A DNA stretch of 64,000 nt from Chroococcidiopsis thermalis PCC 7203 (GTDB lineage: Bacteria > Cyanobacteriota > Cyanobacteriia > Cyanobacteriales > Chroococcidiopsidaceae), in assembly GCF_000317125.1 (NCBI RefSeq), contig NC_019695.1:3522336-3586335 (forward strand), written 5' to 3'. The notes beneath the pieces are model-generated. The model saw only the letters and a program-made list of their open reading frames with translations. It was not told where the DNA came from and did no database searches. Positions within the stretch are counted from its first letter, which is position 1, and each line of letters begins with the position of its first letter. The position numbers were made by a program, and so were the translations under genes. Below are positions 1-64,000 of the stretch, piece by piece.

Positions 1-1
1 G

Positions 2-592
2 GATACCCTTGGGATTGAATCTGCGACTTTAATAGGCAATTCTATGGGTGGTGGTGCGGCTTTACAACTGGCTTTGCTATTTCCCCAACGGGTGAATAAG
101 TTGGTGTTGGTAGATAGCATGGGATTTGGTAAGGAAATCGCTTTAGGTATCCGCCTAACAACTTTACCCTTGCTGATTAGGTTACTGCGTCCGTCACGCC
201 GCCTGCTAGCGCCGATGTTAAAAAATAATTTTTTCAACCCGCAAAGCATTCCTTCTGAGTGGGTGGAACTGCGATATCCCATCTTTGCTTTACCTGGAAG
301 AAAACCCGCACTGATGGCGATGGTTAAGACGAATTTTCACTTGTTAGGAGTGCGATCGCAAGTGTTTCGTCCAATTCTCAGTCAACTTGCTACCATTACC
401 GTACCAACTTTAGTAATTTGGGGCAAACAAGACAGAATTATACCAGTAGCTCACGCGCATATTGCAGCTAAAACTATACCTAACGCTCATCTCCACATTT
501 TCGATCGCTGCGGACATCATCCTCATTTAGAATATCCAGAGAAGTTTAATAATTTGGTATTGGAGTTTTTGGCTAGTGAGTATAAAAATTAA
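2..592 (+). CDS. alpha/beta hydrolase, 5' end outside window
   Basis: The open frame runs in from the left edge, so only the C-terminal part (about 196 residues) is visible. It contains the nucleophile elbow GNSMGGG near the start (Ser in G-x-S-x-G), an acid residue in WGKQDRIIP and the catalytic His in CGHHPHLEYPEKF, the order expected of an alpha/beta-hydrolase fold enzyme. An internal ATG at 44 lies inside the elbow and cannot be the real start. The substrate is unknown; similar cyanobacterial proteins act on esters, C-C bonds or epoxides. The gene converges on the DUF5615/DUF433 pair. Confidence 0.85.
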   Translation, partial: DTLGIESATLIGNSMGGGAALQLALLFPQRVNKLVLVDSMGFGKEIALGIRLTTLPLLIRLLRPSRRLLAPMLKNNFFNPQSIPSEWVELRYPIFALPGRKPALMAMVKTNFHLLGVRSQVFRPILSQLATITVPTLVIWGKQDRIIPVAHAHIAAKTIPNAHLHIFDRCGHHPHLEYPEKFNNLVLEFLASEYKN

Positions 593-611
593 TACTTGAC
601 TTATCCCTTAA

Positions 612-959
612 TTACAGAGGAAGATACTGAATTTGCCCTTCTAATTCACTCTCAGAACTACACTCTAGCAGCAAGATAATATCTTCTATAACTTTACCAA
701 CTGCTGCATCTAAACTAATTTCTATAACTCCTGGCATCGGCTGACTTGCTACCACTCTTTCATAGGCATAGCGCGTAATTGTAGCAACATCATGAGTAAG
801 TAATATTCGGTTTTCTCGTGCTGCCCATGCCAATATAGTTGGGTCATCTTTACCCGATAAACCTACATCTTGAACGCGAATGATATCAATGTTGGAGTTA
901 CGGCGAATTAAACCCCTGATAATTGTGTTGTCGAAGTTTTCATCAGCTAAAAACTTCAT
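612..959 (-). CDS. DUF5615 PIN-like protein (putative toxin)
   Basis: A 115-residue protein starting MKFLADENFD, with the conserved early Asp/Glu (LADENFD) and the later LTHDVAT and PGVIEI segments typical of DUF5615/Mut7-C-like PIN-fold proteins. Acidic residues in LADEN and THD would form the metal site of a nuclease. Its start overlaps the stop of the upstream DUF433 gene by four bases (ATGA, 956-959), so the two are translationally coupled. DUF433-DUF5615 pairs are common in cyanobacteria and are usually treated as type II toxin-antitoxin modules. Toxicity here is inference. Confidence 0.8.
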   Translation of the reverse strand: MKFLADENFDNTIIRGLIRRNSNIDIIRVQDVGLSGKDDPTILAWAARENRILLTHDVATITRYAYERVVASQPMPGVIEISLDAAVGKVIEDIILLLECSSESELEGQIQYLPL

Positions 960-1294
960 TTTGAAGAACGCTCTACTCTACGGGCAAGCAATCTGTCACG
1001 TAATCCTTGCGAATCAAACCTCGATTCATTGACTTTGCGAATCTCTTGCGATTGTTTCTGCCGTTGCCGGAGATACGCTTCAACTTCTTGCTGATGGTTG
1101 AGATAAAATCCAATCGTTGCATACACATCAGCTAATTTGAGCGATGGAAAACGATAAACAATTTCTTCTGCCGTTACTCCTTGTTTGAAAACAGCAACCA
1201 CAGTATCGAGAGTTACGCGAGTCTTTCCTACTCGAACCACGCCATCAGCATTAGTATCTAGTGGAGCAGTTTCAGCTACGATTGTTAACACCAT
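956..1294 (-). CDS. DUF433 protein (putative antitoxin)
   Basis: About 112 residues from the ATG at 1294. A longer frame extends upstream to 1411, but its extra residues (rich in Ile, Val, Asn, Lys) look non-coding. The body (GVVRVGKTRVTLDTVV, then GVTAEEIVYRFPSLKLADVYATIGFYL) matches the DUF433 winged-helix antitoxin family, which binds DNA through this helix-turn-helix-like part. The basic, charged C-terminal tail could wrap the partner. It precedes and overlaps the DUF5615 gene, the usual antitoxin-first order. Autoregulation is expected from family behaviour but no operator was identified. Confidence 0.8.
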   Translation of the reverse strand: MVLTIVAETAPLDTNADGVVRVGKTRVTLDTVVAVFKQGVTAEEIVYRFPSLKLADVYATIGFYLNHQQEVEAYLRQRQKQSQEIRKVNESRFDSQGLRDRLLARRVERSSK

Positions 1295-1421
1295 AACAAT
1301 TTTTACTATTACTATGTTGATTGAGGTAATCTTACTGTTTATGTTAACACAATTTTTACTAGAAACGGTCACTAACTGCTTAATAAAATTAGTTTTGACA
1401 AGTAGAGCCAAAATTTATTAT

Positions 1422-1667
1422 ATGAATCATCCCCTTCCTATTGATAAATATTTTCAAAGTCTCAATGAAGATGAATTAAGCGACATATTTTTCAACTATG
1501 CATTGCAAGCTTATATCCAGGCTTTTGGAGTAAAAGGAGTTGTAGAAGAATTAGTACTTTATTGTGAGACCATGTTTAAAGATCCATTGCCAGAAGAAAC
1601 TATGGAACAACAAAAATCTTGGGAGCGCGATTATAAAAAACTCAAGAAATTAAAGCTAGAAAATTAA
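1422..1667 (+). CDS. hypothetical small protein
   Basis: Possible 81-residue protein starting MNHPLPIDKYFQSLNEDELS at an ATG at 1422. A longer open frame begins at 1185, but its first part overlaps the DUF433 gene antisense and looks non-coding. The sequence is helical and charged (FNYALQAYIQAFGVKGVVEELVLY, then a Lys-rich tail). I do not recognise a family. It lies between two antitoxin-like genes, so it may be part of this small accessory cluster; nothing in the sequence shows its role. Confidence 0.5.
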   Translation: MNHPLPIDKYFQSLNEDELSDIFFNYALQAYIQAFGVKGVVEELVLYCETMFKDPLPEETMEQQKSWERDYKKLKKLKLEN

Positions 1668-1729
1668 TATACAATCAAGAATAACATAGGCTGTACTATA
1701 TGCTGATACAAAAATAACTAGCTAAGTAT

Positions 1730-1912
1730 ATGAAAATTAAAGCAATAATTCACTCAGCAGAAGAGAGAGGCTACTGGGCAGAGGTTCCTGCACTTCCTGG
1801 TTGCATTACTGAAGGAGAAACAATGGAAGAAGTAATGACTAACTTGAAAGATGCTATTGAAGGTTGGCTTGAGGTTGCCAATGAAAGCCACTCTACTACG
1901 TCAACGAATTAA
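1730..1912 (+). CDS. HicB-family antitoxin-like protein
   Basis: A 60-residue protein beginning MKIKAIIHSAEERGYWAEVPALPGC, with the HicB signature (beta strand, then E-x-PALPGC-x-TEGET, then a helix EEVMTNLKDAIEGWL). HicB proteins are RNase H-like-fold antitoxins of HicA mRNA interferases. No HicA frame is seen on either side, so this is a solitary copy or its partner is too small or degenerate to see. The last 17 bases overlap the 3' end of the convergent photolyase-like gene. Confidence 0.75.
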   Translation: MKIKAIIHSAEERGYWAEVPALPGCITEGETMEEVMTNLKDAIEGWLEVANESHSTTSTN

Positions 1913-3434
1913 TTTTATGCCACTCTGAAGCCCGATCGCGAATTTTTCCCAATTCTTCCCCTGACATTCTTTCTAAATTTCGCAACATTTGACTCATACG
2001 GTGATTGTTTTTTAAACTATCGTAATGACGGGCGAGAAAATCCCAGTAGAAGAAGTTGAAAGGACAAGCTTTTTCACCCGTGCGATCGCGAGGGTTATAA
2101 TAACAATTCTTACAATAATCGCTCATTTTATTGACATAATTTGCCGACGCTGCATAAGGCTTCGATGCCATCATTCCCCCATCAGCAAACTGTCCCATGC
2201 CAATGACATTTGTTTGCATTACCCAATCATAAGCATCAATAAATGCGGCGTGAAACCAATCTTCTAATTCTTGCGGTGAAATCCCTGCAATTAAGGCAAA
2301 GTTATTTAAGATCATCAACCGCTGAATGTGGTGAGCATAGCCAATTTCTTTTACCTGCTTGAGAATCTGGTACAAACAATTCATTTGCGTATTTCCAGTC
2401 CAATAAAACTCAGGTAAGGGTTGAGCGTGATTAAACCAATTTTTTGTGGGATAATCTTCACCCATATAGATATAAATGCCGTGCATATATTCGCGCCAAC
2501 CCAAAATTTGACGAATAAATCCCTCGATACTATTGAGTTCCCACTCACCCTGATTTTCGTAATATGCTTTTTCTGCGGCTTGCACGACTTCTAAAGGATG
2601 AATTAACCCCAAATTGAGGTAAGGAGACAGCATCGCGTGCCACATTGTCTGTTCTCCCGTTACCATTGCATCTTGGTAGGGTCCAAAATTAGACAAGCGA
2701 GTTTGAATGAAAAAGTCAAGAACTTGTAATGCTTGTTGACGGGTAACTCCCCAGCGAAAAGGTTGGATTTGCCAGTACTTTTGACTATCTTTAAATGCAG
2801 GTGACTGTATGACAAAATCAATCACGTCTTGAGTAATGCGATCGCATTCAAACCATAAAGCTTCCGGTAATTTTAGTTTACCTTTAGGTGGCTGGCGGTT
2901 GTCTTTGTCAAAATTCCAACGTCCGCCTGCGGGTAAATCGCCTACCATAAGAATATCAAACCGCTTTCTACCTTCTCGATAGAAATCTTCCATAATCAGG
3001 CGCTTGCGAGAACTCGCCCACTGGATAAATTCTGCATCACCCCAAATGAAACGATTATTGGGTGTAAATTGAATTTGACAAGGGAGATTTAAGCTTTCTA
3101 TTAATTTAGCAAAAGGGCGATCGCTCGGTGTCATTACCCGTAATTCTGCAATCTGATTTTGTTGAATCCACTCTATTAGAGGAGTTTGAAAATCTTCAGC
3201 TTGCTTGTAAGTAACATTCCATCCTGCTTGTTTTAACTCCTCGGCAAAATGGCGCATCGCCGACCATACTAATACCAATTTTTGTAAGTGGTAGGGTAAT
3301 TCTTGAGCATGGCGCAAAGATTCAATAAAAATAACTTGATGGTGTTTTTTATCGACACAACTTTGTAGTGCTGATTGTCCCATCCAAAGTTGATCGCCTA
3401 AAATCCAAATACCTATAATTTTGTCATCTGTCAT
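1896..3434 (-). CDS. cryptochrome/photolyase-family protein, FeS-BCP (6-4 photolyase) type
   Basis: A 512-residue flavoprotein of the prokaryotic photolyase-related group (PhrB/FeS-BCP). The N-terminal alpha/beta domain starts IIGIWILGDQL. The C-terminal helical FAD domain holds Cys353 (MNCLYQ), Cys441 and Cys444 (CKNC) and Cys457 (KACPF). This spacing is the same as the four [4Fe-4S] ligands of Agrobacterium PhrB (350, 438, 441, 454, as I recall), shifted by three. PhrB repairs (6-4) photoproducts; light-driven repair here is inferred from that match. The start codon overlaps the stop of the upstream glycosylase (ATGA), so the two repair genes are coupled. Confidence 0.88.
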   Translation of the reverse strand: MTDDKIIGIWILGDQLWMGQSALQSCVDKKHHQVIFIESLRHAQELPYHLQKLVLVWSAMRHFAEELKQAGWNVTYKQAEDFQTPLIEWIQQNQIAELRVMTPSDRPFAKLIESLNLPCQIQFTPNNRFIWGDAEFIQWASSRKRLIMEDFYREGRKRFDILMVGDLPAGGRWNFDKDNRQPPKGKLKLPEALWFECDRITQDVIDFVIQSPAFKDSQKYWQIQPFRWGVTRQQALQVLDFFIQTRLSNFGPYQDAMVTGEQTMWHAMLSPYLNLGLIHPLEVVQAAEKAYYENQGEWELNSIEGFIRQILGWREYMHGIYIYMGEDYPTKNWFNHAQPLPEFYWTGNTQMNCLYQILKQVKEIGYAHHIQRLMILNNFALIAGISPQELEDWFHAAFIDAYDWVMQTNVIGMGQFADGGMMASKPYAASANYVNKMSDYCKNCYYNPRDRTGEKACPFNFFYWDFLARHYDSLKNNHRMSQMLRNLERMSGEELGKIRDRASEWHKINSLT

Positions 3435-4165
3435 TTGTCATTTGTCATTTGTGGGTAGTGAGGAGTACTAATTGGTAGTTGACTGTTGTTTTTTTCTCCC
3501 TTGTCTTCCTTGTCCCCCTTGTCTTCCTTGTCCCCTGACTGGTCACTGTTCGCTGATAACTGTTCCAGGCTACGCCAAAGATACCAGGATGCGATCGTAC
3601 AATAAGGTTTCCATTGCTGTCCCAATTGTTCTACAGTTTTACGGTGGGGTAGCTCTGCCAAATTGTAGACTTTGCGCACGCCAGCTCGAATACCTAAGTC
3701 ATCTATAGGTAACACATCCCATCGATGCAATCGAAAAATTAATAACATCTGCACCGTCCAACGTCCAATTCCTTTAACCTGGGTAAGCGTCTGAACGATT
3801 GTTTCGTCGTCCATTAATTCCAACTCGGCGATGGTAGGCAATCCATTTGTCACCTTGGCTGCCAAGTCTTTCAAGTAAACAATTTTGGGACGAGAAATAC
3901 CCACTCCCCGCAAAACTTCATCTGGAGTGTTGAGGATATCTAAGGCGGAGGGAAGTTGTGCGGGAGAAATTTTCAAAAATCGCTGGTGAATCGCAGTTGC
4001 AGATTTAGTTGAAAGTTGTTGGTGGATAATGGCTTTGGAGAGGGAGAAAAATAAATCTCCCGTTTGCTGGACTCGATCGAGGCGACAAGTACCAACTTGG
4101 TGAATCAGAGTAGCAAGGATAGGATCGGATTTTGTAAGTGCCGCGATCGCAACTGAATAATCCAT
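3431..4165 (-). CDS. DNA-3-methyladenine glycosylase II-like (AlkA/HhH-GPD family)
   Basis: A 244-residue base-excision glycosylase. Residues about 40-200 show the HhH-GPD core: QQLSTKSATAI, the hairpin VKGIGRWTVQMLLIF, and the catalytic Asp in DVLPIDDLGIRAGVRK, followed by WYLWRSLEQL. It removes alkylated purines. The C-terminus after about residue 209 departs from the family: it is a low-complexity run of Asp, Lys, Glu and Gly encoded by the 9-bp tandem repeat TTGTCCCCC/TTGTCTTCC read on the minus strand, ending in a repeat of the TCATTTG type. The stop overlaps the photolyase start. Confidence 0.85.
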   Translation of the reverse strand: MDYSVAIAALTKSDPILATLIHQVGTCRLDRVQQTGDLFFSLSKAIIHQQLSTKSATAIHQRFLKISPAQLPSALDILNTPDEVLRGVGISRPKIVYLKDLAAKVTNGLPTIAELELMDDETIVQTLTQVKGIGRWTVQMLLIFRLHRWDVLPIDDLGIRAGVRKVYNLAELPHRKTVEQLGQQWKPYCTIASWYLWRSLEQLSANSDQSGDKEDKGDKEDKGEKNNSQLPISTPHYPQMTNDK

Positions 4166-4309
4166 TCTTGACCCTCAGAGCTTGCCATCTTAACATTGTA
4201 TTTCTTGCCAGGGTTTTGCGATCGCGCATCCAACCTAAATGACATCCTTAACAGTGGCAGCTAATGCTTTAGACTAAATCTGAGATCGTCAAGGCACAAG
4301 GGAACGTTA

Positions 4310-5800
4310 ATGGCAGAGAAAGCTGATGCACTCAAAATCACCAGACGCGATGAAGACTACTCCCGCTGGTATCTAGACATTGTAGACAGAGCTAAGCTAG
4401 CCGAAGACTCTGGGATTCGCGGTTGCATGATTATTCGACCGGAAGGATTTGCGATTTGGGAGAAAATGCAGCAAACCCTGGACGGAATGTTTAAAGACAC
4501 CGGACACACGAATGCTTACTTTCCGGTATTTATTCCCGTCAGCTACTTCTCTAAAGAAGCCGAACACGTTTCTGGCTTTGCCAAAGAATGCGCTGTTGTG
4601 ACTCACCATCGGCTACAACTGACTGAATCGGGAGAAATTACCGTCGATCCCGACGCTGAACTATCCGAACCACTCGTTGTCAGACCGACTAGCGAAACTA
4701 TTATTTGGTCAGCATATCGTAATTGGATTCAAAGCTATCGAGATTTACCAATTCTGTTGAATCAATGGGCAAATATTTGTCGCTGGGAGTTGAGAACTAG
4801 ACCTTTCTTACGCACAACCGAATTTCTTTGGCAAGAAGGACATACAGCTCATGCAACTGCTGATGAAGCTGAAGCTGAAGCAAGGCAAATGTTAGAAATT
4901 TACAAAACTTTTGTCGAGCAGTATTTAGCTATTCCAGTATTTGCCGGACGCAAGACAGAAAATGAAAAGTTTCCTGGGGCAGTACATACTTATACAATCG
5001 AAACAATGACGCAAGATAAACGCGCCATTCAAGTCGGTACGAGCCACAATTTAGGCACGACTTTTTCTAAAGCCTTTGACGTGAAATATTTGTCTGCTGA
5101 AGGAACACAAGAGTATCCATTTGCAACGAGTTGGGGCATTACAACTAGAATGATCGGTACTCTCATTATGGTTCACTCCGACGATCGCGGTTTTGTTTGT
5201 CCGCCGCGCATTGCTCCTCTACAGGTGATTGGCGTGCCGATTTATCGTAAGGACGCGGAAAAAGAGCAAGTATTAGCTCGATTTACCGAACTACAAGAGC
5301 AGTTTAAAGCCACAAAAGCGTTTTCATTTAAAGTCGATACGCGGGATAATTTAAGTCCAGGGTTCAAGTTTAACGATTGGGAATTAAAAGGCATTCCGTT
5401 GCGTTTAGAAATGGGTCCGAGAGACTTAGCAAATGGTACTGCTGTGTTAGTTCGTCGCGATACTGGTGAAAAAATTAATGTGGCTCAAACTGATTTGGAA
5501 TCGCAAATCAAAACTTTATTAGAGGATATCCAAATTAGCTTATTCAAACGGGCGCAAGAATTTCAGCAACAGAATTTGCACTTTGTCGAAACCTACGCTG
5601 AATTTCAGCAACAGATCGAAGAAAAAGCAGGTTTTTATGTTGCTTACTTTGATGGTAATTCTGACGACGAAGAGAAAATCAAAGAAGAAACCAAAGCAAC
5701 CGGACGCTGCATTCCTTTCGACTTACAACAAGGTACGGGGAAATGTTTTTATACGGGTAGGCAAACAGATCGGCGAGTCATTTTTGCTAGAGCGTACTAG
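4310..5800 (+). CDS. proS: prolyl-tRNA synthetase, archaeal/eukaryal-type
   Basis: A 496-residue class II aminoacyl-tRNA synthetase that charges tRNA-Pro. Motif 2 is RWELRTRPFLRTTEFLWQEGHTAH, and motif 3 and the anticodon domain follow (VIGVPIYRK). There is no INS editing domain of the roughly 570-residue bacterial form. The protein ends in Tyr (RVIFARAY), the hallmark of the archaeal/eukaryal-type ProRS with its extra C-terminal domain. It is monocistronic as far as visible, followed directly by a family C palindrome that may act as terminator. Confidence 0.93.
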   Translation: MAEKADALKITRRDEDYSRWYLDIVDRAKLAEDSGIRGCMIIRPEGFAIWEKMQQTLDGMFKDTGHTNAYFPVFIPVSYFSKEAEHVSGFAKECAVVTHHRLQLTESGEITVDPDAELSEPLVVRPTSETIIWSAYRNWIQSYRDLPILLNQWANICRWELRTRPFLRTTEFLWQEGHTAHATADEAEAEARQMLEIYKTFVEQYLAIPVFAGRKTENEKFPGAVHTYTIETMTQDKRAIQVGTSHNLGTTFSKAFDVKYLSAEGTQEYPFATSWGITTRMIGTLIMVHSDDRGFVCPPRIAPLQVIGVPIYRKDAEKEQVLARFTELQEQFKATKAFSFKVDTRDNLSPGFKFNDWELKGIPLRLEMGPRDLANGTAVLVRRDTGEKINVAQTDLESQIKTLLEDIQISLFKRAQEFQQQNLHFVETYAEFQQQIEEKAGFYVAYFDGNSDDEEKIKEETKATGRCIPFDLQQGTGKCFYTGRQTDRRVIFARAY

Positions 5801-5815
5801 CGGGAGCCAGGTATG

Positions 5816-5878
5816 GTAGGGGCGGGTTGACCGAGCAACTTTGTAACTCACAAATATTTCGGGTGAACCCGCCCGTAC
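5816..5878. repeat. family C palindromic repeat, between convergent genes
   Basis: Starts GTAGGGGCGGGTTGACC and ends GGTGAACCCGCCCGTAC, with about 30 bases of variable interior. The ends are inverted copies. It lies 15 bp after the proS stop and before the 3' end of the minus-strand ppsA-like gene, so it could fold as a bidirectional terminator in the transcripts. Confidence 0.8.
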
Positions 5879-5922
5879 AGGTATCAGAAAATTGGGAAAG
5901 AGAAGTAGTGCGTGGTGAATAG

Positions 5923-8385
5923 TTAATTCCCCCGTGCCCCTCTGCTCCTCTGCCCCTCTGCTCCAATCTTACGGGCAGCAGCCAGGAGCAATCTTTGCTC
6001 GGCACGGGCGATCGCCCTATAAGTCTGTTCGACGGCATTCGGTTCGACGGAAATAGAGGTAATGCCCGATTGGATCAAAGAGTCGATAATTTCTGGATAT
6101 AGGACGGGAGCCTGACCGCAGATCGAGCAGGAAATATTAGCTTGCTGCGCCATTTGGATAATTTGGGCGATCGCTTGCAGGACTGCTGGGTGGCGTTCGT
6201 TTAAATTAGCGGCTAACTCGCCGCGATCGCGGTCTACTCCCAGCAACAATTGAGTCAAGTCGTTCGTGCCAATGGAGACTCCTTGAACTCCTGCTTTGAC
6301 GTATTGGGGTAGTAGAAATAGCACTGAAGGCACTTCTGCCACGATCCACAGTTGAAATTGCGCAACTTGAGTTAGTCCTGCTTGCTCGACGCGCTGACGG
6401 CAGAAACTAAACTCTTCGACACTGCGGACAAACGGTAACATGAGGTGAAGATTTGTTTGACCGGACTGCTGCACGGCGGCTAAAGCAGCTAGTTCCAAGT
6501 CAAAAACTTTCGGATCTTTGAGATAACTCAACGTCCCGCGCTGTCCCAGGATGGAATTACGGCTGTTACCAGCAGCAGCATCCACACCATCCAGATTCAA
6601 AGACTGAAATTCTGGCGATCGCCAATCTAAAGAGCGATAGAATACGGGTCTGGGAGCAAAAGCATTGACGAATTGACTAATTTGTGCTGTCCATAAATCT
6701 AATAATTCTGCCTGTCGTCCCTGTTGCAACCACACTCTCGGGTGCTGTCCCTCTAACACGTTCAACATCATCAGTTCCGATCGCAACAACCCCACGCCAT
6801 CGACGGGTAAATCCTTAACCTGAGCAATTAAACTCGGCTGACTCAAATTGAGCATGAGTTGAGTGGCTATAGTCGGGAGTTGGGAGTCGGGAGTCGGGAG
6901 TCGGGAAATTTTGACTTTTGAATTTTGACTTTTGACTTCTCCCTTGTCCCCCTTGTCTCCCTTGTCGCCTCTTCTCCACACTTCACCGCGATCGCCATTC
7001 AATTCCAATAATTCTCCTGTTCGGATCGATCCTGTGGCGCGCGCAACACTCACAACAGCCGGAATACCTAATTCTCTAGCCAGGATGGCGCTGTGAGAAG
7101 TCAATCCTCCTTGCTCAGTGATGATTCCCGCTGCTTGTTGCAATAGGGGTAGCCAGTCAGGGGCGATCGCTGGAGCGACTAAAATCGATCCTGCTGGTAT
7201 AGTTACAGGTCGCGGTTCGCTTTTTGCGATCACGTATGCTGGAGCAATGACCTCTCCCCTTGCTGCTGCGATGCCTGAGATAAATTCCGAATTCCGTAGC
7301 TTGCTTAAGCGAGGAGGTATTCGGAATTCCGAATCTTCTTTTGGCTGTTGGCTGTTGGCTGCTGGCTCCCGAACTCTATAGGTATTCACGTGGGTCAGGT
7401 AGAGTTGCGGTTCTGCGTCGATCCCTGTTTGAGCCAACGTCCACTCTAAATAGAATGCTGCGCCCAAATCTGTTTTTAGTTGTTGCGTGAGTTGAATCAG
7501 TTGTTGGAGAGACTCATCGCTGAGAGCATACTGCTGCTGTTGTGCTTCGCTCAACAAGTATGTTTGCAAGCAAGGGGTGACAGATGAGGGTAAAAGAGAA
7601 GTCGTACAAAGAGTTAAATCTGAAATGAAGGGAATATTGCCGACTCCATAAGCCAATATTTTATTACCCAACTGCCGCGAACGCACTTGATTCGTTGCGG
7701 TGGAAACGAAGTAGAGATCGGGTGAAACTTCCCCACGGGCGATCGCTATCCCTAAACCCCAAGTAGCGCTAATCTCAATCTCAGAGGGGTTACACGTTAA
7801 AATTCCCGAGGCGATCGCATTTTGTAGGGGTTGTACCAAGACTGCTAGATGAATGTCTCGCCATTCAATCCTGTGGCGCTGCCAATACAAAAGACTTCTA
7901 GCGCGAAATAACTGGCTCCAAGTTTGCTTCAAAGCTAGGGCGATCGCTTCCGGTTCTGGACAACATATTTGAGCTTCTAGCAGTCCAGAGAAATTGAGAT
8001 TTTGGATTGCCGTAGTTTTCAGAATTAAAGAAGGGCGAAAAATTAATGCCGATGCTTGCCACGATTGCGTCGCTTCTAGCAGCGATCGCCAGTACTCTTC
8101 TGGTAAGGGTGCGGCAAGAATTTCTTGCTGTAGGCGTTGGGCAACTTTCTGGAGTTGATGACTATCATCAACATTTATTCTCAATGAAGATTCTGGCAGA
8201 TCGGCAATTAATGGATCGGACGAATTTAACTGCGCGAGAAATTTCCACAGAGTTTGAGCGGGAACGACACAACTAGGTACTACTGGATAACCGTTTGTCG
8301 CAATCCGACCGAGATGGAATGCCTTTTCTCCTATCTGTAGGCGTTCTGCGGCTGAAATTTGCTCCAGTAAGTAGAGTGTGTTCAA
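5923..8385 (-). CDS. PEP synthase-like protein with degenerate ATP-binding domain
   Basis: About 820 residues from a TTG at 8385 preceded by GAGAGA. The frame stays open to 8577, but that stretch is made of intergenic short repeats. Order: PPDK-type N-domain (about 1-330), swivelling phosphohistidine domain (TEQGGLTSHSAILARELGIP), and a C-terminal TIM barrel (FYRSLDWRS, SIGTNDLTQLLLGVDRDRG, SICGQAP with the barrel Cys). These match PpsA. In the N-domain the usual RSSATAEDL is replaced by a non-matching stretch (RPSLILKTTAIQN) and the QARPET motif by a divergent one, so ATP-dependent activity is doubtful. Two tandem-repeat-derived insertions lie at about residues 336-372 and 471-506. Confidence 0.8.
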   Translation of the reverse strand: MNTLYLLEQISAAERLQIGEKAFHLGRIATNGYPVVPSCVVPAQTLWKFLAQLNSSDPLIADLPESSLRINVDDSHQLQKVAQRLQQEILAAPLPEEYWRSLLEATQSWQASALIFRPSLILKTTAIQNLNFSGLLEAQICCPEPEAIALALKQTWSQLFRARSLLYWQRHRIEWRDIHLAVLVQPLQNAIASGILTCNPSEIEISATWGLGIAIARGEVSPDLYFVSTATNQVRSRQLGNKILAYGVGNIPFISDLTLCTTSLLPSSVTPCLQTYLLSEAQQQQYALSDESLQQLIQLTQQLKTDLGAAFYLEWTLAQTGIDAEPQLYLTHVNTYRVREPAANSQQPKEDSEFRIPPRLSKLRNSEFISGIAAARGEVIAPAYVIAKSEPRPVTIPAGSILVAPAIAPDWLPLLQQAAGIITEQGGLTSHSAILARELGIPAVVSVARATGSIRTGELLELNGDRGEVWRRGDKGDKGDKGEVKSQNSKVKISRLPTPDSQLPTIATQLMLNLSQPSLIAQVKDLPVDGVGLLRSELMMLNVLEGQHPRVWLQQGRQAELLDLWTAQISQFVNAFAPRPVFYRSLDWRSPEFQSLNLDGVDAAAGNSRNSILGQRGTLSYLKDPKVFDLELAALAAVQQSGQTNLHLMLPFVRSVEEFSFCRQRVEQAGLTQVAQFQLWIVAEVPSVLFLLPQYVKAGVQGVSIGTNDLTQLLLGVDRDRGELAANLNERHPAVLQAIAQIIQMAQQANISCSICGQAPVLYPEIIDSLIQSGITSISVEPNAVEQTYRAIARAEQRLLLAAARKIGAEGQRSRGARGN

Positions 8386-8614
8386 GAATTTTCTCTCGTC
8401 AGTTATCAGTAAAGAGTGGCTAGTGACTAGTGGCTGGTGGCTAGATAATTTTGAATGCGTGAATGCGTGAATTCTTCCCCCGACTCCCGACTCCCTTCTT
8501 ATTTGTTTATTTAAGCAAATTCCTGGGAAAACTAGATCGAGCATAGCTAGAAACCAATAAGCGTGCTGTCTATGCAAATCCCTTTGAACGCTTACTCAAG
8601 AGGTCAAGATTACT

Positions 8615-9553
8615 ATGTTACTAAAAGCCCAACAGTATCGATTAGTTACGAGAAGCGATTTTGACGGTCTCGTCTGTGCTGTTTTACTAAAAAGTTTAAA
8701 TTTAATCAATGAGATTAAGTTCGTCCATCCGAAAGATATGCAAGATGGCAAAATTGAAATTACTAATCATGATATTACTACAAATTTACCTTATGTTGAA
8801 GGTGCGTATTTAGCCTTCGACCATCATTTTAGCGAAACGCTGAGAAATCGCGATCGCTCCTCCACTCATATCATCGATCCTAACGCTCCATCTGCTGCCA
8901 GAGTTGTTTACGATTATTTTGGTGGAGCGGAAAAATTCCCTCATATTTCCCAAGAGATGATGACAGCAGTTGATCGAGCGGACGCGGCTCAATTTACTTT
9001 AGAGGAAGTTTTACGACCTCAAGGCTGGGTACTGCTGAATTTTTTGATGGATGCGAGAACGGGGTTAGGTAGATTTAGAGATTTTAGAATTTCTAATTAC
9101 GATTTGATGATGAATTCGATCGATGCTTGTAAAGACAGCACGATTGACGAGATTTTAAATCTTCCTGACGTGAAAGAAAGGGTCGATGTTTATCGCGAAC
9201 ACGAAGCTAAATTTCAAGCACAAATTAAAAAGTGTGCGACTGTTCGTGACAAAACAGTTGTATTAGATCTGAGGCAAGAAGAGACAATTTACGCGGGGAA
9301 TCGGTTTATGGTTTACGCTTTATATCCTGAGTGTACTGTCTCAATTCATGTCATGTGGGGTTTGAAGCAACAAAATACAGTGTTTGCAGTTGGCAAATCG
9401 ATTTTCGATCGCAGTTCTCAAGTTAATATTGGCGAGTTGATGTTAAAGTATGGTGGTGGTGGTCATGCCAACGCTGGAACTTGTCAAGTCGCGCATGAAG
9501 TAGTGGATGAAACATTAAGGGAAATCATTAGCCAAATTAAGGCGAACGAGTAA
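8615..9553 (+). CDS. DHH-family phosphoesterase
   Basis: A 312-residue protein with the DHH motif I RSDFDGLVCAVLL (residues about 12-24), the AFDHHFSE motif near residue 68, a further Asp-containing TAVDRADA motif, and a C-terminal DHHA1 domain with GGGGHANAGTCQV. These residues bind Mn/Mg ions. Family members are oligoribonucleases (NrnA), c-di-AMP phosphodiesterases or exopolyphosphatases; the sequence alone does not decide. It is divergent from the PEP synthase-like gene, which starts about 230 bp away. Confidence 0.88.
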   Translation: MLLKAQQYRLVTRSDFDGLVCAVLLKSLNLINEIKFVHPKDMQDGKIEITNHDITTNLPYVEGAYLAFDHHFSETLRNRDRSSTHIIDPNAPSAARVVYDYFGGAEKFPHISQEMMTAVDRADAAQFTLEEVLRPQGWVLLNFLMDARTGLGRFRDFRISNYDLMMNSIDACKDSTIDEILNLPDVKERVDVYREHEAKFQAQIKKCATVRDKTVVLDLRQEETIYAGNRFMVYALYPECTVSIHVMWGLKQQNTVFAVGKSIFDRSSQVNIGELMLKYGGGGHANAGTCQVAHEVVDETLREIISQIKANE

Positions 9554-9591
9554 TTTAAATTTGATTTTATTGGTTTGAATATCATATTCGT

Positions 9592-9654
9592 GTAGGGGTG
9601 GGTTCACCAAAAATACTTGAAATACTTGCAGTTTATTGATAAACTCACCCCAGC
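9592..9654. repeat. family C palindromic repeat, diverged copy
   Basis: Begins GTAGGGGTGGGTTCACC and ends with AAACTCACCCCAGCAG; the arms still pair over about 12 bases with mismatches. It sits 38 bp downstream of the DHH gene. The interior is A/T-rich and unlike the other copies. Confidence 0.6.
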
Positions 9655-9736
9655 AGATCTGTAAAAGTTGACGCATTTTGATAAATGTTGCTGCGATCGC
9701 AAATTTAATACAATATGTGGGAATTACTGGGTCTTG

Positions 9737-9798
9737 GTAGGGCGGGTTTATCGATCTCCTCGTGAGAAGATAAAGATTGTTGGTAAACCCGCCCCTAC
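9737..9798. repeat. family C palindromic repeat at the tex 3' end
   Basis: Starts GTAGGGCGGGTTTATC and ends GGTAAACCCGCCCCTAC, 62 bp, with inverted ends. It abuts the stop codon of the minus-strand tex gene (9802) and is the second family C element in the space between two convergent genes. Confidence 0.8.
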
Positions 9799-9801
9799 GT
9801 T

Positions 9802-11958
9802 TTATTTATTTAACTTCATTGACAACCCAATTCGTTTTCTCTGCACGTCAATTTCTAATACACGCACTTTGACAATTTGTCCAACCTTGACAAACTTTTT
9901 CGGATCGTCCACAAAGCGATCGGCTAGTTGAGAAATATGAACTAAACCATCTTGGTGTACGCCAATATCTACAAACGCGCCAAAGTTGGCTACGTTAGTG
10001 ACGATTCCTTCTAATTCCATGCCCGATTTGAGATCGGAGATTTCTTTGATATCCTCTCGAAATGTAGCATATTTAAATTCAGCTCTAGGATCTCTGCCGG
10101 GTTTTTCTAATTCGCCGATAATGTCTCTTAATGTTGGTTCGCCTACAGTTTCAGTCACGTATTTTTTCAGATTCGTTCCTTTGAGCTTAGATGCAACTTG
10201 AGAAATTTGAGTTAATGATACGTTTAAGTCGTTAGCGATCGCCTCCACAATTTTATAACTTTCCGGGTGAACGGCTGTATTATCTAAAGGATTTTCTCCA
10301 CCTCGAATCCGTAAAAATCCGGCAGCTTGCTCGAAGGCTTTTGGTCCTAATTTGGCTACCTTGAGTAACTGACGACGGTTTTTAAATACACCGTTTTCAT
10401 TCCGATAGGCAACAATGTTATTGGCAATTGTTGTCGTAATTCCAGATACATAACCCAGTAACTCCTGAGAAGCAGTATTAAGGTCTACGCCTACGTAGTT
10501 CACGCAACTTTCTACGGTTTCCTCTAGCTTTTGCTTCAAAAGTTTTTGGTCTACATCATGCTGATATTGTCCCACACCAATTGATTTGGGATCGATTTTA
10601 ACTAATTCTGCTAGCGGATCTTGCAAGCGTCTGCCAATACTAATTGCACCGCGCACGGTAATATCAAGTTCGGGAAATTCCGCGATCGCAACTTGACTGG
10701 CAGAATAGATCGATGCGCCCGATTCATTGACCATCACTTTAATTGGTTTGCGTTCCACCGTCTGCAAGACTTCTGAAATAAATTCATCCGTCTCTCGTCC
10801 TGCCGTACCGTTACCGATCGCAATTAACTCAACGCGGTATTTTTCCAACAATTGCTTAACAGTTTGTGCTGCTTGCGATCGCGCTGCTGCTGATTGGTGG
10901 GGAAAAATTGCTTGATATGCCAAAAATTGCCCTGTTTGCGATAGTACGGCTACCTTACATCCCGTCCTAAATCCAGGATCGATCGCCAGTGTCGGACGCA
11001 TTCCGGCTGGACTGGATAACAATAAATCGCGTAAATTTGCCTCAAAAGTTTTAATTGATTCAACATCGGCAAAGCTTTTTTTCTCATTACGGACGGCACT
11101 AATTAATGACTCTTTCATCAATCGCGTCCATCCATCTTTGAGTAAATCGTGGTAGAATTTCCTCAAACTGGGGTTCTTCGTGCGAATTTCCTGCGATTCT
11201 AGATAGGACAATACCACCCCTTCATCAAAACTGAGATCGAAATCCAAGATTCCTTCGGCTTCACCACGATATAGCGCGAGTAGATTGTGCGGTGCGATAT
11301 CTTCAACTCGAATTTGATAGTTGCGGTACATTTCAAATTTTGTCGTACCTTCGGGGTAATCGTCCTTGACGCGCGAGACAAACACCCCTTCGTTGAGTAG
11401 ATATTCGCGGATGTAAGCGCGTAATTCGGCTTTTTCAGCAATTTCCTCTGCCAAGATATCAGCTGCACCTTTAAGCGCTTCCTCCTTTGACTTAACTCCC
11501 TTTTCCTCAGAAATATATTTTACTGCTTCTGATTCTAAAGGTACGATAGGGGCGTTTTTGACATTGAGAGATTTAATCCACTCGGCGAGTGGTTCTAATC
11601 CCTTTTCTCGCGCCGCCGTAGCGCGGGTGCGGCGTTTGGGGCGATAGGGAAGGTATAAATCTTCTAATTCAGTTTTCTGCAAGCAGGCGGTGATTTTTGC
11701 CTGTAGTTCCTCTGTCAGTTTACCAAGAGAGGCGATCGCGCTTAAAATCGCTGCTTTTCTTTCTTCTAGTTCTGTGAGGTAGGCGTGTCTCTCAGCTAGT
11801 TCCCGCAGTTGGGTTTCGTTCATCTCCCCCGTGCGTTCTTTGCGGTAACGAGCGATAAATGGAATTGTTGCACCCTCCGCCATCAGTTCGAGTGCGCTTT
11901 GCACCTGGAAGGGTTTGAGATTTAGTTCTTGAGCTAGTAGTTGGGGAATGTTTACCAT
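9802..11958 (-). CDS. tex: Tex-family RNA-binding transcription accessory protein
   Basis: A 718-residue Tex/YhgF protein. The N-terminal helical region (QLLAQELNLKPFQVQSALELMAEG, IPFIARYRKERTGEMNE) is followed by the YqgF/RuvC-like domain (TLAIDPGFRTGCKVAVL), the helix-hairpin-helix region (VNYVGVDLNTASQELLGYVSGI) and a C-terminal S1 RNA-binding domain (GMELEGIVTNVANFGAFVDIGV). The length is slightly under the usual 720-780. Tex is linked to transcription and RNA/DNA damage tolerance. The start ATG at 11958 is the natural family start (MVNIPQLLAQEL). Confidence 0.93.
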   Translation of the reverse strand: MVNIPQLLAQELNLKPFQVQSALELMAEGATIPFIARYRKERTGEMNETQLRELAERHAYLTELEERKAAILSAIASLGKLTEELQAKITACLQKTELEDLYLPYRPKRRTRATAAREKGLEPLAEWIKSLNVKNAPIVPLESEAVKYISEEKGVKSKEEALKGAADILAEEIAEKAELRAYIREYLLNEGVFVSRVKDDYPEGTTKFEMYRNYQIRVEDIAPHNLLALYRGEAEGILDFDLSFDEGVVLSYLESQEIRTKNPSLRKFYHDLLKDGWTRLMKESLISAVRNEKKSFADVESIKTFEANLRDLLLSSPAGMRPTLAIDPGFRTGCKVAVLSQTGQFLAYQAIFPHQSAAARSQAAQTVKQLLEKYRVELIAIGNGTAGRETDEFISEVLQTVERKPIKVMVNESGASIYSASQVAIAEFPELDITVRGAISIGRRLQDPLAELVKIDPKSIGVGQYQHDVDQKLLKQKLEETVESCVNYVGVDLNTASQELLGYVSGITTTIANNIVAYRNENGVFKNRRQLLKVAKLGPKAFEQAAGFLRIRGGENPLDNTAVHPESYKIVEAIANDLNVSLTQISQVASKLKGTNLKKYVTETVGEPTLRDIIGELEKPGRDPRAEFKYATFREDIKEISDLKSGMELEGIVTNVANFGAFVDIGVHQDGLVHISQLADRFVDDPKKFVKVGQIVKVRVLEIDVQRKRIGLSMKLNK

Positions 11959-12018
11959 CGAGTCAGTTTATGCAGTCTCTCTTAAAGGTAATATGCCATA
12001 TGATTCAAAAGTGCAACG

Positions 12019-12376
12019 GTGAGCGAAGTGGCGAAATTACCCGATGAAACATTTTCTACTATCTTTAGCTTGCAACGATGACTGCTAGAACGCATCGACG
12101 AAGCTACAGCTACAGATGCAGCCATCTTTGAGCGGTTTGGAGAAGTGGAGGAAACAAGACCAGAACTAGAAGAACTCCAAAGTATTAGGGAGAGATCGAC
12201 ATCTGCTTACACTCGACTCTACACTCTTTTGTTAAGAGTGGCAGAGGCTCAACCAGTAGCTAGTTCTGCTACGCTAAATTTATTTACTGGAGCAATCGAT
12301 AGAGCAGACACAAGCCTACGTTGATTCAGCAGCAGCAAGTATTATGGATGTCAAAAGGAACTGGAATTTGCCATGA
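12019..12376 (+). pseudogene. decayed small hypothetical gene (one in-frame stop, one frameshift)
   Basis: Reading from GTG at 12019 gives a plausible helical protein interrupted by TGA at 12079-12081, then continuing LLERIDEATATDAAIFERFGE and on to a stop at 12322-12324. Shifting frame near 12300 restores QTQAYVDSAAASIMDVKRNW up to a TGA at 12374-12376, which overlaps the ATG of the next gene (ATGA). The continuity on both sides of the two lesions and the restored overlap argue that this was one gene of about 118 codons, co-transcribed with the next. I do not recognise the family. Confidence 0.6.
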
Positions 12377-12573
12377 GTAACCAACCTAGAATACCCGATC
12401 CAGAAACCAGAAAGCGATCTGTTGAGAAGTTAAAGGAAGTTTGTCGTCAGTTTGACGAGTTGAATGAGTTACTCGATCGCGCGATCGCAAGTGCAGAAGC
12501 AGATATTCGCAATAGTCCATCATCCGCTTATCGGACGCGACAGCAGCAGAAAAGGAGACAAATGGAAATATAA
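12373..12573 (+). CDS. hypothetical small protein
   Basis: A 66-residue hydrophilic protein starting MSNQPRIPDPETRKRSVEKL, with a helical middle (EVCRQFDELNELLDRAIASAEADI) and a basic Gln/Arg-rich tail. Its ATG overlaps the stop of the decayed gene upstream and its stop directly abuts the ATG of the GNAT gene, so it sits in a tight three-gene row. No family was recognised. Confidence 0.6.
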   Translation: MSNQPRIPDPETRKRSVEKLKEVCRQFDELNELLDRAIASAEADIRNSPSSAYRTRQQQKRRQMEI

Positions 12574-13029
12574 ATGGAAATAAAGATTGACGATCTTTCT
12601 GGCTCTGAAATTGCTGAGTTTTTGGAAGAACATATCAGAGAAATGAAGTCCGTTTCGCCTCCTGAAAGTAAACATGCTCTAGATTTGGCAGGGTTGAGAA
12701 AACCACAAATTACATTTTGGACGATTTGGGATAGTAGTTGCTTAATAGGCTGTGGTGCAATGAAAGAATTAGATGCAAGCCATGCTGAAATTAAGTCGAT
12801 GCGTACAACAACCTCATATAGAGGGAAAGGTGTTGCATCAATGCTACTTCAGCATATCTTGAACGAAGCGAAGCTACGAGGTTATCGGCGTATAAGTTTA
12901 GAAACTGGATCGATGCCTTTTTTTGAGCCAGCACGCAATTTATATGCGAAATACGGCTTTAAGAACTGTGCGCCTTTTTCTAAATATAAAGAAGATCCAA
13001 ACAGTGTGTTTATGACAAAGGATTTGTAA
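12574..13029 (+). CDS. GNAT-family N-acetyltransferase
   Basis: A 151-residue acyltransferase. The acetyl-CoA-binding motif A is recognisable in KSMRTTTSYRGKGVASMLLQ (R-G-K-G-V-A), followed by the helix HILNEAKLRGYRRISLETG and the motif B region FFEPARNLYAKYGFKNC. It resembles the PhnO/ElaA-like cytoplasmic group; the acceptor substrate cannot be told. The start follows the previous stop with no gap, suggesting coupled translation. Confidence 0.88.
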   Translation: MEIKIDDLSGSEIAEFLEEHIREMKSVSPPESKHALDLAGLRKPQITFWTIWDSSCLIGCGAMKELDASHAEIKSMRTTTSYRGKGVASMLLQHILNEAKLRGYRRISLETGSMPFFEPARNLYAKYGFKNCAPFSKYKEDPNSVFMTKDL

Positions 13030-13076
13030 TTTAAAATCTTCTTCTTTGTGTCTTTGCGTCTTTGCGCGACACAAAA

Positions 13077-14261
13077 CTATATCTTGAAATGCACCTGAGA
13101 ATTAAGCTGACACAAAATTTCTACTAATTGCTCAATCTGACTCAATTCATGAGTCGCCATCACAGAAAATCTTATTCTACTTGTCGGTACGGTAGGGGGA
13201 CGAATTGCTGGCGCAAAAATTCCCGACTCTTTCAAATTTGAACCAAATTTTAAAGCCGTGGCTGCATCTGCTAATTGCAAGCACAAAATTGGCGACTCAG
13301 AAGGTAATAATTTTAATTGCGGTAATTCTTGAGTCATTAAATGTTTTAAATAATTAATATTTTGCCAAAGTTGCTGTCTGCGTTCTGGTTCTTCTCGTAC
13401 AATAGAAATTGCCGCGATCGCAGCCGCAGTATCGGCAGGAGAAAGAGCTGTGGTATAAATCCAACTAGCCGCACGGTTGCGTAGAAAATCAATTAAAGCG
13501 GCTGAACCTGCGACGTAACCGCCTAAACTTCCCAAGGCTTTGCTCAGCGTGCCAACTTGAATTAACGGGCTACTAGTAAGATTGAAATGTTCGACGCAAC
13601 CAGCCCCAGTTTTACCAAAAACTCCGGTAGCGTGAGCCTCATCAATTAATAGCATACAGTTAAATTGAGCTGCTAAATCTATTAATTCTGGTAACGGGCA
13701 TAAATCTCCATCCATACTAAAGACACTATCAGTCATAATTAAACAACGACGGTAGCGATCGCGTTGTTCTAACTGGGTTTTTAAAAATAAAATATCGTTA
13801 TGGGGATACTCAATAATTGTTGCACCGCTGAGAATCGCTCCATTTTTTAAGCAAGAATGATTGTATTGGTCTGAAAGAATTAGATCTCGTTTGCCAACTA
13901 AAGCCGCAATTGTACCCAAATTTGCCAAATATCCCGAACTGAAAACTACAGCATCTTCAGTTTGTTTTAGAATTGCGACCGCTCGTTCCAATTCTCGATG
14001 CAATTCTCGATGTCCGCTAAGTAAACGAGAACCCGTACTTCCCGCACCGTATATCTGCGTAGCCGTTATAGCTGCTTGAATTAGTCTTTCATCGCCTGCT
14101 AACCCTAAGTAGTCGTTACTAGCAAAATTAATCAGCGATCGCCCTTCCATTTGGATAATAGCACCAGGGCGGCTGTCAATTGTCTGTACGGCACGATACC
14201 AATCGGCTTTGTGGATGGTTGCTAAAGATTGTTCTATCCAAGCATAAGGATCTTTTGACAT
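13077..14261 (-). CDS. bioF: 8-amino-7-oxononanoate synthase
   Basis: A 394-residue PLP-dependent alpha-oxoamine synthase that joins pimeloyl-ACP/CoA and alanine in biotin synthesis. It shows [31 protein letters not shown], the PLP-site segment [18 protein letters not shown], and the PLP lysine in [19 protein letters not shown] chose ATG 14261 ([11 protein letters not shown]). The frame stays open to 14348 only because it reads through a family A palindrome (14302-14329). No other bio gene is nearby. A related KBL activity cannot be excluded. Confidence 0.88.
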
Positions 14262-14301
14262 GGGGGATGAGAACGTAAATATTCTATACAGCATGATACT
14301 T

Positions 14302-14329
14302 GTAGGGGCGCACAGGTGTGCGCCCCTAC
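14302..14329. repeat. family A 28-bp palindrome upstream of bioF
   Basis: Arm GTAGGGGCGCACAG followed by its near-perfect reverse complement (central GGTG instead of GCTG). It lies in the 5' leader of bioF, about 40 bp from the start codon, and lengthens the open frame without being part of the family protein. Confidence 0.85.
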
Positions 14330-14568
14330 TACAGGTTACGTGTTTCATCTCAGCAATTCAGTAACCTTACCGATATACCTTTTAGAATAGGCGATCGCAT
14401 CTTCTCACCTGAGAATATACCAACAAATACCTAGTAACATCTAAGTAGGAATGCGGAGACAGCTGCACAAGTGCAGAATAAACCAGTGAATTTGCGGTTA
14501 AATAAAAATCAGCCTCATTCTAGGATGATCTCATATTCAATTTTCACTTAGAAAACAAAAGGTGCGTT

Positions 14569-14826
14569 GTGGCTTCAAACGGTAACATTAAACGTACATT
14601 AGATGAAGTTCTGCCTCTTGCAGAAAGTTTGCCACTAGAAGATAAAGCTGAGTTAGTACAGCGGTTGATTGGCGAACACTCAGGCTTAAATGTTGTTATT
14701 GATAATAGCTGTTTATCTGGTTCAATTATTGGGTTAGTTAACTTAATGAGTCGCGATGAGGTTGCAGAAACATTAATTGCGATCGCTAACAGAGTGATTC
14801 TTGAAGGAAAAATTTCTAAAGGATAG
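14569..14826 (+). CDS. hypothetical small helical protein
   Basis: An 85-residue protein from a GTG start at 14569 with AAAGGTG just upstream. The first half (TLDEVLPLAESLPLEDKAELVQRLIG) resembles the N-terminal helix pair of cyanobacterial small antitoxin-like proteins (the LPLEDKLELVQRL pattern). The second half is hydrophobic and Ser/Asn-rich with no recognised domain. There is no toxin neighbour. It ends in a strong hairpin shared with the convergent parA-like gene. Confidence 0.6.
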   Translation: MASNGNIKRTLDEVLPLAESLPLEDKAELVQRLIGEHSGLNVVIDNSCLSGSIIGLVNLMSRDEVAETLIAIANRVILEGKISKG

Positions 14827-14862
14827 TCGGAGGGTGCGTTATTAACGCACCTGACTATTTTA
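14823..14862. terminator. bidirectional terminator hairpin
   Basis: The stem pairs ATAGTC (14823) with GACTAT (14853) and GGTGCGTT with AACGCACC across a 3-base loop, followed by TTTTAAA. It lies between the convergent small gene (stop 14824-14826) and the parA-like gene (stop 14860-14862) and could end both transcripts. Confidence 0.75.
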
Positions 14863-15804
14863 AATAGTGGCAAAACTAGGATTCATCGGCTGAGTTTTTT
14901 GCTCTTGAGCTACGTTTAACTTCTGAACGAATTCCTGAGTTAGCTGACTAAAAGCTTTGGCTCCAGCAGAGTGAGGATTGCTCAAAACTACGGGCATAAA
15001 ACTATCAACTGCTTTAGCAACGTTGACATCCATTGGAATTTGAGTATTAAAGATTTTATCAGGGGTAAAATCCTGATTGATTCGCTGTACGACTTGCCTT
15101 TGGTATCTACCTGTAAATAGATTACCAGCCATTGTAAACACGATACCGATCAGTTGAATTCCCATGACAGCCTCGGCTTCATGGCTTTTTTTCAATTCGG
15201 CAATGCGTCTTTCTAATAACTGAATTCCTACAATCGATAGCGGTTCTGGCTTAGCTGGTAAAATATAGAAATCGCTGGCAGCAAGGGCGCTACGAGTCAT
15301 GAGATTGTAGCCAGGAGCGCAATCAAAAATAATGCAATCGTAGTCAGACATAATTGGCTGCAAAATCTGTCTGAGCAAAGTTCTCTCAAACCGATTCCAG
15401 ACAACTTCAAAGTCCAAGCGATCGACTTCAAAAGCTTTTTCATGTAGCATTTCTGCTACCATATATTCGTCATATAACTCAATATCTCCTGGCAATAAGT
15501 CCAGGTTATTAATATTACAGACCGAACGATGAATTGCATCTTGGATGGTAATTCTAGCTTGTGGGTTTGGCTGAATAATTTGGTTGATAAAATTCTTGAG
15601 GGTGCGTTTTCTTTTTCTATAGTTAGCAAACTCTGTGGGAGCCATCAAGCTGAGAGTGGCGCTAATTTGGGTATCTAAGTCAAAAATCAAGACTCGCTTA
15701 CCATGCTCTTTTGCTAGCGCCGTGGCTAGATTAACGCTGAGAGTTGTTTTGCCGACACCCCCTTTCATATTAGCAGTGGCGATCGTATAGGTCATATTTG
15801 ACAT
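14860..15804 (-). CDS. ParA-family ATPase (orphan)
   Basis: A 314-residue MinD/ParA-type ATPase: deviant Walker A MKGGVGKTTLSVNLA (residues about 14-28), FDLDTQISATLSLM (Walker A'), and Walker B CIIFDCAPGYNLMT. Such proteins form nucleotide-dependent dimers on DNA or membrane and position plasmids, chromosomes or cargo. No ParB gene or parS-like repeat is near, so its cargo is unknown. It looks more like plasmid-type Soj proteins with a long insert (about residues 60-120) than the chromosomal Soj. Confidence 0.85.
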   Translation of the reverse strand: MSNMTYTIATANMKGGVGKTTLSVNLATALAKEHGKRVLIFDLDTQISATLSLMAPTEFANYRKRKRTLKNFINQIIQPNPQARITIQDAIHRSVCNINNLDLLPGDIELYDEYMVAEMLHEKAFEVDRLDFEVVWNRFERTLLRQILQPIMSDYDCIIFDCAPGYNLMTRSALAASDFYILPAKPEPLSIVGIQLLERRIAELKKSHEAEAVMGIQLIGIVFTMAGNLFTGRYQRQVVQRINQDFTPDKIFNTQIPMDVNVAKAVDSFMPVVLSNPHSAGAKAFSQLTQEFVQKLNVAQEQKTQPMNPSFATI

Positions 15805-15926
15805 CCTCGCTATACAGCTCTTGGTCGGTTTGAATCTCCGAATAGCTTAGCTGCACTTGCATAAATGGGAGAAAATTGTTTGAATATCTTTATGAAATTT
15901 AGTCATCTAGTCGTGGCTTGGAAAAT

Positions 15927-15988
15927 GTAAGGGCGGGTTCACCGAGATCTAGATAAACAGCAGAGATTGCTGGTAAACCCGCCCCTAC
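15927..15988. repeat. family C palindromic repeat overlapping a stop codon
   Basis: Starts GTAAGGGCGGGTTCACC and ends GGTAAACCCGCCCCTAC. The TAG of the terminal GTAG (read on the minus strand) is the stop codon of the response-regulator gene, so the element joined or replaced the original gene end. Confidence 0.8.
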
Positions 15989-16656
15989 CCACCTGCAATC
16001 CATTTCTTTTGAATTGCCAACACTGCCGCCTGGGTGCGATCGCGTACTCCTAATTTCTGGATAATGGTATGGACGTGTACCCTAACCGTACCAGGAGTAA
16101 TGTATAGGGTAGAAGCAATTTCTTGGTTAGACTTACCCGCCGCAATTAAAGCTAAAATTTCTTGTTCTCGTTGCGTTAGCGGTTGGTTAGATTCTGCTGG
16201 AGTTGCGATCGCCTCACTCGTATCTGGGTTATGCTCGAATGTAGTGCGAATTTCTGTAGTTGCCGTGCGATCCCACCAAGAAGCACCAGCAGCCACCGAA
16301 CGAATTGCTAAAATCAAAGTCTCGGCAGCAATCCCTTTCAAACAATAACCCGCCGCCCCTGCGGCAATCAACCGCGCAATTAAAGACTTTTGGGAATGAG
16401 AAGTTAAGACTAAAACTGGTAACTGGGGATTTTGCTGTTTAATTTGCCGACACGCCTCTACACCGCCAATTCCAGGTAATCCTACATCGAGTAATACCAC
16501 ATCGAGGGCGTGACGCTGTACCATTTCTACGGCTGTTTCCCCATCCTCCGCTTCAGCAACGATTTCTATACCTGATTCTTGTTGCAATTTGACTTCTAAA
16601 CCAAGGCGAAAGAGTTCGTCATCTTCAACCAGGAGTAACCGTAAGGAAGGAGACAT
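15985..16656 (-). CDS. NarL/FixJ-type response regulator
   Basis: A 223-residue two-domain regulator. The receiver domain starts LRLLLVEDDELFRLGLEV, has the phosphoacceptor Asp in DVVLLDVGLPGIGG and Lys/Ala around LKGIAAETL. The C-terminal LuxR helix-turn-helix is LTQREQEILALIAAGKSNQEIASTLYITPGTVRVHV. I chose ATG 16656; the frame to 16731 overlaps the kinase gene. It follows the histidine kinase by 2 bp, so kinase and regulator form one unit. Its divergence from the kdp operon suggests that operon as a target, which is inference. Confidence 0.9.
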   Translation of the reverse strand: MSPSLRLLLVEDDELFRLGLEVKLQQESGIEIVAEAEDGETAVEMVQRHALDVVLLDVGLPGIGGVEACRQIKQQNPQLPVLVLTSHSQKSLIARLIAAGAAGYCLKGIAAETLILAIRSVAAGASWWDRTATTEIRTTFEHNPDTSEAIATPAESNQPLTQREQEILALIAAGKSNQEIASTLYITPGTVRVHVHTIIQKLGVRDRTQAAVLAIQKKWIAGG

Positions 16657-16658
16657 TC

Positions 16659-17669
16659 TTATGTATAAACTGACAAAGCTGGTAAGCGAAAACAGAAAAG
16701 CGCGCCTTGAGGCAAACAATTCTCTGCCCAAATTGTACCGCCATGCGCGGAAATAATTTGCCGTGTTAAATAGAGTCCCAAACCCGAACCTTTCGCTTGG
16801 CGATCGCTATGTCCTTGATAAAATCGTTCAAATAGATGTGGTAATTGTGCGTCAGTAATTCCCAAACCGTTATCCAAAACTTTGACAAGACAATATTCCG
16901 CCTGAGATTCAAATACCACTTCTACCTTACCACCGCGACGGGAATGATTAATTCCGTTTGTGAGGAGATTGGTAAACACCCGCGCTAATTGCAGTGCGTC
17001 ACCCTGAACCCACATGGCACGACGAAAATCTGAGTCTCCGTACCTCAAACTAATATAAACTTGACGCGAAGCAGCGAGATCTGTCAAGGAGGCGATCGCT
17101 GCTTGCGCTATTGTGACTAAATCCACAGGCGCTAGTTGTAATTGCAATCCTTCCGTATCATTGCGATAAACGTCTAGCAAGGTTTCCACCAATTGTAATG
17201 TAGACTGATGCGAACGGATCATCTTTTCTAAAATCTTGTAATGGGTAGGCGTAACCGTACCAAATTTTCCTTGTTCCCAAGCCTTGAGAGTTTCAATCGC
17301 ACCGAGTAGCGGAGTTTTCAAGTCGTGGGTAAGCGTAGAGGCAAAATCTTCTCTCACTCTAGCTAACTGTTCCTGAGACTGTAATTTAGCTTGTTGAGAA
17401 GCGATCGCAATTTCGTATTGATGGTTGCGATCGCCCAAGATTCCTGTCACAATCAGAGCGATCGCGGCAATGATCCGACTAGCGATCGTTGAAGCTTTTG
17501 CAATCTCATCTCCAGGCAGCCATAAATTTAAAATTGTCAGTCCTACAGCAGCAAGAGTAGTGTAAAATGTTGCTTTCCTACCCAAGCGGGAAGCTGAAAT
17601 TAGGATTGGTCCCGTGTAAAGATAGCCAAAGACATAATCTACAGGAGTCACGAACTCTAGTATCAGCAC
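16659..17669 (-). CDS. membrane sensor histidine kinase
   Basis: At least 336 residues. Two or more N-terminal membrane segments (YVFGYLYTGPILI; FYTTLAAVGLTILNLWL; IAAIALIVTGIL) are followed by a HisKA domain (ASTLTHDLKTPLLG with the phosphoacceptor His), the N-box region TNLLTNGINHS, G1 DNGLGI and G2 GSGLGLYLTRQI. The first usual start is GTG 17669, inside a membrane segment. The frame continues upstream 51 codons (to 17822, stop TAG at 17823-17825) with protein-like sequence but no ATG, GTG or TTG, so the true N-terminus is uncertain. Confidence 0.88.
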   Translation of the reverse strand: MLILEFVTPVDYVFGYLYTGPILISASRLGRKATFYTTLAAVGLTILNLWLPGDEIAKASTIASRIIAAIALIVTGILGDRNHQYEIAIASQQAKLQSQEQLARVREDFASTLTHDLKTPLLGAIETLKAWEQGKFGTVTPTHYKILEKMIRSHQSTLQLVETLLDVYRNDTEGLQLQLAPVDLVTIAQAAIASLTDLAASRQVYISLRYGDSDFRRAMWVQGDALQLARVFTNLLTNGINHSRRGGKVEVVFESQAEYCLVKVLDNGLGITDAQLPHLFERFYQGHSDRQAKGSGLGLYLTRQIISAHGGTIWAENCLPQGALFCFRLPALSVYT

Positions 17670-17822
17670 TACTACAAATAGGCTAATAACTTGCCACAGC
17701 GAACTCCAGCTAAAGTTTTTGTGAAGTGCGATGGTCTTATCCTCGTTCGATTCTTTAATTATTATTTTGTCATCTTTAACGAGACAATCTAGGCAATCTC
17801 CGATATATCTTACTGTTTGTTT

Positions 17823-18188
17823 CTACTGGAGGTAGTGTTTAGTCAGTGTTTAGTTCTAACTATACCGACAGATATAGCAAGAGAATAAATTATATATATA
17901 GTCTGCTCTATGCGATCGCTGCTATTTTTATTGTCATTGTCTAAACAGTAGCAATATAAAACTTATATCTAAACTCAATTGTAGAATTTAAGTAACATCA
18001 GCTAAGTTATTACAAGTCATAAATATTTAGCAGACTGCTCAAATAATTATGTTGCTATAGTTTGGAACAGAAAAAACTCTTGATATTAGCAGGTGGTGAG
18101 CCTACTCTACAAGATGAAGTCAGCAGAATCTCAAGCATAAGGTAAATAAAACCTACTTTGCTATCAAACATATCAATTTTAAATATAT
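17823..18188. promoter_or_regulatory. A/T-rich divergent intergenic region between kinase and kdpA
   Basis: Apart from one HIP1 site, about 365 bp of A/T-rich sequence without a convincing gene. It must hold promoters for kdpA (right) and for the kinase/regulator pair (left). It includes several TATA-like tracts (for example near 17892-17901) but no box pair clear enough to call, and no clear Shine-Dalgarno before kdpA. Confidence 0.5.
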
Positions 18189-19868
18189 ATGTGGCAAGGA
18201 TTTCTTCAAATCGCAATAACACTAATTATTTTGGTAGCTATTACCCCTTCTTTTAGTAGCTACATTGCCTCCGTTTTCTTAGAAAAGAAAACATTTCTCG
18301 ATCCAGTAGCGAAGCCTATAGAACGTGTCATCTACGCTTTAGGTGGCATTCCTACCAAGAGTGATATGACTGGATGGCAATATGCTCAGGCGATACTTTA
18401 CAGCAACATCGTCATGGGCATTTTTGTTTACCTCATCTTCATGTTGCAGGGAATCTTACCCCTAAATCCGACCAACTTACAAGCACCGAGTTGGGACTTA
18501 GCACTGCACACAACCATCTCATTCGTTACTAACACCAATCAACAGCATTATTCTGGCGAGACAACATTTAGTTATGCTAGTCAAATGCTAGCTTTAGGAT
18601 TTCTGATGTTTACCTCAGCCGCCACTGGATTATCTGTAGGAATTGCCTTTATTCGCGGTTTAACAGGTAGACCTTTAGGAAACTTCTATGTCGATTTGGT
18701 GCGATCGATTACGCGAATTTTACTGCCAATTTCCATAATTGGGGCGATCGCATTACTCATGGCAGGCGTTCCAGAAACTTTAGCAGCACCAGCTACAGTT
18801 ACAACTTTAGAAGGTACAACTCAAGTTATTGCCAGAGGACCGGTTGCTCATTTTGAAATTATCAAGCAACTGGGAGAAAATGGCGGTGGCTTTTTTGGGA
18901 TCAATTCCGCTCATCCATTTGAAAATCCAAATGCTTTTACTAATTTAGTAGAAATACTAGCGATGGTATCTATTCCCGCTGCTTTAATTATCACATACGG
19001 CATTTTTGCAAATAATAAAAAGCAAGGGTGGTTACTGTTTTGGATGGTATTTATCATTTTTGTCACGCTAGTTGTGGTGACAGGAGTAGGCGAATACCAA
19101 GGTAATCCTCTAGTAAATAATTTAATTGGTGATAGTCCCAACTTAGAAGGCAAAGAAGTTAGATTTGGTTGGGCAGAAACAGCATTATGGGCAGTTTTAA
19201 CTACAGGAACGATGTGCGGTGCAGTCAACGGAATGCACGATTCTCTGATGCCAAATGGCGGCTTTTCCACCCTATTTAATATGTTCGTGCAAATGGTCTG
19301 GGGTGGTCAAGGAACGGGAACGGCTTATTTGTTCGTTTACCTAATTTTGACCGTGTTTCTCACAGGTTTAATGGTAGGTAGAACCCCAGAATTTTTAGGA
19401 CGCAAAATTGAAAAAAGAGAAATCGTTCTCGCTAGCGTTATTTTACTCGTCCACCCGATCGCGATTTTAATTCCTAGCGCGATTACTCTTGCCTTTCCCG
19501 ATACGCTTGCAGGAATTAGCAACCCTGGGTTTCATGGTATTTCTCAAGTTGTCTACGAATATACCTCAGCATCAGCTAACAATGGTTCCGGTTTTGAAGG
19601 ATTAGGGGATGCTACTTTATGGTGGAATTTAAGTGCTTGTTTCAGCTTATTAGCAGGACGCTATTTACCAATTACTGCCTTGTTGCTATTAGCCGACAGC
19701 ATGACACGCAAACAGCCAGTACCGGAAACTGCTGGCACTTTGAGAACTGACACGCTGCTATTTACAGGCGTTACGGCTGGCGTAATTCTCATCCTTGGCG
19801 TACTCACATTCTTCCCCGTCCTAGCTTTAGGACCGATCGCAGAAGGATTTCAAATTGGTAATTGGTAA
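18189..19868 (+). CDS. kdpA: K+-transporting ATPase subunit KdpA
   Basis: A 559-residue polytopic channel-like subunit of the high-affinity KdpFABC potassium pump. Selectivity-filter-like repeats are visible: [50 protein letters not shown] and [12 protein letters not shown]. The length equals the family norm (about 557-560). It is the first gene of kdpABGCD and is expected to be induced by low potassium or osmotic stress. The start ATG at 18189 gives the family N-terminus [11 protein letters not shown]. Confidence 0.96.
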
Positions 19869-19909
19869 TTGGTTTAACACTTCTCCCTTGTCCCCCTTGT
19901 CCCCCATCT

Positions 19910-22009
19910 ATGAATTCTATAGCCTCTACAAAACCTCCACGTCCTAGACCGCAAGGACCTCGCGGCGATCGCAAGCATACACCAAAAGTCAACACTCAAG
20001 GACTTTACAAAAGAGCAATCAAGGAATCTTTTGTCAAGCTTAAGCCACGAGTGATGTTAAAAAATCCCGTCATGTTTGTGGTTTACGTAGGAACAATTAT
20101 CACCGTCTTGATGATATTTGACCCTTATTTATTTGGACCAGTTCAAGGCGAAAACCTGAGATTTTTTAACGGGTTAATCGCATTAATTTTATTCTTTACT
20201 GTAGTATTTGCCAATTTTGCTGAAGCTGTGGCAGAAGGACGAGGCAAGGCGCAAGCCGATGCTTTGCGATCGACAAAATCAGATACGATCGCCAAAAAAC
20301 TTTTACCCGATGGATCGATTCAAGAAATTTCTTCTACCCAACTGCATCGCGGCGATATGGTTAAGGTGGTGGCTGGCGATATTATTCCCGCTGATGGTGA
20401 AGTGTTAGCAGGTGTAGCTTCAGTCGATGAATCGGCAATTACGGGGGAATCCGCACCCGTATTGAAAGAACCAGGTTCGGACGTGGCTAGTTCCGTCACG
20501 GGTGGGACGCGCATTCTCTCCGACGAACTCAGTATCCGCATTACAGCCGATCCTGGTAAAGGCTTTATCGATCGCATGATTTCCCTGGTAGAAGGGGCAG
20601 AACGCGCTAAAACTCCCAATGAAATTGCTTTAACAGTGTTATTAGCAGTTTTAACGTTGGTGTTTCTGTTTGTTGTAGCGACATTACCAACAATTGCTAG
20701 CTATGTAAATAGTCCCGTCAGTATCGCAATTTTGATTGCCTTGTTAGTCGCACTCATCCCAACTACCATCGGCGGTTTATTGAGCGCGATCGGAATTGCA
20801 GGTATGGATCGGGTGGCACAATTTAACGTCATAGCCACCTCTGGACGCGCCGTAGAAGCCTGCGGCGATGTCAACACTCTCATTTTGGACAAAACAGGTA
20901 CGATCACGTTAGGAAACCGTTTGGCAGAGGAGTTCGTGCCTGTCAACGGTCATACGATGAATGACATTGCGCGAGTGGCGTTAGCAGCCAGCTTGTTTGA
21001 CAATACACCGGAAGGAAAATCAATCGTCCGCCTAGCGGAAAAATTGGGAGCAACAGTAGACTTCGATCGCAACCTTGCTGAAGGAATTGAATTTTCTGCT
21101 AAAACCCGCATGAGTGGGACGAATTTACCCGATGGTAGCGAGGTACGAAAAGGTGCGGTAGGCGCGATTAAAGGTTTCGTGCGTTCCCGTAACGGACGCG
21201 AAACCCCCGAACTCGATACAGCCTACGAACGCATTGCTCAATTAGGTGGTACGCCCTTAGCAGTTGCACTTAATGGCGAAATTTACGGCGTAATTTACCT
21301 CAAGGATATCGTTAAACCAGGCATACGCGATCGCTTCGATCAGTTGCGGCGCATGGGTGTACGCACAGTCATGTTAACTGGAGATAACCGCATTACTGCT
21401 AGTGTAATTGCTCAAGAAGCTGGGGTAGATGACTTTATTGCCGAAGCCACACCCGAAGACAAAATCGAGGTAATTCAACGGGAACAAGCGCAAGGCAAAA
21501 TTGTTGCCATGACAGGAGACGGAACGAATGACGCGCCAGCATTAGCACAGGCAAATGTGGGAGTTGCGATGAATTCGGGAACTCAGGCGGCGAAAGAAGC
21601 AGCGAATATGGTCGATTTAGATTCCGATCCGACAAAGCTAATTGACATCGTGACTATTGGTAAACAACTGCTAATTACCCGTGGGGCGCTGACAACTTTT
21701 TCTATTGCCAATGATATCGCTAAGTATTTTGCAATTATTCCCATCATTTTTGCTTCAGCTAATTTACAAAGCTTGAATCTGATGGGATTAACTAGCACAA
21801 ACTCAGCTGTATTATCAGCATTAATTTACAACGCTTTGATTATTCCGGCTCTAATTCCTCTAGCTTTGAAGGGTGTAAAGTTTCGTCCGCTATCAGCAAA
21901 TCAGTTGCTACAACGAAATATTCTAATTTACGGTTTAGGTGGGGTAATTGCACCATTTATTGCAATTAAGTTAATTGATGTTTTGGTGTCAGCAGTGGGA
22001 TTAGCCTGA
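19910..22009 (+). CDS. kdpB: K+-transporting ATPase subunit KdpB
   Basis: A 699-residue P-type ATPase catalytic subunit. The phosphorylation loop is [14 protein letters not shown], the actuator TGES is in [10 protein letters not shown], and the hinge is [24 protein letters not shown]. The N-terminus (about 1-30) is Pro/Arg-rich ([14 protein letters not shown]). I chose ATG 19910; the frame opens at 19862 through a TTGTCCCCC tandem repeat that fills the 41-bp kdpA-kdpB gap. It hydrolyses ATP to drive potassium through KdpA. Confidence 0.96.
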
Positions 22010-22025
22010 CAAGGAGTATAAAGAA

Positions 22026-22286
22026 ATGAAACGACAGACAAAATTAAATCGATTACCAACTACCAACTACCAACTACTAACTACCAATTTATGTATCCGT
22101 CCCAAACTACCCCTCGTCATTTTCCTCGTTCTATCCCTTAACGCCATCCTCGCTCCAATAGTATATGCAGCCACAGATGAAACATGGCAACGAACCCAAG
22201 CCTATGCACTAGGAATTTTAGGTTTCATAACATTGGCACTAGTAATTTATTTATTTGATGTCGTATTTCGACCGGAGCGATACTAA
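22026..22286 (+). CDS. kdpG: KdpG/KdpF-like small membrane subunit
   Basis: An 86-residue protein between kdpB and kdpC, the place of the cyanobacterial kdpG known from Anabaena kdp operons. AAGGAG lies 10 bp before the ATG. Two membrane helices are visible (PLVIFLVLSLNAILAPIVYA and ALGILGFITLALVIYLFDVVF); the second ends RPERY. Residues about 9-22 (rich in Asn, Tyr, Thr, Leu) come from a 7-bp tandem repeat (CAACTAC type) that also occurs in spacers elsewhere, so the N-terminal tail looks like a repeat insertion. It probably stabilises the complex as KdpF does. Confidence 0.85.
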   Translation: MKRQTKLNRLPTTNYQLLTTNLCIRPKLPLVIFLVLSLNAILAPIVYAATDETWQRTQAYALGILGFITLALVIYLFDVVFRPERY

Positions 22287-22888
22287 TGTCTATATTTCGA
22301 GAAATTCTGCGAGGAATTCGTCTAACTCTGGCGCTGTGGTTACTAACAGCAGTTCTTTATCCCGGTTTAATTCTCTTAGTGGGACAATTACCATTTTTAC
22401 AAAGTCAAGCTAATGGCAGCATAGTAGTAAATTTAGAAAATCAACCTGTAGGCTCGGTTTTAATTGGTCAACCATTTACATCTGAAAGATATTTTCAAAG
22501 TCGTCCTAGTACAGTTGACTATAGTACTAGCACAGAAACTACATCCACTGGTGTATCTGGTGCGAGTAATTTAGCTCCTAGCAATCCAGAATTACTCAAA
22601 CGAATTGAAGCACAAGCCAAACAGTTGCAAGAGAACGGTATTCAACCCACTGCCGATCTGGTTTATACCTCTGGTTCTGGCTTAGATCCTCATATTACAT
22701 TAGAAGCAGTAGAAGCACAGTTAGTAAGAGTTGCCAAAGCACGGAATTTTTCAACTGATGAAATTGTACCTTTTGTAAATAAGCATACTCAAGGTAGATT
22801 CTTGGGAATATTTGGCGAACCTGGAGTTAATGTATTAAAGCTAAATCAAGAATTAGATGTTTTGGAAATCACCAAGGGGAAGTCGTAA
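22286..22888 (+). CDS. kdpC: K+-transporting ATPase subunit KdpC
   Basis: A 200-residue subunit with one N-terminal membrane helix (IRLTLALWLLTAVLYPGLILLVGQLPF) and an extracytoplasmic domain with the family motifs SVLIGQPF, YFQSRPS, SGSGLDPHI and GEPGVNVLKLNQELD. It assists potassium binding and couples KdpA with KdpB. Its ATG overlaps the kdpG stop (TAATG), giving coupled translation. The length matches the family (about 190-200). Confidence 0.95.
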   Translation: MSIFREILRGIRLTLALWLLTAVLYPGLILLVGQLPFLQSQANGSIVVNLENQPVGSVLIGQPFTSERYFQSRPSTVDYSTSTETTSTGVSGASNLAPSNPELLKRIEAQAKQLQENGIQPTADLVYTSGSGLDPHITLEAVEAQLVRVAKARNFSTDEIVPFVNKHTQGRFLGIFGEPGVNVLKLNQELDVLEITKGKS

Positions 22889-22962
22889 GTCAAAAGTCAA
22901 AAGTTAAAAGTCAAAAGTTATCAACTACTAACTTCTCACTACTGACAAATGACAAATGACAA

Positions 22963-24066
22963 ATGGCGAAAAAAGGTAAGCATAAAATTTTTATTGGTAT
23001 GGCTCCTGGGGTAGGAAAAACCTATCGAATGCTAGATGAAGGTCACGCCTTAAAGCGAGAAGGAATTGATATTGTTATTGGATTGCTAGAGACCCACGGA
23101 AGGAAAGAAACAGCACAAAAAGCTGAAGGACTAGAGATCGTACCGCGCCAACACATTATGCGTAGCGGTATGACATTAACAGAAATGGATACAGAGGCAA
23201 TTATCAAGCGATCGCCTCAGTTAGTATTAGTAGATGAACTCGCTCATACGAATGTCCCTGGTTCCTTCCACGAAAAACGCTATCAGGATGTAGAAGATAT
23301 TTTAAGAGCGGGAATTGATGTCTACTCTACTGTCAACATTCAACACCTCGAAAGTCTTAACGATCTCGTAGCGCGGATAACAGGAATTGTAGTACGAGAG
23401 CGCGTTCCCGATCGCCTACTCGACGAAGCAGATGAGGTGGTGGTAGTCGATGTCACGCCAGAAACTTTAGAAGAAAGATTGTTAGAAGGTAAAATTTACG
23501 CTTCTAACAAAATTGACCAATGTTTGCAAAACTTTTTCCAACGCCGCAATTTGATCGCTTTGCGCGAACTAGCACTAAGAGAAGTCGCCGATAACGTTGA
23601 AGACGATGCCCTAGAACTGAGCGCCCGTAACAACGGCAATGACCTAGACGGACAGTATTGTAACATTCACGAACGAGTATTAGTCTGCGTATCAACTTAT
23701 CCTAACTCCGTTCAGCTCTTGCGGCGAGGGGCAAGAATTGCTGGTTACATGAATGCACCACTCTACGTTGTGTTTGTGGAAGATCCAGATAAATTCCTCA
23801 CTAGGGAAGAAAGCCTACACGTCGAGACTTGTGAAAAATTGTGTCAAGAATTTGGCGGTACATTTATTCGTGTCAAAAATCATGACATTGCCAAAGCGAT
23901 CGCGGATGTAGCCTGTAAGTATCATGTCACGCAAATCGTCATTGGGGAAAGCCAACGATCTCGTTGGAAAATCTTATTGAAAGGCTCCTTAACTCAAAAA
24001 TTAGTCCGATTGCTAAAAAATATCGATCTGCACATCATCGCAACCGACAAAAAAGAACCATTATGA
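22963..24066 (+). CDS. kdpD: short KdpD: N-terminal sensor and Usp domains only
   Basis: A 367-residue homologue of the cytoplasmic N-terminus of KdpD: Walker A-like FIGMAPGVGKTYRML, the Walker B-like LVLVDELAHTN, the CNPGSFHEKRYQDVE-type region (NVPGSFHEKRYQDVE), then a universal-stress-protein-like domain from about residue 228 (ERVLVCVSTYPNS). The four membrane helices and histidine-kinase domains of full KdpD (about 890 residues) are absent, as in other cyanobacteria. The 74-bp gap after kdpC consists of AGTCAAA-type tandem repeats. It cannot phosphorylate a regulator by itself. Confidence 0.92.
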   Translation: MAKKGKHKIFIGMAPGVGKTYRMLDEGHALKREGIDIVIGLLETHGRKETAQKAEGLEIVPRQHIMRSGMTLTEMDTEAIIKRSPQLVLVDELAHTNVPGSFHEKRYQDVEDILRAGIDVYSTVNIQHLESLNDLVARITGIVVRERVPDRLLDEADEVVVVDVTPETLEERLLEGKIYASNKIDQCLQNFFQRRNLIALRELALREVADNVEDDALELSARNNGNDLDGQYCNIHERVLVCVSTYPNSVQLLRRGARIAGYMNAPLYVVFVEDPDKFLTREESLHVETCEKLCQEFGGTFIRVKNHDIAKAIADVACKYHVTQIVIGESQRSRWKILLKGSLTQKLVRLLKNIDLHIIATDKKEPL

Positions 24067-24205
24067 AGTCGTAAGTCGTAAGTCATTTTTCTCCCTCAGC
24101 TTCCTCAGCTTCCTCAGCCTCCTCAGCTCCCCCAGCTCTCTTACCTCCCTGCTCCCTAACAAATGTACTAGGATAAAACAGAGAAATCTTCCAGATGCAG
24201 CAGGC

Positions 24206-24970
24206 ATGAACTTTTTAACTTACGTTCTCCATGTGGTAGGTTCGGGTGCGATCGCGTACTATACTGCTCGACAAATCCGCGATCCCCTCACACGTCCCAA
24301 TACTCTCGCTGGCTTCCAATTAGCAGAATCAGGCTCGGTTCCCTTCTTGACAAAATTGAGTCAACGTGCTGGCGGAGAAGGCGATGAGTGGTTGGCTGAG
24401 AAATTGGCAAAACACGCAGCTGATGAAACTAGGCACGGTCAAATTTTCGCCCATGCTTTGAAACAACTGAATAAACAAGTCATCGATTTCAAGCGGGAGC
24501 GCGAAAAAACGCCAGAGGAAAAACCGAAGGAACAGCAGCGCAGTCCCTTTTTTGATGCTTTCTTCAAAGGCTACTCCCCAGAGCAGCTTAAGCCGGAAAA
24601 TATGGAGTGGAATGTATTTCTAGCTAGCACCTACATTTTAGAGTTGGATGCTAGCAAAGATTTCGTCCGCATGGCAAATGTATTACCTGAAGACGAACCA
24701 ACTAGCCGTAACCTGAAAAAGAGCCTTCTGAGTGTAGCTCAAGATGAAACTGGTCACGCCAACTACCTCTATGAAGCCATGATGCGGCGAATGCCTGCAA
24801 ACCAAGTGCAACAACTCGTAGACGAGTGGCGCACCCGCAAAGTCAATGCTCTCATCGCATTTACCAGCAATATGCTTCAAGGCAAAGACAAACCACGTTC
24901 TTTAGTAACAGAAGGCGCTCCCGCCGAAACGCCAGCCGACTCTCAACCGCAAGAATTAGCAGCCGTTTAA
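24206..24970 (+). CDS. ferritin-like diiron domain protein
   Basis: A 254-residue, probably four-helix-bundle protein. Diiron ligand signatures E-x-x-H appear twice (ADETRHGQIFAHAL and QDETGHANYLYEAM), with further Glu residues in FQLAESGS and YILELDASKDF. The N-terminus (MNFLTYVLHVVGSGAIAYY) could be a membrane anchor. The last 30 residues are Ala/Pro/Gln-rich. Such proteins include oxygenases (MiaE-like) and ferritin-like proteins of unknown substrate; I cannot decide. It is not obviously in an operon. Confidence 0.8.
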   Translation: MNFLTYVLHVVGSGAIAYYTARQIRDPLTRPNTLAGFQLAESGSVPFLTKLSQRAGGEGDEWLAEKLAKHAADETRHGQIFAHALKQLNKQVIDFKREREKTPEEKPKEQQRSPFFDAFFKGYSPEQLKPENMEWNVFLASTYILELDASKDFVRMANVLPEDEPTSRNLKKSLLSVAQDETGHANYLYEAMMRRMPANQVQQLVDEWRTRKVNALIAFTSNMLQGKDKPRSLVTEGAPAETPADSQPQELAAV

Positions 24971-25067
24971 ATTTGTCATTTGTCATTTGTGAGTGGCTAG
25001 TGGCTAGTAGCTAGAATCTTTATCTAGTCACTAGCCACCAATCACTAGCCACTAAGAACTGACCTCC

Positions 25068-25772
25068 ATGCCTTACTTAAACGATTTAGCTCAATTTCTG
25101 GATCGCTTTTTTGCGATCGAGCGCTATTCTGCTTCTGAAAGGGGTGGTGTTTACATACCATCACCGCGCCCAATTAGTAGAATAGGACTAGCTTTAGAGC
25201 CGTGGGAAAATTTGCCACAGTGGGTTGAGAAACAAAAATTGGATGCACTGTTTCTCCATCGTCCTTGGAAATTGCAAGCGAAATTATTGCCAGATATTGG
25301 AGTCTTATCCTATCACTTGGCATTTGACGAGTGCATGACATTGGGGTTTAATTCCCGTCTAGCGAATGTATTATCTATGTCAGACTTGGAGGTACTGGGA
25401 GAAAAACAAGGGCGAGCGATTGGTGCGATTGGTAACATACCTCAGCAAAAGATCGCGGAATATTTACATTGCATTACCGAAATTTTTGGCGGACTAGAAG
25501 AAGTACATCTAAGTAGAACAGTAGAAGTTTCGCGTATAGCAGTTGTAGGAGGAATGAACGATGAACTAGTTAGGGAAGCTGCAACACGCGGCGCTAATTT
25601 GTATGTCACTGGACAAATGCGGCAGCCAGCCGTTGAAGCTTTGAAGGAAACGGAAATTAGTGCGATCGCAGTGGGACATCGCCGTTGCGAACAATGGGGT
25701 TTAAAATCCCTTGCCGGACTGTTGCGCGATCGCTGGTCTGGGTTATCAGTCATCGGTGAAGAAAGGGAGTAG
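25068..25772 (+). CDS. Nif3-like dinuclear metal centre hexameric protein
   Basis: A 234-residue Nif3/YbgI-family protein (GTP cyclohydrolase I type 2-like). Recognisable blocks are DALFLHRPWKL (metal-binding His in place of the usual H-HP), LAFDECMTLGFNSRLA, VSRIAVVGGMNDELVREAATRGANLYVTGQMRQPAVE, and a C-terminal AVGHRRCEQWG (His ligand). The family role is unsettled. The gap before it is filled by 7-bp AGTGGCT repeats. Confidence 0.82.
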   Translation: MPYLNDLAQFLDRFFAIERYSASERGGVYIPSPRPISRIGLALEPWENLPQWVEKQKLDALFLHRPWKLQAKLLPDIGVLSYHLAFDECMTLGFNSRLANVLSMSDLEVLGEKQGRAIGAIGNIPQQKIAEYLHCITEIFGGLEEVHLSRTVEVSRIAVVGGMNDELVREAATRGANLYVTGQMRQPAVEALKETEISAIAVGHRRCEQWGLKSLAGLLRDRWSGLSVIGEERE

Positions 25773-26228
25773 GGAGCAGGGAGTAGGGAAGAATAATTTA
25801 ACTCACGCACTACGCACTACTTTCTTATCAACAACGAAACTAATTACGCGATCGGATTTGGCGGTAATATTTTCTCATACGTATATGCTTAAATTTAATG
25901 TAAAAAATGTGACTTCAGTAGGTCAAAAACGTTATAATCAAACTCATATTTGGACGAGATTTTTCTAGAATATAACTGTACATTCACGGAAGTAACGAGC
26001 AGTTGGTATAAAAAATAAAATGAAGTTACAGTAAAAGTCCGCTTGAAGATTGAATGAAAGTGAAGATAAGTTTATGAAGGAATTTTTATAAGTTCATTAA
26101 ATTATGTTAGTAAATTAATTCGAGAACATCCCCTAGCGTCGGCAAGTTGGGCAATTTATAGTTTTGCTTGAAGTGTTTGGCGTGCAATATCTGTCAATGC
26201 TGCTACACAAATCTTTTACAGAGGAATC
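25773..26228. other. gene-free spacer before the pilB-like gene
   Basis: About 455 bp with short GGGAGTAGGGAG-type repeats at its left end, then A/T-rich sequence. No convincing coding frame or RNA gene was seen. It should contain the promoter of the downstream GspE/PilB-family gene, but no clear -35/-10 pair could be chosen. Confidence 0.5.
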
Positions 26229-27935
26229 ATGCAAGCTTCCCCAAACATTACCTCCGCTTGGCAACGGCTCAAAAAGAACGAATTGAGCTGTTCTGAAGCG
26301 ATCGCCCTTCTAGTAGATAATGAAGGAATTGTCAACCAAACACTACTAGATAAGGAAGTTAGTAGCAGATTTTTGCGCCACTTTCCCGATAAAACTTCCT
26401 TGCCTCCAGCTATTCCCTTGCTATTGTGGCGTGGATGTTACTATCTTGGTTCGCCCGTATCCCTCGACTCAGAAACGCTAGCCCAACTACAACAGCGCAC
26501 GGGTAGCCAAATCGAAGTCATCCCCATTGCTGACAAAAGCTACCGTACTTGGTTTCACTCTCAAAGCCTCAATCCCAATCGGATCAGCTCTATGCCCATA
26601 GTTAACCCAATTACGGGACAACTAGAGCAAGAAGACATCAGCGAAACTACAGAAATTTATTTAAGCAAAGCTGGCGATCAAATCGAGCGGATCAAAACGA
26701 TTATCTCTGGAGCATTACGCAACCGAGCTAGCGACATCCACTTAGAGCCAATGGTAGATGGCTTGAGAGTGCGTTATCGAATTGATGGCGTGCTACGTGA
26801 CATTACCACCTTACCAATAACAATGAGCCGCCGCGTCGTGATGGCGTTGAAGGTGATGTGCAACATGGACATTGCCGAACACCGCCGCCCGCAAGATGGC
26901 AGGATTGAGGAAAAGTATGCTTCAGGCGATGAAGCAGAACTCAACATGGACATGCGCGTCAGTACCCTGCCCTGCGTCAATGGCGAAAAAGCAGTTATCC
27001 GCCTCTTGCCCCGAGAAAATCCCTTTACTCACTTGGGCAACCTGGGCTTTGTTCCAGAAACGATGAACGCCTACAAAGCTTGGTTAGAGCAACCCCAAGG
27101 CATGATTATTCTGACAGGTCCCACGGGAAGCGGTAAAACTAGTACACTTTATACGAGTTTGCAGAATGTTGCTAAAGAACACGTTAACGTCGTCACGGTA
27201 GAAGATCCGGTTGAGTACGTCCTGCCAGGAATTACTCAAACTCAAGTTCACGAAGCCGCAGGAATGACATTTGCCGCAGGGATGCGGGCAATTTTGCGTC
27301 AAGATCCAGACATTATCATGGTGGGTGAAGTTCGCGATAGCGAAACGGCAGAAACCGCAGTCAGAGCAGCGCTAACCGGACACTTGGTATTTACCACTCT
27401 GCACACGAATGATGCACTCGGGGCAATTCCGCGTCTGAAGGATTTAGGTATAGATCCTGGTTTGTTGAGCGATGCGTTGTTGGGAGTAGTGGCTCAGCGT
27501 TTGGTACGTCGTGTTTGTCCCCATTGCAGCGAGCCTTATACCCCTACAGAAACAGATTTGAAAGTGCTGGGATTGGGACGAGACATACGTACTGATACGT
27601 GGCGTAAAGGTCGAGGTTGCTCGATGTGCTTCAACTCTGGATTTTTGGGACGGGAAGCAGTGGTCGAGTTAATTGACGTAGACGATCGCATCCGCGATAT
27701 TATCTACGAAGGTACGATGACCCAGTTACAGCGCTACCTACGAGAGATTAACTATGCATCTTTCCGCAAGGCAGCGGTAGAGAAGGTGATGGCTGGGTTG
27801 ACCACCGTACAAGAAGTCTTGCGCGTCCTACCTCGTTGTGCTTTGTACAACAACCATTTTGCTAGTGATAGCTTGGCTGAATCGGAATATGAATTAAACG
27901 GGCGCAAGCTGCCTGAATTGGGGAGAATGCAATAG
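26229..27935 (+). CDS. GspE/PilB-family type II secretion/type IV pilus assembly ATPase
   Basis: A 568-residue hexameric ATPase. It has an N-terminal MshEN-like domain (about 1-110), an N2 region (SDIHLEPMVDGLRVRYRIDGV), Walker A GPTGSGKTSTLYT (about residue 297), Asp box VEDPVEY, Walker B DPDIIMVGEVRD and the His box TGHLVFTTLHTNDA. The tetracysteine zinc motif CPHC...CSMC of extension ATPases is present. It would power pilus extension or secretion. It stands alone without pilT or pilC, so it is probably a second PilB rather than the main pilB-pilT-pilC unit. Confidence 0.9.
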   Translation: MQASPNITSAWQRLKKNELSCSEAIALLVDNEGIVNQTLLDKEVSSRFLRHFPDKTSLPPAIPLLLWRGCYYLGSPVSLDSETLAQLQQRTGSQIEVIPIADKSYRTWFHSQSLNPNRISSMPIVNPITGQLEQEDISETTEIYLSKAGDQIERIKTIISGALRNRASDIHLEPMVDGLRVRYRIDGVLRDITTLPITMSRRVVMALKVMCNMDIAEHRRPQDGRIEEKYASGDEAELNMDMRVSTLPCVNGEKAVIRLLPRENPFTHLGNLGFVPETMNAYKAWLEQPQGMIILTGPTGSGKTSTLYTSLQNVAKEHVNVVTVEDPVEYVLPGITQTQVHEAAGMTFAAGMRAILRQDPDIIMVGEVRDSETAETAVRAALTGHLVFTTLHTNDALGAIPRLKDLGIDPGLLSDALLGVVAQRLVRRVCPHCSEPYTPTETDLKVLGLGRDIRTDTWRKGRGCSMCFNSGFLGREAVVELIDVDDRIRDIIYEGTMTQLQRYLREINYASFRKAAVEKVMAGLTTVQEVLRVLPRCALYNNHFASDSLAESEYELNGRKLPELGRMQ

Positions 27936-27960
27936 CTCGCGGTATGTATTTCATTTGAAT

Positions 27961-27988
27961 GTAGGGGCGCACAGCTGTGCGCCCCTAC
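27961..27988. repeat. family A 28-bp palindrome
   Basis: A perfect palindrome with arm GTAGGGGCGCACAG, 26 bp after the pilB-like stop. Read on the minus strand, its final GTAG supplies the stop codon of the small basic protein gene. Confidence 0.9.
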
Positions 27989-28194
27989 ATATTTAAAAAA
28001 AGAGGGGAAGGATTTTTGTTTTCCTTCCCCTCTTTCTTGCGGTTATTTTTACTGTCTTCGGCTTTATCGCCTTCTTTGAGCCTTTGACGCATCATCTGCG
28101 CCTGTTTCTTCAGTTGTCTGGCTCTTGCCGCACCGCCTCTACCTTTGTCGTTTCTACCTTCGCGACGGGGCGACTCCCATCGTTTGAGTCGCAT
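27985..28194 (-). CDS. small basic hypothetical protein
   Basis: A 69-residue, strongly basic, hydrophilic protein starting MRLKRWESPRREGRNDKGRG, with helix AARARQLKKQAQMMRQRLKE. AAAGGAG lies 6 bp before the ATG, a strong ribosome binding site. It is 37 bp downstream of tRNA-Leu on the same strand. The last residues are encoded inside the terminator hairpin and the stop lies in a family A palindrome, so the C-terminus may have been extended. The composition suggests RNA or ribosome contact, which is only inference. Confidence 0.6.
   Translation of the reverse strand: MRLKRWESPRREGRNDKGRGGAARARQLKKQAQMMRQRLKEGDKAEDSKNNRKKEGKENKNPSPLFLNM
28001..28033 (-). terminator. intrinsic terminator
   Basis: A perfect 12-bp stem (AGAGGGGAAGGA with its complement) around a 9-base loop, followed on the minus strand by seven T. 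On the plus strand the tract after the stem is weaker. It ends the M48 / tRNA-Leu / small-protein transcript although it is inside the small reading frame. Confidence 0.8.
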
Positions 28195-28231
28195 ACTCTG
28201 CTCCTTTGCAGCTTTTCTGGTATTGTGCTGA

Positions 28232-28315
28232 TGGGCAGGAGGAGAATCGAACTCCTATGGGTTTAAGCCCGCTTGATTTTGAGTCAAGTGCGTCTACCAG
28301 TTTCGCCACCCGCCC
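28232..28315 (-). tRNA. tRNA-Leu (anticodon CAA)
   Basis: An 84-nt class II tRNA. The acceptor stem GGGCGGG pairs with CCTGCCC (one G-T pair) and the discriminator is A. The anticodon stem CTTGA/TCAAG encloses the loop CTCAAAA, giving CAA (reads UUG). There is a long variable arm and a T arm with GTTCGATTC. No CCA is encoded. The 5' part overlaps the end of the M48 protease gene by 22 bases. Confidence 0.95.
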
Positions 28316-29169
28316 TTTTTTTCAGCTTTACCATTGTAATCTATTTTTGTATTTTCTAACAAGTTTTGATATTCGCGACTAGATGCCCAGCGATCGATCT
28401 CTCTAGCACGTAAGACTGGCACGGGATGGGTGAGTTGAGAGGAGTGAGCTGATTTCAGCATTTCGCCAATTTCGGTATTGCTAATATTGTCGTAAGCGCG
28501 CGCTTGCTCGATAAAAGCATCGAGATTGAGCTGGGAAGCCAGAACGGGAGAACCACCAGCGAGTTTCATCAATATCGACATCACAACTTTGGGGTCTTGA
28601 GTGGCTAGCAAGGCAGCGCGATCGCAGGTAAACTCAGCACAGCGTACCCATTCTAATAGTTGCGCCTGTAGGGTTTGGACGAGTAACTGACCCACATTAG
28701 GCAGTTGTCCGGCTGCGAGGACAATCAAATTCACTAACGTCAAATAGACCCCGTGGTCGCATTTGAGATGACCCAATTCGTGAGCAATCACCGCCTGCAC
28801 TTCCTCTGGTGTCAGCAGATCGATCAGTGAAGTGTGCATGACAATAAATGGTTGCTTACCTCGCATAGCAAAAGTGTAAGCATTGGGGACTGGGTGCTGT
28901 CTGACATACAACTGCGGCGGTTCCAGATCCAAAACCCGACACGCTTCTATTAACAGTTGATGATATTGCGGTAATTGGCGATCGCTCACCAGAATACTTG
29001 AGGCAATATTTTCAATATAGAAAAATTGTTCTGCCAATTGTCCCAATAAATTTCGCACCAGCAAATCGACACCAGGAATTTGTTTGAGTGCTTTAGTTGC
29101 TTCTAAGTCTAAAGGATGACGAAAAGAATCTGCTTTAAGCCCAACTAACTGCGTCTTGAGGGAAGACAT
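28294..29169 (-). CDS. M48-family metallopeptidase
   Basis: A 291-residue HtpX-like zinc peptidase with the HEXXH site AVIAHELGHLKCDHGVYL and the third-ligand region EFTCDRAALLATQDP. Hydrophobic segments around LTLVNLIVLAAGQLPNVGQLL suggest membrane association. It would degrade membrane or misfolded proteins. The C-terminus (GGWRNW) and its TAG stop are encoded by the 5' part of tRNA-Leu, so message and tRNA must be separated by processing if co-transcribed. Confidence 0.9.
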   Translation of the reverse strand: MSSLKTQLVGLKADSFRHPLDLEATKALKQIPGVDLLVRNLLGQLAEQFFYIENIASSILVSDRQLPQYHQLLIEACRVLDLEPPQLYVRQHPVPNAYTFAMRGKQPFIVMHTSLIDLLTPEEVQAVIAHELGHLKCDHGVYLTLVNLIVLAAGQLPNVGQLLVQTLQAQLLEWVRCAEFTCDRAALLATQDPKVVMSILMKLAGGSPVLASQLNLDAFIEQARAYDNISNTEIGEMLKSAHSSQLTHPVPVLRAREIDRWASSREYQNLLENTKIDYNGKAEKKGGWRNW

Positions 29170-29335
29170 GAGTATTGCGAACCAGTTTGTAGAGTAATAA
29201 AAGGTAATAAAGTAGATGCGATCGCCGACCCGCTGTCATCAGCAACATCGCAGTCAACATCTCACAGTCAGTATAGCGAATTCAGTTGTCAGCGATCGCT
29301 ATGCAACTACCAACTACCAACTACCCATTACCAAT

Positions 29336-29722
29336 TCAATCCGGTAGAGGAATTTTCATCGAACCGCAATCTTTGCGATTGCAAAGATACCATTTCGCGG
29401 GTGCAACTGCGCCTTCAGTGTCGAAGTACACGAGTCCTTCAGGAATGTTGTAGTAAATTTCCATTGTCACCTCGCAACCGAGGATGCGCTGAAGTAGTTT
29501 TTTGAGGATCTCTTGCCTGGAACCGATTGCTGCCGTCACTTCGCGGCTTTTGCAGTGTACCATCAGCTTAGGGCGGTTGGATTGTTCGCAAGACCAAACG
29601 TTAAAATCTACAGCCAGACGTAACAAAGCCCTCGTTTGAGGATCGCACATCTCAATTAAGGTATTTTCAATTTCAGCCTTTTCAATTGCGGTTGGTTTTT
29701 CTTTGTTGTAAATCAGTTTCAT
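29336..29722 (-). CDS. hypothetical protein
   Basis: A 128-residue soluble protein starting MKLIYNKEKPTAIEKAEIEN, with alternating helices and strands, a middle (NRPKLMVHCKSREVTAAIGSRQEILKKLLQRILGCEVTMEIYYN) and four Cys besides, two near the end (LCNRKDCGSM). I do not recognise the family. Only small repeats separate it from the M48 gene. Codon use and composition look like the neighbours. Confidence 0.65.
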   Translation of the reverse strand: MKLIYNKEKPTAIEKAEIENTLIEMCDPQTRALLRLAVDFNVWSCEQSNRPKLMVHCKSREVTAAIGSRQEILKKLLQRILGCEVTMEIYYNIPEGLVYFDTEGAVAPAKWYLCNRKDCGSMKIPLPD

Positions 29723-30153
29723 AACTTAATTTCCATACTGCTTACCAACATTTTTGAGATTTTTTTACCAACTTTGCGTCACATCTGCCACATTTTTTAT
29801 CTCGCTCAACTTTTAATATCAATGAAGGCAGGCGATCGCATTCAATCATGCAGAAGTGCTAATTGTGGCTTAGTTTCAGCCTAGCTTATTCTGTATTTTC
29901 CTGGCTATTAGTAAATCAGTAATTGTTAACTTGGTTCAAACATTTTCACAAAATTTTACTTCAAAAAATCGGAAAAAGCTGTCTTCTATCTATCGAGAGA
30001 AATGTATGACGATACCTTACATTTTTATTAACTGTTCTTTCAGTACAAGCCATCATGTGCGGAGAGTGACATTTCCCGTCAACTGGCAACTCTCCAAAAC
30101 CCTATAACAATCACCATGACTAAAACACGATTAGCTATCACTTACGTCAGCTA

Positions 30154-30181
30154 TTGTCAATGAGTACATTTTTCATATAAT
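30154..30181 (+). promoter_or_regulatory. sigma-70-type promoter of glgA
   Basis: TTGTCA (30154-30159) and TATAAT (30176-30181) are 16 bp apart; transcription would start near 30188, about 50 bp before glgA. The rest of the 515-bp gap (29723-30237) is A/T-rich and shows no gene. Confidence 0.6.
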
Positions 30182-30237
30182 GGATGAAATATAAAAATGA
30201 ACTTTTATTAAGCTGTTAAGCGAGGAGAAAGTTAAAG

Positions 30238-31716
30238 ATGTATGTCGTGCAAATTGCCTCTGAATGCGCTCCCGTTATCAAAGCAGGCGGCTTAGGCGAT
30301 GTCGTCTACGGGCTGAGTCGGGAATTAGAGATTCGGGGAAACAGTGTCGAGCTGATCCTGCCCAAATATGATTGTATGCGCTACGACCACATATGGGGAT
30401 TGCACGATGCCTACCGCGACTTATGGGTTCCTTGGTACGACGGTAGAGTTCACTGTTCTGTCTACTGTGGTTGGGTACACGGGCGAGTTTGTTTCTTTAT
30501 CGAACCGCATTCTCAAGATGACTTCTTCAATCGCGGCTGCTATTACGGTTGTAATGATGACAATATGCGATTTGCTTTTTTCAGCAAAGCCGCTTTAGAG
30601 TTTCTGCACCAGAGTAATAAGCGCCCCGATGTGATTCATTGTCACGACTGGCAAACAGGGCTAGTACCTGTGATGCTGTATGAAATCTACAAATATCATG
30701 GCATGGGGAACCAACGAGTTTGTTACACGATCCACAACTTCAAACACCAAGGGATTGCTGGAAACGAAGTCTTACAAGCAACAGGACTGAATCAGGCAGA
30801 GTATTACTTCCAATACGACAAGCTACAAGATAATTTCAATCCCTTTGCCATCAACCTGATGAAAGGGGGGATTGTCTACTCTAACGCCGTCACGACTGTA
30901 TCACCTAACCATGCTTGGGAAGCTCATTATACAGAAGTTGGCAGTGGTCTAGGTCATACCCTACACCAGCATCAAGATAAATTTAGCGGCATTCTCAACG
31001 GTATTGATTACGATTTCTGGAATCCAGAAGTAGACCGATACATACCTTTTAACTACAGCTCAGACGATTTTGAGCAAAAAGTCTATAACAAAAAAGCTTT
31101 GCGAGAACGGCTTTTACTGCGCGACGAACCAAAAAAACCAGTTATCGCCTACATCGGTCGATTAGATAATCAAAAAGGGGTTCACCTCGTCCATCACGCG
31201 ATCTATTATGCTCTCCAGAGAGAAGCGCAGTTCGTCTTACTAGGTTCGGCGACAGAACCAGGAATCAACGCTCATTTCAAACATGAGAAAAACTTTTTAA
31301 ACGATAACCCCGACTGCCATTTAGAACTCGGTTTTAACGAAGAATTATCTCACCTCATCTATGCTGGCGCTGATATGATTCTCGTCCCCAGTAATTACGA
31401 ACCTTGCGGATTGACACAGACAATCGGGATGAAATACGGTACTGTACCGATCGTGCGCGGAGTTGGCGGGCTGGTCAATACGGTGTTCGATCGCGACTAC
31501 GATCCCAACAAATCTCCAGAAGAACGTAACGGTTACGTCTTCTATCAGACCGATTACGGTGCTTTAGAATCGGCAATGGATCGGGCGATTGGTTTGTGGT
31601 ACAACCATCCTCAAGAGTTTCGCCAGCTTGCCCTACAAGGCATGGCATACGACTACTCTTGGAACCATCCAGGCACGGAATATCTGAAAATTTACGATCG
31701 CATTCGGCATCAATAA
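30238..31716 (+). CDS. glgA: glycogen synthase (ADP-glucose)
   Basis: A 492-residue GT5 enzyme that elongates alpha-1,4-glucan from ADP-glucose. It has the ADP-glucose-binding KAGGLGDVV (residues about 16-24), the CHDWQTGLVP segment, FKHQGIAG, and the C-terminal VPSNYEPCGLTQTIGMKYGTVPIVR with the conserved Glu. GAGGAGA lies 9 bp before the ATG. Cyanobacteria often have two GlgA forms; this MYVVQIASECAPV type is the one with a longer central region. Confidence 0.95.
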   Translation: MYVVQIASECAPVIKAGGLGDVVYGLSRELEIRGNSVELILPKYDCMRYDHIWGLHDAYRDLWVPWYDGRVHCSVYCGWVHGRVCFFIEPHSQDDFFNRGCYYGCNDDNMRFAFFSKAALEFLHQSNKRPDVIHCHDWQTGLVPVMLYEIYKYHGMGNQRVCYTIHNFKHQGIAGNEVLQATGLNQAEYYFQYDKLQDNFNPFAINLMKGGIVYSNAVTTVSPNHAWEAHYTEVGSGLGHTLHQHQDKFSGILNGIDYDFWNPEVDRYIPFNYSSDDFEQKVYNKKALRERLLLRDEPKKPVIAYIGRLDNQKGVHLVHHAIYYALQREAQFVLLGSATEPGINAHFKHEKNFLNDNPDCHLELGFNEELSHLIYAGADMILVPSNYEPCGLTQTIGMKYGTVPIVRGVGGLVNTVFDRDYDPNKSPEERNGYVFYQTDYGALESAMDRAIGLWYNHPQEFRQLALQGMAYDYSWNHPGTEYLKIYDRIRHQ

Positions 31717-31740
31717 TTGCTTACCCAGTCAATCCTTTGA

Positions 31741-31798
31741 GGGCGGGTTTTTCAATCTCTTCGTAATTGACAGAGATCTTTGAAAAACCCGCCCCTAC
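31741..31798. repeat. family C palindromic repeat after glgA
   Basis: Starts GGGCGGGTTTTTCAA and ends TTTGAAAAACCCGCCCCTAC. The arms pair over at least 14 bases, and inner TCTCT/AGAGA also pair, giving a long hairpin. It lies between glgA (plus) and the SAM-hydrolase gene (minus), so it could serve as a shared terminator. Confidence 0.8.
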
Positions 31799-31840
31799 AG
31801 TAATACGACCAATTACCCATTACCCATTACCCATTACCCA

Positions 31841-32629
31841 TTACTTGCTATAAGTCACGACGCGATCGATCCGAGGTCTGCCGAATCTCTCCCAAGCATT
31901 GCCCCCACGTAGAAATAATTCCATCCAACGAATCTGCTTTCCATTCGGATCTTGCCAGCCAGAACTCCCTGGTGCGAATGCCAGCGTCCCTTCGGGAACG
32001 CGGAAACTACCATCCGAATACACCGCATCGCTGACCGTATCCCCTACTCGAATCGTTACCTTAGTTTCTGGTTCTAAGTTGACGCGATCGGCGGAAATGG
32101 TAGTTTTAATGTTACCGTAGCCATCGATCCACGCCACGCGATCGCTTGGTGGATCGGGAATCTGCTGCGGATCTAACTCGTCGCCTAACAAACTTAAGTC
32201 GTCAGAGGCGATCGCTGCTGCTGCTTGAGGAAATACGTCTCGCGATCGAAATTGCGAACCGCCGCGAGAAACCTTGACAATTTTGATTGTCTGTGCTGCC
32301 GACTTAATGAAAGACAGAGTATAACCTGCATTAACTCCCACAACTTTGACGTTGTTGGGTAACAGTACGTATGTCAGTCCCTCCCCTTCATTGTCTTTCC
32401 TGGGTTGTGCGTCGTCCTGGCGCGGCGCACAATTATGATAAATTAGCCTTTCTGCTGTACCGGGATTTAGTCCGAGTTGAGCCACCCAAAAGCCAGTGGC
32501 TAGCGTGCTGAATGGTGGTACGGAAACCCAATGAATTTGCGCTGTTGGTAACGACATCAATAGCCGTTGGGTAACTTCAGCAAAAGCTGGGTCGCCATTT
32601 CCATAATCTGCAATCAGGTTAATTTGCAT
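31841..32629 (-). CDS. SAM hydrolase / SAM hydroxide adenosyltransferase family (DUF62)
   Basis: A 262-residue member of the chlorinase/fluorinase superfamily. It has an early ADYGNGDPAFAEVTQ (the Asp replaces the usual LTDFG-x-x-D), a central RSRDVFPQAAAAI, and the C-terminal DRVAWIDGYGNIKTTIS. Family members hydrolyse S-adenosylmethionine to adenosine and methionine. The usual LTDFGxxD is altered here, so substrate use may differ. It lies 6 bp downstream of wecB and is probably co-transcribed. Confidence 0.82.
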   Translation of the reverse strand: MQINLIADYGNGDPAFAEVTQRLLMSLPTAQIHWVSVPPFSTLATGFWVAQLGLNPGTAERLIYHNCAPRQDDAQPRKDNEGEGLTYVLLPNNVKVVGVNAGYTLSFIKSAAQTIKIVKVSRGGSQFRSRDVFPQAAAAIASDDLSLLGDELDPQQIPDPPSDRVAWIDGYGNIKTTISADRVNLEPETKVTIRVGDTVSDAVYSDGSFRVPEGTLAFAPGSSGWQDPNGKQIRWMELFLRGGNAWERFGRPRIDRVVTYSK

Positions 32630-32635
32630 AAGTTA

Positions 32636-33736
32636 TTAGCATATGTAATTGGTCACAGCCTGTAAGATTCGTTCCGCTGCGTGTCCGTCTCCAAAAGGAT
32701 TAATAGCTGTTGCCATTTTTTCGTATGCAGTTGGGTTACTTAACAACTCAGCCGCCGCCATGACGATTTCTGCCGTTTGAGTTCCAATCAATTTTGCCGT
32801 TCCAGCCGTCACTGCTTCAGGTCTTTCTGTCGTTTTACGCAAGACCAAAACTGGTTTACCCAAACTCGGTGCTTCTTCTTGCAAACCACCAGAATCGGTT
32901 AACAGCAAGTGCGATCGCTGGATCGCCCCTACTAATTCTCCATAATCTAGCGGATCTGTCAAGAAGACTCTCGGATGCTGACCTAAAATCTCTTGTAGCG
33001 GTTCGCGCACGATCGGATTGCGATGCAATGGCAACAATAAAGCTGTATCCTCAAACTTTTCTAGTATCTGCAAAAAACCTTGGGCAATTCCCTGAAGCGG
33101 TTCGCCCCAGTTTTCTCGCCGATGCACTGTAGTTAATAAAACTCTATATTTGTCCCACTCTAAACCATCGATCTGACAAGCTGGTTGCTGTTCTGCTACC
33201 GATAGCAATGCGTCAATGACCGTATTACCCGTTTGGTGAATTTCTCCTAAAACACCAGAACGTTGCAAATTCTCTACTGCTTGCGGCGTGGGGGCAAAGT
33301 GCAAATGTGCCAACTGAGAAATCAATCTGCGATTTGCTTCCTCTGGATATGGATCGTATATATTGTCTGTTCTCAGTCCCGCCTCTACATGTCCTACCGG
33401 AATTTTTTGATAGAATGCTGCCAAAGCAGCTGCAAAAGCCGTAGTCGTGTCCCCTTGAACTAAAACTAAGTCCGGCTGCTGCTGTTCAAACAGGGTTTCC
33501 AATCCTCGCAGACTGCGACAAGTAATATCGCTCAGAGATTGTTGCGATTGCATAATTTCCAAATCTGCATCTGCCTTAAGGTTGAATAGTTGCATGACTT
33601 GAGCAACCATTTCTCGATGCTGTCCGGTTAGAACAACTTGGGTATCAAACTGAGGTGCGCGTTGAAACACCTGAATCACTGGTGCTAGCTTAATTGCTTC
33701 TGGGCGAGTGCCTAAGATAATGCAGACTTTTTTCAT
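32636..33736 (-). CDS. wecB: UDP-N-acetylglucosamine 2-epimerase (non-hydrolysing)
   Basis: A 366-residue GT-B-fold epimerase making UDP-ManNAc for surface polysaccharides. It has the N-terminal ILGTRPEAIKLAPVI, VVLTGQHREM, VQGDTTTAFAAALAAF, GHVEAGLRTDNIYDPYPEE, VHRRENWGEPL and the UDP-binding LTDSGGLQEEAPSLGKPVLVLR. These are the family motifs in order and the length is normal. It is followed after 6 bp by the SAM-hydrolase-like gene. Confidence 0.94.
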   Translation of the reverse strand: MKKVCIILGTRPEAIKLAPVIQVFQRAPQFDTQVVLTGQHREMVAQVMQLFNLKADADLEIMQSQQSLSDITCRSLRGLETLFEQQQPDLVLVQGDTTTAFAAALAAFYQKIPVGHVEAGLRTDNIYDPYPEEANRRLISQLAHLHFAPTPQAVENLQRSGVLGEIHQTGNTVIDALLSVAEQQPACQIDGLEWDKYRVLLTTVHRRENWGEPLQGIAQGFLQILEKFEDTALLLPLHRNPIVREPLQEILGQHPRVFLTDPLDYGELVGAIQRSHLLLTDSGGLQEEAPSLGKPVLVLRKTTERPEAVTAGTAKLIGTQTAEIVMAAAELLSNPTAYEKMATAINPFGDGHAAERILQAVTNYIC

Positions 33737-33834
33737 TGAGCTGGTTTTGCTAGTGGTTCATTGGTCAATGGTAATTGGTCAACGGTCATTTATCGTACAG
33801 TAAATATCAATGTCTTACCCTTACTACAAAAACC

Positions 33835-34215
33835 ATGACTCAGCTCGACCGAGCTGCTATGCAAGCTCGAAATAAATTACTCGCTATGTTTCTACTACTC
33901 TGCATTTTAGACGTTACATTAGCGATCGCAGTACGGGACAGGTGGGCTATCGGTCGTATCTTACTAACAATTGTCGTGATGTATTTTGTGATGCAGGGGC
34001 GAAAATGGGCAAAATGGCTTCTAATTGGTATCTGTAGTTTGTTTGTTGTCAGTCTAATCGCAGTGATTGTGGCACTGAGTTCAAGGCTTTCTACTATTTC
34101 GATCGTTGGAAGTTCAATCGCGATCGTTCTCAGCGCTATTATTCCGGTCTATATGGCAAGTAGCAAAGATTTAAATCGTTATTTTGCTTATAAAAGACAA
34201 GGTTATTCCCAATAG
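33835..34215 (+). CDS. small integral membrane protein
   Basis: A 126-residue protein from ATG 33835 (the frame from 33775 includes spacer repeats). It has four hydrophobic segments: LLAMFLLLCILDVTLAIAV, RILLTIVVMYFVM, WLLIGICSLFVVSLIAVIVAL and ISIVGSSIAIVLSAIIPVYMA, joined by short basic loops (QGRKWAKW). No family is named with confidence. The C-terminus is basic. It converges with another membrane protein gene. Confidence 0.65.
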   Translation: MTQLDRAAMQARNKLLAMFLLLCILDVTLAIAVRDRWAIGRILLTIVVMYFVMQGRKWAKWLLIGICSLFVVSLIAVIVALSSRLSTISIVGSSIAIVLSAIIPVYMASSKDLNRYFAYKRQGYSQ

Positions 34216-34262
34216 ACTCGATAGTATATCGTTAGCAACTTATCGACAGCTCTACAAAAATG

Positions 34263-34286
34263 AAAAAACCCAGCTGGTCACTGGGC
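34263..34286 (-). terminator. intrinsic terminator, minus strand
   Basis: Read on the minus strand, CCCAG, a 7-base loop and CTGGG are followed by six T. It lies 37 bp after the stop of the minus-strand membrane protein gene. Confidence 0.6.
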
Positions 34287-34322
34287 AGATGCATTATTTG
34301 GATGAAATAAACTTAGCTTCCG

Positions 34323-34703
34323 CTAGAACTTTGGCTCCGTATCGCAGGTCAAAGGACAAGCTGCATAGACGGAAGTATCAATGTCATCTGCCTCGCCATG
34401 CAGCCAGCTCAACCATTTAACTTCATGTGGGTGAATTCCTTTCAAAGTCAACATGCTAGCTCCAATCAGCACTGCCAAAACGTTGAAACCAATTACACTT
34501 CCTGCTACTAATAAAACCGCACTTACTGGCATCACAGATTGCAGTACCATCGACAACAAGAAGGCTACTGTAGCCATCAAAACGACTAAAGGAAAGCCCA
34601 CAACGAGCAAACAAACTGCTAATGTGAAACTCCAGATTAAAAAGCTTTTGAGTGTAAATAAAGAAGAAGATGTCCCTAAATTGGAGCTTTGAGTTAAAGC
34701 CAT
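34323..34703 (-). CDS. hypothetical membrane protein
   Basis: A 126-residue protein with TTGGAGAG before the ATG. A Ser/Thr-rich N-terminus is followed by a long hydrophobic stretch (FLIWSFTLAVCLLVVGFPLVVLMATVAFLLSM, then VSAVLLVAGSVIGFNVLAVLIGASML), probably three or four helices. The C-terminal tail is soluble (GIHPHEVKWLSWLHGEADDID), ending with two Cys. No family was recognised. Confidence 0.65.
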   Translation of the reverse strand: MALTQSSNLGTSSSLFTLKSFLIWSFTLAVCLLVVGFPLVVLMATVAFLLSMVLQSVMPVSAVLLVAGSVIGFNVLAVLIGASMLTLKGIHPHEVKWLSWLHGEADDIDTSVYAACPLTCDTEPKF

Positions 34704-35329
34704 AGTTTCTCTCCAAAGTCAATGCAAAAATTCAAATTTGTAAAATTCTGTACGCCGAGTCGGAGCCAGTTAAGCCCTATTGAAAATTAGTATACAGATA
34801 CCCATAGATAAGATGATCGGATAGTTATTAATCTTTACACTAGATAATTTCTGTTTATAAATCCGAACGGAAAAGCATATGAAAATGCTTTGCAAGTCAC
34901 AACATCTATCTTGAGATATATAACCTCAAAGTCTTTTAGATACTAGCTTTCACAAAGATCGAGCGATAAATCTTTTGTGAAGCAGAACCACGAGTCAATC
35001 CAGAAAACGATCGCACCCTTATTGGCTTAACATTTCGTATAAATACAGTGGTGGTTTCTCATAATTCCTCCCAGACTTATTGACCAAAAAGAAAGCGATC
35101 GCCCACCTTAATTCCTCATTTTGATAATCGTTAGATTAAAACTATCCTCAAAGCAAGTTCATGAATTTTTATAACTGAATTTTTATAACTAGTGAATAGT
35201 GAGTCACAAGTGGCTAGTAGCCAGTGGCTGAATTCTTCATCTAGTCACTAGTCACCAGTCTCTAGTCACTGAATAACTGATAACTGATTAGGGGAAAACT
35301 AAACGTGTAATCACACAGACTTGAGGCAT
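34704..35329. other. gene-free spacer with 7-bp tandem repeats
   Basis: About 625 bp. The left two thirds are A/T-rich with no convincing gene. 35190-35275 holds AGTGGCTAGT/AGTCACTAGT-type degenerate heptamers. It must contain the promoter for the PilT-type gene; no clear box pair was chosen. Confidence 0.5.
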
Positions 35330-36718
35330 ATGACAGAACCCCAACGTCAGCCAAATTATCCACCTCCCGCACCCCGCGTTCCTCCCATACCACCACCACC
35401 GCAGCGAATGAATTCCAGTGGAGATACGGGAGTGGTGAGTTCGACGCAGCCAATCCAGCCGATACCCAGCACCCATGTAGCGGTGAATGTGACAGGGGTG
35501 AATTCGACGCAGCCAATCCAGCCGATACCCAGCACTCATGTAGCGGTGAATCCGCCGGAAGAACCGTTACCCTTACCATCTACAAGTCCTCGTCTCAACG
35601 TACCTAGACCAGCACCACCTAGTGCTGTCCGTCCCAGACAAAGTAAAATTAGTAACGCGCCTACATTAGAACAATTGGTACGAGAAGCATACGATCGCGG
35701 TATTTCCGACTTACATTTAGGAGTAGGTGAAGTACCGCGCTTTCGCGATCGCGGTCAAATTATACTTACCGATCATCCCCCGATCGACGAAGAGATTTTT
35801 TTCAGTTGGCTGCGAGAAATTCTGAGCGATCGGCAAATCGAGCAATTCAAAGAAGATTTAGAATTTGACGGTGCAACCCAATATGAAGGATTGGTGCGGG
35901 TGCGGATCAATATTTTTGTTGCTCTGAATGGTCCAGCAATGGTACTGCGGCTGATTCCGTTAAAAATCTTAACAATGGAACAACTGAATTTGCCACAGGT
36001 ATTTAGAGATCTATGCCACTACCACAAAGGATTAATTTTGGTGACAGGACCGACAGGTTCGGGTAAGTCTACCACGATGGCAGCAATGATCGACTTTATC
36101 AACAAGACGATGCCGAAGAATATCATTTCAATTGAAGATCCAGTTGAATTCGTGCATGTTAGTCAAAAGTCGTTGATCAAGCAACGGGAAGTAGGAATTC
36201 ATACATTAAAATTCGATAACGCCCTCAAAGCATCCTTGCGAGAAGACCCAGATATCATTCTGATTGGGGAAATGCGCGATCGCGAGACAGTGAACACAGC
36301 CCTCAAAGCAGCACAAACCGGACACTTAGTATTTGGTACGTTGCACACAAACAGCGCTGTAAAAACTATCGAACGGATCTTGAACCTTTACAATCCCGAA
36401 GAACAGGGACCCATGCGAATTCAGGTGGCTGAATCGCTCGTAGCAGTCATCGCTCAAAGCTTAGTTCGTACTACAGATAGCAAACGAGCAGCCGTACACG
36501 AAATTATGATTAATACAGACGCAATTAAAGATTACATTATACGTAATCAGGTTGAAGAAATAGAGGCAATTATTCCTCGTTGTGGCTTCGAGGGTATGTG
36601 TACCATGAACCAGTCTTTGTATCAGCTATACGAACAAGGACGAATCACGGAAGAAACAGCCCTAGAAGCCTCACCCAAACCCAATGAAATGGCTATGACC
36701 CTCAGAGGTCGAGTCTAG
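35330..36718 (+). CDS. PilT-family type IV pilus retraction ATPase
   Basis: About 462 residues from ATG 35330 with GAGG just before (a TTG at 35321 is also in frame). The first about 100 residues are Pro-rich and contain a duplicated 21-residue unit. The rest is PilT: SDLHLGVGEVPRFRDRG, Walker A GPTGSGKSTTMAAM (about residue 240), Asp box IEDPVEFVH, Walker B DPDIILIGEMRD, His box TGHLVFGTLHTNSA. The tetracysteine of PilB is absent, as expected for PilT. It is isolated from other pil genes, so probably a PilT2-type paralogue. Confidence 0.9.
   Translation: MTEPQRQPNYPPPAPRVPPIPPPPQRMNSSGDTGVVSSTQPIQPIPSTHVAVNVTGVNSTQPIQPIPSTHVAVNPPEEPLPLPSTSPRLNVPRPAPPSAVRPRQSKISNAPTLEQLVREAYDRGISDLHLGVGEVPRFRDRGQIILTDHPPIDEEIFFSWLREILSDRQIEQFKEDLEFDGATQYEGLVRVRINIFVALNGPAMVLRLIPLKILTMEQLNLPQVFRDLCHYHKGLILVTGPTGSGKSTTMAAMIDFINKTMPKNIISIEDPVEFVHVSQKSLIKQREVGIHTLKFDNALKASLREDPDIILIGEMRDRETVNTALKAAQTGHLVFGTLHTNSAVKTIERILNLYNPEEQGPMRIQVAESLVAVIAQSLVRTTDSKRAAVHEIMINTDAIKDYIIRNQVEEIEAIIPRCGFEGMCTMNQSLYQLYEQGRITEETALEASPKPNEMAMTLRGRV
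35440..35551. repeat. 63-bp period tandem duplication inside the PilT-type gene
   Basis: A 49-bp block beginning TTCGACGCAGCCAATCCAG occurs at 35440 and again at 35503, nearly identical. The period of 63 bp is 21 codons, so the duplication keeps the frame and repeats the motif STQPIQPIPSTHVAVN in the Pro-rich linker. Confidence 0.9.
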
Positions 36719-36872
36719 GAAGAGGGGTGAGGAGTGAGGAGTGAGGAGTGAGGGAAATTTTAGATTTTGAATTTTGGATTGCTCATTTTGAATTGCTCCT
36801 CTGCTTCCTTGTCCCCCTTGTCTCTTTTGTTCTCCCTCGTCTCTCTTGTCCTTACTCTAACCCCCGCTAAAA

Positions 36873-37694
36873 TTGAGTCATTCCAAATCGCTCCAAGTAT
36901 TTAAAGGCATCGCCCTGTTTACGCCGGGGGGGGATCTGATTTATTGTATCGATCGCTCTAAACAGCAGCGCTGGCATTTACAGTTATGCATGGAGCTACA
37001 ACAAATACTAGGACTGCCAGAGCCACCCCACTTTCTCGTTCCTTGCTACACAGCAACGCTAGATTGTTGGTTAGATCCACAGACTCAGCACATCCAAACC
37101 TTTGCTGAAGCTTATCCATTAGTGATGCGCCATCAGGCATTACTCAATGCAGTTTTTGATGTCGGAGAATTAGTGTGGCAGGCAGCTCCTTGGTCGGAAG
37201 AATTTTGCGATCCGATCGCATTAGCTACCTATCGCGCTTGTTTTCCCCAATTGTGGGACGATCGTGGTTTGATCGTGCGGTTCGATCCATCCACTGCTAC
37301 CCCACATATGAGATATGATGCGACTGCTAATTTCTCTCAGACGGAGCTAAAAGCACCGGAAATAGAAACCACAGTTACAGCTACAGAGGCAACCCCAGCA
37401 GAATCTCAATATTCCGAAAAGCTAGGTTACGTGCTGCGCTTATTTGTAGCGGGACACAGTGTAAATACCGAGCGAATCCTTCAGACTTTACATCAGCTGC
37501 TAGAACAATCGCTACGCCATCCTTACACCTTAAAAGTTGTCGATGTCTTTAAACATCCAGAGCAAGCCGAACTATATCAAGTTTCTGCTACCCCTACTTT
37601 AGTCAGAGCGTGGCCTCACCCAGTCCGAAGACTCGTAGGTGACTTAGATAACACGGCTAAGATTTTGAAATTGCTGATATCGCCGGAATTATAG
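36873..37694 (+). CDS. KaiB-like domain protein with novel N-terminal domain
   Basis: A 273-residue protein. The only in-frame start is TTG 36873 (an in-frame stop lies at 36858). Residues 186-273 are KaiB/thioredoxin-like: YVLRLFVAGHSVNTERIL, LKVVDVFKHPEQAELY and VSATPTLVRAWPHPVRRLVG match KaiB and the SasA sensor domain. The first about 150 residues (FKGIALFTPGGDLIYCIDRSKQ, LWDDRGLIVRFDP) are conserved-looking but unnamed to me. It is not next to kaiA or kaiC. It might bind KaiC or act in clock output; that is inference. Confidence 0.8.
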   Translation: MSHSKSLQVFKGIALFTPGGDLIYCIDRSKQQRWHLQLCMELQQILGLPEPPHFLVPCYTATLDCWLDPQTQHIQTFAEAYPLVMRHQALLNAVFDVGELVWQAAPWSEEFCDPIALATYRACFPQLWDDRGLIVRFDPSTATPHMRYDATANFSQTELKAPEIETTVTATEATPAESQYSEKLGYVLRLFVAGHSVNTERILQTLHQLLEQSLRHPYTLKVVDVFKHPEQAELYQVSATPTLVRAWPHPVRRLVGDLDNTAKILKLLISPEL

Positions 37695-37892
37695 GAGACA
37701 AGGGAGACCAGGGAGACAAGGGGGACAAGGGAGAGAAGAGAGAGTCGCGGAGCGATCGGGAGCGCAAGGTTGCTGAGGGAGCAAGACAAGTCACAAGTCA
37801 CAAGTCAGAAGCGATCGCGCACCACTCACTACACCCCACACCCCACACCCTACACCCCACACCCGATTCTTCACTGCTCGTGCGCTCCCTGA

Positions 37893-38702
37893 CTAATCCT
37901 GCTGGTGGGAGAACAAGTAAGCACCGTAAAGAGATAAGGCGATCGCGACTATGAATAAAACAAGAATGCTATACCAAGGAAACTGCGATAGTGGTAAATA
38001 CGCAGCCGCTCTTAGCCCAATACTGGTGTAGGTTAGTGGTAAAAGGTAAACAACCACTTTGAGGAAACCTGGTAGCGTCCCAGGCTCGAAAAATGTGGCT
38101 CCCAGGAATGACATTGGCACGATGAGAAAGTTGTTAACCAAACCTACGCTTTCGAGCGATCGCACCTTTAACCCAACTATTACCCCCAACCCGGCAAATA
38201 CAGCACAGTTCAAAATTAACAGCAGCCAGAACAAGGGATTGAGAAAACTCCAAACCTTACCAGTAAAGATCGCCGCCACTAAAACCACCGCTGCTGAAGT
38301 CATTAACCCCCTCACAACTCCAGCTAGCATTTTACCCATGTGTAAGGCAAGGGGATGAACGGGGACTAAGAGCAATTCCTCAAAGGTTTTGGCAAATAGG
38401 CGATCGCCACAAATTGAAAATGTCGTGCCACCAAAGCTAATGGTCATGGACGATAGCGCCGCCATTCCAGGCAAGATAAACTCTAGATAGCTATCACCTA
38501 CAGCAGGCTTGGGCAACGAACTTCCCAAACCCAGACCAAACGCCAAAATATAAATCAAGGGCGACACTAAGCCTGAAGCAGCAACTTGGGCAATCCGCAC
38601 TCGTAATTCTAGCCAATCGCCCCAAAATATCGTTAAACTATCTGCTATCAGGGTTTGTAGATAACTCTTTCTTGCTTTTAACGTGCCAACTTGAAAATCC
38701 AC
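37893..38702 (-). CDS. ABC-2 type transporter permease
   Basis: A 269-residue membrane protein with six hydrophobic segments and the ABC-2 signature around the central FEELLLVPVHPLALHMGKMLAGVVRGL and the late LVNNFLIVPMSFLGATFFEPGTLPGF (NodJ/DrrB-like export permease). It pairs with a separate ATPase that is not in this window. The substrate is unknown (polysaccharide, lipid or drug). The spacer before its 3' end (37686-37870) is filled with GGGAGACAAGG- and CACACCCCAC-type repeats. Confidence 0.88.
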   Translation of the reverse strand: MDFQVGTLKARKSYLQTLIADSLTIFWGDWLELRVRIAQVAASGLVSPLIYILAFGLGLGSSLPKPAVGDSYLEFILPGMAALSSMTISFGGTTFSICGDRLFAKTFEELLLVPVHPLALHMGKMLAGVVRGLMTSAAVVLVAAIFTGKVWSFLNPLFWLLLILNCAVFAGLGVIVGLKVRSLESVGLVNNFLIVPMSFLGATFFEPGTLPGFLKVVVYLLPLTYTSIGLRAAAYLPLSQFPWYSILVLFIVAIALSLYGAYLFSHQQD

Positions 38703-38776
38703 TTACTTTGAGTCCGAACTACGAATTCATACTTCTTAATTTTATGAAAAATCAGGGATCGGGAAGCTGGGAAAGA

Positions 38777-38880
38777 GAGTGACTAGTGACTAGTGGCTAG
38801 TGGCTAGAATTTCTTCCTTGTCCCCCTTGTCCCCCTTGTCCCCCTTGTCCCCCTTGTCTCCCTTGTCTCCCTCGTCCCTA
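38777..38880. repeat. short tandem repeats: 7-bp AGTGGCT and 9-bp TTGTCCCCC arrays
   Basis: A run of degenerate AGTGACT/AGTGGCT heptamers is followed by at least seven nearly perfect TTGTCCCCC units. Similar arrays occur at about 3494-3536, 6940-6970, 19881-19905, 36806-36850 and 61230-61250. They mark spacers, and in some genes they are translated. Confidence 0.9.
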
Positions 38881-38918
38881 AGTCTTTCTTATCCCTACAC
38901 CCTACACCCCTATCAACG

Positions 38919-39446
38919 ATGAGACGTAAAGCTACTACTAGAACTGCACCTGCTCCGAAGTCTTCACCAGTCAAAACTGCCTTTAATTACCTTTCGGTTA
39001 TGGTACTGGCGGCTGTGTTGATCTTAGGAATTGGTATTGGCATTGCTTTTAGTTCCACGACAATTACCGATACTCGAAACGTTGCCTCTCGCGAGTTTAT
39101 CGATCGCGCCGCACCTAATGCCGATCTGTGCGTGCAGTATGGCGCTAGTGCAATGGTCATGGATACTAGACTATTTGTTTCTCTCAACCCCTTCAACGTG
39201 TATGTATCTCAGCCTAGTATGCGCCCAGGTTGCGTGCTGAGAACCAACAGCTGGAATCTTTTAGAAGACCGTAAATTAGTGACTAACGAACAAGTGCGAG
39301 ATTGCAAAAACCGAATGAATACGTTTGGTTTTACGGGAGATTTAGGCACTTCTCCAGAAATTAATTGCGTTTATCAAAATGACGGAGCCAAGAATTTCTA
39401 TCTGACGCAATCTGGCGGTACGCCTGGTCAGACCGAACAATTCTAA
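38919..39446 (+). CDS. DUF3172 protein
   Basis: A 175-residue cyanobacterial protein. After a basic Ala/Pro/Thr-rich tail comes one membrane helix (LSVMVLAAVLILGIGIGIAF), then a soluble domain typical of DUF3172 (NVASREFIDRAAPNADLCVQYGASAMVMDTRLFVSLNPFNVYVSQP, GCVLRTNSWNLLED) with three further Cys. The function of DUF3172 is unknown. It is followed by a palindrome shared with the convergent zinc-ribbon gene. Confidence 0.88.
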   Translation: MRRKATTRTAPAPKSSPVKTAFNYLSVMVLAAVLILGIGIGIAFSSTTITDTRNVASREFIDRAAPNADLCVQYGASAMVMDTRLFVSLNPFNVYVSQPSMRPGCVLRTNSWNLLEDRKLVTNEQVRDCKNRMNTFGFTGDLGTSPEINCVYQNDGAKNFYLTQSGGTPGQTEQF

Positions 39447-39475
39447 AAGCTAAAAAAGGCTAATCAGGTATTTAT

Positions 39476-39503
39476 GGGGGCGTACAGCTAGCTGTACGCC
39501 CCC
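39476..39503. terminator. 28-bp perfect palindrome between convergent genes
   Basis: Arm GGGGGCGTACAGCT with its exact reverse complement. It resembles family A (same length, similar ends) but differs in the arms. It lies 30 bp after DUF3172 and just before the 3' end of the zinc-ribbon gene, so it may be a bidirectional terminator. Confidence 0.7.
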
Positions 39504-39516
39504 TAAAACTAATGAA

Positions 39517-40080
39517 TTACTGCAAGCGATGTCCGCAAGCAGAACAGAAGCGATCGCTCGGACTGACTTCCGTACCGCACTGACTGCAAAAGCGGTGCGT
39601 ACCTGAGACTGCTTTATCCATGCGCAGTTCCATGTTACCCATGCGCATTTGCATTGGATTCATACTCATTTCCATGTCACCCATTTTCATAGGCTTCATT
39701 GGCTCCATCGGTTTCATCGGCTCCATTGGCTCCATCGGTTTCATCGGCTCCATCGGTGGCATCAATGAGGTAGGAATATAATCGACCTGCTGTAGTTGAA
39801 TTTGTTGAGCGCCTTGAAGTGAAGGAGATTCAGCCATCATGCCCATACTATTACCCTGGATTTGGATAAAGTATTGTCCCTGACTAGTCGTAATTTTGAC
39901 GACTACACCGCTAGCATTTCGGAATGATTCTGGGGATGCTGTCCAACTTCCCGTCACAAAACTTTGACTCGATTGTTGCTGCTGTCCGAGGCTACTACTA
40001 GCAGTAGTCACAATTGTTTGCTTACCTTGATTGTCGAGGTAGGCTCTTTGACCCGTGCCAATCTCGCATACGTAAGCCAT
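39517..40080 (-). CDS. Met-rich repeat protein with C-terminal zinc ribbon
   Basis: A 187-residue protein. The N-terminal half is beta-rich (ASGVVVKITTSQGQYFIQIQG). Residues about 107-155 form a Met/Pro repeat (units MEPMKP, MEPMEP, then MKMGDMEM, MQMRMGNMEL). The C-terminus is a double-CxxC zinc ribbon (FCSQCGTEVSPSDRFCSACG). The DNA of the repeat is built from hexamers of the GGCTCCATC/GGTTTCATC kind. The Met clusters could bind Cu(I); that is inference. No family name for the whole protein. Confidence 0.75.
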   Translation of the reverse strand: MAYVCEIGTGQRAYLDNQGKQTIVTTASSSLGQQQQSSQSFVTGSWTASPESFRNASGVVVKITTSQGQYFIQIQGNSMGMMAESPSLQGAQQIQLQQVDYIPTSLMPPMEPMKPMEPMEPMKPMEPMKPMKMGDMEMSMNPMQMRMGNMELRMDKAVSGTHRFCSQCGTEVSPSDRFCSACGHRLQ

Positions 40081-40280
40081 GAGAACCTCTTTACTGATTA
40101 ATTCCTAATTACTATTATTATCTAATCTTCTTGCAGTTAAAGAGCGATCGCTTAACATTTATCAGTTAACAGGGAGCAGGGAGTAGAGGGCATTACTCGT
40201 GACTCGTGACTCGTGACTTGATTGTGTTTCCCTTGTCCCAATTTTGACTTTTGACTTTTGACTTTTGAATTCTCTTCTCG

Positions 40281-41867
40281 CTACACTCTTCTATAGAGCT
40301 GAATCTGTAATCTTTCTCTTCCTGGAATTTCCCTTTCTAGATCCACAAAAGTTTTTTCCAGCTTGTAGTTTTGTCGAAGATAGTTTTTCATTCTATCTAA
40401 AATATTTTTATTTTCAGTGCGATCGCTAGACACGATCGCATAAAGTGGTTTTTTTGCCATAATTGTATCTAGCTCTCTAGCCGGATCTCGATCGGTGATT
40501 TTTGCTAGTTTTGTGGTGATAAATAGAGGAAACGCATATCTAGTTGGTACTTGAGCTGGTACTAAGCAGTAAATTACTGCGTGATAGTTAAAGACATATA
40601 TATAATCTGTAGAACTCACTCTTTGATTCAAGTATCGAGCAATTGCAGAGGGAGTATTTCCCCAATCTTCTATTCCTTTAATACCGCGAAAGTATATATA
40701 CTTTCCGCTGAGTTGAATTTGAGGATATAAATTATTAAATATCGGCGTTACTAAGATGAAAGTCAATAAAAGAATGTTTTTAAAATTCGTAAATTTATTA
40801 ATTTTTAAAACTATATTGTTAATTAAATAAGCATTGAGCAAAGCCAAAGAAGGTAAAACTTGAATAAAATAGTTTGCATAAAAGCTTTTAGGAGAAGAAA
40901 CACCAAGAATGGCTGCAAATATCCACACAAGTATATAAACTAGCTTTTTATTCTCGCCTAAATTATGTCTACCAATTGTTCTCATATAAAGAGGTGTCGC
41001 GAATAAACCCAATAATAGAAATAAGTTCCTCTTAATTTGAATTGTCAATCCCGATGCCAAGCTTGCCAATGTCACTCTCTCCCCAGTGACACGCAATAAG
41101 TTAGCTGTGAAATTAGCAGATACATAATCGTTGAAGTGACCGTTAATCCAAAAATAAACTGCGATTAAGATAGTAGGAAGGATAAAACCAGAAAGCAGAA
41201 ACACGTAGCTTCGCCAAAGGTGTTTGAATCGATACTTTTTAGTTTTTGGTGGCAAAAACCGCAAAGCGATCGCCGTTAAAATTACAATAGCAATGAACTC
41301 AAATATCACGACTTGCTTAATTGATAGTGCTATTCCCATTGCCAAACCAATAGTAAATAGCCGTAGGAAATTGCGGCGCACTGAACCCTCAGTATTTATT
41401 TGAAATAACTGGTAAAATGAGAATGTGGTAAAAACGGCAAAAAATATTTCTGTATTAGCGGCAAGTTCATCGTTCCCTGTTGAAAAAGTAGCGTAAAGCA
41501 AACCTGCTATTAATCCAAGTTGACGCTGACCGTTACTCAGTAATGTACCAAACTTATATAAGAGAAAGCAGGTCAGTGCAACAGCCAAACAAGCCGTAAT
41601 AGCTGTTGAAAAAACTGAATTGCCGAATAGAATTATACCCAGACAATAAATTAGGTATATCCCAATGGGTTTGTTGTCCCAAATTTCTGTATAAGGAAGT
41701 TTACCCGCCAGAAAATCTCTGGCTATCAAAAAGTACAAACCTTCATCACCGTTGTTGTTGATCCCAAACTCAAAGAAGGCTGGCAACCGTAAGAGAAAAA
41801 CTAAAATCGTAAAGCCTATACAAACTAATAAATCTATCTGTTTGACTTGCTTTAATCTCATATTCAT
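40281..41867 (-). CDS. GT39/ArnT-like membrane glycosyltransferase
   Basis: About 528 residues from ATG 41867 (a second ATG at 41861; no clear ribosome site). About 11 membrane helices are visible. The first extracytoplasmic loop carries the acidic motif NGDEGLYFLIARDFLAG and YTEIWDNKPIGIYLIY typical of PMT_2/ArnT enzymes that use polyprenyl-phosphate sugars. The C-terminal soluble domain includes RVSSTDYIYVFNYHAVIYCLVP. The acceptor is unknown. Strand composition is more A/T-rich than its neighbours. Confidence 0.82.
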   Translation of the reverse strand: MNMRLKQVKQIDLLVCIGFTILVFLLRLPAFFEFGINNNGDEGLYFLIARDFLAGKLPYTEIWDNKPIGIYLIYCLGIILFGNSVFSTAITACLAVALTCFLLYKFGTLLSNGQRQLGLIAGLLYATFSTGNDELAANTEIFFAVFTTFSFYQLFQINTEGSVRRNFLRLFTIGLAMGIALSIKQVVIFEFIAIVILTAIALRFLPPKTKKYRFKHLWRSYVFLLSGFILPTILIAVYFWINGHFNDYVSANFTANLLRVTGERVTLASLASGLTIQIKRNLFLLLGLFATPLYMRTIGRHNLGENKKLVYILVWIFAAILGVSSPKSFYANYFIQVLPSLALLNAYLINNIVLKINKFTNFKNILLLTFILVTPIFNNLYPQIQLSGKYIYFRGIKGIEDWGNTPSAIARYLNQRVSSTDYIYVFNYHAVIYCLVPAQVPTRYAFPLFITTKLAKITDRDPARELDTIMAKKPLYAIVSSDRTENKNILDRMKNYLRQNYKLEKTFVDLEREIPGRERLQIQLYRRV

Positions 41868-42097
41868 TCTGAAATTAATAAGATTTAGTCGAAAAAATAG
41901 CCGAGCTCGAATTACAAGGAACAATCAAAGCTAATACTTTTCCAAAAAAGTTAGATCAAAAATATCCCATGTAGGTTTAAAATCTCTGTAATTTTCTATA
42001 CAAAAGATTGAGAAATACACTAATAAATTGTTTCTGAACGGTAAAATAGAGTTAGTTAATTTGTGCGGGTATGGCTATAAATAAAGGAGGCGATCGC

Positions 42098-42874
42098 ATG
42101 ACAGTATCCACATCAATTCCTCAGATGCCAGTACCGCGAACTTTTGCCACAGTTGCAGAAGAACGTCGCGATCGCAAACAACGCTTAGCGGTTGCTTTCC
42201 GCCTCTTCTCTCGCTACGGCTTTGATGAGGGTATCGCCGGACACATCACAGTCCGCGATCCTGAATACCGCAATTGCTTTTGGGTCAATCCCTTTGGAAT
42301 GCACTTCGGACAGATTCGCGCGCGAGATTTGATTCTCGTCAACGACAAAGGTGAAGTTGTAGAAGGCAACAAACCAGTTAACGCAGCCGCCTTCGCCATC
42401 CATTCTCAAATTCACGCCGCCCGTCCCGATATCGTCGCCGCTGCCCACGCCCACTCTCTCTACGGTAAAAGCTGGTCTAGCCTCGGTCGCCTCCTCGATC
42501 CCCTCACTCAGGATGCTTGTGCTTTCTACCAAGACCACAGCTTATTTGACGACTATACCGGAGTCGTACTCGATCCAGCCGAAGGCAAACGCATTGCCCA
42601 AACTCTAGGACAAAACAAAGCCATTATTCTGAGAAATCACGGTCTACTGACTGTAGGAGAAACAGTAGACGAAGCAGCTTGGTGGTTCATTACAATGGAT
42701 CGTTCCTGTCAAGCGCAACTCATGGCAGAAGCCGCTGGTATGCCTCGCGTCATCGATCCTCAACAAGCAAGTACTGCCCACAGCCAAGTAGGTTCTCACC
42801 ATATCGGCTGGTTTAGCTTTCAACCGCTGTATGACAGAATTGTGCAGCAAGAACCCGACTCGCTTGATGACTAG
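42098..42874 (+). CDS. class II aldolase/adducin-family protein
   Basis: A 258-residue zinc enzyme fold. AAAGGAGG ends 7 bp before ATG 42098, with a HIP1-like site between, which decides this start over the upstream ATG at 42071. Motifs are RYGFDEGIAGHITVRDPE (substrate/anion site), HAAHAHS-type metal ligands (VAAAHAHSLYG), and ILRNHGLLTVG with the third His. Members cleave sugar phosphates or decarboxylate; this clade is not assigned. It ends in a strong terminator. Confidence 0.88.
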   Translation: MTVSTSIPQMPVPRTFATVAEERRDRKQRLAVAFRLFSRYGFDEGIAGHITVRDPEYRNCFWVNPFGMHFGQIRARDLILVNDKGEVVEGNKPVNAAAFAIHSQIHAARPDIVAAAHAHSLYGKSWSSLGRLLDPLTQDACAFYQDHSLFDDYTGVVLDPAEGKRIAQTLGQNKAIILRNHGLLTVGETVDEAAWWFITMDRSCQAQLMAEAAGMPRVIDPQQASTAHSQVGSHHIGWFSFQPLYDRIVQQEPDSLDD

Positions 42875-42885
42875 CAACTCAGCCA

Positions 42886-43599
42886 TCAGAATGCCCTAGA
42901 TAGGGCATTTTGTAATTGTGCCACCATTTGAGCGCGGGATGAGACATTCAATTTGCGAAATATACGTTTGAGCGCTTGTTTGACAGAATTTTCAGTAATC
43001 CAAAGTTGCGTGCCAATTTCGGCATTTGTCAATCCTTGAGCCACTAAATCGGCTATTTGAATTTCACGCGGCGTAAGACGAAGAGAATTGTCAGCGCTGG
43101 ATTTAGATCGATCTATCTCTAAATGGCAGCTAACAGAAGGCGATCGCATTGTTGCCATGCGAGTAGATAAATGCAAACAAATTGCACCCAGATCGGTTAA
43201 ATCTTGAGTGGTAAAGGCAAGATTGCCCCGTTCGCGAGTCAATCCAATTCCACCCACTAGCTGGCTGTTGCAGACAATTGGTCCTGTCATGACATGCCAA
43301 TGATCGGCGCGGGGACAAATTGCTCTCCAGGCTTTAGGTGACACGACTAATGCTTCATGTACGGGTGCGTGGTGTTCGACCAAGTAGCGTAAAACTGGAT
43401 TGTATTCTACCGATGTAGCGAATTTGAGAATACCTTGCCACTTGGGATCGACAGAGGAAAGTTCATCAAAGAAAAATAGCCTACAGCGGCGGGCTGCAAA
43501 GTACTCGCTGACTGTTACCATGACACGCTGGTGTACTTCTGGAAGATTTTGCGCCTGAGCGATCGCCGTCAATAAAGATTGTAAAGAATCTCTCATCAT
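42886..43599 (-). CDS. GAF-like domain LuxR-family transcription regulator
   Basis: About 237 residues from ATG 43599 (next ATG 43596; a TTG at 43677 extends the frame). The N-terminal about 150 residues look like a GAF sensor (VTVSEYFAARRCRLFFFDE, IVCNSQLVGGIGLTRERGNLAFTTQDL). The C-terminal HTH is LTPREIQIADLVAQGLTNAEIGTQLWITENSVKQALKRIFRKLNV. It is divergent from the DUF6220-phosphatase pair, about 110 bp apart, which makes that pair a likely target. Confidence 0.88.
   Translation of the reverse strand: MMRDSLQSLLTAIAQAQNLPEVHQRVMVTVSEYFAARRCRLFFFDELSSVDPKWQGILKFATSVEYNPVLRYLVEHHAPVHEALVVSPKAWRAICPRADHWHVMTGPIVCNSQLVGGIGLTRERGNLAFTTQDLTDLGAICLHLSTRMATMRSPSVSCHLEIDRSKSSADNSLRLTPREIQIADLVAQGLTNAEIGTQLWITENSVKQALKRIFRKLNVSSRAQMVAQLQNALSRAF
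42890..42914. terminator. terminator hairpin after the aldolase gene
   Basis: AATGCCCTA, GA, TAGGGCATT followed by TTTG. It lies 16 bp after the aldolase stop and overlaps the last codons of the convergent LuxR gene. Confidence 0.75.
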
Positions 43600-43712
43600 T
43601 GTGAGTGCAAACTGTACCCGATCGAGGACTAGATGCAATTGGGAGAGCAATATTATCTTAACTTCAGTGACAGTCAATCTTTTGTCAATTCACCCTCAGA
43701 GAAAACTTTAGC

Positions 43713-44156
43713 ATGGCATTAAGTTCTAACTTCAACTTTGCACCGACAGCATCTCGGCGCTGGACTCAAATGGGTTTTTACATAGTAGCAGTACTTTTCA
43801 ACCTTTGCCTGACTATCCAAGTGTTAACCGTTGGACTTGCCTACTTTTACAATCCTCAATGGTGGAATGTTCATGTTTGGCTGGTGCGTGGTTACAGTGG
43901 ATTGTCTTTAGTTTTATTGGTGTGGGTGTACCTAATTCCATATCCGCGTCGAGTGCGGAGTTTGACAACAAGTATGCCAATATTGCTGGGGTTACAATTT
44001 CTCACGATTCATCTGAAGTCACCCTTACCTTTAGGTGTACTTCATCCCTTGTTTGGATTCGCGTTATTTTCTGCATCCACAACCTTAGTTCATCATGTTT
44101 GGCGCATTTTATCGACTAAGTCTAATGTGGAAGAGACTGCTTTGACACATGATTAA
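43713..44156 (+). CDS. DUF6220-like membrane protein
   Basis: A 147-residue protein with four hydrophobic segments (FYIVAVLFNLCLTIQVLTVGLAYFY, GYSGLSLVLLVWVYLIPY, MPILLGLQFLTIHL, LHPLFGFALFSASTTLVHHVW), with conserved-looking His and Trp (QWWNVHVW, HVWRIL). It resembles DUF6220, whose His-rich helices recall small cytochrome-like proteins; function unknown. The stop overlaps the next start (TAATG). Confidence 0.75.
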   Translation: MALSSNFNFAPTASRRWTQMGFYIVAVLFNLCLTIQVLTVGLAYFYNPQWWNVHVWLVRGYSGLSLVLLVWVYLIPYPRRVRSLTTSMPILLGLQFLTIHLKSPLPLGVLHPLFGFALFSASTTLVHHVWRILSTKSNVEETALTHD

Positions 44157-44740
44157 TGACTACCTTCACGAGTGTTCGTAACTTAAATAGACATGTTCTA
44201 GAACATATGAGAATAACAAATCCAGTAAAGACTATTTACAGTCTTCTGAAAATGGTTGTTAGTACAAACTTAGGTGTGAATGTCATGGGCAAGAAACTTG
44301 AAGATATTTTTAATTATCTCCAAATTTCAGATTTAATTGCTACATCAGGACAACCAACTGAGTCACAAATAGCAGCAATTAAAGAAGCGGGTTATCAAGT
44401 GCTAATTAATCTTGCTCCACTCGAAAAATTTGAAACTACATTACCGAACGAAGCAGCATTTGTGGAGTCTCTGGGTATGGAGTACGTTCACATTCCCGTC
44501 ATTTGGAATAAACCAACTTTAGAAGACTTCGATCGCTTTGCTCAAGTCATGCAAGCTAATAGCGATCGCCCTGTTTTTGTCCACTGTGCGGGTAACTTTC
44601 GCGTTTCTGCATTTATGTATCTCTATCGACGAATTTATCAAAACATAGATGAAGAAGAAGCACAAAAAGACTTACACAAACTTTGGGTTCCTGATGATAC
44701 TTGGCAGCGACTTATGAAAGAGGTCATGGGTAATGGGTAA
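44156..44740 (+). CDS. protein tyrosine phosphatase-family protein (cyanobacterial type)
   Basis: A 194-residue protein; the domain starts at about residue 44 (MGKKLEDIFNYLQISDLIATSGQPTESQ), where a second ATG (44285) offers another start. SGQPTESQIAAIKEAGYQVLINL and VHCAGNFRVSAFMYLYR resemble the beta-lactamase-hydrolase-like/DSP phosphatases. The signature has Cys and Arg four residues apart instead of the canonical five (CX5R), so catalysis is uncertain. The N-terminal 43 residues lack similarity and may be read from coupling with DUF6220. Confidence 0.75.
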   Translation: MTTFTSVRNLNRHVLEHMRITNPVKTIYSLLKMVVSTNLGVNVMGKKLEDIFNYLQISDLIATSGQPTESQIAAIKEAGYQVLINLAPLEKFETTLPNEAAFVESLGMEYVHIPVIWNKPTLEDFDRFAQVMQANSDRPVFVHCAGNFRVSAFMYLYRRIYQNIDEEEAQKDLHKLWVPDDTWQRLMKEVMGNG

Positions 44741-44819
44741 TAGGTGGTTGGTAGCTGCACCGCAAAATGATTGGCGATGGTACAGGGATCTTCAACAAAA
44801 CCTGCCCCTACAAATTCTA

Positions 44820-47800
44820 CTAACTGTTCACTCCTTCCAATTCATTTTCGGTCATTTCATACATCTGACGCAACTTTTCTAACTTTTCAGGATCTGCATT
44901 CCAAAAACCGCGTCCGTGTGCTTCGATCGCTCTACCAACAATATTACGAAAAGCTTCGGGATTTGCCTTGCGTAACTTTTCTGCCATCTCTGCGTCAAGA
45001 ACGTAAGTATCTGCGGCTTGGTCATAGACCCAATCATCGGTAAAATCGGCAGTCCCGCCCCAACCAATTAAAGCTGTCATGCGCTGAGAAATTTCAAACG
45101 CACCTCCCGAACCTTGATTTACCATTGCCTCCGCCCATTTCGGATTGAGTAATTTGGTGCGGTATTCCATTCTGAGTAAATCGTCCAAATTACGCGGTGT
45201 CGTATCCTGAGAAAAACTTTCGACAAAACTCGCAGTTACTTTTTTCCCTCGCTGCTTTTCCGCTGCCTTTTTCAAACCACCCGTATTAGCATAGTATTCT
45301 TGAATATCCGTCAGACCGTATTCGACAGAATCGATTTCTTGAACGATGCGATCGCACTTTTGCAATAATTGCGTCAAGACTTCCGGTCTAGCCCGTCCCT
45401 TATCTTGTCTACCATAACTAAATACATTGCGATCGCGCCAAGTATTGCCTAACTCATCCCCCGATTCCCAATTTCCATCCGTGACTCGTTCGTTCACCAT
45501 CGAACCGAAATCGCCTGCTGGATTGGAAAATAGCCGCGCCGACGGATTTTCTACGCCCTGCGCTTGTAAGGCTAAATAGTGCTTGCGGATGAAATTTTCT
45601 GTTTCCGATTCCTCAGCCATAGCCGCCCGTTGGAATAGATCGTCGAGTAATTCGATAATGTTGACAAAGCTATCGCGAAATATGCCGGAAAGATTTCCTA
45701 ACACGTCAATTCGAGGATGTCCCACTTGGGCAAGCGGCTTCAATCCATAACGAACGATTCGCCCCGTACCTTCCTTGATGGGTTCCGCGCCGACTAATTC
45801 CAGTAAAATTCCTAAAGACTCGCCCCGCGTTTTAATTGCATCCAGTCCCCATAACATCACCGCCACGGTTTCGGGATATGCCCCATGTTCTTGTAGATGT
45901 TGGCTGATAATATTTTGCGCGATCGCCTTTCCTCTTTCATATGCCGCAGGTGAAGGCATTCTGTAGGGATCTAAAGCGTGAATGTTGCGTCCTGTAGGTA
46001 ACACACCCATACCATCCCGCAACAGATCGCCTCCAGGTGCAGGAGGGATGTACTCACCATTGAGTCCGCGTAGTAAATTGGTTAATTCCTCATCCGTTTG
46101 CATCAATAAATCGCGGATTTGTAACGCTTCTTCTAATTGTGCGATCGCATTGACGGGCGGGTTTTGAGGAAAGCCGTCTCGTTTTGGCTGTGAATCTTGG
46201 GCTAAACCCGCCCCTACAATTTTCCCATTTGCGATCGCGTCTACCACATCTGCTGATAATTCTTCGCCAAAATATGCTTGCAGATAACTTGCTAATTGTT
46301 CCGCATCTGGAGGTTTTCCTAAAACGTGTAAGCCGCTGGAAAACAGGCGATTTTCTAATACTTGTAGATACTCGTATACCTGTAATAAATAGCGATCGAA
46401 GACGACTTTACTAAATAACCGGGCGTTCTCAGGAGTAAAAGCAATCCCTAAATGCTTTGCTTCTGCCAAGGGACAATCTGTATTAATTCCCGTATCTACA
46501 ATTTTCTTACAAATTGCTTCTTTCAAAGCATAGTTCTTCTCTGGATCTTCACGATATTCAGCAATTAAATCGCGCAATGCTACTAACTCTTTGTATAAGC
46601 CTGCCCGACCGTAAGGAGGAACGTTATGAGAAATAATCGTACCGTATCCTCGCCGCTTTGCCAAAATTGACTCAGAGGGATTATTCGCAGCATAGATATA
46701 CAAATTGGGCAGATTTCCTAACAAAATATCCGACCAAGAATAGCCTGTGTTTCCCAAAGGAGAACCAGGCAACCATTCCACCGTCCCGTGCATTCCAAAA
46801 TGAATCACTGCATCTGCTTGAAATTCTTGTTGCAACCATTTGTAGTAAGCTGCATATTGAGGATGGGGAGTTAAATCGCGATCGAACATCAACCGCATCG
46901 GATCGCCAGGAATACCTAAAGGCGGTTGTACGCCAATCCAAACATTACCTAACTGTACTCCACCCACAAGTAACTCATCACCGTAAGTTTTAATACCGCT
47001 ACCGGACAGAGATTTCCAATGTTTCTCAATTCGAGATGTTTGCAAGTAACCAAGCCATTTTTCTAACCTCTGCGTGGGAACGGTATTTTGTAGGGGCGCA
47101 TCGGTTGGAACGATAGATTGTAGGGGCGCACGGCTGTGCGCCCCTACAGGAATATTTTCATCTGCCTGTTTTACCCACCGGATCAATTCTTCCCCGTCTT
47201 CCGGTAAGTCTCCAACGGTATAGCCTCGATCTTTTAAAGTTTGAAGTAATTTCAGCAGCGATCGCGGTACATTTAATAAGGCTGCCGTCCCTGTAGCTCC
47301 GTAACCAGGGGGAAAACCATAGAGAATAATAGCTATTTTCCTTTCAGCCGCAGGTTTCTGACGCAAAACAATCCATTTGTGCAACCTTGCTACCAAACGC
47401 TGGACTCGTTCGGGGATCAGATAGATCTTTTCTCCCACCAAGCCACCCAAAGGCACGGTATCGATCGCGCCGTCGAGTTCTGGTAGTGCATATAATACGA
47501 CACTTTGCAAGCCCCCGATTCCTTGGCGCGTCCAAGAATGGATGTCTTGAATTAAGAGTGGTGCAGCAACGATATAGGGTACGTTCTTGGCGCTGAGAAT
47601 GCGCGTAGCAACTTCTACCTGTCGTCCAGCTTCCATCGAACCCGCCGGACCACCTACCAAAGGAAAGCCAATAGTAGAAACGATTGCATCGACTGTAACA
47701 GCTTCACTCGATAAAGAAGGAGTTTCGACATTTCCTAGCTGTCTTTGTGCGGTTTCATAAGTTGTCGTCATCCAATCTCTGACTGCAACGTGTCCTTCTA

Positions 47801-48626
47801 CACCGTTAATAAAAATTGGTAAAGGGATTAATCCTGCCCGTTCAAAATAGCGAATTAATTGGGGAATATAAGGTTGTTTGGTGATGACGTGTTTGCGGTA
47901 GAGTAGAATTCCAACAATTGGTTGTGTAGAGAGGTTACATGTAACCTCTCTACATTTTTGATACCAATTTATATATTCGCGGGGTGAGGTGAAAAATCCT
48001 GAATAATCGGGGTGTAATAACCCCATATTGGGTGTTTCGATCGGGGGAGGAATATCGCCTATTCTTAACCCTAAATATTTTTCGGCTAGCGTCCAAAATA
48101 GTGCCGCAACATTATCCGCGCCTCCTGCATTCCAATAGCCGTAGATAATTAGCCAGTTGCGTAAGTCTTGCACTTTTTGAACTGGGACGTATTTTAATAG
48201 TTTTGGTCCCACTTTTAAAAAGCTGATATATCCTGCGAGTCGGTCTTCTTCTCGTCCTTGACTAAATTTATCCAGAATAAATTTAACTGGCTTGGGCATT
48301 CCTTTGGGTTTGTCACCGATCGCAAATGCACCGAGTTTGGTTAAACTCATTAATTCCAAGGCTGACTCAAATACCAAGCGAATTGGGATCGCGGTGAGGC
48401 GATCGCGCAACCACAAAACTTGATCGTAGTCAAATAGCAAGCTACCGAAGAAAACATCAGCGTTATCGAGTGCAGCCTCTATTTCTGTAGGTTTGGTAGA
48501 AATATCGCGATCGCTAAATACGCAAATTTCTAATTCTGGGCAGCGGGAACGTGCCAAATCTGCCGCTTGGCGGTACAAGTCAGCGTTGAAAGATTCAAAC
48601 CCAGCGATCAGTACTATGCGCTTCAT
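44820..48626 (-). CDS. chlH: magnesium chelatase subunit H paralogue (BchH/ChlH)
   Basis: A 1268-residue large chelatase subunit that binds protoporphyrin IX and Mg for chlorophyll synthesis. An N-terminal DUF3479-like domain (IVLIAGFESFNADLYRQA) is followed by the CobN/Mg-chelatase domain (LLYRKHVITKQPYIPQLIRY, HFGMHGTVEWLPGSPLG, SHNVPPYGRAGLYKELVALRD, GLNGEYIPPAPGGDLLRDG). The N-terminus is of the BchH-like type, not the usual longer cyanobacterial ChlH, so it is probably a second copy (perhaps for low oxygen). It holds in-frame palindromes at about residues 225-234, 494-513 and 804-824. No chlI or chlD is nearby. Confidence 0.92.
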   Translation of the reverse strand: MKRIVLIAGFESFNADLYRQAADLARSRCPELEICVFSDRDISTKPTEIEAALDNADVFFGSLLFDYDQVLWLRDRLTAIPIRLVFESALELMSLTKLGAFAIGDKPKGMPKPVKFILDKFSQGREEDRLAGYISFLKVGPKLLKYVPVQKVQDLRNWLIIYGYWNAGGADNVAALFWTLAEKYLGLRIGDIPPPIETPNMGLLHPDYSGFFTSPREYINWYQKCREVTCNLSTQPIVGILLYRKHVITKQPYIPQLIRYFERAGLIPLPIFINGVEGHVAVRDWMTTTYETAQRQLGNVETPSLSSEAVTVDAIVSTIGFPLVGGPAGSMEAGRQVEVATRILSAKNVPYIVAAPLLIQDIHSWTRQGIGGLQSVVLYALPELDGAIDTVPLGGLVGEKIYLIPERVQRLVARLHKWIVLRQKPAAERKIAIILYGFPPGYGATGTAALLNVPRSLLKLLQTLKDRGYTVGDLPEDGEELIRWVKQADENIPVGAHSRAPLQSIVPTDAPLQNTVPTQRLEKWLGYLQTSRIEKHWKSLSGSGIKTYGDELLVGGVQLGNVWIGVQPPLGIPGDPMRLMFDRDLTPHPQYAAYYKWLQQEFQADAVIHFGMHGTVEWLPGSPLGNTGYSWSDILLGNLPNLYIYAANNPSESILAKRRGYGTIISHNVPPYGRAGLYKELVALRDLIAEYREDPEKNYALKEAICKKIVDTGINTDCPLAEAKHLGIAFTPENARLFSKVVFDRYLLQVYEYLQVLENRLFSSGLHVLGKPPDAEQLASYLQAYFGEELSADVVDAIANGKIVGAGLAQDSQPKRDGFPQNPPVNAIAQLEEALQIRDLLMQTDEELTNLLRGLNGEYIPPAPGGDLLRDGMGVLPTGRNIHALDPYRMPSPAAYERGKAIAQNIISQHLQEHGAYPETVAVMLWGLDAIKTRGESLGILLELVGAEPIKEGTGRIVRYGLKPLAQVGHPRIDVLGNLSGIFRDSFVNIIELLDDLFQRAAMAEESETENFIRKHYLALQAQGVENPSARLFSNPAGDFGSMVNERVTDGNWESGDELGNTWRDRNVFSYGRQDKGRARPEVLTQLLQKCDRIVQEIDSVEYGLTDIQEYYANTGGLKKAAEKQRGKKVTASFVESFSQDTTPRNLDDLLRMEYRTKLLNPKWAEAMVNQGSGGAFEISQRMTALIGWGGTADFTDDWVYDQAADTYVLDAEMAEKLRKANPEAFRNIVGRAIEAHGRGFWNADPEKLEKLRQMYEMTENELEGVNS
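46155..46217. repeat. family C palindromic repeat inside chlH, in frame
   Basis: GGGCGGGTTT at 46155 and AAACCCGCCCCTAC ending at 46217 flank a 39-base interior. It is translated as part of the segment just before VNAIAQLEEALQIRDLL. Confidence 0.9.
47090..47147. repeat. family A half-element and full palindrome inside chlH, in frame
   Basis: A full 28-bp family A copy at 47120-47147 (one central change) plus a half copy (GTAGGGGCGCA) at 47090-47100. The minus-strand translation VGAHSRAPLQ and following DAPLQ come from them. Confidence 0.9.
47926..47953. repeat. family B palindrome (variant) inside chlH, in frame
   Basis: Arm GTAGAGAGGTTACA with its reverse complement, 28 bp. It encodes REVTCNLST between EYINWYQKC and QPIVGILLYRKH, a loop before a conserved strand. 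Confidence 0.9.
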
Positions 48627-48735
48627 GCCCAGATGTCAAGAAATTTCTACTTCGATCTTAAGGAGAAATTTCTTGCCTGGGTAGAGATGCGATCTTCGAT
48701 CGTGATTTTCAACCGGATGAGATACAAGACCTGTA

Positions 48736-48763
48736 GTAGGGGCGCACAGCTGTGCGCCCCTAC
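48736..48763. repeat. family A 28-bp palindrome
   Basis: A perfect copy (arm GTAGGGGCGCACAG) in the space between the chlH start (48626) and the end of the GH57 gene (48795), both on the minus strand. Confidence 0.9.
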
Positions 48764-48794
48764 CAATGTATGCCATCTTATCTCAATCTCGCCA

Positions 48795-51509
48795 CTACCC
48801 AATTCGATCCAACCAGCCGCCAACATCTACAGATAATTTCTGCCCCAACCTCAATAGATAGCGCAGTTGAGTCAGATCCCAAAGACGATCGCCATTTCGA
48901 CTTTCTGTGTCACCGTCAAGAGTTTGGAGACACTGCGGGATAATTTGACTGTGCAGACAGCGGCAGTAAACTTCTTGGACGCGCGCCAATGATAAACCGA
49001 GATTGAGCTGACAACCGATATCGATTGAACGCTCGATTTTTTGAATGTCCTCTACAGCAACATTACCGTGTAATAGTTGCCAGAGCGATCGCAGCATCAG
49101 CTGTTCTAGACTCTGTTTAACTTCTGGTAACTTCAACTGACAGCGTAACAAGTTAGCTTCTGTAGCGACTGCTTCTAATTCTGCCCAGTGTTCCCAAGTG
49201 TCGCGATCCCCAATTTCTTCACATAGCGATCGCACCAAATCTAAACAGCGACTACCCAAAGCAATCTCAGCCGCAACTTGCAATTCTTGGGGTACGGGTA
49301 AGTAATCGCGGTGGTAAGCCATGAGTACCCCATAATTATCGCGGTAAACTTGGGTGTAGAGCAAATCTAACCGTGTCAAGCTTTCCTGACTTAACATCTG
49401 GACGATCCGGTGACGTTCTTCTGCAATTAAATCTTGCAAATTGAACGAGCGATCGCCAAATATTTGAATCAGCTTCTGAATCGCATGGGCAGCGCTAGCT
49501 TGTTGCAAAGACTCAAACACTTGCTCTTTCATCTGGTTGTACGATCGCCGCCCTGTAAATGGCTGAATGCAGCAATGAAAATCCCAGCCACCGAGATGCA
49601 ACACGGCAAACACCAACTCCTCCTTCTCCCAGGTAATTTCTGACGTGAGTTCCAATTGCCCTACGGCTAGAGTCAGCGTACCGACGCGCTGCCATTGGTA
49701 GTCTAGCTGATTGACTGTATAGCAATAGATATGCGGAGTAGGAAGCAGGCAGTGAGTTGTAGAAAAGCGCTCCAACTGACTGTTGACCGTTGACCGTTGA
49801 CCGTTAGAGCCGATTTCCTGTTTCCTAAATAAGGACGTAATGGCATATTGAGCGGCAATTTGCTGAAAGTTAACCTGGGCAGTTAGCACCAGTTGACGGT
49901 AGACTTCCGCCCCATGACCGAAAAACTCGACATTACTAGGGGCAAGGCTGAGATGGTTGATAAATTCTTTTTCCAGTTGCACGCCTGCCACATCTTCGGC
50001 AAGTTCCAAAGCTCTAGCAGCATAACGCAAAATTTGCGTGCCTTCGGGACGGGAAATTTCTTCAAAGAACCAACCGCAACTCGTATACATTAACAAGGCA
50101 TGGCGCTGCATCTCCAATAACCGCAGAGCATCGACTCGTTCTGAGTCCGTCAGCGAATGGGATTGATGGCGAGAGAGGAAGCGTTGAACGTTAGCCACCG
50201 AGCGATCGCGAATGACTTGAATATATTCATCCCGTGCTAACCAGGGATCGCAGAATAAACTTTTAGCAGCAGTTTCGTAAACATCAATTAAGCGCTCGCG
50301 CAGCCAATCAAGGGCGTTGCGTAGGGGTCGCCGCCATTTTTGATGCCACTCACCACCACCACCGCAACCACAATCATCTTGCCAGCGGTCTACACCATGC
50401 GAACAACTCCAAGCAGTGACGGGCTTGAGTTCTACTTCCCAAGTTGGCGGATCGAGGCTGAGATAATGGGCGTAGTTCGTTACCGTCCAACCTCGGCGGG
50501 GAAATTCTTCTGTAAAGGCATAGGCGAAGGTTTTTTCCGTACCACCTTTGTGATGTCCGAAAGTTTCACCATCTGTAGCAACAGAAATTAACTGTGCGGG
50601 ACGGCGATCCCCGCGAATTGCCAGTCCCATCCGTCCGATAAACTGATGGGAATTGCTGAGTGCATCGCTAAAACCCATATCCCGCGAAATTGGACCATCG
50701 TAGAAGAAGATATCTATGTATGGGGTTTCTTGTAGAGACGTTACATGTAACGTCTCTACATTTGACGATTTCAAATAGCAACGATAGGGACGAGTGGGAT
50801 CGATCTGGCTACCCCCAACTTCGTGCCACTGAGTTACTGGCTGTTCGTCTGTGGGGATCGTTCGACAGCGCTGGGCTTGGGAGGGAGCGAGAATAATGAA
50901 GCGAATTCCCTCTGCTACCAAAGCCTCTAAGGTGGGATAGTCTACCGCAGTTTCCGCCAACCACATGCCTTCGGGAGCGCGTCCAAACCGGGAGCGAAAA
51001 TCTTCTATACCCCAGCGAATTTGAGTGTATTTGTCTCGTTCGTTAGCTAGAGGTAGAATGATGTGATTGTAAACTTGAGCGATCGCATTACCGTGACCGT
51101 TAAGACGAGCGCAACTATTGCGGTCTGCTTCAATTATCCGCTGATACACCTCCAAATCGTAACGCTCTAACCACGACAGCAGCGTAGAACCGAAATTGAA
51201 GCTGAAATACTCGTAGTTGTTAACGATCCCCAAAACTTCACCGCGATCGTTCAATACCCTGGCAAAAGCATTTGGACGATAGCATTCATGGTGGATGCGT
51301 TCGTTCCAGTCGTGAGCGGGTGCAGCACTAGGCTGACGCTCGATCGCATCTAAGTAAGGATTCTCGCGAGGTGGCTGATAGAAATGACCGTGAACGGTCA
51401 CGTATACACCTGTAGCCGTTTGCAGGGGATTGAGACTTACTTGATGCTTGGCATCGCGATCGAGCGGAAAATTTGATTCAGCAGCTGGAAGATCGGCAGC
51501 AGAGGTCAT
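48795..51509 (-). CDS. glycoside hydrolase family 57-like, DUF3536 protein
   Basis: About 904 residues from ATG 51509 (TTG 51524 also possible). The N-terminal GH57-type fold shows TVHGHFYQPPRENPYLDAIE, HHECYRPNAFARVL, GMWLAETAVDYPTLEALVAEGI and ATDGETFGHHKGGTEK (acidic residues of the active site). The C-terminal half is DUF3536. The family is thought to act on alpha-glucans. Family B is translated at about residues 251-260 (VETLHVTSL). Residues about 568-590 come from a GTTGACC tandem repeat region. The gene lies before chlH in the same direction, with a family A palindrome between. Confidence 0.88.
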   Translation of the reverse strand: MTSAADLPAAESNFPLDRDAKHQVSLNPLQTATGVYVTVHGHFYQPPRENPYLDAIERQPSAAPAHDWNERIHHECYRPNAFARVLNDRGEVLGIVNNYEYFSFNFGSTLLSWLERYDLEVYQRIIEADRNSCARLNGHGNAIAQVYNHIILPLANERDKYTQIRWGIEDFRSRFGRAPEGMWLAETAVDYPTLEALVAEGIRFIILAPSQAQRCRTIPTDEQPVTQWHEVGGSQIDPTRPYRCYLKSSNVETLHVTSLQETPYIDIFFYDGPISRDMGFSDALSNSHQFIGRMGLAIRGDRRPAQLISVATDGETFGHHKGGTEKTFAYAFTEEFPRRGWTVTNYAHYLSLDPPTWEVELKPVTAWSCSHGVDRWQDDCGCGGGGEWHQKWRRPLRNALDWLRERLIDVYETAAKSLFCDPWLARDEYIQVIRDRSVANVQRFLSRHQSHSLTDSERVDALRLLEMQRHALLMYTSCGWFFEEISRPEGTQILRYAARALELAEDVAGVQLEKEFINHLSLAPSNVEFFGHGAEVYRQLVLTAQVNFQQIAAQYAITSLFRKQEIGSNGQRSTVNSQLERFSTTHCLLPTPHIYCYTVNQLDYQWQRVGTLTLAVGQLELTSEITWEKEELVFAVLHLGGWDFHCCIQPFTGRRSYNQMKEQVFESLQQASAAHAIQKLIQIFGDRSFNLQDLIAEERHRIVQMLSQESLTRLDLLYTQVYRDNYGVLMAYHRDYLPVPQELQVAAEIALGSRCLDLVRSLCEEIGDRDTWEHWAELEAVATEANLLRCQLKLPEVKQSLEQLMLRSLWQLLHGNVAVEDIQKIERSIDIGCQLNLGLSLARVQEVYCRCLHSQIIPQCLQTLDGDTESRNGDRLWDLTQLRYLLRLGQKLSVDVGGWLDRIG
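50732..50759. repeat. family B palindrome inside the GH57 gene, in frame
   Basis: A perfect 28-bp palindrome with arm GTAGAGACGTTACA. On the minus strand it reads VETLHVTSL between CYLKSSN and QETPYIDIFFYDGPISRDM. Confidence 0.92.
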
Positions 51510-51849
51510 GAAAGTTATATCCAAATTACAAATTAATTTTTACAAGCTCTACAATCTGCTACCCTACATTGCTCAAAGGAGTAGCTATGTGAAATAACGT
51601 GCTTAAGACTCTAGATTAAAACTCAAATGAAGCAGAGATCGAGATAGCTGGGCGGTAAATCGTAACTGATGGCAGATGTTGAAGTCAGTCGCACCCTAGC
51701 TTGACCTTGCTCCTCAGCATGAGATCGCACTCGATCTTATTAAACTGCAAGTTTAGGTTTATTTAAGATTGGCTTAATATTTTTGCAACTAGCTTTGGGG
51801 ATCGGTTCACGAATCTACACGATTGGTTACAAATCAGTTATCAGTTGTC

Positions 51850-51994
51850 GTAGGGGCGGGTTTAACAACAAATTCACGCCTATAACCAGCAATCTACTTA
51901 CAAAACCGCCCGTACAAGTTCAGATTTTGTCGGGGCGAGTTTAGCAAAGAGTCACGTCTATAACCAAAAATCTGCGCGCAAAACCCGCCCTTAC
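51850..51994. repeat. two family C palindromic repeats in tandem
   Basis: Copies at 51850-51915 (starts GTAGGGGCGGGTTTAAC) and 51929-51994 (starts GTCGGGGCGAGTTTAGC) share an interior with CACG(C/T)CTATAACCA. They fill the 550-bp spacer upstream of the first cax gene; the rest (51510-51849) has no gene. Confidence 0.8.
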
Positions 51995-52059
51995 AGGGTT
52001 TATTGTCAACAACCAACAACCTTCGCCTAAAATCGGTTGTACCGATAATTAATCTGCTA

Positions 52060-53157
52060 ATGTCAGGAAAAAATATTCTATTCTCCGTCTTGCTGCTATT
52101 TGTCCCAGTATCGATCGCCGCTCACATACTAGAGTGGGGAGAGTTGACAGTATTTATTACGGCAGGGTTGGCTATTCTACCGCTGGCGGCTTGGATGGGA
52201 AGTGCAACTGAAGAACTTGCAGTAGTTGTGGGTCCAACTTTAGGCGGGTTGTTGAATGCGACTTTTGGTAATGCCACTGAGTTAATTATCGCGATCGTGG
52301 CGCTCAATGCTGGATTGGTTGATGTGGTGAAAGCCAGCATCACAGGATCGATTATCGGTAACTTGCTGCTGGTGATGGGTTTATCGATGCTGCTGGGAGG
52401 GTTGCGTTACAAAGAACAGGAGTTTCAGCCTGTGGTAGCGCGGGTGAATGCTTCTTTGATGAATTTAGCCGCGATCGCCATTTTGATCCCCACGGCTGTA
52501 GACTTTACCTCTAGCGGGATTAGCGAAGCTACAATTCAACATCTTTCCATTGCGATCGCGATCGTCTTGATGGCAGTGTACATAATGACATTGGTGTTTT
52601 CGATGAAAACTCATGTCTATCTCTACGATGCCGGAGTAGCAGCAGCCGAACCAAGTGAAGATGATGCAGAAGAGGCAAAATCTAAGTTGTGGGTATGGGT
52701 GGGAGTATTATTAGGGGCGACGATTCTCGTGGCAGTGGAATCAGAATTGCTAGTTGATGCTTTAGAAGTTGCGACATCCCAGCTAGGTTTAACAGCTTTG
52801 TTTACAGGGGTGGTTCTAGTCCCAATTATCGGTAATGCCGCAGAACACGCTACAGCCGTCACCGTGGCGATGAAAAACAAAATGGATCTTTCGGTATCCG
52901 TGGCTTTGGGATCGAGCTTGCAGATTGCGTTATTTGTCGCTCCCGTACTGGTAATAACTGGCTGGGTGTTGGGACAGCCAATGGATCTCAACTTCAATCC
53001 GTTTGAACTGGTAGCAGTAGCAGTATCGGTATTAATTGCAAATTCTATTAGTTCCGATGGTCGCTCGAACTGGTTAGAGGGTACATTGCTGTTAGCTGCA
53101 TATGCAGTGTTGGGGTTGGCGTTTTATTTCCACCCCGTAATTGACGGTATCGGATAA
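52060..53157 (+). CDS. cax: calcium/proton exchanger (CaCA/CAX family), copy 1
   Basis: A 365-residue antiporter with 11 hydrophobic helices in two inverted halves. The alpha-repeats carry the ion-binding signatures GNATELIIAIVALNAGL and GNAAEHATAVTVAMKNKMDLS, both intact. I chose ATG 52060 since it aligns with the start of the neighbouring copy; the frame from TTG 52003 reads a repeat. The central acidic loop (EPSEDDAEEAKSK) is typical. It exchanges Ca2+ for H+ at the membrane. The second copy follows after 6 bp. Confidence 0.93.
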   Translation: MSGKNILFSVLLLFVPVSIAAHILEWGELTVFITAGLAILPLAAWMGSATEELAVVVGPTLGGLLNATFGNATELIIAIVALNAGLVDVVKASITGSIIGNLLLVMGLSMLLGGLRYKEQEFQPVVARVNASLMNLAAIAILIPTAVDFTSSGISEATIQHLSIAIAIVLMAVYIMTLVFSMKTHVYLYDAGVAAAEPSEDDAEEAKSKLWVWVGVLLGATILVAVESELLVDALEVATSQLGLTALFTGVVLVPIIGNAAEHATAVTVAMKNKMDLSVSVALGSSLQIALFVAPVLVITGWVLGQPMDLNFNPFELVAVAVSVLIANSISSDGRSNWLEGTLLLAAYAVLGLAFYFHPVIDGIG

Positions 53158-53163
53158 TCCCTC

Positions 53164-54255
53164 ATGTCAATCAAGAATATTATCTCGCTTGGATTGTTGG
53201 TTTTCATTCCCATCTCGATCGCAGCTCGTTATTTAGAGTGGGGATCGCTAACAATATTTATCACGTCGGGGATCGCAATCGTCCCTTTAGCAATTTGGCT
53301 GAGTACGGCGACGGAGGAAGTAGCGATTGTTACGGGTTCCTCAATTGGTGCGTTGTTAAATGCCGTATTCGGCAATGCCACAGAGCTAATTATCGCCCTA
53401 GTTGCCCTTAAAGAAGGATTGGTTGATATTGTCAAAGCCAGTATTACGGGTAGTATTATCAGCAATCTACTCCTAGCTATGGGTTTGGCAATGTTGTTGG
53501 GAGGTTTGCGTTACAAAGAACAGGATTTTCAACCTGTGGTAGCGCGGGTGAATGGTTCTTCCATGACACTAGCCGCGATCGCAATTATTCTACCGACACT
53601 GGTGATTGAAACTTCTAGCGGCATAGAACCAGTAGCGATTAAAAATCTCTCCATTGCAGCCGCAGTCGTGTTAATTCTTGTTTACGGAATGACGCTGCTA
53701 TTTTCGTTAAAAACCCACAGCTATCTATACGACGTGGGATTGGTAGATTTGGAAAATGAAGCTCAACCCAAGTCTGAATCGTCTACCCATAAACCTAATC
53801 TCTGGCTGTGGGTTGGCGTTCTAGCCGCCGCCACGCTTGCTGTTGCTTACGAGTCAGAGTTGTTTGTCGGTCAGGTGGAGGAAGCTACCGCTGGATTGGG
53901 GTTAACTCCTTTATTTACAGGTGTGGTGCTGTTACCTCTAGTTGGTGGTGCGGCAGAATACGTGACAGCAGTGCGAGTTGCGGTCAAAAATAATATGGAC
54001 TTGTCCGTCTCGATCGCAATGGGTTCGAGCCTTTTGGTAGCATTATTTATGGCTCCTGTCTTGGTAATTGTCGGACAGGTAATCGGACAGCCAATGGATT
54101 TAGATTTCAATCCTTTTGAAGCCGTAGCTGTAGCGATCGCCGTGTTAGTCGCAAATCTGATTAGTTTAGATGGACGTTCTAACTGGTTAGAAGGAACTTT
54201 GCTATTAGCAACCTATGCAGTCTTGGGCTTAGCTTTCTATTTTCATCCAGTGTAA
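53164..54255 (+). CDS. calcium/proton exchanger-like, copy 2 with altered second motif
   Basis: A 363-residue tandem paralogue of copy 1 with the same helix pattern. The first signature is intact (GNATELIIALVALKEGL), but the second is changed from GNAAEH to GGAAEY (GGAAEYVTAVRVAVKNNMDLS): Asn and His are lost, Glu kept. It is 6 bp after copy 1, so it is one operon. It may have other ion specificity, or form a heterodimer or regulator with copy 1. A nested inverted repeat starts directly after its stop. Confidence 0.88.
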   Translation: MSIKNIISLGLLVFIPISIAARYLEWGSLTIFITSGIAIVPLAIWLSTATEEVAIVTGSSIGALLNAVFGNATELIIALVALKEGLVDIVKASITGSIISNLLLAMGLAMLLGGLRYKEQDFQPVVARVNGSSMTLAAIAIILPTLVIETSSGIEPVAIKNLSIAAAVVLILVYGMTLLFSLKTHSYLYDVGLVDLENEAQPKSESSTHKPNLWLWVGVLAAATLAVAYESELFVGQVEEATAGLGLTPLFTGVVLLPLVGGAAEYVTAVRVAVKNNMDLSVSIAMGSSLLVALFMAPVLVIVGQVIGQPMDLDFNPFEAVAVAIAVLVANLISLDGRSNWLEGTLLLATYAVLGLAFYFHPV

Positions 54256-54337
54256 TTTAGAGCTAACAAAAACTCAAGGGTCGAGTGGAATACGCACCCC
54301 TCGACCCTATCATTAATTATTGTCAATTAGCTCTAAA
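54256..54337. repeat. nested double inverted repeat after the cax pair
   Basis: Outer arms TTTAGAGCTAA (54256-54266) and TTAGCTCTAAA (54327-54337). Inner arms AGGGTCGAG (54277-54285) and CTCGACCCT (54300-54308). It begins at the base after the stop codon. It could be a terminator, an RNA structure or a small mobile palindrome. Confidence 0.7.
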
Positions 54338-54581
54338 ACAAGAAAAGAAATTAACATGGCTGCTGGCTATGTCACGTTGCAGTTCTCTGCTTAATAAAGC
54401 CAATAATATTGTATTATATTATACGAGTGATGTAGCAATCTAGTTCCATAGCTCTGGAAGTTAGATCGCACAATTTAGTGTCAGAACTATGTTGAAGGTA
54501 TGAGACAGAAAAAGTCAATTGTATTAATAGTTATCTCTTAGGTTGCCAACAGTCTCTATTGTAAGAGGAGAACTTTAAACA

Positions 54582-55067
54582 ATGGTTAGTCAAAAAACGA
54601 TTGAAATTGTTAAAGCAACTGCACCAATTATTAAAGAAAAAGGTGAAGAAATTACCAGGCGGATGTATCAAATTGCATTTGAAGAACGACCTGACTATAA
54701 ACGCAGCTTTGAAACGACTTGGATGCAGCATCTAGACGGTGGCGGACAAGCACGCAAGTTAGCTGCGGCTGTTTACGCCTATGCAACTCATATTGACCGC
54801 CTAGATGAGTTAGCTACGGCAGTAGATAAAATTGCCCATCGTCATGTAGAAACTCGCATACTACCAGAGCAATATCCACTGATTGGTGAAAAGCTGTTGC
54901 AGGCGATGAAAGATGTTTTGCAAGATGCCGCAACTGATGAGGTTATTGCAGCATGGGCTGAAGCCTATAATGCTTTAGCCAACATCTTTATTCAAAAAGA
55001 AAATGCGATCTACAAACAAGAAGATCGAGAACTAACTGAGCAATTGGCGAAAGCTAGTCATCCCTAG
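54582..55067 (+). CDS. single-domain globin (flavohaemoglobin-like)
   Basis: A 161-residue all-helical globin domain. MVSQKTIEIVKATAPIIKEKGEEIT is the A-helix region typical of bacterial flavohaemoglobins, RMYQIAF has Tyr B10, RSFETTW the CD1 Phe, and KIAHRHV the proximal His (F8). No reductase domain is attached. AAGAGGAGA precedes the ATG. A role in oxygen or nitric-oxide handling is expected. It is monocistronic in this view. Confidence 0.88.
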   Translation: MVSQKTIEIVKATAPIIKEKGEEITRRMYQIAFEERPDYKRSFETTWMQHLDGGGQARKLAAAVYAYATHIDRLDELATAVDKIAHRHVETRILPEQYPLIGEKLLQAMKDVLQDAATDEVIAAWAEAYNALANIFIQKENAIYKQEDRELTEQLAKASHP

Positions 55068-55546
55068 TGCATTGGACTGACCGAAGGAAGCCAAAGTAAC
55101 GACTATTTTAGTCGAGAAGCTGAAACAGGGTGAGTGCCTAATAGACCGTGCGATCGCCTATCCTTAAAATCAAAGTAATCAGAATATGCGATCGCTTTAC
55201 CCAATATTTCGATTCAGTTTAATGTTCTCAAAGATTTGTAATTTACTATTGCGAAAACCGCTACGAATTAAGTAGTATAAAAATATAAATATGTCACGCT
55301 GGTGGCAGTTAAGTATTTAGTTTGAGTAACTTTTGTGGAGTTTATTCTAATTACTCGCTCCAACAAGGACGCATAGCGATCTCACTCAGTTTTGACTCAA
55401 AACTAGTCTTGCGTCGATAAGTTCGACGATATTCAGCTGCACGGAGATGCTGCCATGAGATCCGGTGCGAGAAGTTGGCTTCGGTTATACCAATACTGCT
55501 CACCTGCTGTGGAATAGGAAAGAGCAACCTAACCAAGGAGCGAACT
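55068..55546. other. gene-free spacer
   Basis: About 480 bp between the globin and SnoaL-like genes. It has two HIP1-type sites and a low-G+C tract (55220-55320). From 55351 to 55572 a minus-strand frame gives a short Arg/Ser-rich peptide that has no start signal and overlaps the next gene, so I do not call it. No RNA gene was recognised. Confidence 0.5.
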
Positions 55547-55933
55547 ATGATTGACGCGAACGAGGTTCTCAAGGCAATGTGTGAAAAGTATCAGGCAGCT
55601 GTTAGTGCAAACGATTCGACAGCCTATCGGAAGTTATTCGCCACAGATGCGATTCGGATTCCACCAGGATCGGAGCCTGAGCGCGGTTCGGATGAGATTT
55701 CAAAGAGCGAACAGAAGGACTATGATGTTGCGAAATGGACTGTTGAGCTGACACCCCTTGATGCTCTACGGATCGACGATCGATGGGTATATGGAGTTGC
55801 ACAAGGCAATGTAAACACTGTCGCCTACGCTGATGGGGTGACAAATTCATACAAAACTACGAAGACCTGGCTTTTCCATCAAGAGGACTCGGGAGAATGG
55901 CTAATTAAGAGGCAAATGTGGAACCTCAGATAA
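55547..55933 (+). CDS. SnoaL/DUF4440-like (NTF2-fold) protein
   Basis: A 128-residue protein from ATG 55547 with CAAGGAG 7 bp upstream (a longer frame from 55475 lacks a ribosome site). It has the NTF2-like pattern: a helix EVLKAMCEKYQAAVSANDSTAYRKLFATDAIRIPPGSE, then beta strands ending WLFHQEDSGEWLIKRQMWNLR. Members act as steroid isomerase-like enzymes, stress proteins or unknown. No active-site residues can be assigned with confidence. Confidence 0.8.
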   Translation: MIDANEVLKAMCEKYQAAVSANDSTAYRKLFATDAIRIPPGSEPERGSDEISKSEQKDYDVAKWTVELTPLDALRIDDRWVYGVAQGNVNTVAYADGVTNSYKTTKTWLFHQEDSGEWLIKRQMWNLR

Positions 55934-56016
55934 CGGTTGAGGTGGGGTTTCTTCTTATGAAACGCGATCGCACCCCTAACTCAATTTCTCAAACAGAATG
56001 CGATCGCCTCTTCTAC

Positions 56017-57783
56017 TTAACCCCCCACCGCCCCAGAATAAATCAATCCTCGCTGCATATCTAAAGTCAAAATTGCCCCATCCCGAATCACTTCGGTAGC
56101 GCGTTTGACTCCTACAATGACAGGAATCCCCAAACGCAAACCCAAGACCGCAGCATGACTGGTAAGACTCTCATCTTCGGTGATAATCCCTGCGGCTTTG
56201 CGGATCGCATCGACAAAATCAGCAGAAGTGCGGGGCGCAACCAATATTTCCCCAGGATTAAACTTACTCACATCTATTCCGGCGTGAGCTACTCTAGCGC
56301 GACCGCTGACGGAACCCTGACCGATGCCAACACCTTGACCGAGTAAAGCTGTCACCACTTCTACCTTAATCAAGTCTGTCGATCCCGATACTCCCTGAAG
56401 CGTCCCAGCCGTCATCACGACCAAATCTCCTTCTGTTAAGAGATTTTTCTCTAGCGCCACATTGAGAGCCGACTGAAACGTTTGTCCCGTCGAAGCTAAA
56501 TCCAGTACCAGCAGCGGTTTTACTCCCCACACCATTTGTAGCTGTCGAGCTATATCGACATGGGGAGTGACGGCAAGAATTGGAGTCTGAGGTCGAAATT
56601 TAGACACATTTCGCGCCGTCGATCCCGTCTTCGTCATCGTCATAATTGCAGATGCTTCTAATTGTTCGGCAATCTGTCCTACTGCTTGACTGATCGCATT
56701 GGGGATCGATCGCCGCGCATCTTTGATATGAGCTGGAGGCGAGGCTAGAGCCTGTTCCTGTTCGATCCGCACGGCAATTTTTGCCATTGTCGCCACGGCT
56801 TCCACCGGATATTTTCCCACAGCCGTCTCATTTGACAGCATCACCGCATCCGTACCATCTAAAATTGCATTTGCCACATCCGAGACTTCAGCGCGAGTCG
56901 GTCGAGGGCTGTGAACCATGCTGTCTAACATTTGGGTTGCCGTGATAATTGGGATACCTAAGCGATTTGCCGTCACGATCAACCGCTTTTGCAAGATCGG
57001 CACGTCTTCCGCTGGTAGTTCTACCCCCAAATCCCCTCTAGCCACCATCACACCATCGCACAGAGGCAAAATTGCCTCCATCTGATCGATCGCCTCGTGT
57101 TTCTCAATCTTGGCAACTACAGGCACTTGCTTCCCTGCATTAGAAATAATTTCTTTAATTTCTAAGATGTCTTGAGGATTGCGCACGAAAGAAAGGGCTA
57201 CCCAATCTACACCTTGATCTAGACCGAAGAGTAAATCTTCGCGATCCTTATCTGTCATTGCCTTAATGGATAGATAGACCCCAGGAAAATTTACCCCTTT
57301 ATTATTAGAAAGAATGCCCCCCACAGTGACGCAACAGTGCAATTCTTTGTTATCGCGATCGACATCTTCCACGAGCATTTCGACTCGCCCATCATCCAGT
57401 AAAATTGTCGCTCCTACGGGGACTTCATCGGCTAGCAGATCGTAAGTCACGCAACTGCGCTCTTGAGTCCCGACAATGCGATCGCTAGTTAAAGTAAAGC
57501 GATCGCCCCGACCCACTTGAATCGAGCCAGTCTCAAACTTACCCAGGCGAATTTTCGGTCCCTGTAAGTCTTGTAAAATTCCAACCGGACGATCCAATTC
57601 AAAAGCGGTCTGCCGGATCAGGCGAATGCTGCGTTGGTGGTCGGCGTGAGTGCCGTGGGAAAAATTCAGCCGCAAAGTGGTTGCTCCAGCCTCAATCAAT
57701 GCCTTGAGGACTTCTGGGCTACTAGTAGCGGGACCAATGGTAGCGACGATTTTAGTGCGACGAACGGAGTCTATTGACTGCAT
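56017..57783 (-). CDS. pyk: pyruvate kinase with C-terminal PEP-utilising domain
   Basis: A 588-residue enzyme converting PEP and ADP to pyruvate and ATP. The barrel shows TKIVATIGPATSSPEVLK, the substrate-site LRLNFSHG, KNNKGVNFPG-type NNKGVNFPGVYLSIKAMTDKD, VAKIEKHEAI, MVARGDLGVELP and TATQMLDSMVHSPRPTRAEVSDVANAILDGTDAVMLSNETAVGKYP. From about residue 500 there is an extra phosphohistidine-like domain (ITEDESLTSHAAVLGLRLGIPVIVG), typical of many bacterial forms. ATG 57783 gives the normal N-terminus. Confidence 0.95.
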   Translation of the reverse strand: MQSIDSVRRTKIVATIGPATSSPEVLKALIEAGATTLRLNFSHGTHADHQRSIRLIRQTAFELDRPVGILQDLQGPKIRLGKFETGSIQVGRGDRFTLTSDRIVGTQERSCVTYDLLADEVPVGATILLDDGRVEMLVEDVDRDNKELHCCVTVGGILSNNKGVNFPGVYLSIKAMTDKDREDLLFGLDQGVDWVALSFVRNPQDILEIKEIISNAGKQVPVVAKIEKHEAIDQMEAILPLCDGVMVARGDLGVELPAEDVPILQKRLIVTANRLGIPIITATQMLDSMVHSPRPTRAEVSDVANAILDGTDAVMLSNETAVGKYPVEAVATMAKIAVRIEQEQALASPPAHIKDARRSIPNAISQAVGQIAEQLEASAIMTMTKTGSTARNVSKFRPQTPILAVTPHVDIARQLQMVWGVKPLLVLDLASTGQTFQSALNVALEKNLLTEGDLVVMTAGTLQGVSGSTDLIKVEVVTALLGQGVGIGQGSVSGRARVAHAGIDVSKFNPGEILVAPRTSADFVDAIRKAAGIITEDESLTSHAAVLGLRLGIPVIVGVKRATEVIRDGAILTLDMQRGLIYSGAVGG

Positions 57784-57974
57784 GAAGGCAACTTTCAAGG
57801 GGATAACAAACTACAGATCGTAATGCGATCGGTATATCACCCGATCGCCAGAGAATAAATTGCTAGTAGCAGTAGTCAAAATGACTCATGCTACACAAAA
57901 CTTTAGTATTCTAGTGAACGTACCATAATAATTTGCAACATAATTTGCAACACCCGATAACAAAAGGAGTCAAG

Positions 57975-58907
57975 ATGATCGCGTCGGAGGCAAAGAAGCC
58001 ACTGACAGTTCCCAAGGAGTTTTTAGCACCTCCTGAGAAAATAAATCCCGATGTGTGGATGTTTCTGGCAGCCATGACCTTATTGGCATTATCCAACTGC
58101 GGTTACTGGCTGTGGGAGTGGCAACACTGGTGCTGCTTCACAATTAACGTTCTTGCCATTCATCTGTCTGGCACTGTGATTCATGATGCTTGCCACCAAG
58201 CTGCCCATCCTAATCGAATTATCAATGCAATTTTAGGGCATGGCAGCGCCATGATGTTAGCTTTTTCGTTTCCCGTATTTACGCGGGTACACCTACAGCA
58301 CCACGCCCATGTCAACGACCCAGAAAACGATCCGGATCATTTTGTCTCTACTGGTGGTCCTCTGTGGTTAATTAATGCTCGCTTCTTCTATCATGAAGTA
58401 TTTTTCTTTCAGCGGCGATTGTGGCGAAAATACGAATTATTAGAGTGGTTTATTAGCCGTGCAATTGTCGCAGCAATTTTTTACATCTCAATTCAATATC
58501 ACTTTTTGGGCTATATCCTCAATTTTTGGTTTATCCCAACTGCTATTGTTGGGCTGACTTTAGGATTATTTTTTGATTATCTACCCCATCGCCCATTTAG
58601 CGATCGCGGGCGTTGGACAAATGCCAGAGTTTATCCCAATCCGGTACTGAATCTATTGATCGGCGGACAGAATTATCACCTCACCCATCACCTATGGCCT
58701 TCAATTCCCTGGTATAAATATCAACCCGCATACCATGCCACCAAGCATCTTTTGGATGCCAAAGGCAGTCCTCAAACTCTAGGTATCTGGCAAGGAAAAG
58801 ACTTTTGGAGCTTTTTATATGATGTCTTTCTAGGGATTCGGTTGCATCGGAAAGAGGAAACGAGTGTAGAGACGTTACATGTAACGTCTCTACACAATGA
58901 CCAATAA
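57975..58907 (+). CDS. crtR: beta-carotene hydroxylase (fatty acid desaturase family)
   Basis: A 310-residue membrane diiron enzyme making zeaxanthin. AAAGGAG lies 6 bp before ATG 57975. His boxes are VIHDACHQAAH, HLQHHAHVNDPENDPDH and the late LTHHLWPSIPWY. The N-terminus ends in KPLTVPKEFLAPPEKINPDV and helices include LAAMTLLALSNCGYWLW. The last about 13 residues (SVETLHVTSLHNDQ) derive from a family B palindrome, so the natural C-terminus has been replaced or extended. No other carotenoid gene is in the window. Confidence 0.88.
   Translation: MIASEAKKPLTVPKEFLAPPEKINPDVWMFLAAMTLLALSNCGYWLWEWQHWCCFTINVLAIHLSGTVIHDACHQAAHPNRIINAILGHGSAMMLAFSFPVFTRVHLQHHAHVNDPENDPDHFVSTGGPLWLINARFFYHEVFFFQRRLWRKYELLEWFISRAIVAAIFYISIQYHFLGYILNFWFIPTAIVGLTLGLFFDYLPHRPFSDRGRWTNARVYPNPVLNLLIGGQNYHLTHHLWPSIPWYKYQPAYHATKHLLDAKGSPQTLGIWQGKDFWSFLYDVFLGIRLHRKEETSVETLHVTSLHNDQ
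58866..58893. repeat. family B palindrome at the crtR 3' end, translated
   Basis: A perfect 28-bp palindrome (arm GTAGAGACGTTACA), read in frame as VETLHVTSL before the crtR stop at 58905-58907. It also lies before the convergent MBL-fold gene end. Confidence 0.92.
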
Positions 58908-58914
58908 CCAACTA

Positions 58915-59559
58915 CTAACTACCACAATTCAATCTCTCATACGCATTGCTAATAACTCGCTGACCCCGCAGAAACCCTGTATTTGCCCCAGGGCAGATAT
59001 ATTGCAAGGTTTCTGGGGTAAAGCGATCGCAAATGAGTTTGACGCTGCGTAATTGGCGTAACCAGTGGAAAGTTTTTGCCGTTCTCAGCGGTGCTGGTTC
59101 GCCTTGAAGATTGGGGAGAATATGACGACCAGAGAATAAAATACCTCCATGCTGCGGATAGTAAAGGCAAGCAGAACCAGGCGAATGTCCGGGAGTCCAG
59201 ATAATTTCAATGCCATTTCCCAGGTCAAATTCTCGCTCAAAAGTCGTAACTTTTAATCCTGGCAACAAATAGGCTTCTTGTTGTTGAATGATAATCTCGC
59301 AGTTATACGTTGCTTGCAGGTGTCGCGTTTGACCGATCGCACCTCTGTGCGTCATAAATAACCAGCGAACTCCACCAAGAGAACTGATATATTCCCGATT
59401 CACTTCGTCCCAGCCTGGAGAGTCTATCAGAATATTGCCTTGATTTTCTACAATAAGATAAGCAGTTCCTCCTAACGTCTCTCTATTGGGTGGAAACGCA
59501 AATACGTTATGCCAAATTGCCTGTGGTAGTTTGGGAGAACGAGTAGGTTGGTTTTGCAA
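58915..59559 (-). CDS. MBL-fold protein with degenerate metal motif
   Basis: A 214-residue metallo-beta-lactamase-fold protein. The fold is shown by GGTAYLIVENQGNILIDSPGW and TPGHSPGSACLYYPQHGGILFSGRHILPN. The HxHxDH signature is replaced by THRGAIGQTRH, so some zinc ligands are lost, while the later GHSPGS His stays. Such degenerate members occur in cyanobacteria; function unknown. It converges with crtR. Confidence 0.82.
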   Translation of the reverse strand: MQNQPTRSPKLPQAIWHNVFAFPPNRETLGGTAYLIVENQGNILIDSPGWDEVNREYISSLGGVRWLFMTHRGAIGQTRHLQATYNCEIIIQQQEAYLLPGLKVTTFEREFDLGNGIEIIWTPGHSPGSACLYYPQHGGILFSGRHILPNLQGEPAPLRTAKTFHWLRQLRSVKLICDRFTPETLQYICPGANTGFLRGQRVISNAYERLNCGS

Positions 59560-59734
59560 AGTTCGGGAACGATTAGTGAGGGGTAAAAGTTAAATTGAGA
59601 GTTTAATTGCGATCTTATGTGGCGAGTAAAATTATGGCACTGGCACGGCAAATAGGAGGTGAAAGATAAGTATTCTCAACTGACTTGTCTCCATCGCTTA
59701 AACGCGATACCCACTCAGTACAACTGCAACAGAC

Positions 59735-61210
59735 ATGGAATTTTGGTTTCTCCTCCTCCTGGGACTATTTACTTATATCATCGTGCGGCGCAGTGTCGCT
59801 GGCATGACGCGGACACCCGTTTGGCTTTTATGGCTGGTACTCATGACACCAGCCTTAATTTGGAGCATATGGATGGCAGTCTACGGTCCAGATCAACCAC
59901 TGCCTATTGCTTTAGCGATCGGTCCGTTTGTCATCTGCCCAGTTTTGTACTGGCTGCTGATTCAGTGGGGACGGAGAGGAATGTCACCCGCGCCACCAAC
60001 TGCTAACCCAGCAGCAGTCAATTCTAACCCAGAACCGACACCAGAACCGACACCAGTTCGCCCAATCGAGCCAGCAGAAGAAGCTCAACTGAGGGATTGC
60101 TTTCCTTGGTCAACTTTCTACATTCACAATATTGAATATCGACCTCAAGCCGTGATCTGTCGCGGACAACTCCGCACTTCTCCGACCGATGCTTACGAGA
60201 AAATTCGGCGAAATATTGAAAATCAATTTGGCGATCGCTTTTTAGTCCTGTTGCAAGAAGGACTCAACAACAAGCCTTTCTTTGCCCTAGTTCCCAATCC
60301 CCAAGCGCGAAAAGATAGACCAGCGGAGCGATCGCAGCTCTCTAGACCCTTTTTAGCCGTAGGCTTAGTTATAGCCACCTTATTTACAACTGCCGTCGTT
60401 GGCGTGCAATTAGCTAGTAGCAATAACACCACACCATCAGCAACTATTACCCAATTACATGAAGGATTGCCCTATGCCGTAGCTTTACTGGCGATTTTAG
60501 GCATTCACGAAATGGGTCACTATTTAACAGCTAGATTTCATAAAATTCTCGTTACACTACCTTATTTCATTCCCATTCCCTTTTTTCCTGGTACGTTTGG
60601 GGCATTTATTCAAATGCGCAGCCCCGTACCCAACCGTAAAGCCTTGTTTGATGTGAGTATTGCTGGTCCTGTAGCTGGATTTGTGGCAACACTACCGCTG
60701 CTGATCTGGGGTTTAGCAAACTCTCAAGTCGTGCCAATCCCAGAAAAAGCAGGAACTCTCGACCCCGATGCCCTCAACCCAGGATATTCGATTTTACTAG
60801 CAGTCCTGAGTAAATTAGCATTAGGCGCTCAACTAACCGCAGATAAAGCGATCGACCTACACCCAGTGGCGATCGCGGGATTTCTAGGACTTGTCGTTAC
60901 GGCATTAAACCTCATGCCTGTAGGACAACTCGATGGCGGTCACATCGTCCATGCTATGTTTGGACAGCGTACTGGAGCCGCGATCGGTCAAATTGCTCGG
61001 TTTTTAGTTTTAGGATTGGCTTTAGTCCAACCTGGTTTTTGGTTGTGGGCGATAATTCTCTTTTTCATGCCCATAGCTGACGAACCAGCCCTCAACGATG
61101 TAACCGAACTAGACAACAAACGCGATATCATCGGTCTGCTAGTCTTAGCTTTACTCGTTTTAATTATCCTGCCAGCACCCAGATTTATTACAAATTTATT
61201 ACAAATTTAG
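59735..61210 (+). CDS. site-2 protease-family membrane metallopeptidase
   Basis: A 491-residue S2P/EGY1-like protease. The N-terminus has three hydrophobic helices, then a Pro/Thr-rich linker (EPTPEPTPVRP), a soluble domain (about 115-205), and the membrane protease core with HEXXH in ILGIHEMGHYLTARFHK (about residue 257) and the Asp motif LNLMPVGQLDGGHIVHAMFG. It should cut transmembrane anti-sigma-like or thylakoid proteins. It is of the cyanobacterial/chloroplast EGY type. Confidence 0.9.
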   Translation: MEFWFLLLLGLFTYIIVRRSVAGMTRTPVWLLWLVLMTPALIWSIWMAVYGPDQPLPIALAIGPFVICPVLYWLLIQWGRRGMSPAPPTANPAAVNSNPEPTPEPTPVRPIEPAEEAQLRDCFPWSTFYIHNIEYRPQAVICRGQLRTSPTDAYEKIRRNIENQFGDRFLVLLQEGLNNKPFFALVPNPQARKDRPAERSQLSRPFLAVGLVIATLFTTAVVGVQLASSNNTTPSATITQLHEGLPYAVALLAILGIHEMGHYLTARFHKILVTLPYFIPIPFFPGTFGAFIQMRSPVPNRKALFDVSIAGPVAGFVATLPLLIWGLANSQVVPIPEKAGTLDPDALNPGYSILLAVLSKLALGAQLTADKAIDLHPVAIAGFLGLVVTALNLMPVGQLDGGHIVHAMFGQRTGAAIGQIARFLVLGLALVQPGFWLWAIILFFMPIADEPALNDVTELDNKRDIIGLLVLALLVLIILPAPRFITNLLQI

Positions 61211-61297
61211 AGGGGTAAGGGATAGGACAAGGGGGGCAAGGGGGACAAGGAAGAAGTTAAAATTTACCTCTTGGCAACGACCAATGACCAACGACCA

Positions 61298-62665
61298 ATG
61301 ACCAATGACAACGTAATTCAAGTTATCGGTGGTGGATTAGCCGGGACAGAAGCGGCGTGGCAAATTGCCCAGGCGGGAATACCAGTGATTTTGCACGAAA
61401 TGCGTCCTTTGCGATCGAGTCCCGCCCACCATACAGAACATTTAGCAGAATTAGTCTGTAGCAATTCTTTTGGGGCGCAAGCAAGCGATCGCGCATCGGG
61501 ATTGTTGCACGAAGAACTGCGTCAATTGGGTTCTGTAGTGATTGGCAAAGCCGACAGTCACGCCGTCCCTGCTGGTGGTGCTTTAGCTGTAGATCGAGGA
61601 CAATTTAGCCAAGATTTGACCGAAACGCTCTCTCGTCACCCCCTCATCGAACTGCGGCGGGGCGAACTTCACGCCATTCCAGAAGGCGTTGTTGTACTAG
61701 CGACTGGTCCTTTAACTAGCCCCGATTTAGCCGCAGATTTGCACCGCTTTACGGGAATGGAATATCTCAGCTTTTTCGATGCCGCAAGCCCAATTATTGT
61801 AGGAGAATCAATTGACCGCGATATTGCTTTTCTCGCTTCTCGCTACGACAAGGGAGATGCAGCCTATCTCAACTGTCCGATGAATAAAGAGCAATACTTG
61901 CAGTTTTGGCAAGCATTATGCACGGCAGAACAAGCAGAATTAAAGGATTTTGAGCGAGAAAATGCTAAATTCTTTGAAGCTTGTTTACCTATAGAAGAAC
62001 TTGCCCGACGCGGGGAAGATACCATGCGCTATGGTCCCCTCAAACCTGTGGGCTTGTTTGATGCCCGCAAGGGAGACTTCCGCGCCCCAGAAAATCAGTC
62101 GGAACGTCCTTATGCGGTAGTACAACTGCGCCAAGAAGATAAGGCGGGGCAGTTGTGGAATATGGTTGGATTTCAGACAAATTTACGCTGGGGCGAACAA
62201 AAGCGTATATTTCAAATGATTCCAGGTTTGGAAAATGCTGAATTTGTGCGTTTGGGAGTGATGCACCGCAACACGTTTATTAATGCTCCTCAGTTGTTGC
62301 AACCATCATTACAATTTAAAAACCGTCCGACTCTCTTAGGTGCGGGACAATTAATTGGTACGGAAGGTTATACAGCAGCAGCGGCTGGCGGCTGGCTGGC
62401 GGGAACGAATGCGGCGAGAATTGCTTTGGGTAAAGATTCGTTAGTTTTACCACCCACAACGATGATGGGGGCGTTATTTGAATTTATCAGTTCTGCTGCC
62501 CCGAAACATTTTCAACCGATGCCACCTAATTTTGGCATTTTGCCTGAGTTAGGCGAGAAGATTAAGAATAAACAGCTTAGATATGGTAGGTATCGCGATC
62601 GCTCTTTGTTCGATCTTGCTAGTTGGAAAGCGGGGTTATCTTTGGGATTAGCTGGGGTAATTTAG
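61298..62665 (+). CDS. trmFO: tRNA (uracil-54-C5)-methyltransferase, folate/FAD dependent
   Basis: About 455 residues from ATG 61298 (the frame from TTG 61271 encodes TGACCAA-type repeats). It shows the FAD-binding [20 protein letters not shown], the [29 protein letters not shown] segment with the catalytic Cys, [14 protein letters not shown]-type [23 protein letters not shown] and [22 protein letters not shown]. It methylates U54 of tRNA using methylene-tetrahydrofolate. Length fits the family. Confidence 0.94.
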
Positions 62666-62675
62666 CGATCGATCT

Positions 62676-62703
62676 GTAAGGGCGCACAGATGTGCGTCCC
62701 TAC
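62676..62703. repeat. family A palindrome (diverged) after trmFO
   Basis: Starts GTAAGGGCGCACAG and ends TGTGCGTCCCTAC; two mismatches to the consensus. A half-element TACGCCCCTAC follows at 62712-62722. Confidence 0.75.
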
Positions 62704-62775
62704 AAATTTATGTACGCCCCTACCTCAATATTCCAGGTTAAAAAGCGCGATCGCTTCCCAATTAACTTGCTATGC

Positions 62776-62781
62776 TATAAT
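62776..62781 (+). promoter_or_regulatory. -10 box of the tRNA-Arg promoter
   Basis: A perfect TATAAT 12 bp before the tRNA start. No good -35 box is visible at the right distance. Confidence 0.55.
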
Positions 62782-62793
62782 ATCCGAGTGCAA

Positions 62794-62866
62794 GGGCATA
62801 TAGCTCAGTGGATAGAGCATCAGATTCCGGTTCTGAGGGTCGGGGGTTCAAATCCCTCTATGCTCG
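62794..62866 (+). tRNA. tRNA-Arg (anticodon CCG)
   Basis: A 73-nt cloverleaf. The acceptor GGGCATA pairs with TATGCTC (one G-T), discriminator G. The D arm is AGCTCAGTGGATAGAGC, the anticodon stem TCAGA/TCTGA with loop TTCCGGT (CCG), and the T arm GGGGGTTCAAATCCCTC. No CCA is encoded. Such tRNA genes are common integration sites. Confidence 0.95.
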
Positions 62867-63013
62867 TAAAAGATAAAAACCTTGATAAAACGCCAATCTA
62901 CGAAAGAACAAGACTTTCAGGGAGTGGTGCTTCAGGAGTTTCTCCACCCCCTACCAAAAAAGTTTGGGTATTCTTGAGACTTTTTGGGCGCTCTTGAGTT
63001 GGCGATCTGTGAT

Positions 63014-63271
63014 TCAAATGCCGTCTCCCCTTCTGGTAGCAGCCAGAATTGCTCCAGGGTTAGATTCTGTAATTGGTTTACGCTCATTTTCTTTAGCTTC
63101 CTGTGATGTTAACTGAATTAAACCACTGGCGATCGCATCTAGTAATTGCCCCGTCGCACCCTCGCCGTCATAGATATAACCGAGGGTATAAGCTAGATCT
63201 TTGAGCTTACTGGGGGTATCGGGAGCGGTTCTGACATTGACGACAGAACGGTTGAGTTTCTTTCTACCCAT
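63014..63271 (-). CDS. hypothetical small protein (possibly ribbon-helix-helix-like)
   Basis: An 85-residue basic protein starting MGRKKLNRSVVNVRTAPDTPSKLKDL, with a strand-helix-helix look (VNVRTAPDTPSKLKDLAYTLGYIYDGEGATGQLLDAIASGLIQL), like CopG/plasmid-type regulators. GGAG lies 9 bp before the ATG. It overlaps the stop of the preceding gene by 8 bp, so the two form a unit. The fold call is weak. Confidence 0.6.
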   Translation of the reverse strand: MGRKKLNRSVVNVRTAPDTPSKLKDLAYTLGYIYDGEGATGQLLDAIASGLIQLTSQEAKENERKPITESNPGAILAATRRGDGI

Positions 63272-63596
63272 TGCTGTTCTCCAAGGGCTCTGGTCGTCCT
63301 ATTCCCAATTGCTGGAGAGTTGTTTTAACATCCTGCCAATCGAGCCCGCAGTAGTAATACTGCTTAGAACGTAAATTAGCAAGGTAATATCCTCCCTTAC
63401 CTGCCTCTATCCGAAATAACTCGATCGCAATTTTCGGTATGGTTAATCCAAATTGGCGCAGTCGGTCTTCTAGAGACAGAGATGCTGGCACGTTGCGGGG
63501 GTTGTAGAATATTCTGTCGCCTGTCTTGAAACACCAGGCAGACCCCTTTTTTTCAACGACTAGGTAGTGCAGTGGATGGATAATACTAGTAGACAT
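63264..63596 (-). CDS. hypothetical protein
   Basis: A 110-residue protein starting MSTSIIHPLHYLVVEKKGSAWCFKTGDRIFY, with many aromatic residues (GGYYLANLRSKQYYYCGLDW). No family was recognised. It precedes and overlaps the 85-residue gene. Together they lie right after tRNA-Arg, suggesting an accessory segment. Confidence 0.6.
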   Translation of the reverse strand: MSTSIIHPLHYLVVEKKGSAWCFKTGDRIFYNPRNVPASLSLEDRLRQFGLTIPKIAIELFRIEAGKGGYYLANLRSKQYYYCGLDWQDVKTTLQQLGIGRPEPLENSNG

Positions 63597-63624
63597 ATGT
63601 TATGTTTTTCTTGACTATCAGGAA

Positions 63625-63649
63625 ATGCCCCTAGTTTTACTAGAGGCAT
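63625..63649 (-). terminator. hairpin after the small acidic gene
   Basis: ATGCCCCTAG, TTTTA and CTAGAGGCAT form a 10-bp stem with one mismatch. On the minus strand it lies about 10 bp after the stop at 63660. The T tract after it is poor, so termination is probable but not certain. Confidence 0.5.
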
Positions 63650-63659
63650 GGTGCTAATT

Positions 63660-63859
63660 TTACTCGCCGTTGGAATCAGATTCAGAGTCCTCGTCTTCCA
63701 AGGCTTCTAGCACGTCTTTGGTATAAGCAACGTATTCGTTTCCTTGCTGGTCTATCTCGCTCCAGATATCCTCTGCAAGGTACTCGAACTCGATTTCAGG
63801 ATTGTATTCCTTTTGTCCGTTGCCGTTACCGTCTTTATTTGGATTAGTTATTTTTGCAT
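63660..63859 (-). pseudogene. small acidic protein gene with apparent 1-base frameshift at the start
   Basis: A long open frame of 66 codons ends with TAA at 63660-63662 and encodes an acidic peptide (NPNKDGNGNGQKEYNPEIEF, EYLAEDIWSEIDQQGNEYVA, then Glu/Asp/Ser-rich). It has no start codon in frame. A perfect Shine-Dalgarno (AAGGAGGTGAT) leads to ATG 63859, which is one base out of frame. The A run at 63851-63855 has five bases; six would fuse ATG CAA AAA to the frame. Either the gene is disrupted, the run is misread, or start by slippage occurs. Function unknown. Confidence 0.55.
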
Positions 63860-63871
63860 CACCTCCTTATT

Positions 63872-63900
63872 TTTAGGGGAGATAAAATATCTCCCCTAAA
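63872..63900. repeat. perfect inverted repeat upstream of the small acidic gene
   Basis: TTTAGGGGAGAT, a 5-base loop, and its reverse complement. It lies just before the Shine-Dalgarno of the minus-strand gene and 28 bp after the end of the partial gene on the right. It could be terminator or leader structure. Confidence 0.7.
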
Positions 63901-63927
63901 TTATTATTGCCAATCTTCCTATAAGTG

Positions 63928-64000
63928 TCAAGCACTTTTATTGAGAACTTCGAGTAAATTCTGCTGCTTGATATATTCCAGGTTTTCCAGCGCGATCGCA
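63928..64000 (-). CDS. C-terminal end of an unknown protein, cut by the window edge
   Basis: Reading on the minus strand from the right edge gives AIALENLEYIKQQNLLEVLN and then a TGA stop at 63928-63930. The periodic Leu/Ile/Glu pattern is that of an amphipathic helix. Too little is visible to assign a family. Confidence 0.5.
   Translation of the reverse strand, partial: AIALENLEYIKQQNLLEVLNKSA

Follow-up and report, generated by a model that had tools for sequence, protein, structure and literature searches.

We consider it probable, at roughly three chances in four, that short mobile repeats enter genes and that selection retains the in-frame copies in dispensable segments. The proposal grew from a ChlH2-type magnesium chelatase subunit H gene in a 64,000-nucleotide stretch of Chroococcidiopsis thermalis PCC 7203 (hereafter the window, with positions counted from its first letter). 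A sequence-only reading of the window had described three different palindromic repeat families lying in frame in this gene, and that description is confirmed: the open reading frame runs unbroken over 1268 aa. That reading also proposed a check against orthologues, in which the inserted residues are indeed absent or variable at all three places.

If the proposal is true, mobile repeats of 30-60 bp would keep supplying housekeeping enzymes with new loop sequence. The filling of loops by repeats would then span a large free-living bacterial group, beyond a curiosity of Rickettsia, and one protein family would record it in many species. Such a family would offer a comparative system for the movement of short palindromes that lack a recognised transposase, and for the amount of foreign sequence that an enzyme loop accepts. 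It would also call for caution, in that segments of this kind in cyanobacteria should not be taken as functional motifs until tested, and length variation in them is by itself no evidence of adaptation.

The host gene and its elements

The gene passes the curated BchH/ChlH threshold (TIGR02025 BchH, 1594 bits against a cut-off of 829) and scores below the cut-offs of NF009140 (989 bits, cut-off 1300) and NF009942 (824 bits, cut-off 1166). Its protein matches PF02514 with 1103 bits and PF11965 with 168 bits. Separate ChlH1 (L002) and CobN (L001) genes are present at other loci of the same genome, and identity to that ChlH1 is 36% and 39% over two segments. Some cyanobacteria are described as having a second H isoform, ChlH2, beside ChlH1 and CobN (PMC10156173). 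The host genome likewise has a second H gene besides these two, which we call ChlH2-type. It differs from the published isoform in its repeats, no description of such inserts having been found in the accessible parts of that report. Outside the variable segments dN/dS is 0.036-0.045, and there the gene is under strong purifying selection.

Table 1. Features of the window, by position and strand
Feature	Position	Strand	Remarks
ChlH2-type magnesium chelatase subunit H gene	44820..48626	-	open ORF from 48626 to 44820, 1268 aa
Variable segment 1, aa 224-237, contains B	47916..47957	-	length range 63 aa in 112 orthologues
Family B element, perfect 30-bp palindrome TGTAG...CTACA	47925..47954		translated CREVTCNLST
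Variable segment 2, aa 492-514, contains A	47085..47153	-	length range 45 aa in 112 orthologues
Family A element, 30-bp palindrome with one mispair	47119..47148		translated VGAHSRAPLQ
Tandem duplication, unit 1 (3' half of A plus flank), 30 bp	47100..47129	-	23/30 bases same as unit 2
Tandem duplication, unit 2, 30 bp	47070..47099	-	23/30 identity; bears most of the 'half copy' of the sequence-only reading
Variable segment 3, aa 788-832, contains C	46131..46265	-	length range 116 aa in 112 orthologues
Family C element, 63 bp, arms GTAGGGGCGGGTTT / AAACCCGCCC, final CTAC missing	46155..46217	-	one of 39 strict genome matches
In-frame copy of family B inside the adjacent gene, GH57/DUF3536 (48795-51524, minus)	50731..50760		translated VETLHVTSLQ

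Elements of families A and B are 28-30 bp long and have the form GTAG...CTAC, and the family C element is 63 bp (Table 1). The A element of the chelatase gene is one mismatch from its family consensus. In the window there are five copies of family A (at most 3 mismatches) and three of family B, against none of either in 100 shuffles. Across the 6.69 Mb genome, A and B are dispersed and high in copy number, with 182 copies of A and 199 of B (at most 2 mismatches, for B from the commoner form), and C has 39 strict matches; the reversed control pattern gave 0 for each family. Among the 60 genomes searched, the host's own included, A occurs in 5 (at most 2 mismatches) and B in 17. Family A is abundant in the genus alone, with 182, 200 and 76 copies, and the two remaining genomes hold 8 and 1.

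Compensated double changes number 16 among copies of B against a shuffled mean of 2.1 and maximum of 8, copies shared by descent being counted repeatedly, and the ChlH2 B elements of the host genome (G000) and congener G002 differ by one compensated pair. Family A has 2 such changes against a shuffled mean of 4.2, which is no excess. Covariation was rejected as a general feature of the elements: B shows it and A does not.

Two details of the sequence-only reading required revision. What had been taken for a half copy of A beside the full element is more plausibly one part of a diverged head-to-tail duplication of 30 bp (23/30 identical), and the 'VNAIAQ' block beside C is not conserved, the conserved block starting near 'EEAL.IRDLL'. 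Half of A and the adjoining host codons are included in the duplication, and congener G001 has a single A where the host genome has the duplicated stretch. Element C was found in all three genomes of the genus in the ChlH2 comparison.

Variable segments across orthologues

Among 112 aligned orthologues (110 distinct), length varies most in the three segments where A, B and C sit, and the same three lead among the 109 orthologues outside the host genus. Under random placement, one element would fall in each segment with a probability of about 4e-5, and all three would fall anywhere within the segments with about 3e-4; the segment borders came from the alignment that includes the genus and are unchanged without it. 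Of 173 stretches found in named genomes the best 80 were used, so the orthologue set is skewed towards close relatives. L027 (G011), truncated by its stretch, and G033, which lies on two contigs, were left out. The alignment was cleared of four exact duplicates, and two more, L048 and L117, were spotted later, which brings 112 to 110 distinct. Structural mapping was confined to alignment with ChlH and CobN chain sequences.

A clear repeat signature, defined as a perfect inverted repeat with an arm of at least 10 or a tandem run of at least 11, is present in at least one segment of 46 of the 110 distinct orthologues, against 0-3 of 110 in matched core windows (20 draws). The other 64 are without one. 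Segment 3 bears a signature in just 9 of 110, and tandem runs of at least 11 are found there in 3 of 80 cases against 2 of 400 in the core. Variation in segments that lack a signature may have other causes or may reflect decayed repeats.

Segment contents vary with lineage, and many other cyanobacterial ChlH2 have different repeats at the same sites. The insert of G050 recurs at 43 places in its own genome, four of them in this gene, and that of G049 at 26 places, one of them in this gene; both have 0 matches in the host genome. Heptamer arrays, which we take to be the STRR arrays of cyanobacteria, fill these segments both in congeners and in further species, and A, B and C differ from these in being palindromic where STRR are tandem. 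Because other, unrelated repeats so often fill the same segments in related species, the three sites look, on these comparisons, like places where mobile DNA lands repeatedly and is tolerated by the protein.

Other host genes and site contents in congeners

In-frame copies in the genus are found also in the true ChlH1, CobN, AlaS, IPP transferase, nicotinate phosphoribosyltransferase, an NRPS and the GH57/DUF3536 protein, whose B site holds heptamer arrays in both congeners. One site may hold A, B, another hairpin or heptamers within the genus, and 6 of 8 in-frame sites examined carry a different repeat class in at least one congener. The ChlH1 site carries A in a single genome of the three and B in the other two, with the register unchanged, and a genome belonging to another family has a further palindrome at that offset. 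The sequence-only reading had suggested mobile elements inserted in surface loops. Its mobile repeats gain support, as site contents that differ between congeners are what mobile repeats would give, but it was too narrow, since other genes are hit too.

Each of 81 elements was sought in two congener genomes, giving 162 orthologous-site comparisons: 69 with the same family in place, 42 with another insert, 15 scored empty and 36 without synteny. Most comparable elements are thus old enough to be shared, given the 69 comparisons with the same family in place. Switching from A to B was rejected as a general rule, with 0 cases in 69 same-site palindrome comparisons (39 A-A and 30 B-B, which are reciprocal and not independent); it was observed at ChlH1 alone.

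Orthologous sites in blocks of 464-480 kb from the three genomes yielded neither a cleanly empty site with exact borders nor a target-site duplication. Several of the 15 'empty' comparisons are larger deletions or have rearranged flanks, with no clean borders. The closest to an empty site is alaS, where the net gain is just 18 bp for a 28-bp element, so that host bases were replaced. Set against MITEs, the elements have palindromic ends and no target-site duplication was found at the sites compared.

Placement relative to coding sequence

In the strict 28-bp set of A/B-type elements, 7 of 59 lie in frame within coding sequence, compared with 2244 among 4000 randomly chosen positions (864 kb; Fisher p 3e-12), which makes in-frame copies about fivefold depleted in genes; excluding the window, the count is 4 of 52. 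Of the rest, 35 have no coding flank and 15 have one, and two lie between same-strand coding flanks in shifted frames. Not one of the 59 has its TAG in frame. The seven in-frame elements use both open phases (4 and 3), and copies of family B are translated in two distinct phases. A looser scan, admitting GTAG...CTAC pairs up to 94 bp apart, placed 14 of 70 in frame and was dropped for the strict set because its long-range pairs look like chance matches within genes. Two degenerate in-frame copies (block 1 282013, block 2 131763) were seen in the loose scan alone.

Mechanism and alternatives

We suggest that all three families are small palindromic repeats, non-autonomous and high in copy number, REP- or SDR-like and foreign to the enzyme, which would arrive in genes through a copying process and are presumably still mobile. 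Purifying selection would purge almost every copy that shifts the frame, brings TAG into frame or strikes structured parts. Survivors would be confined to a few dispensable segments and probably translated as 10-21 extra residues, likely surface-exposed and nearly neutral. The three ChlH2 segments would be long-lived sinks, filled and apparently overwritten by each genome's own repeats in many lineages.

A more speculative version, to which we give a small share of belief, treats the loops as exchangeable repeat cassettes in which later repeats overwrite earlier ones, rather than inserting afresh. Template switching or conversion between repeat copies would let unrelated families swap at the same codons with the frame kept. 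It is suggested by the class differences at six of the eight sites, the alternation of A and B in register at ChlH1, and the palindrome at the same offset in another family.

The elements might also be GTAG REPs, with a REP-associated tyrosine transposase (RAYT) moving them, the mechanism proposed in other bacteria. GTAG REPs as described share the GTAG tag, the 28-30 bp palindrome, high copy number and in-frame copies, cyanobacterial families exist (PMC3733652), and REPINs are reported in the RAYT-containing Nostoc punctiforme (PMC3116915). No RAYT was recognised in the host genome, however. Its four Y1 transposases (132-135 aa) each adjoin an ORF of 389-412 aa, read as a putative TnpB/OrfB and hence of IS200/IS605 type. 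From their flanks, none is beside an element, and no GTAG palindrome lies within about 1.5 kb of any of them. We regard this explanation as unlikely. RAYT as the mover in the host genome was rejected, each Y1 sitting by a TnpB-like ORF and none by an element. Y1 matches in the congeners, which were counted only, number 8 in G001 and 6 in G002.

Hairpins could instead be kept for a role in mRNA or DNA, such as translation pausing between domains, mRNA stability or supercoiling, rather than merely tolerated. The excess of compensated changes in B, and the compensated pair that separates the ChlH2 B elements of two congeners, would fit such a role. Yet A has no covariation excess, other species have heptamer arrays or no detectable repeat in the same segments, and in-frame copies are depleted in genes, and we regard it as improbable. 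We think no better of the idea that the segments are variable linkers growing by local slippage or duplication, their likeness to dispersed repeats being secondary. Local events do occur there: heptamer arrays, the 30-bp duplication of the host genome, a 30-bp minisatellite (G014) and host codons that are duplicated in Okeania (L119). Slippage cannot supply A, B, C or the G050 and G049 inserts, because each of these has many dispersed matches in its own genome; it fails as sole cause and stays a contributing process. That the inserted peptides are functional and selected is very improbable. In-frame retention is all that was found in its favour, whereas no peptide or length is shared across the segments (by eye) and B is translated in two phases.

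Relation to known repeats

GTAG and CGTC REPs in frame inside bacterial ORFs, and GTAG REPs in cyanobacteria (families GTAG-12, -15 and -16), are already described, as are different REPs at about the same recB site in two Xanthomonas species; some species with GTAG repeats may be without REPtrons (PMC3733652). The elements here resemble GTAG REPs in their tag, their palindrome of 20-40 bp (A and B), high copy number and mostly intergenic location with some copies in ORFs. They differ in being tagged and paired at both ends, in a host genome without a recognised RAYT, and in the several unrelated repeat classes at the same sites over 110 orthologues, a comparison made by description.

RPEs are palindromic repeats tolerated in frame in conserved Rickettsia proteins, in 19 ORFs, and a guanylate kinase with an RPE insert is reported as still active (PMC2229807, PMC6649704, PMC3733652). 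They measure 105-146 bp (PMC2229807), and two intragenic families of R. conorii, RPE-4 and RPE-6, are classed as CGTC REPs (PMC3733652). Here too palindromic repeats are translated in frame inside a conserved protein; by description, they differ in length (30 bp for A and B, 63 bp for C), in bearing a GTAG and not a CGTC tag, and in phylum. A literature search that missed most subscription journals returned no paper in which a chelatase H gene contains repeats and no description of recurrent multi-family occupancy of fixed protein sites.

The small dispersed repeats (SDR) of Nostoc and relatives, from Elhai et al. 2008, are reportedly 21-27 nt long, with compensatory changes, and lie within tandem heptamers; that paper is not known to describe in-frame use in proteins. 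Family B may be similar: it has the excess of compensated changes given above, which A lacks, and two B copies (G2 118489 and G1 343469 of the joined blocks) lie, by eye, inside heptamer arrays.

A constrained chelatase gene with palindromes in frame

In Chroococcidiopsis thermalis PCC 7203, high-copy palindromes sit in frame within an otherwise constrained gene, in segments that are variable and whose repeats differ between congeners. This gene fits the ChlH2 isoform described in PMC10156173. Besides it, the 6.69 Mb host genome (G000, three contigs) encodes CobN (L001) and a standard ChlH (ChlH1, L002; NF009140, 2287 bits), both of the CobN/ChlH family; the window chelatase is 36% and 39% identical to ChlH1 over two segments. 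Taking best matches first, an orthologue at ≥69% identity was found in at least 37 of the 59 relatives searched. Each of the congeners G001 and G002 has a ChlH2 protein with 95% identity to the host's, and codons outside the variable segments give a dN/dS of 0.036-0.045.

The sequence-only reading had placed three palindromic families, A, B and C, in frame between conserved blocks of this gene, and all three were found in it in frame. What it took for an additional 'half copy' of A more likely belongs to a tandem duplication of 30-bp units (23/30 bases identical) in which host codons are included. A and B run from TGTAG to CTACA; C starts with TGTAG and has lost its final CTAC.

Elements and host genes in the window and at the alanyl-tRNA synthetase site
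Feature	Position	Strand	Remarks
ChlH2-type magnesium chelatase H subunit, 1268 aa	44820-48626	minus	TIGR02025, 1594 bits (cut-off 829)
B, perfect 30-bp palindrome	47925-47954		in ChlH2 gene
A, 30-bp palindrome, one mispair	47119-47148		in ChlH2 gene
C, 63-bp element with paired arms	46155-46217		in ChlH2 gene
C-like half element	44781-44811		starts a few bases past the ChlH2 stop codon
A-like palindrome	39471-39508		ends altered (TTTATGGGGGCGTACAGCT...), 89% paired
A copy	14302-14329		at 5' end of an ORF
ORF with A copy	13077-14348	minus
B copy	58866-58893		at C-terminal end of an ORF
ORF with B copy	57933-58907
In-frame B in alanyl-tRNA synthetase	G000:C1 42753-42780 (L131 2753-2780)

The host genome contains 182 copies of A, 199 of B (≤2 mismatches) and 39 of C (strict), against none for reversed control patterns, and GTAG-N20-CTAC occurs 438 times versus 142 for its reverse. 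Counting the host's own genome, A is present in 5 of 60 genomes (182 copies in G000, 200 in G001, 76 in G002, and 8 and 1 in the relatives G033 and G007), and B in 17 of 60 (199, 54 and 152 in the genus; 133 in the relative G049). With copies treated as independent of common descent, compensated double changes numbered 16 in B versus 2.1 by shuffle, and 2 in A versus 4.2. Since the excess is found in B and not in A, B may be under a constraint of a structural or conversion-like nature. Read by eye, heptamer arrays surround two of the B copies.

Repeats in the same three segments across orthologues

Among 112 ChlH2 orthologues (76 of them from named genomes and 36 from others; 110 distinct; 1188 alignment columns occupied in ≥95% of sequences), the three most length-variable segments are amino acids 224-237, 492-514 and 788-832, which are the insertion sites of B, A and C, respectively. 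The same three rank highest in the 109 orthologues from outside the host genus. Two more segments have a wide length range, but only in 5/109 and 4/109 non-genus sequences.

In segments of at least 36 nt, two duplicate sequences included, perfect inverted repeats with arms ≥10 occurred in 20/72 at site B, 14/76 at site A and 6/80 at site C, versus 0/360, 0/380 and 0/400 equal-length core stretches. Tandem runs ≥11 occurred in 15/72, 7/76 and 3/80, versus 0/360, 0/380 and 2/400. Site C is the weakest of the three because of this last comparison. Overall, 46 of the 110 distinct proteins carry either signature in at least one segment, versus 0-3 for core windows (20 draws), a count that ignores kinship and comes from a strict test missing decayed repeats.

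The contents of the segments vary with lineage, with heptamer arrays in many orthologues and a B-like VETLHATSL at site A of three (L045, L046, L087). GQDARSTK units fill ChlH2 segments of the relative G050, and PTPTLPVHGEG those of G049 and G056. Dispersal in the insert's own genome was checked for G050 and G049: the G050 unit occurs in 43 places, four of them in the ChlH2 gene, and also in its congener G019 (17) and in G049 (3), with none in G000, G014 or G056; the G049 motif occurs in 26 places, one of them in the ChlH2 gene, and also in G056 (6) and G029 (1), with none in G000, G043 or G050. At site C, L041 (G014) has a 30-bp minisatellite (PQPHQKSYTL) repeated in frame about nine times. 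In L119 (Okeania sp. SIO3I5), host codons duplicated in tandem (LDTDFGHGYTDD...DLLMRN) lengthen the segment at this site to 120 aa.

Turnover within the genus

At site B of ChlH2, G000 and G002 carry palindrome B and G001 heptamer arrays. Site A holds A plus the duplication in G000, a single A in G001 and an unrelated long hairpin in G002. C is at site C in all three; G001 also has a copy resembling A and a stretch in duplicate there, and G002 another stretch.

The paralogues also vary. The ChlH1 loop before PVVYPDMG contains a B-type palindrome in G000 (12/14 pairs) and G002 (14/14), and A (13/14) at the same offset in G001. Of 20 outgroups, 18 were readable there: G043, from another family, has GTAGAGGCGCACCATGGCGCGTCTCTAC (12/14 pairs), and the other 17 reach only 6-9/14. 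CobN has abundant heptamer-like stretches in the genus (L001, L179-L182); of the three genomes, only G001 has an A-like element in it, and only G001 and G002 a C-like one. Two heptamer-derived CobN stretches appear, from unscored reading of the sequences, to match ChlH2 sites B and C.

Comparison with known systems

Cyanobacterial SDR is reportedly the subject of a 2008 paper by Elhai. In-frame palindromic repeats in bacterial ORFs are known already: GTAG REPs exist in cyanobacteria, REPs lie inside ORFs of several bacteria, and two Xanthomonas species have different REPs at about the same recB site (PMC3733652), while Rickettsia RPEs are the classic in-frame palindromes (PMC2229807, PMC6649704). 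REPINs are reported from RAYT-containing Nostoc punctiforme (PMC3116915). Because these are on record, only the variant, not the kind, is without a description that we could find: segments fixed within a single protein family, occupied by unrelated repeats across many species and changing within a genus. Among the matches listed, titles and the opening lines of abstracts yielded no report of repeats or insertions in chelatase H genes.

In-frame copies elsewhere and their possible origin

The window plus two blocks of 400 kb (864 kb sampled in all), with coding flanks judged by hexamer score rather than by a gene caller, contained 59 strict 28-bp elements. Seven lie in frame within coding sequence, 15 have one coding flank, 35 have none and two have same-strand coding flanks in differing frames; in none is the element's TAG in frame. 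Seven of 59 compares with 2244 of 4000 random places (Fisher p 3e-12), although three of the seven come from the window, a stretch selected because it holds such copies (4/52 without it). The hosts are alanyl-tRNA synthetase, nicotinate phosphoribosyltransferase, an NRPS, an IPP transferase (MiaA type, in our reading), a GH57/DUF3536 protein and, twice, ChlH2.

With ChlH1 included, at least one congener carries a different repeat class at 6 of 8 in-frame sites, a biased rate, as ChlH1 lies outside the sample and was added since its insert had already been noticed. The two exceptions are the alanyl-tRNA synthetase site, where neither congener shows a repeat, and the nicotinate phosphoribosyltransferase site, where each of the three genomes retains B or what is left of it. 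Across 81 elements of the compared blocks, inside and outside genes, each sought in the two other genomes, the 162 reciprocal comparisons gave A-A 39 times, B-B 30, A-B never, another insert 42, a site scored empty 15 and no synteny 36. These comparisons, covering parts of three genomes, yielded no clean insertion borders.

We infer that copies reach genes via some copying process. Those that shift the frame, place TAG in frame or strike structured parts would be purged, and survivors would persist as tolerated linker residues. The 30 bp of A and B is a multiple of three; their palindromic symmetry leaves two of the three phases open whichever strand is read, always the same two, and the remaining phase contains TAG. 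Net gain need not match element length, because the alanyl-tRNA synthetase site gained 18 bp relative to both congeners, which are shorter and repeat-free there; its native ends (GGTGAG, TTTAC) are similar to the element ends. No RAYT (REP-associated tyrosine transposase), the proposed REP mover in other bacteria, was recognised among the inspected Y1 genes and flanks of the host; the congeners G001 and G002 have 8 and 6 Y1 hits.

Two further window ORFs carry such elements at one end. The listed N-terminus of one reads through an A copy, so its start is probably annotated too far upstream. The C-terminal residues of the other (VETLHVTSLHNDQ) come from B, and G001 has heptamer-like arrays there.
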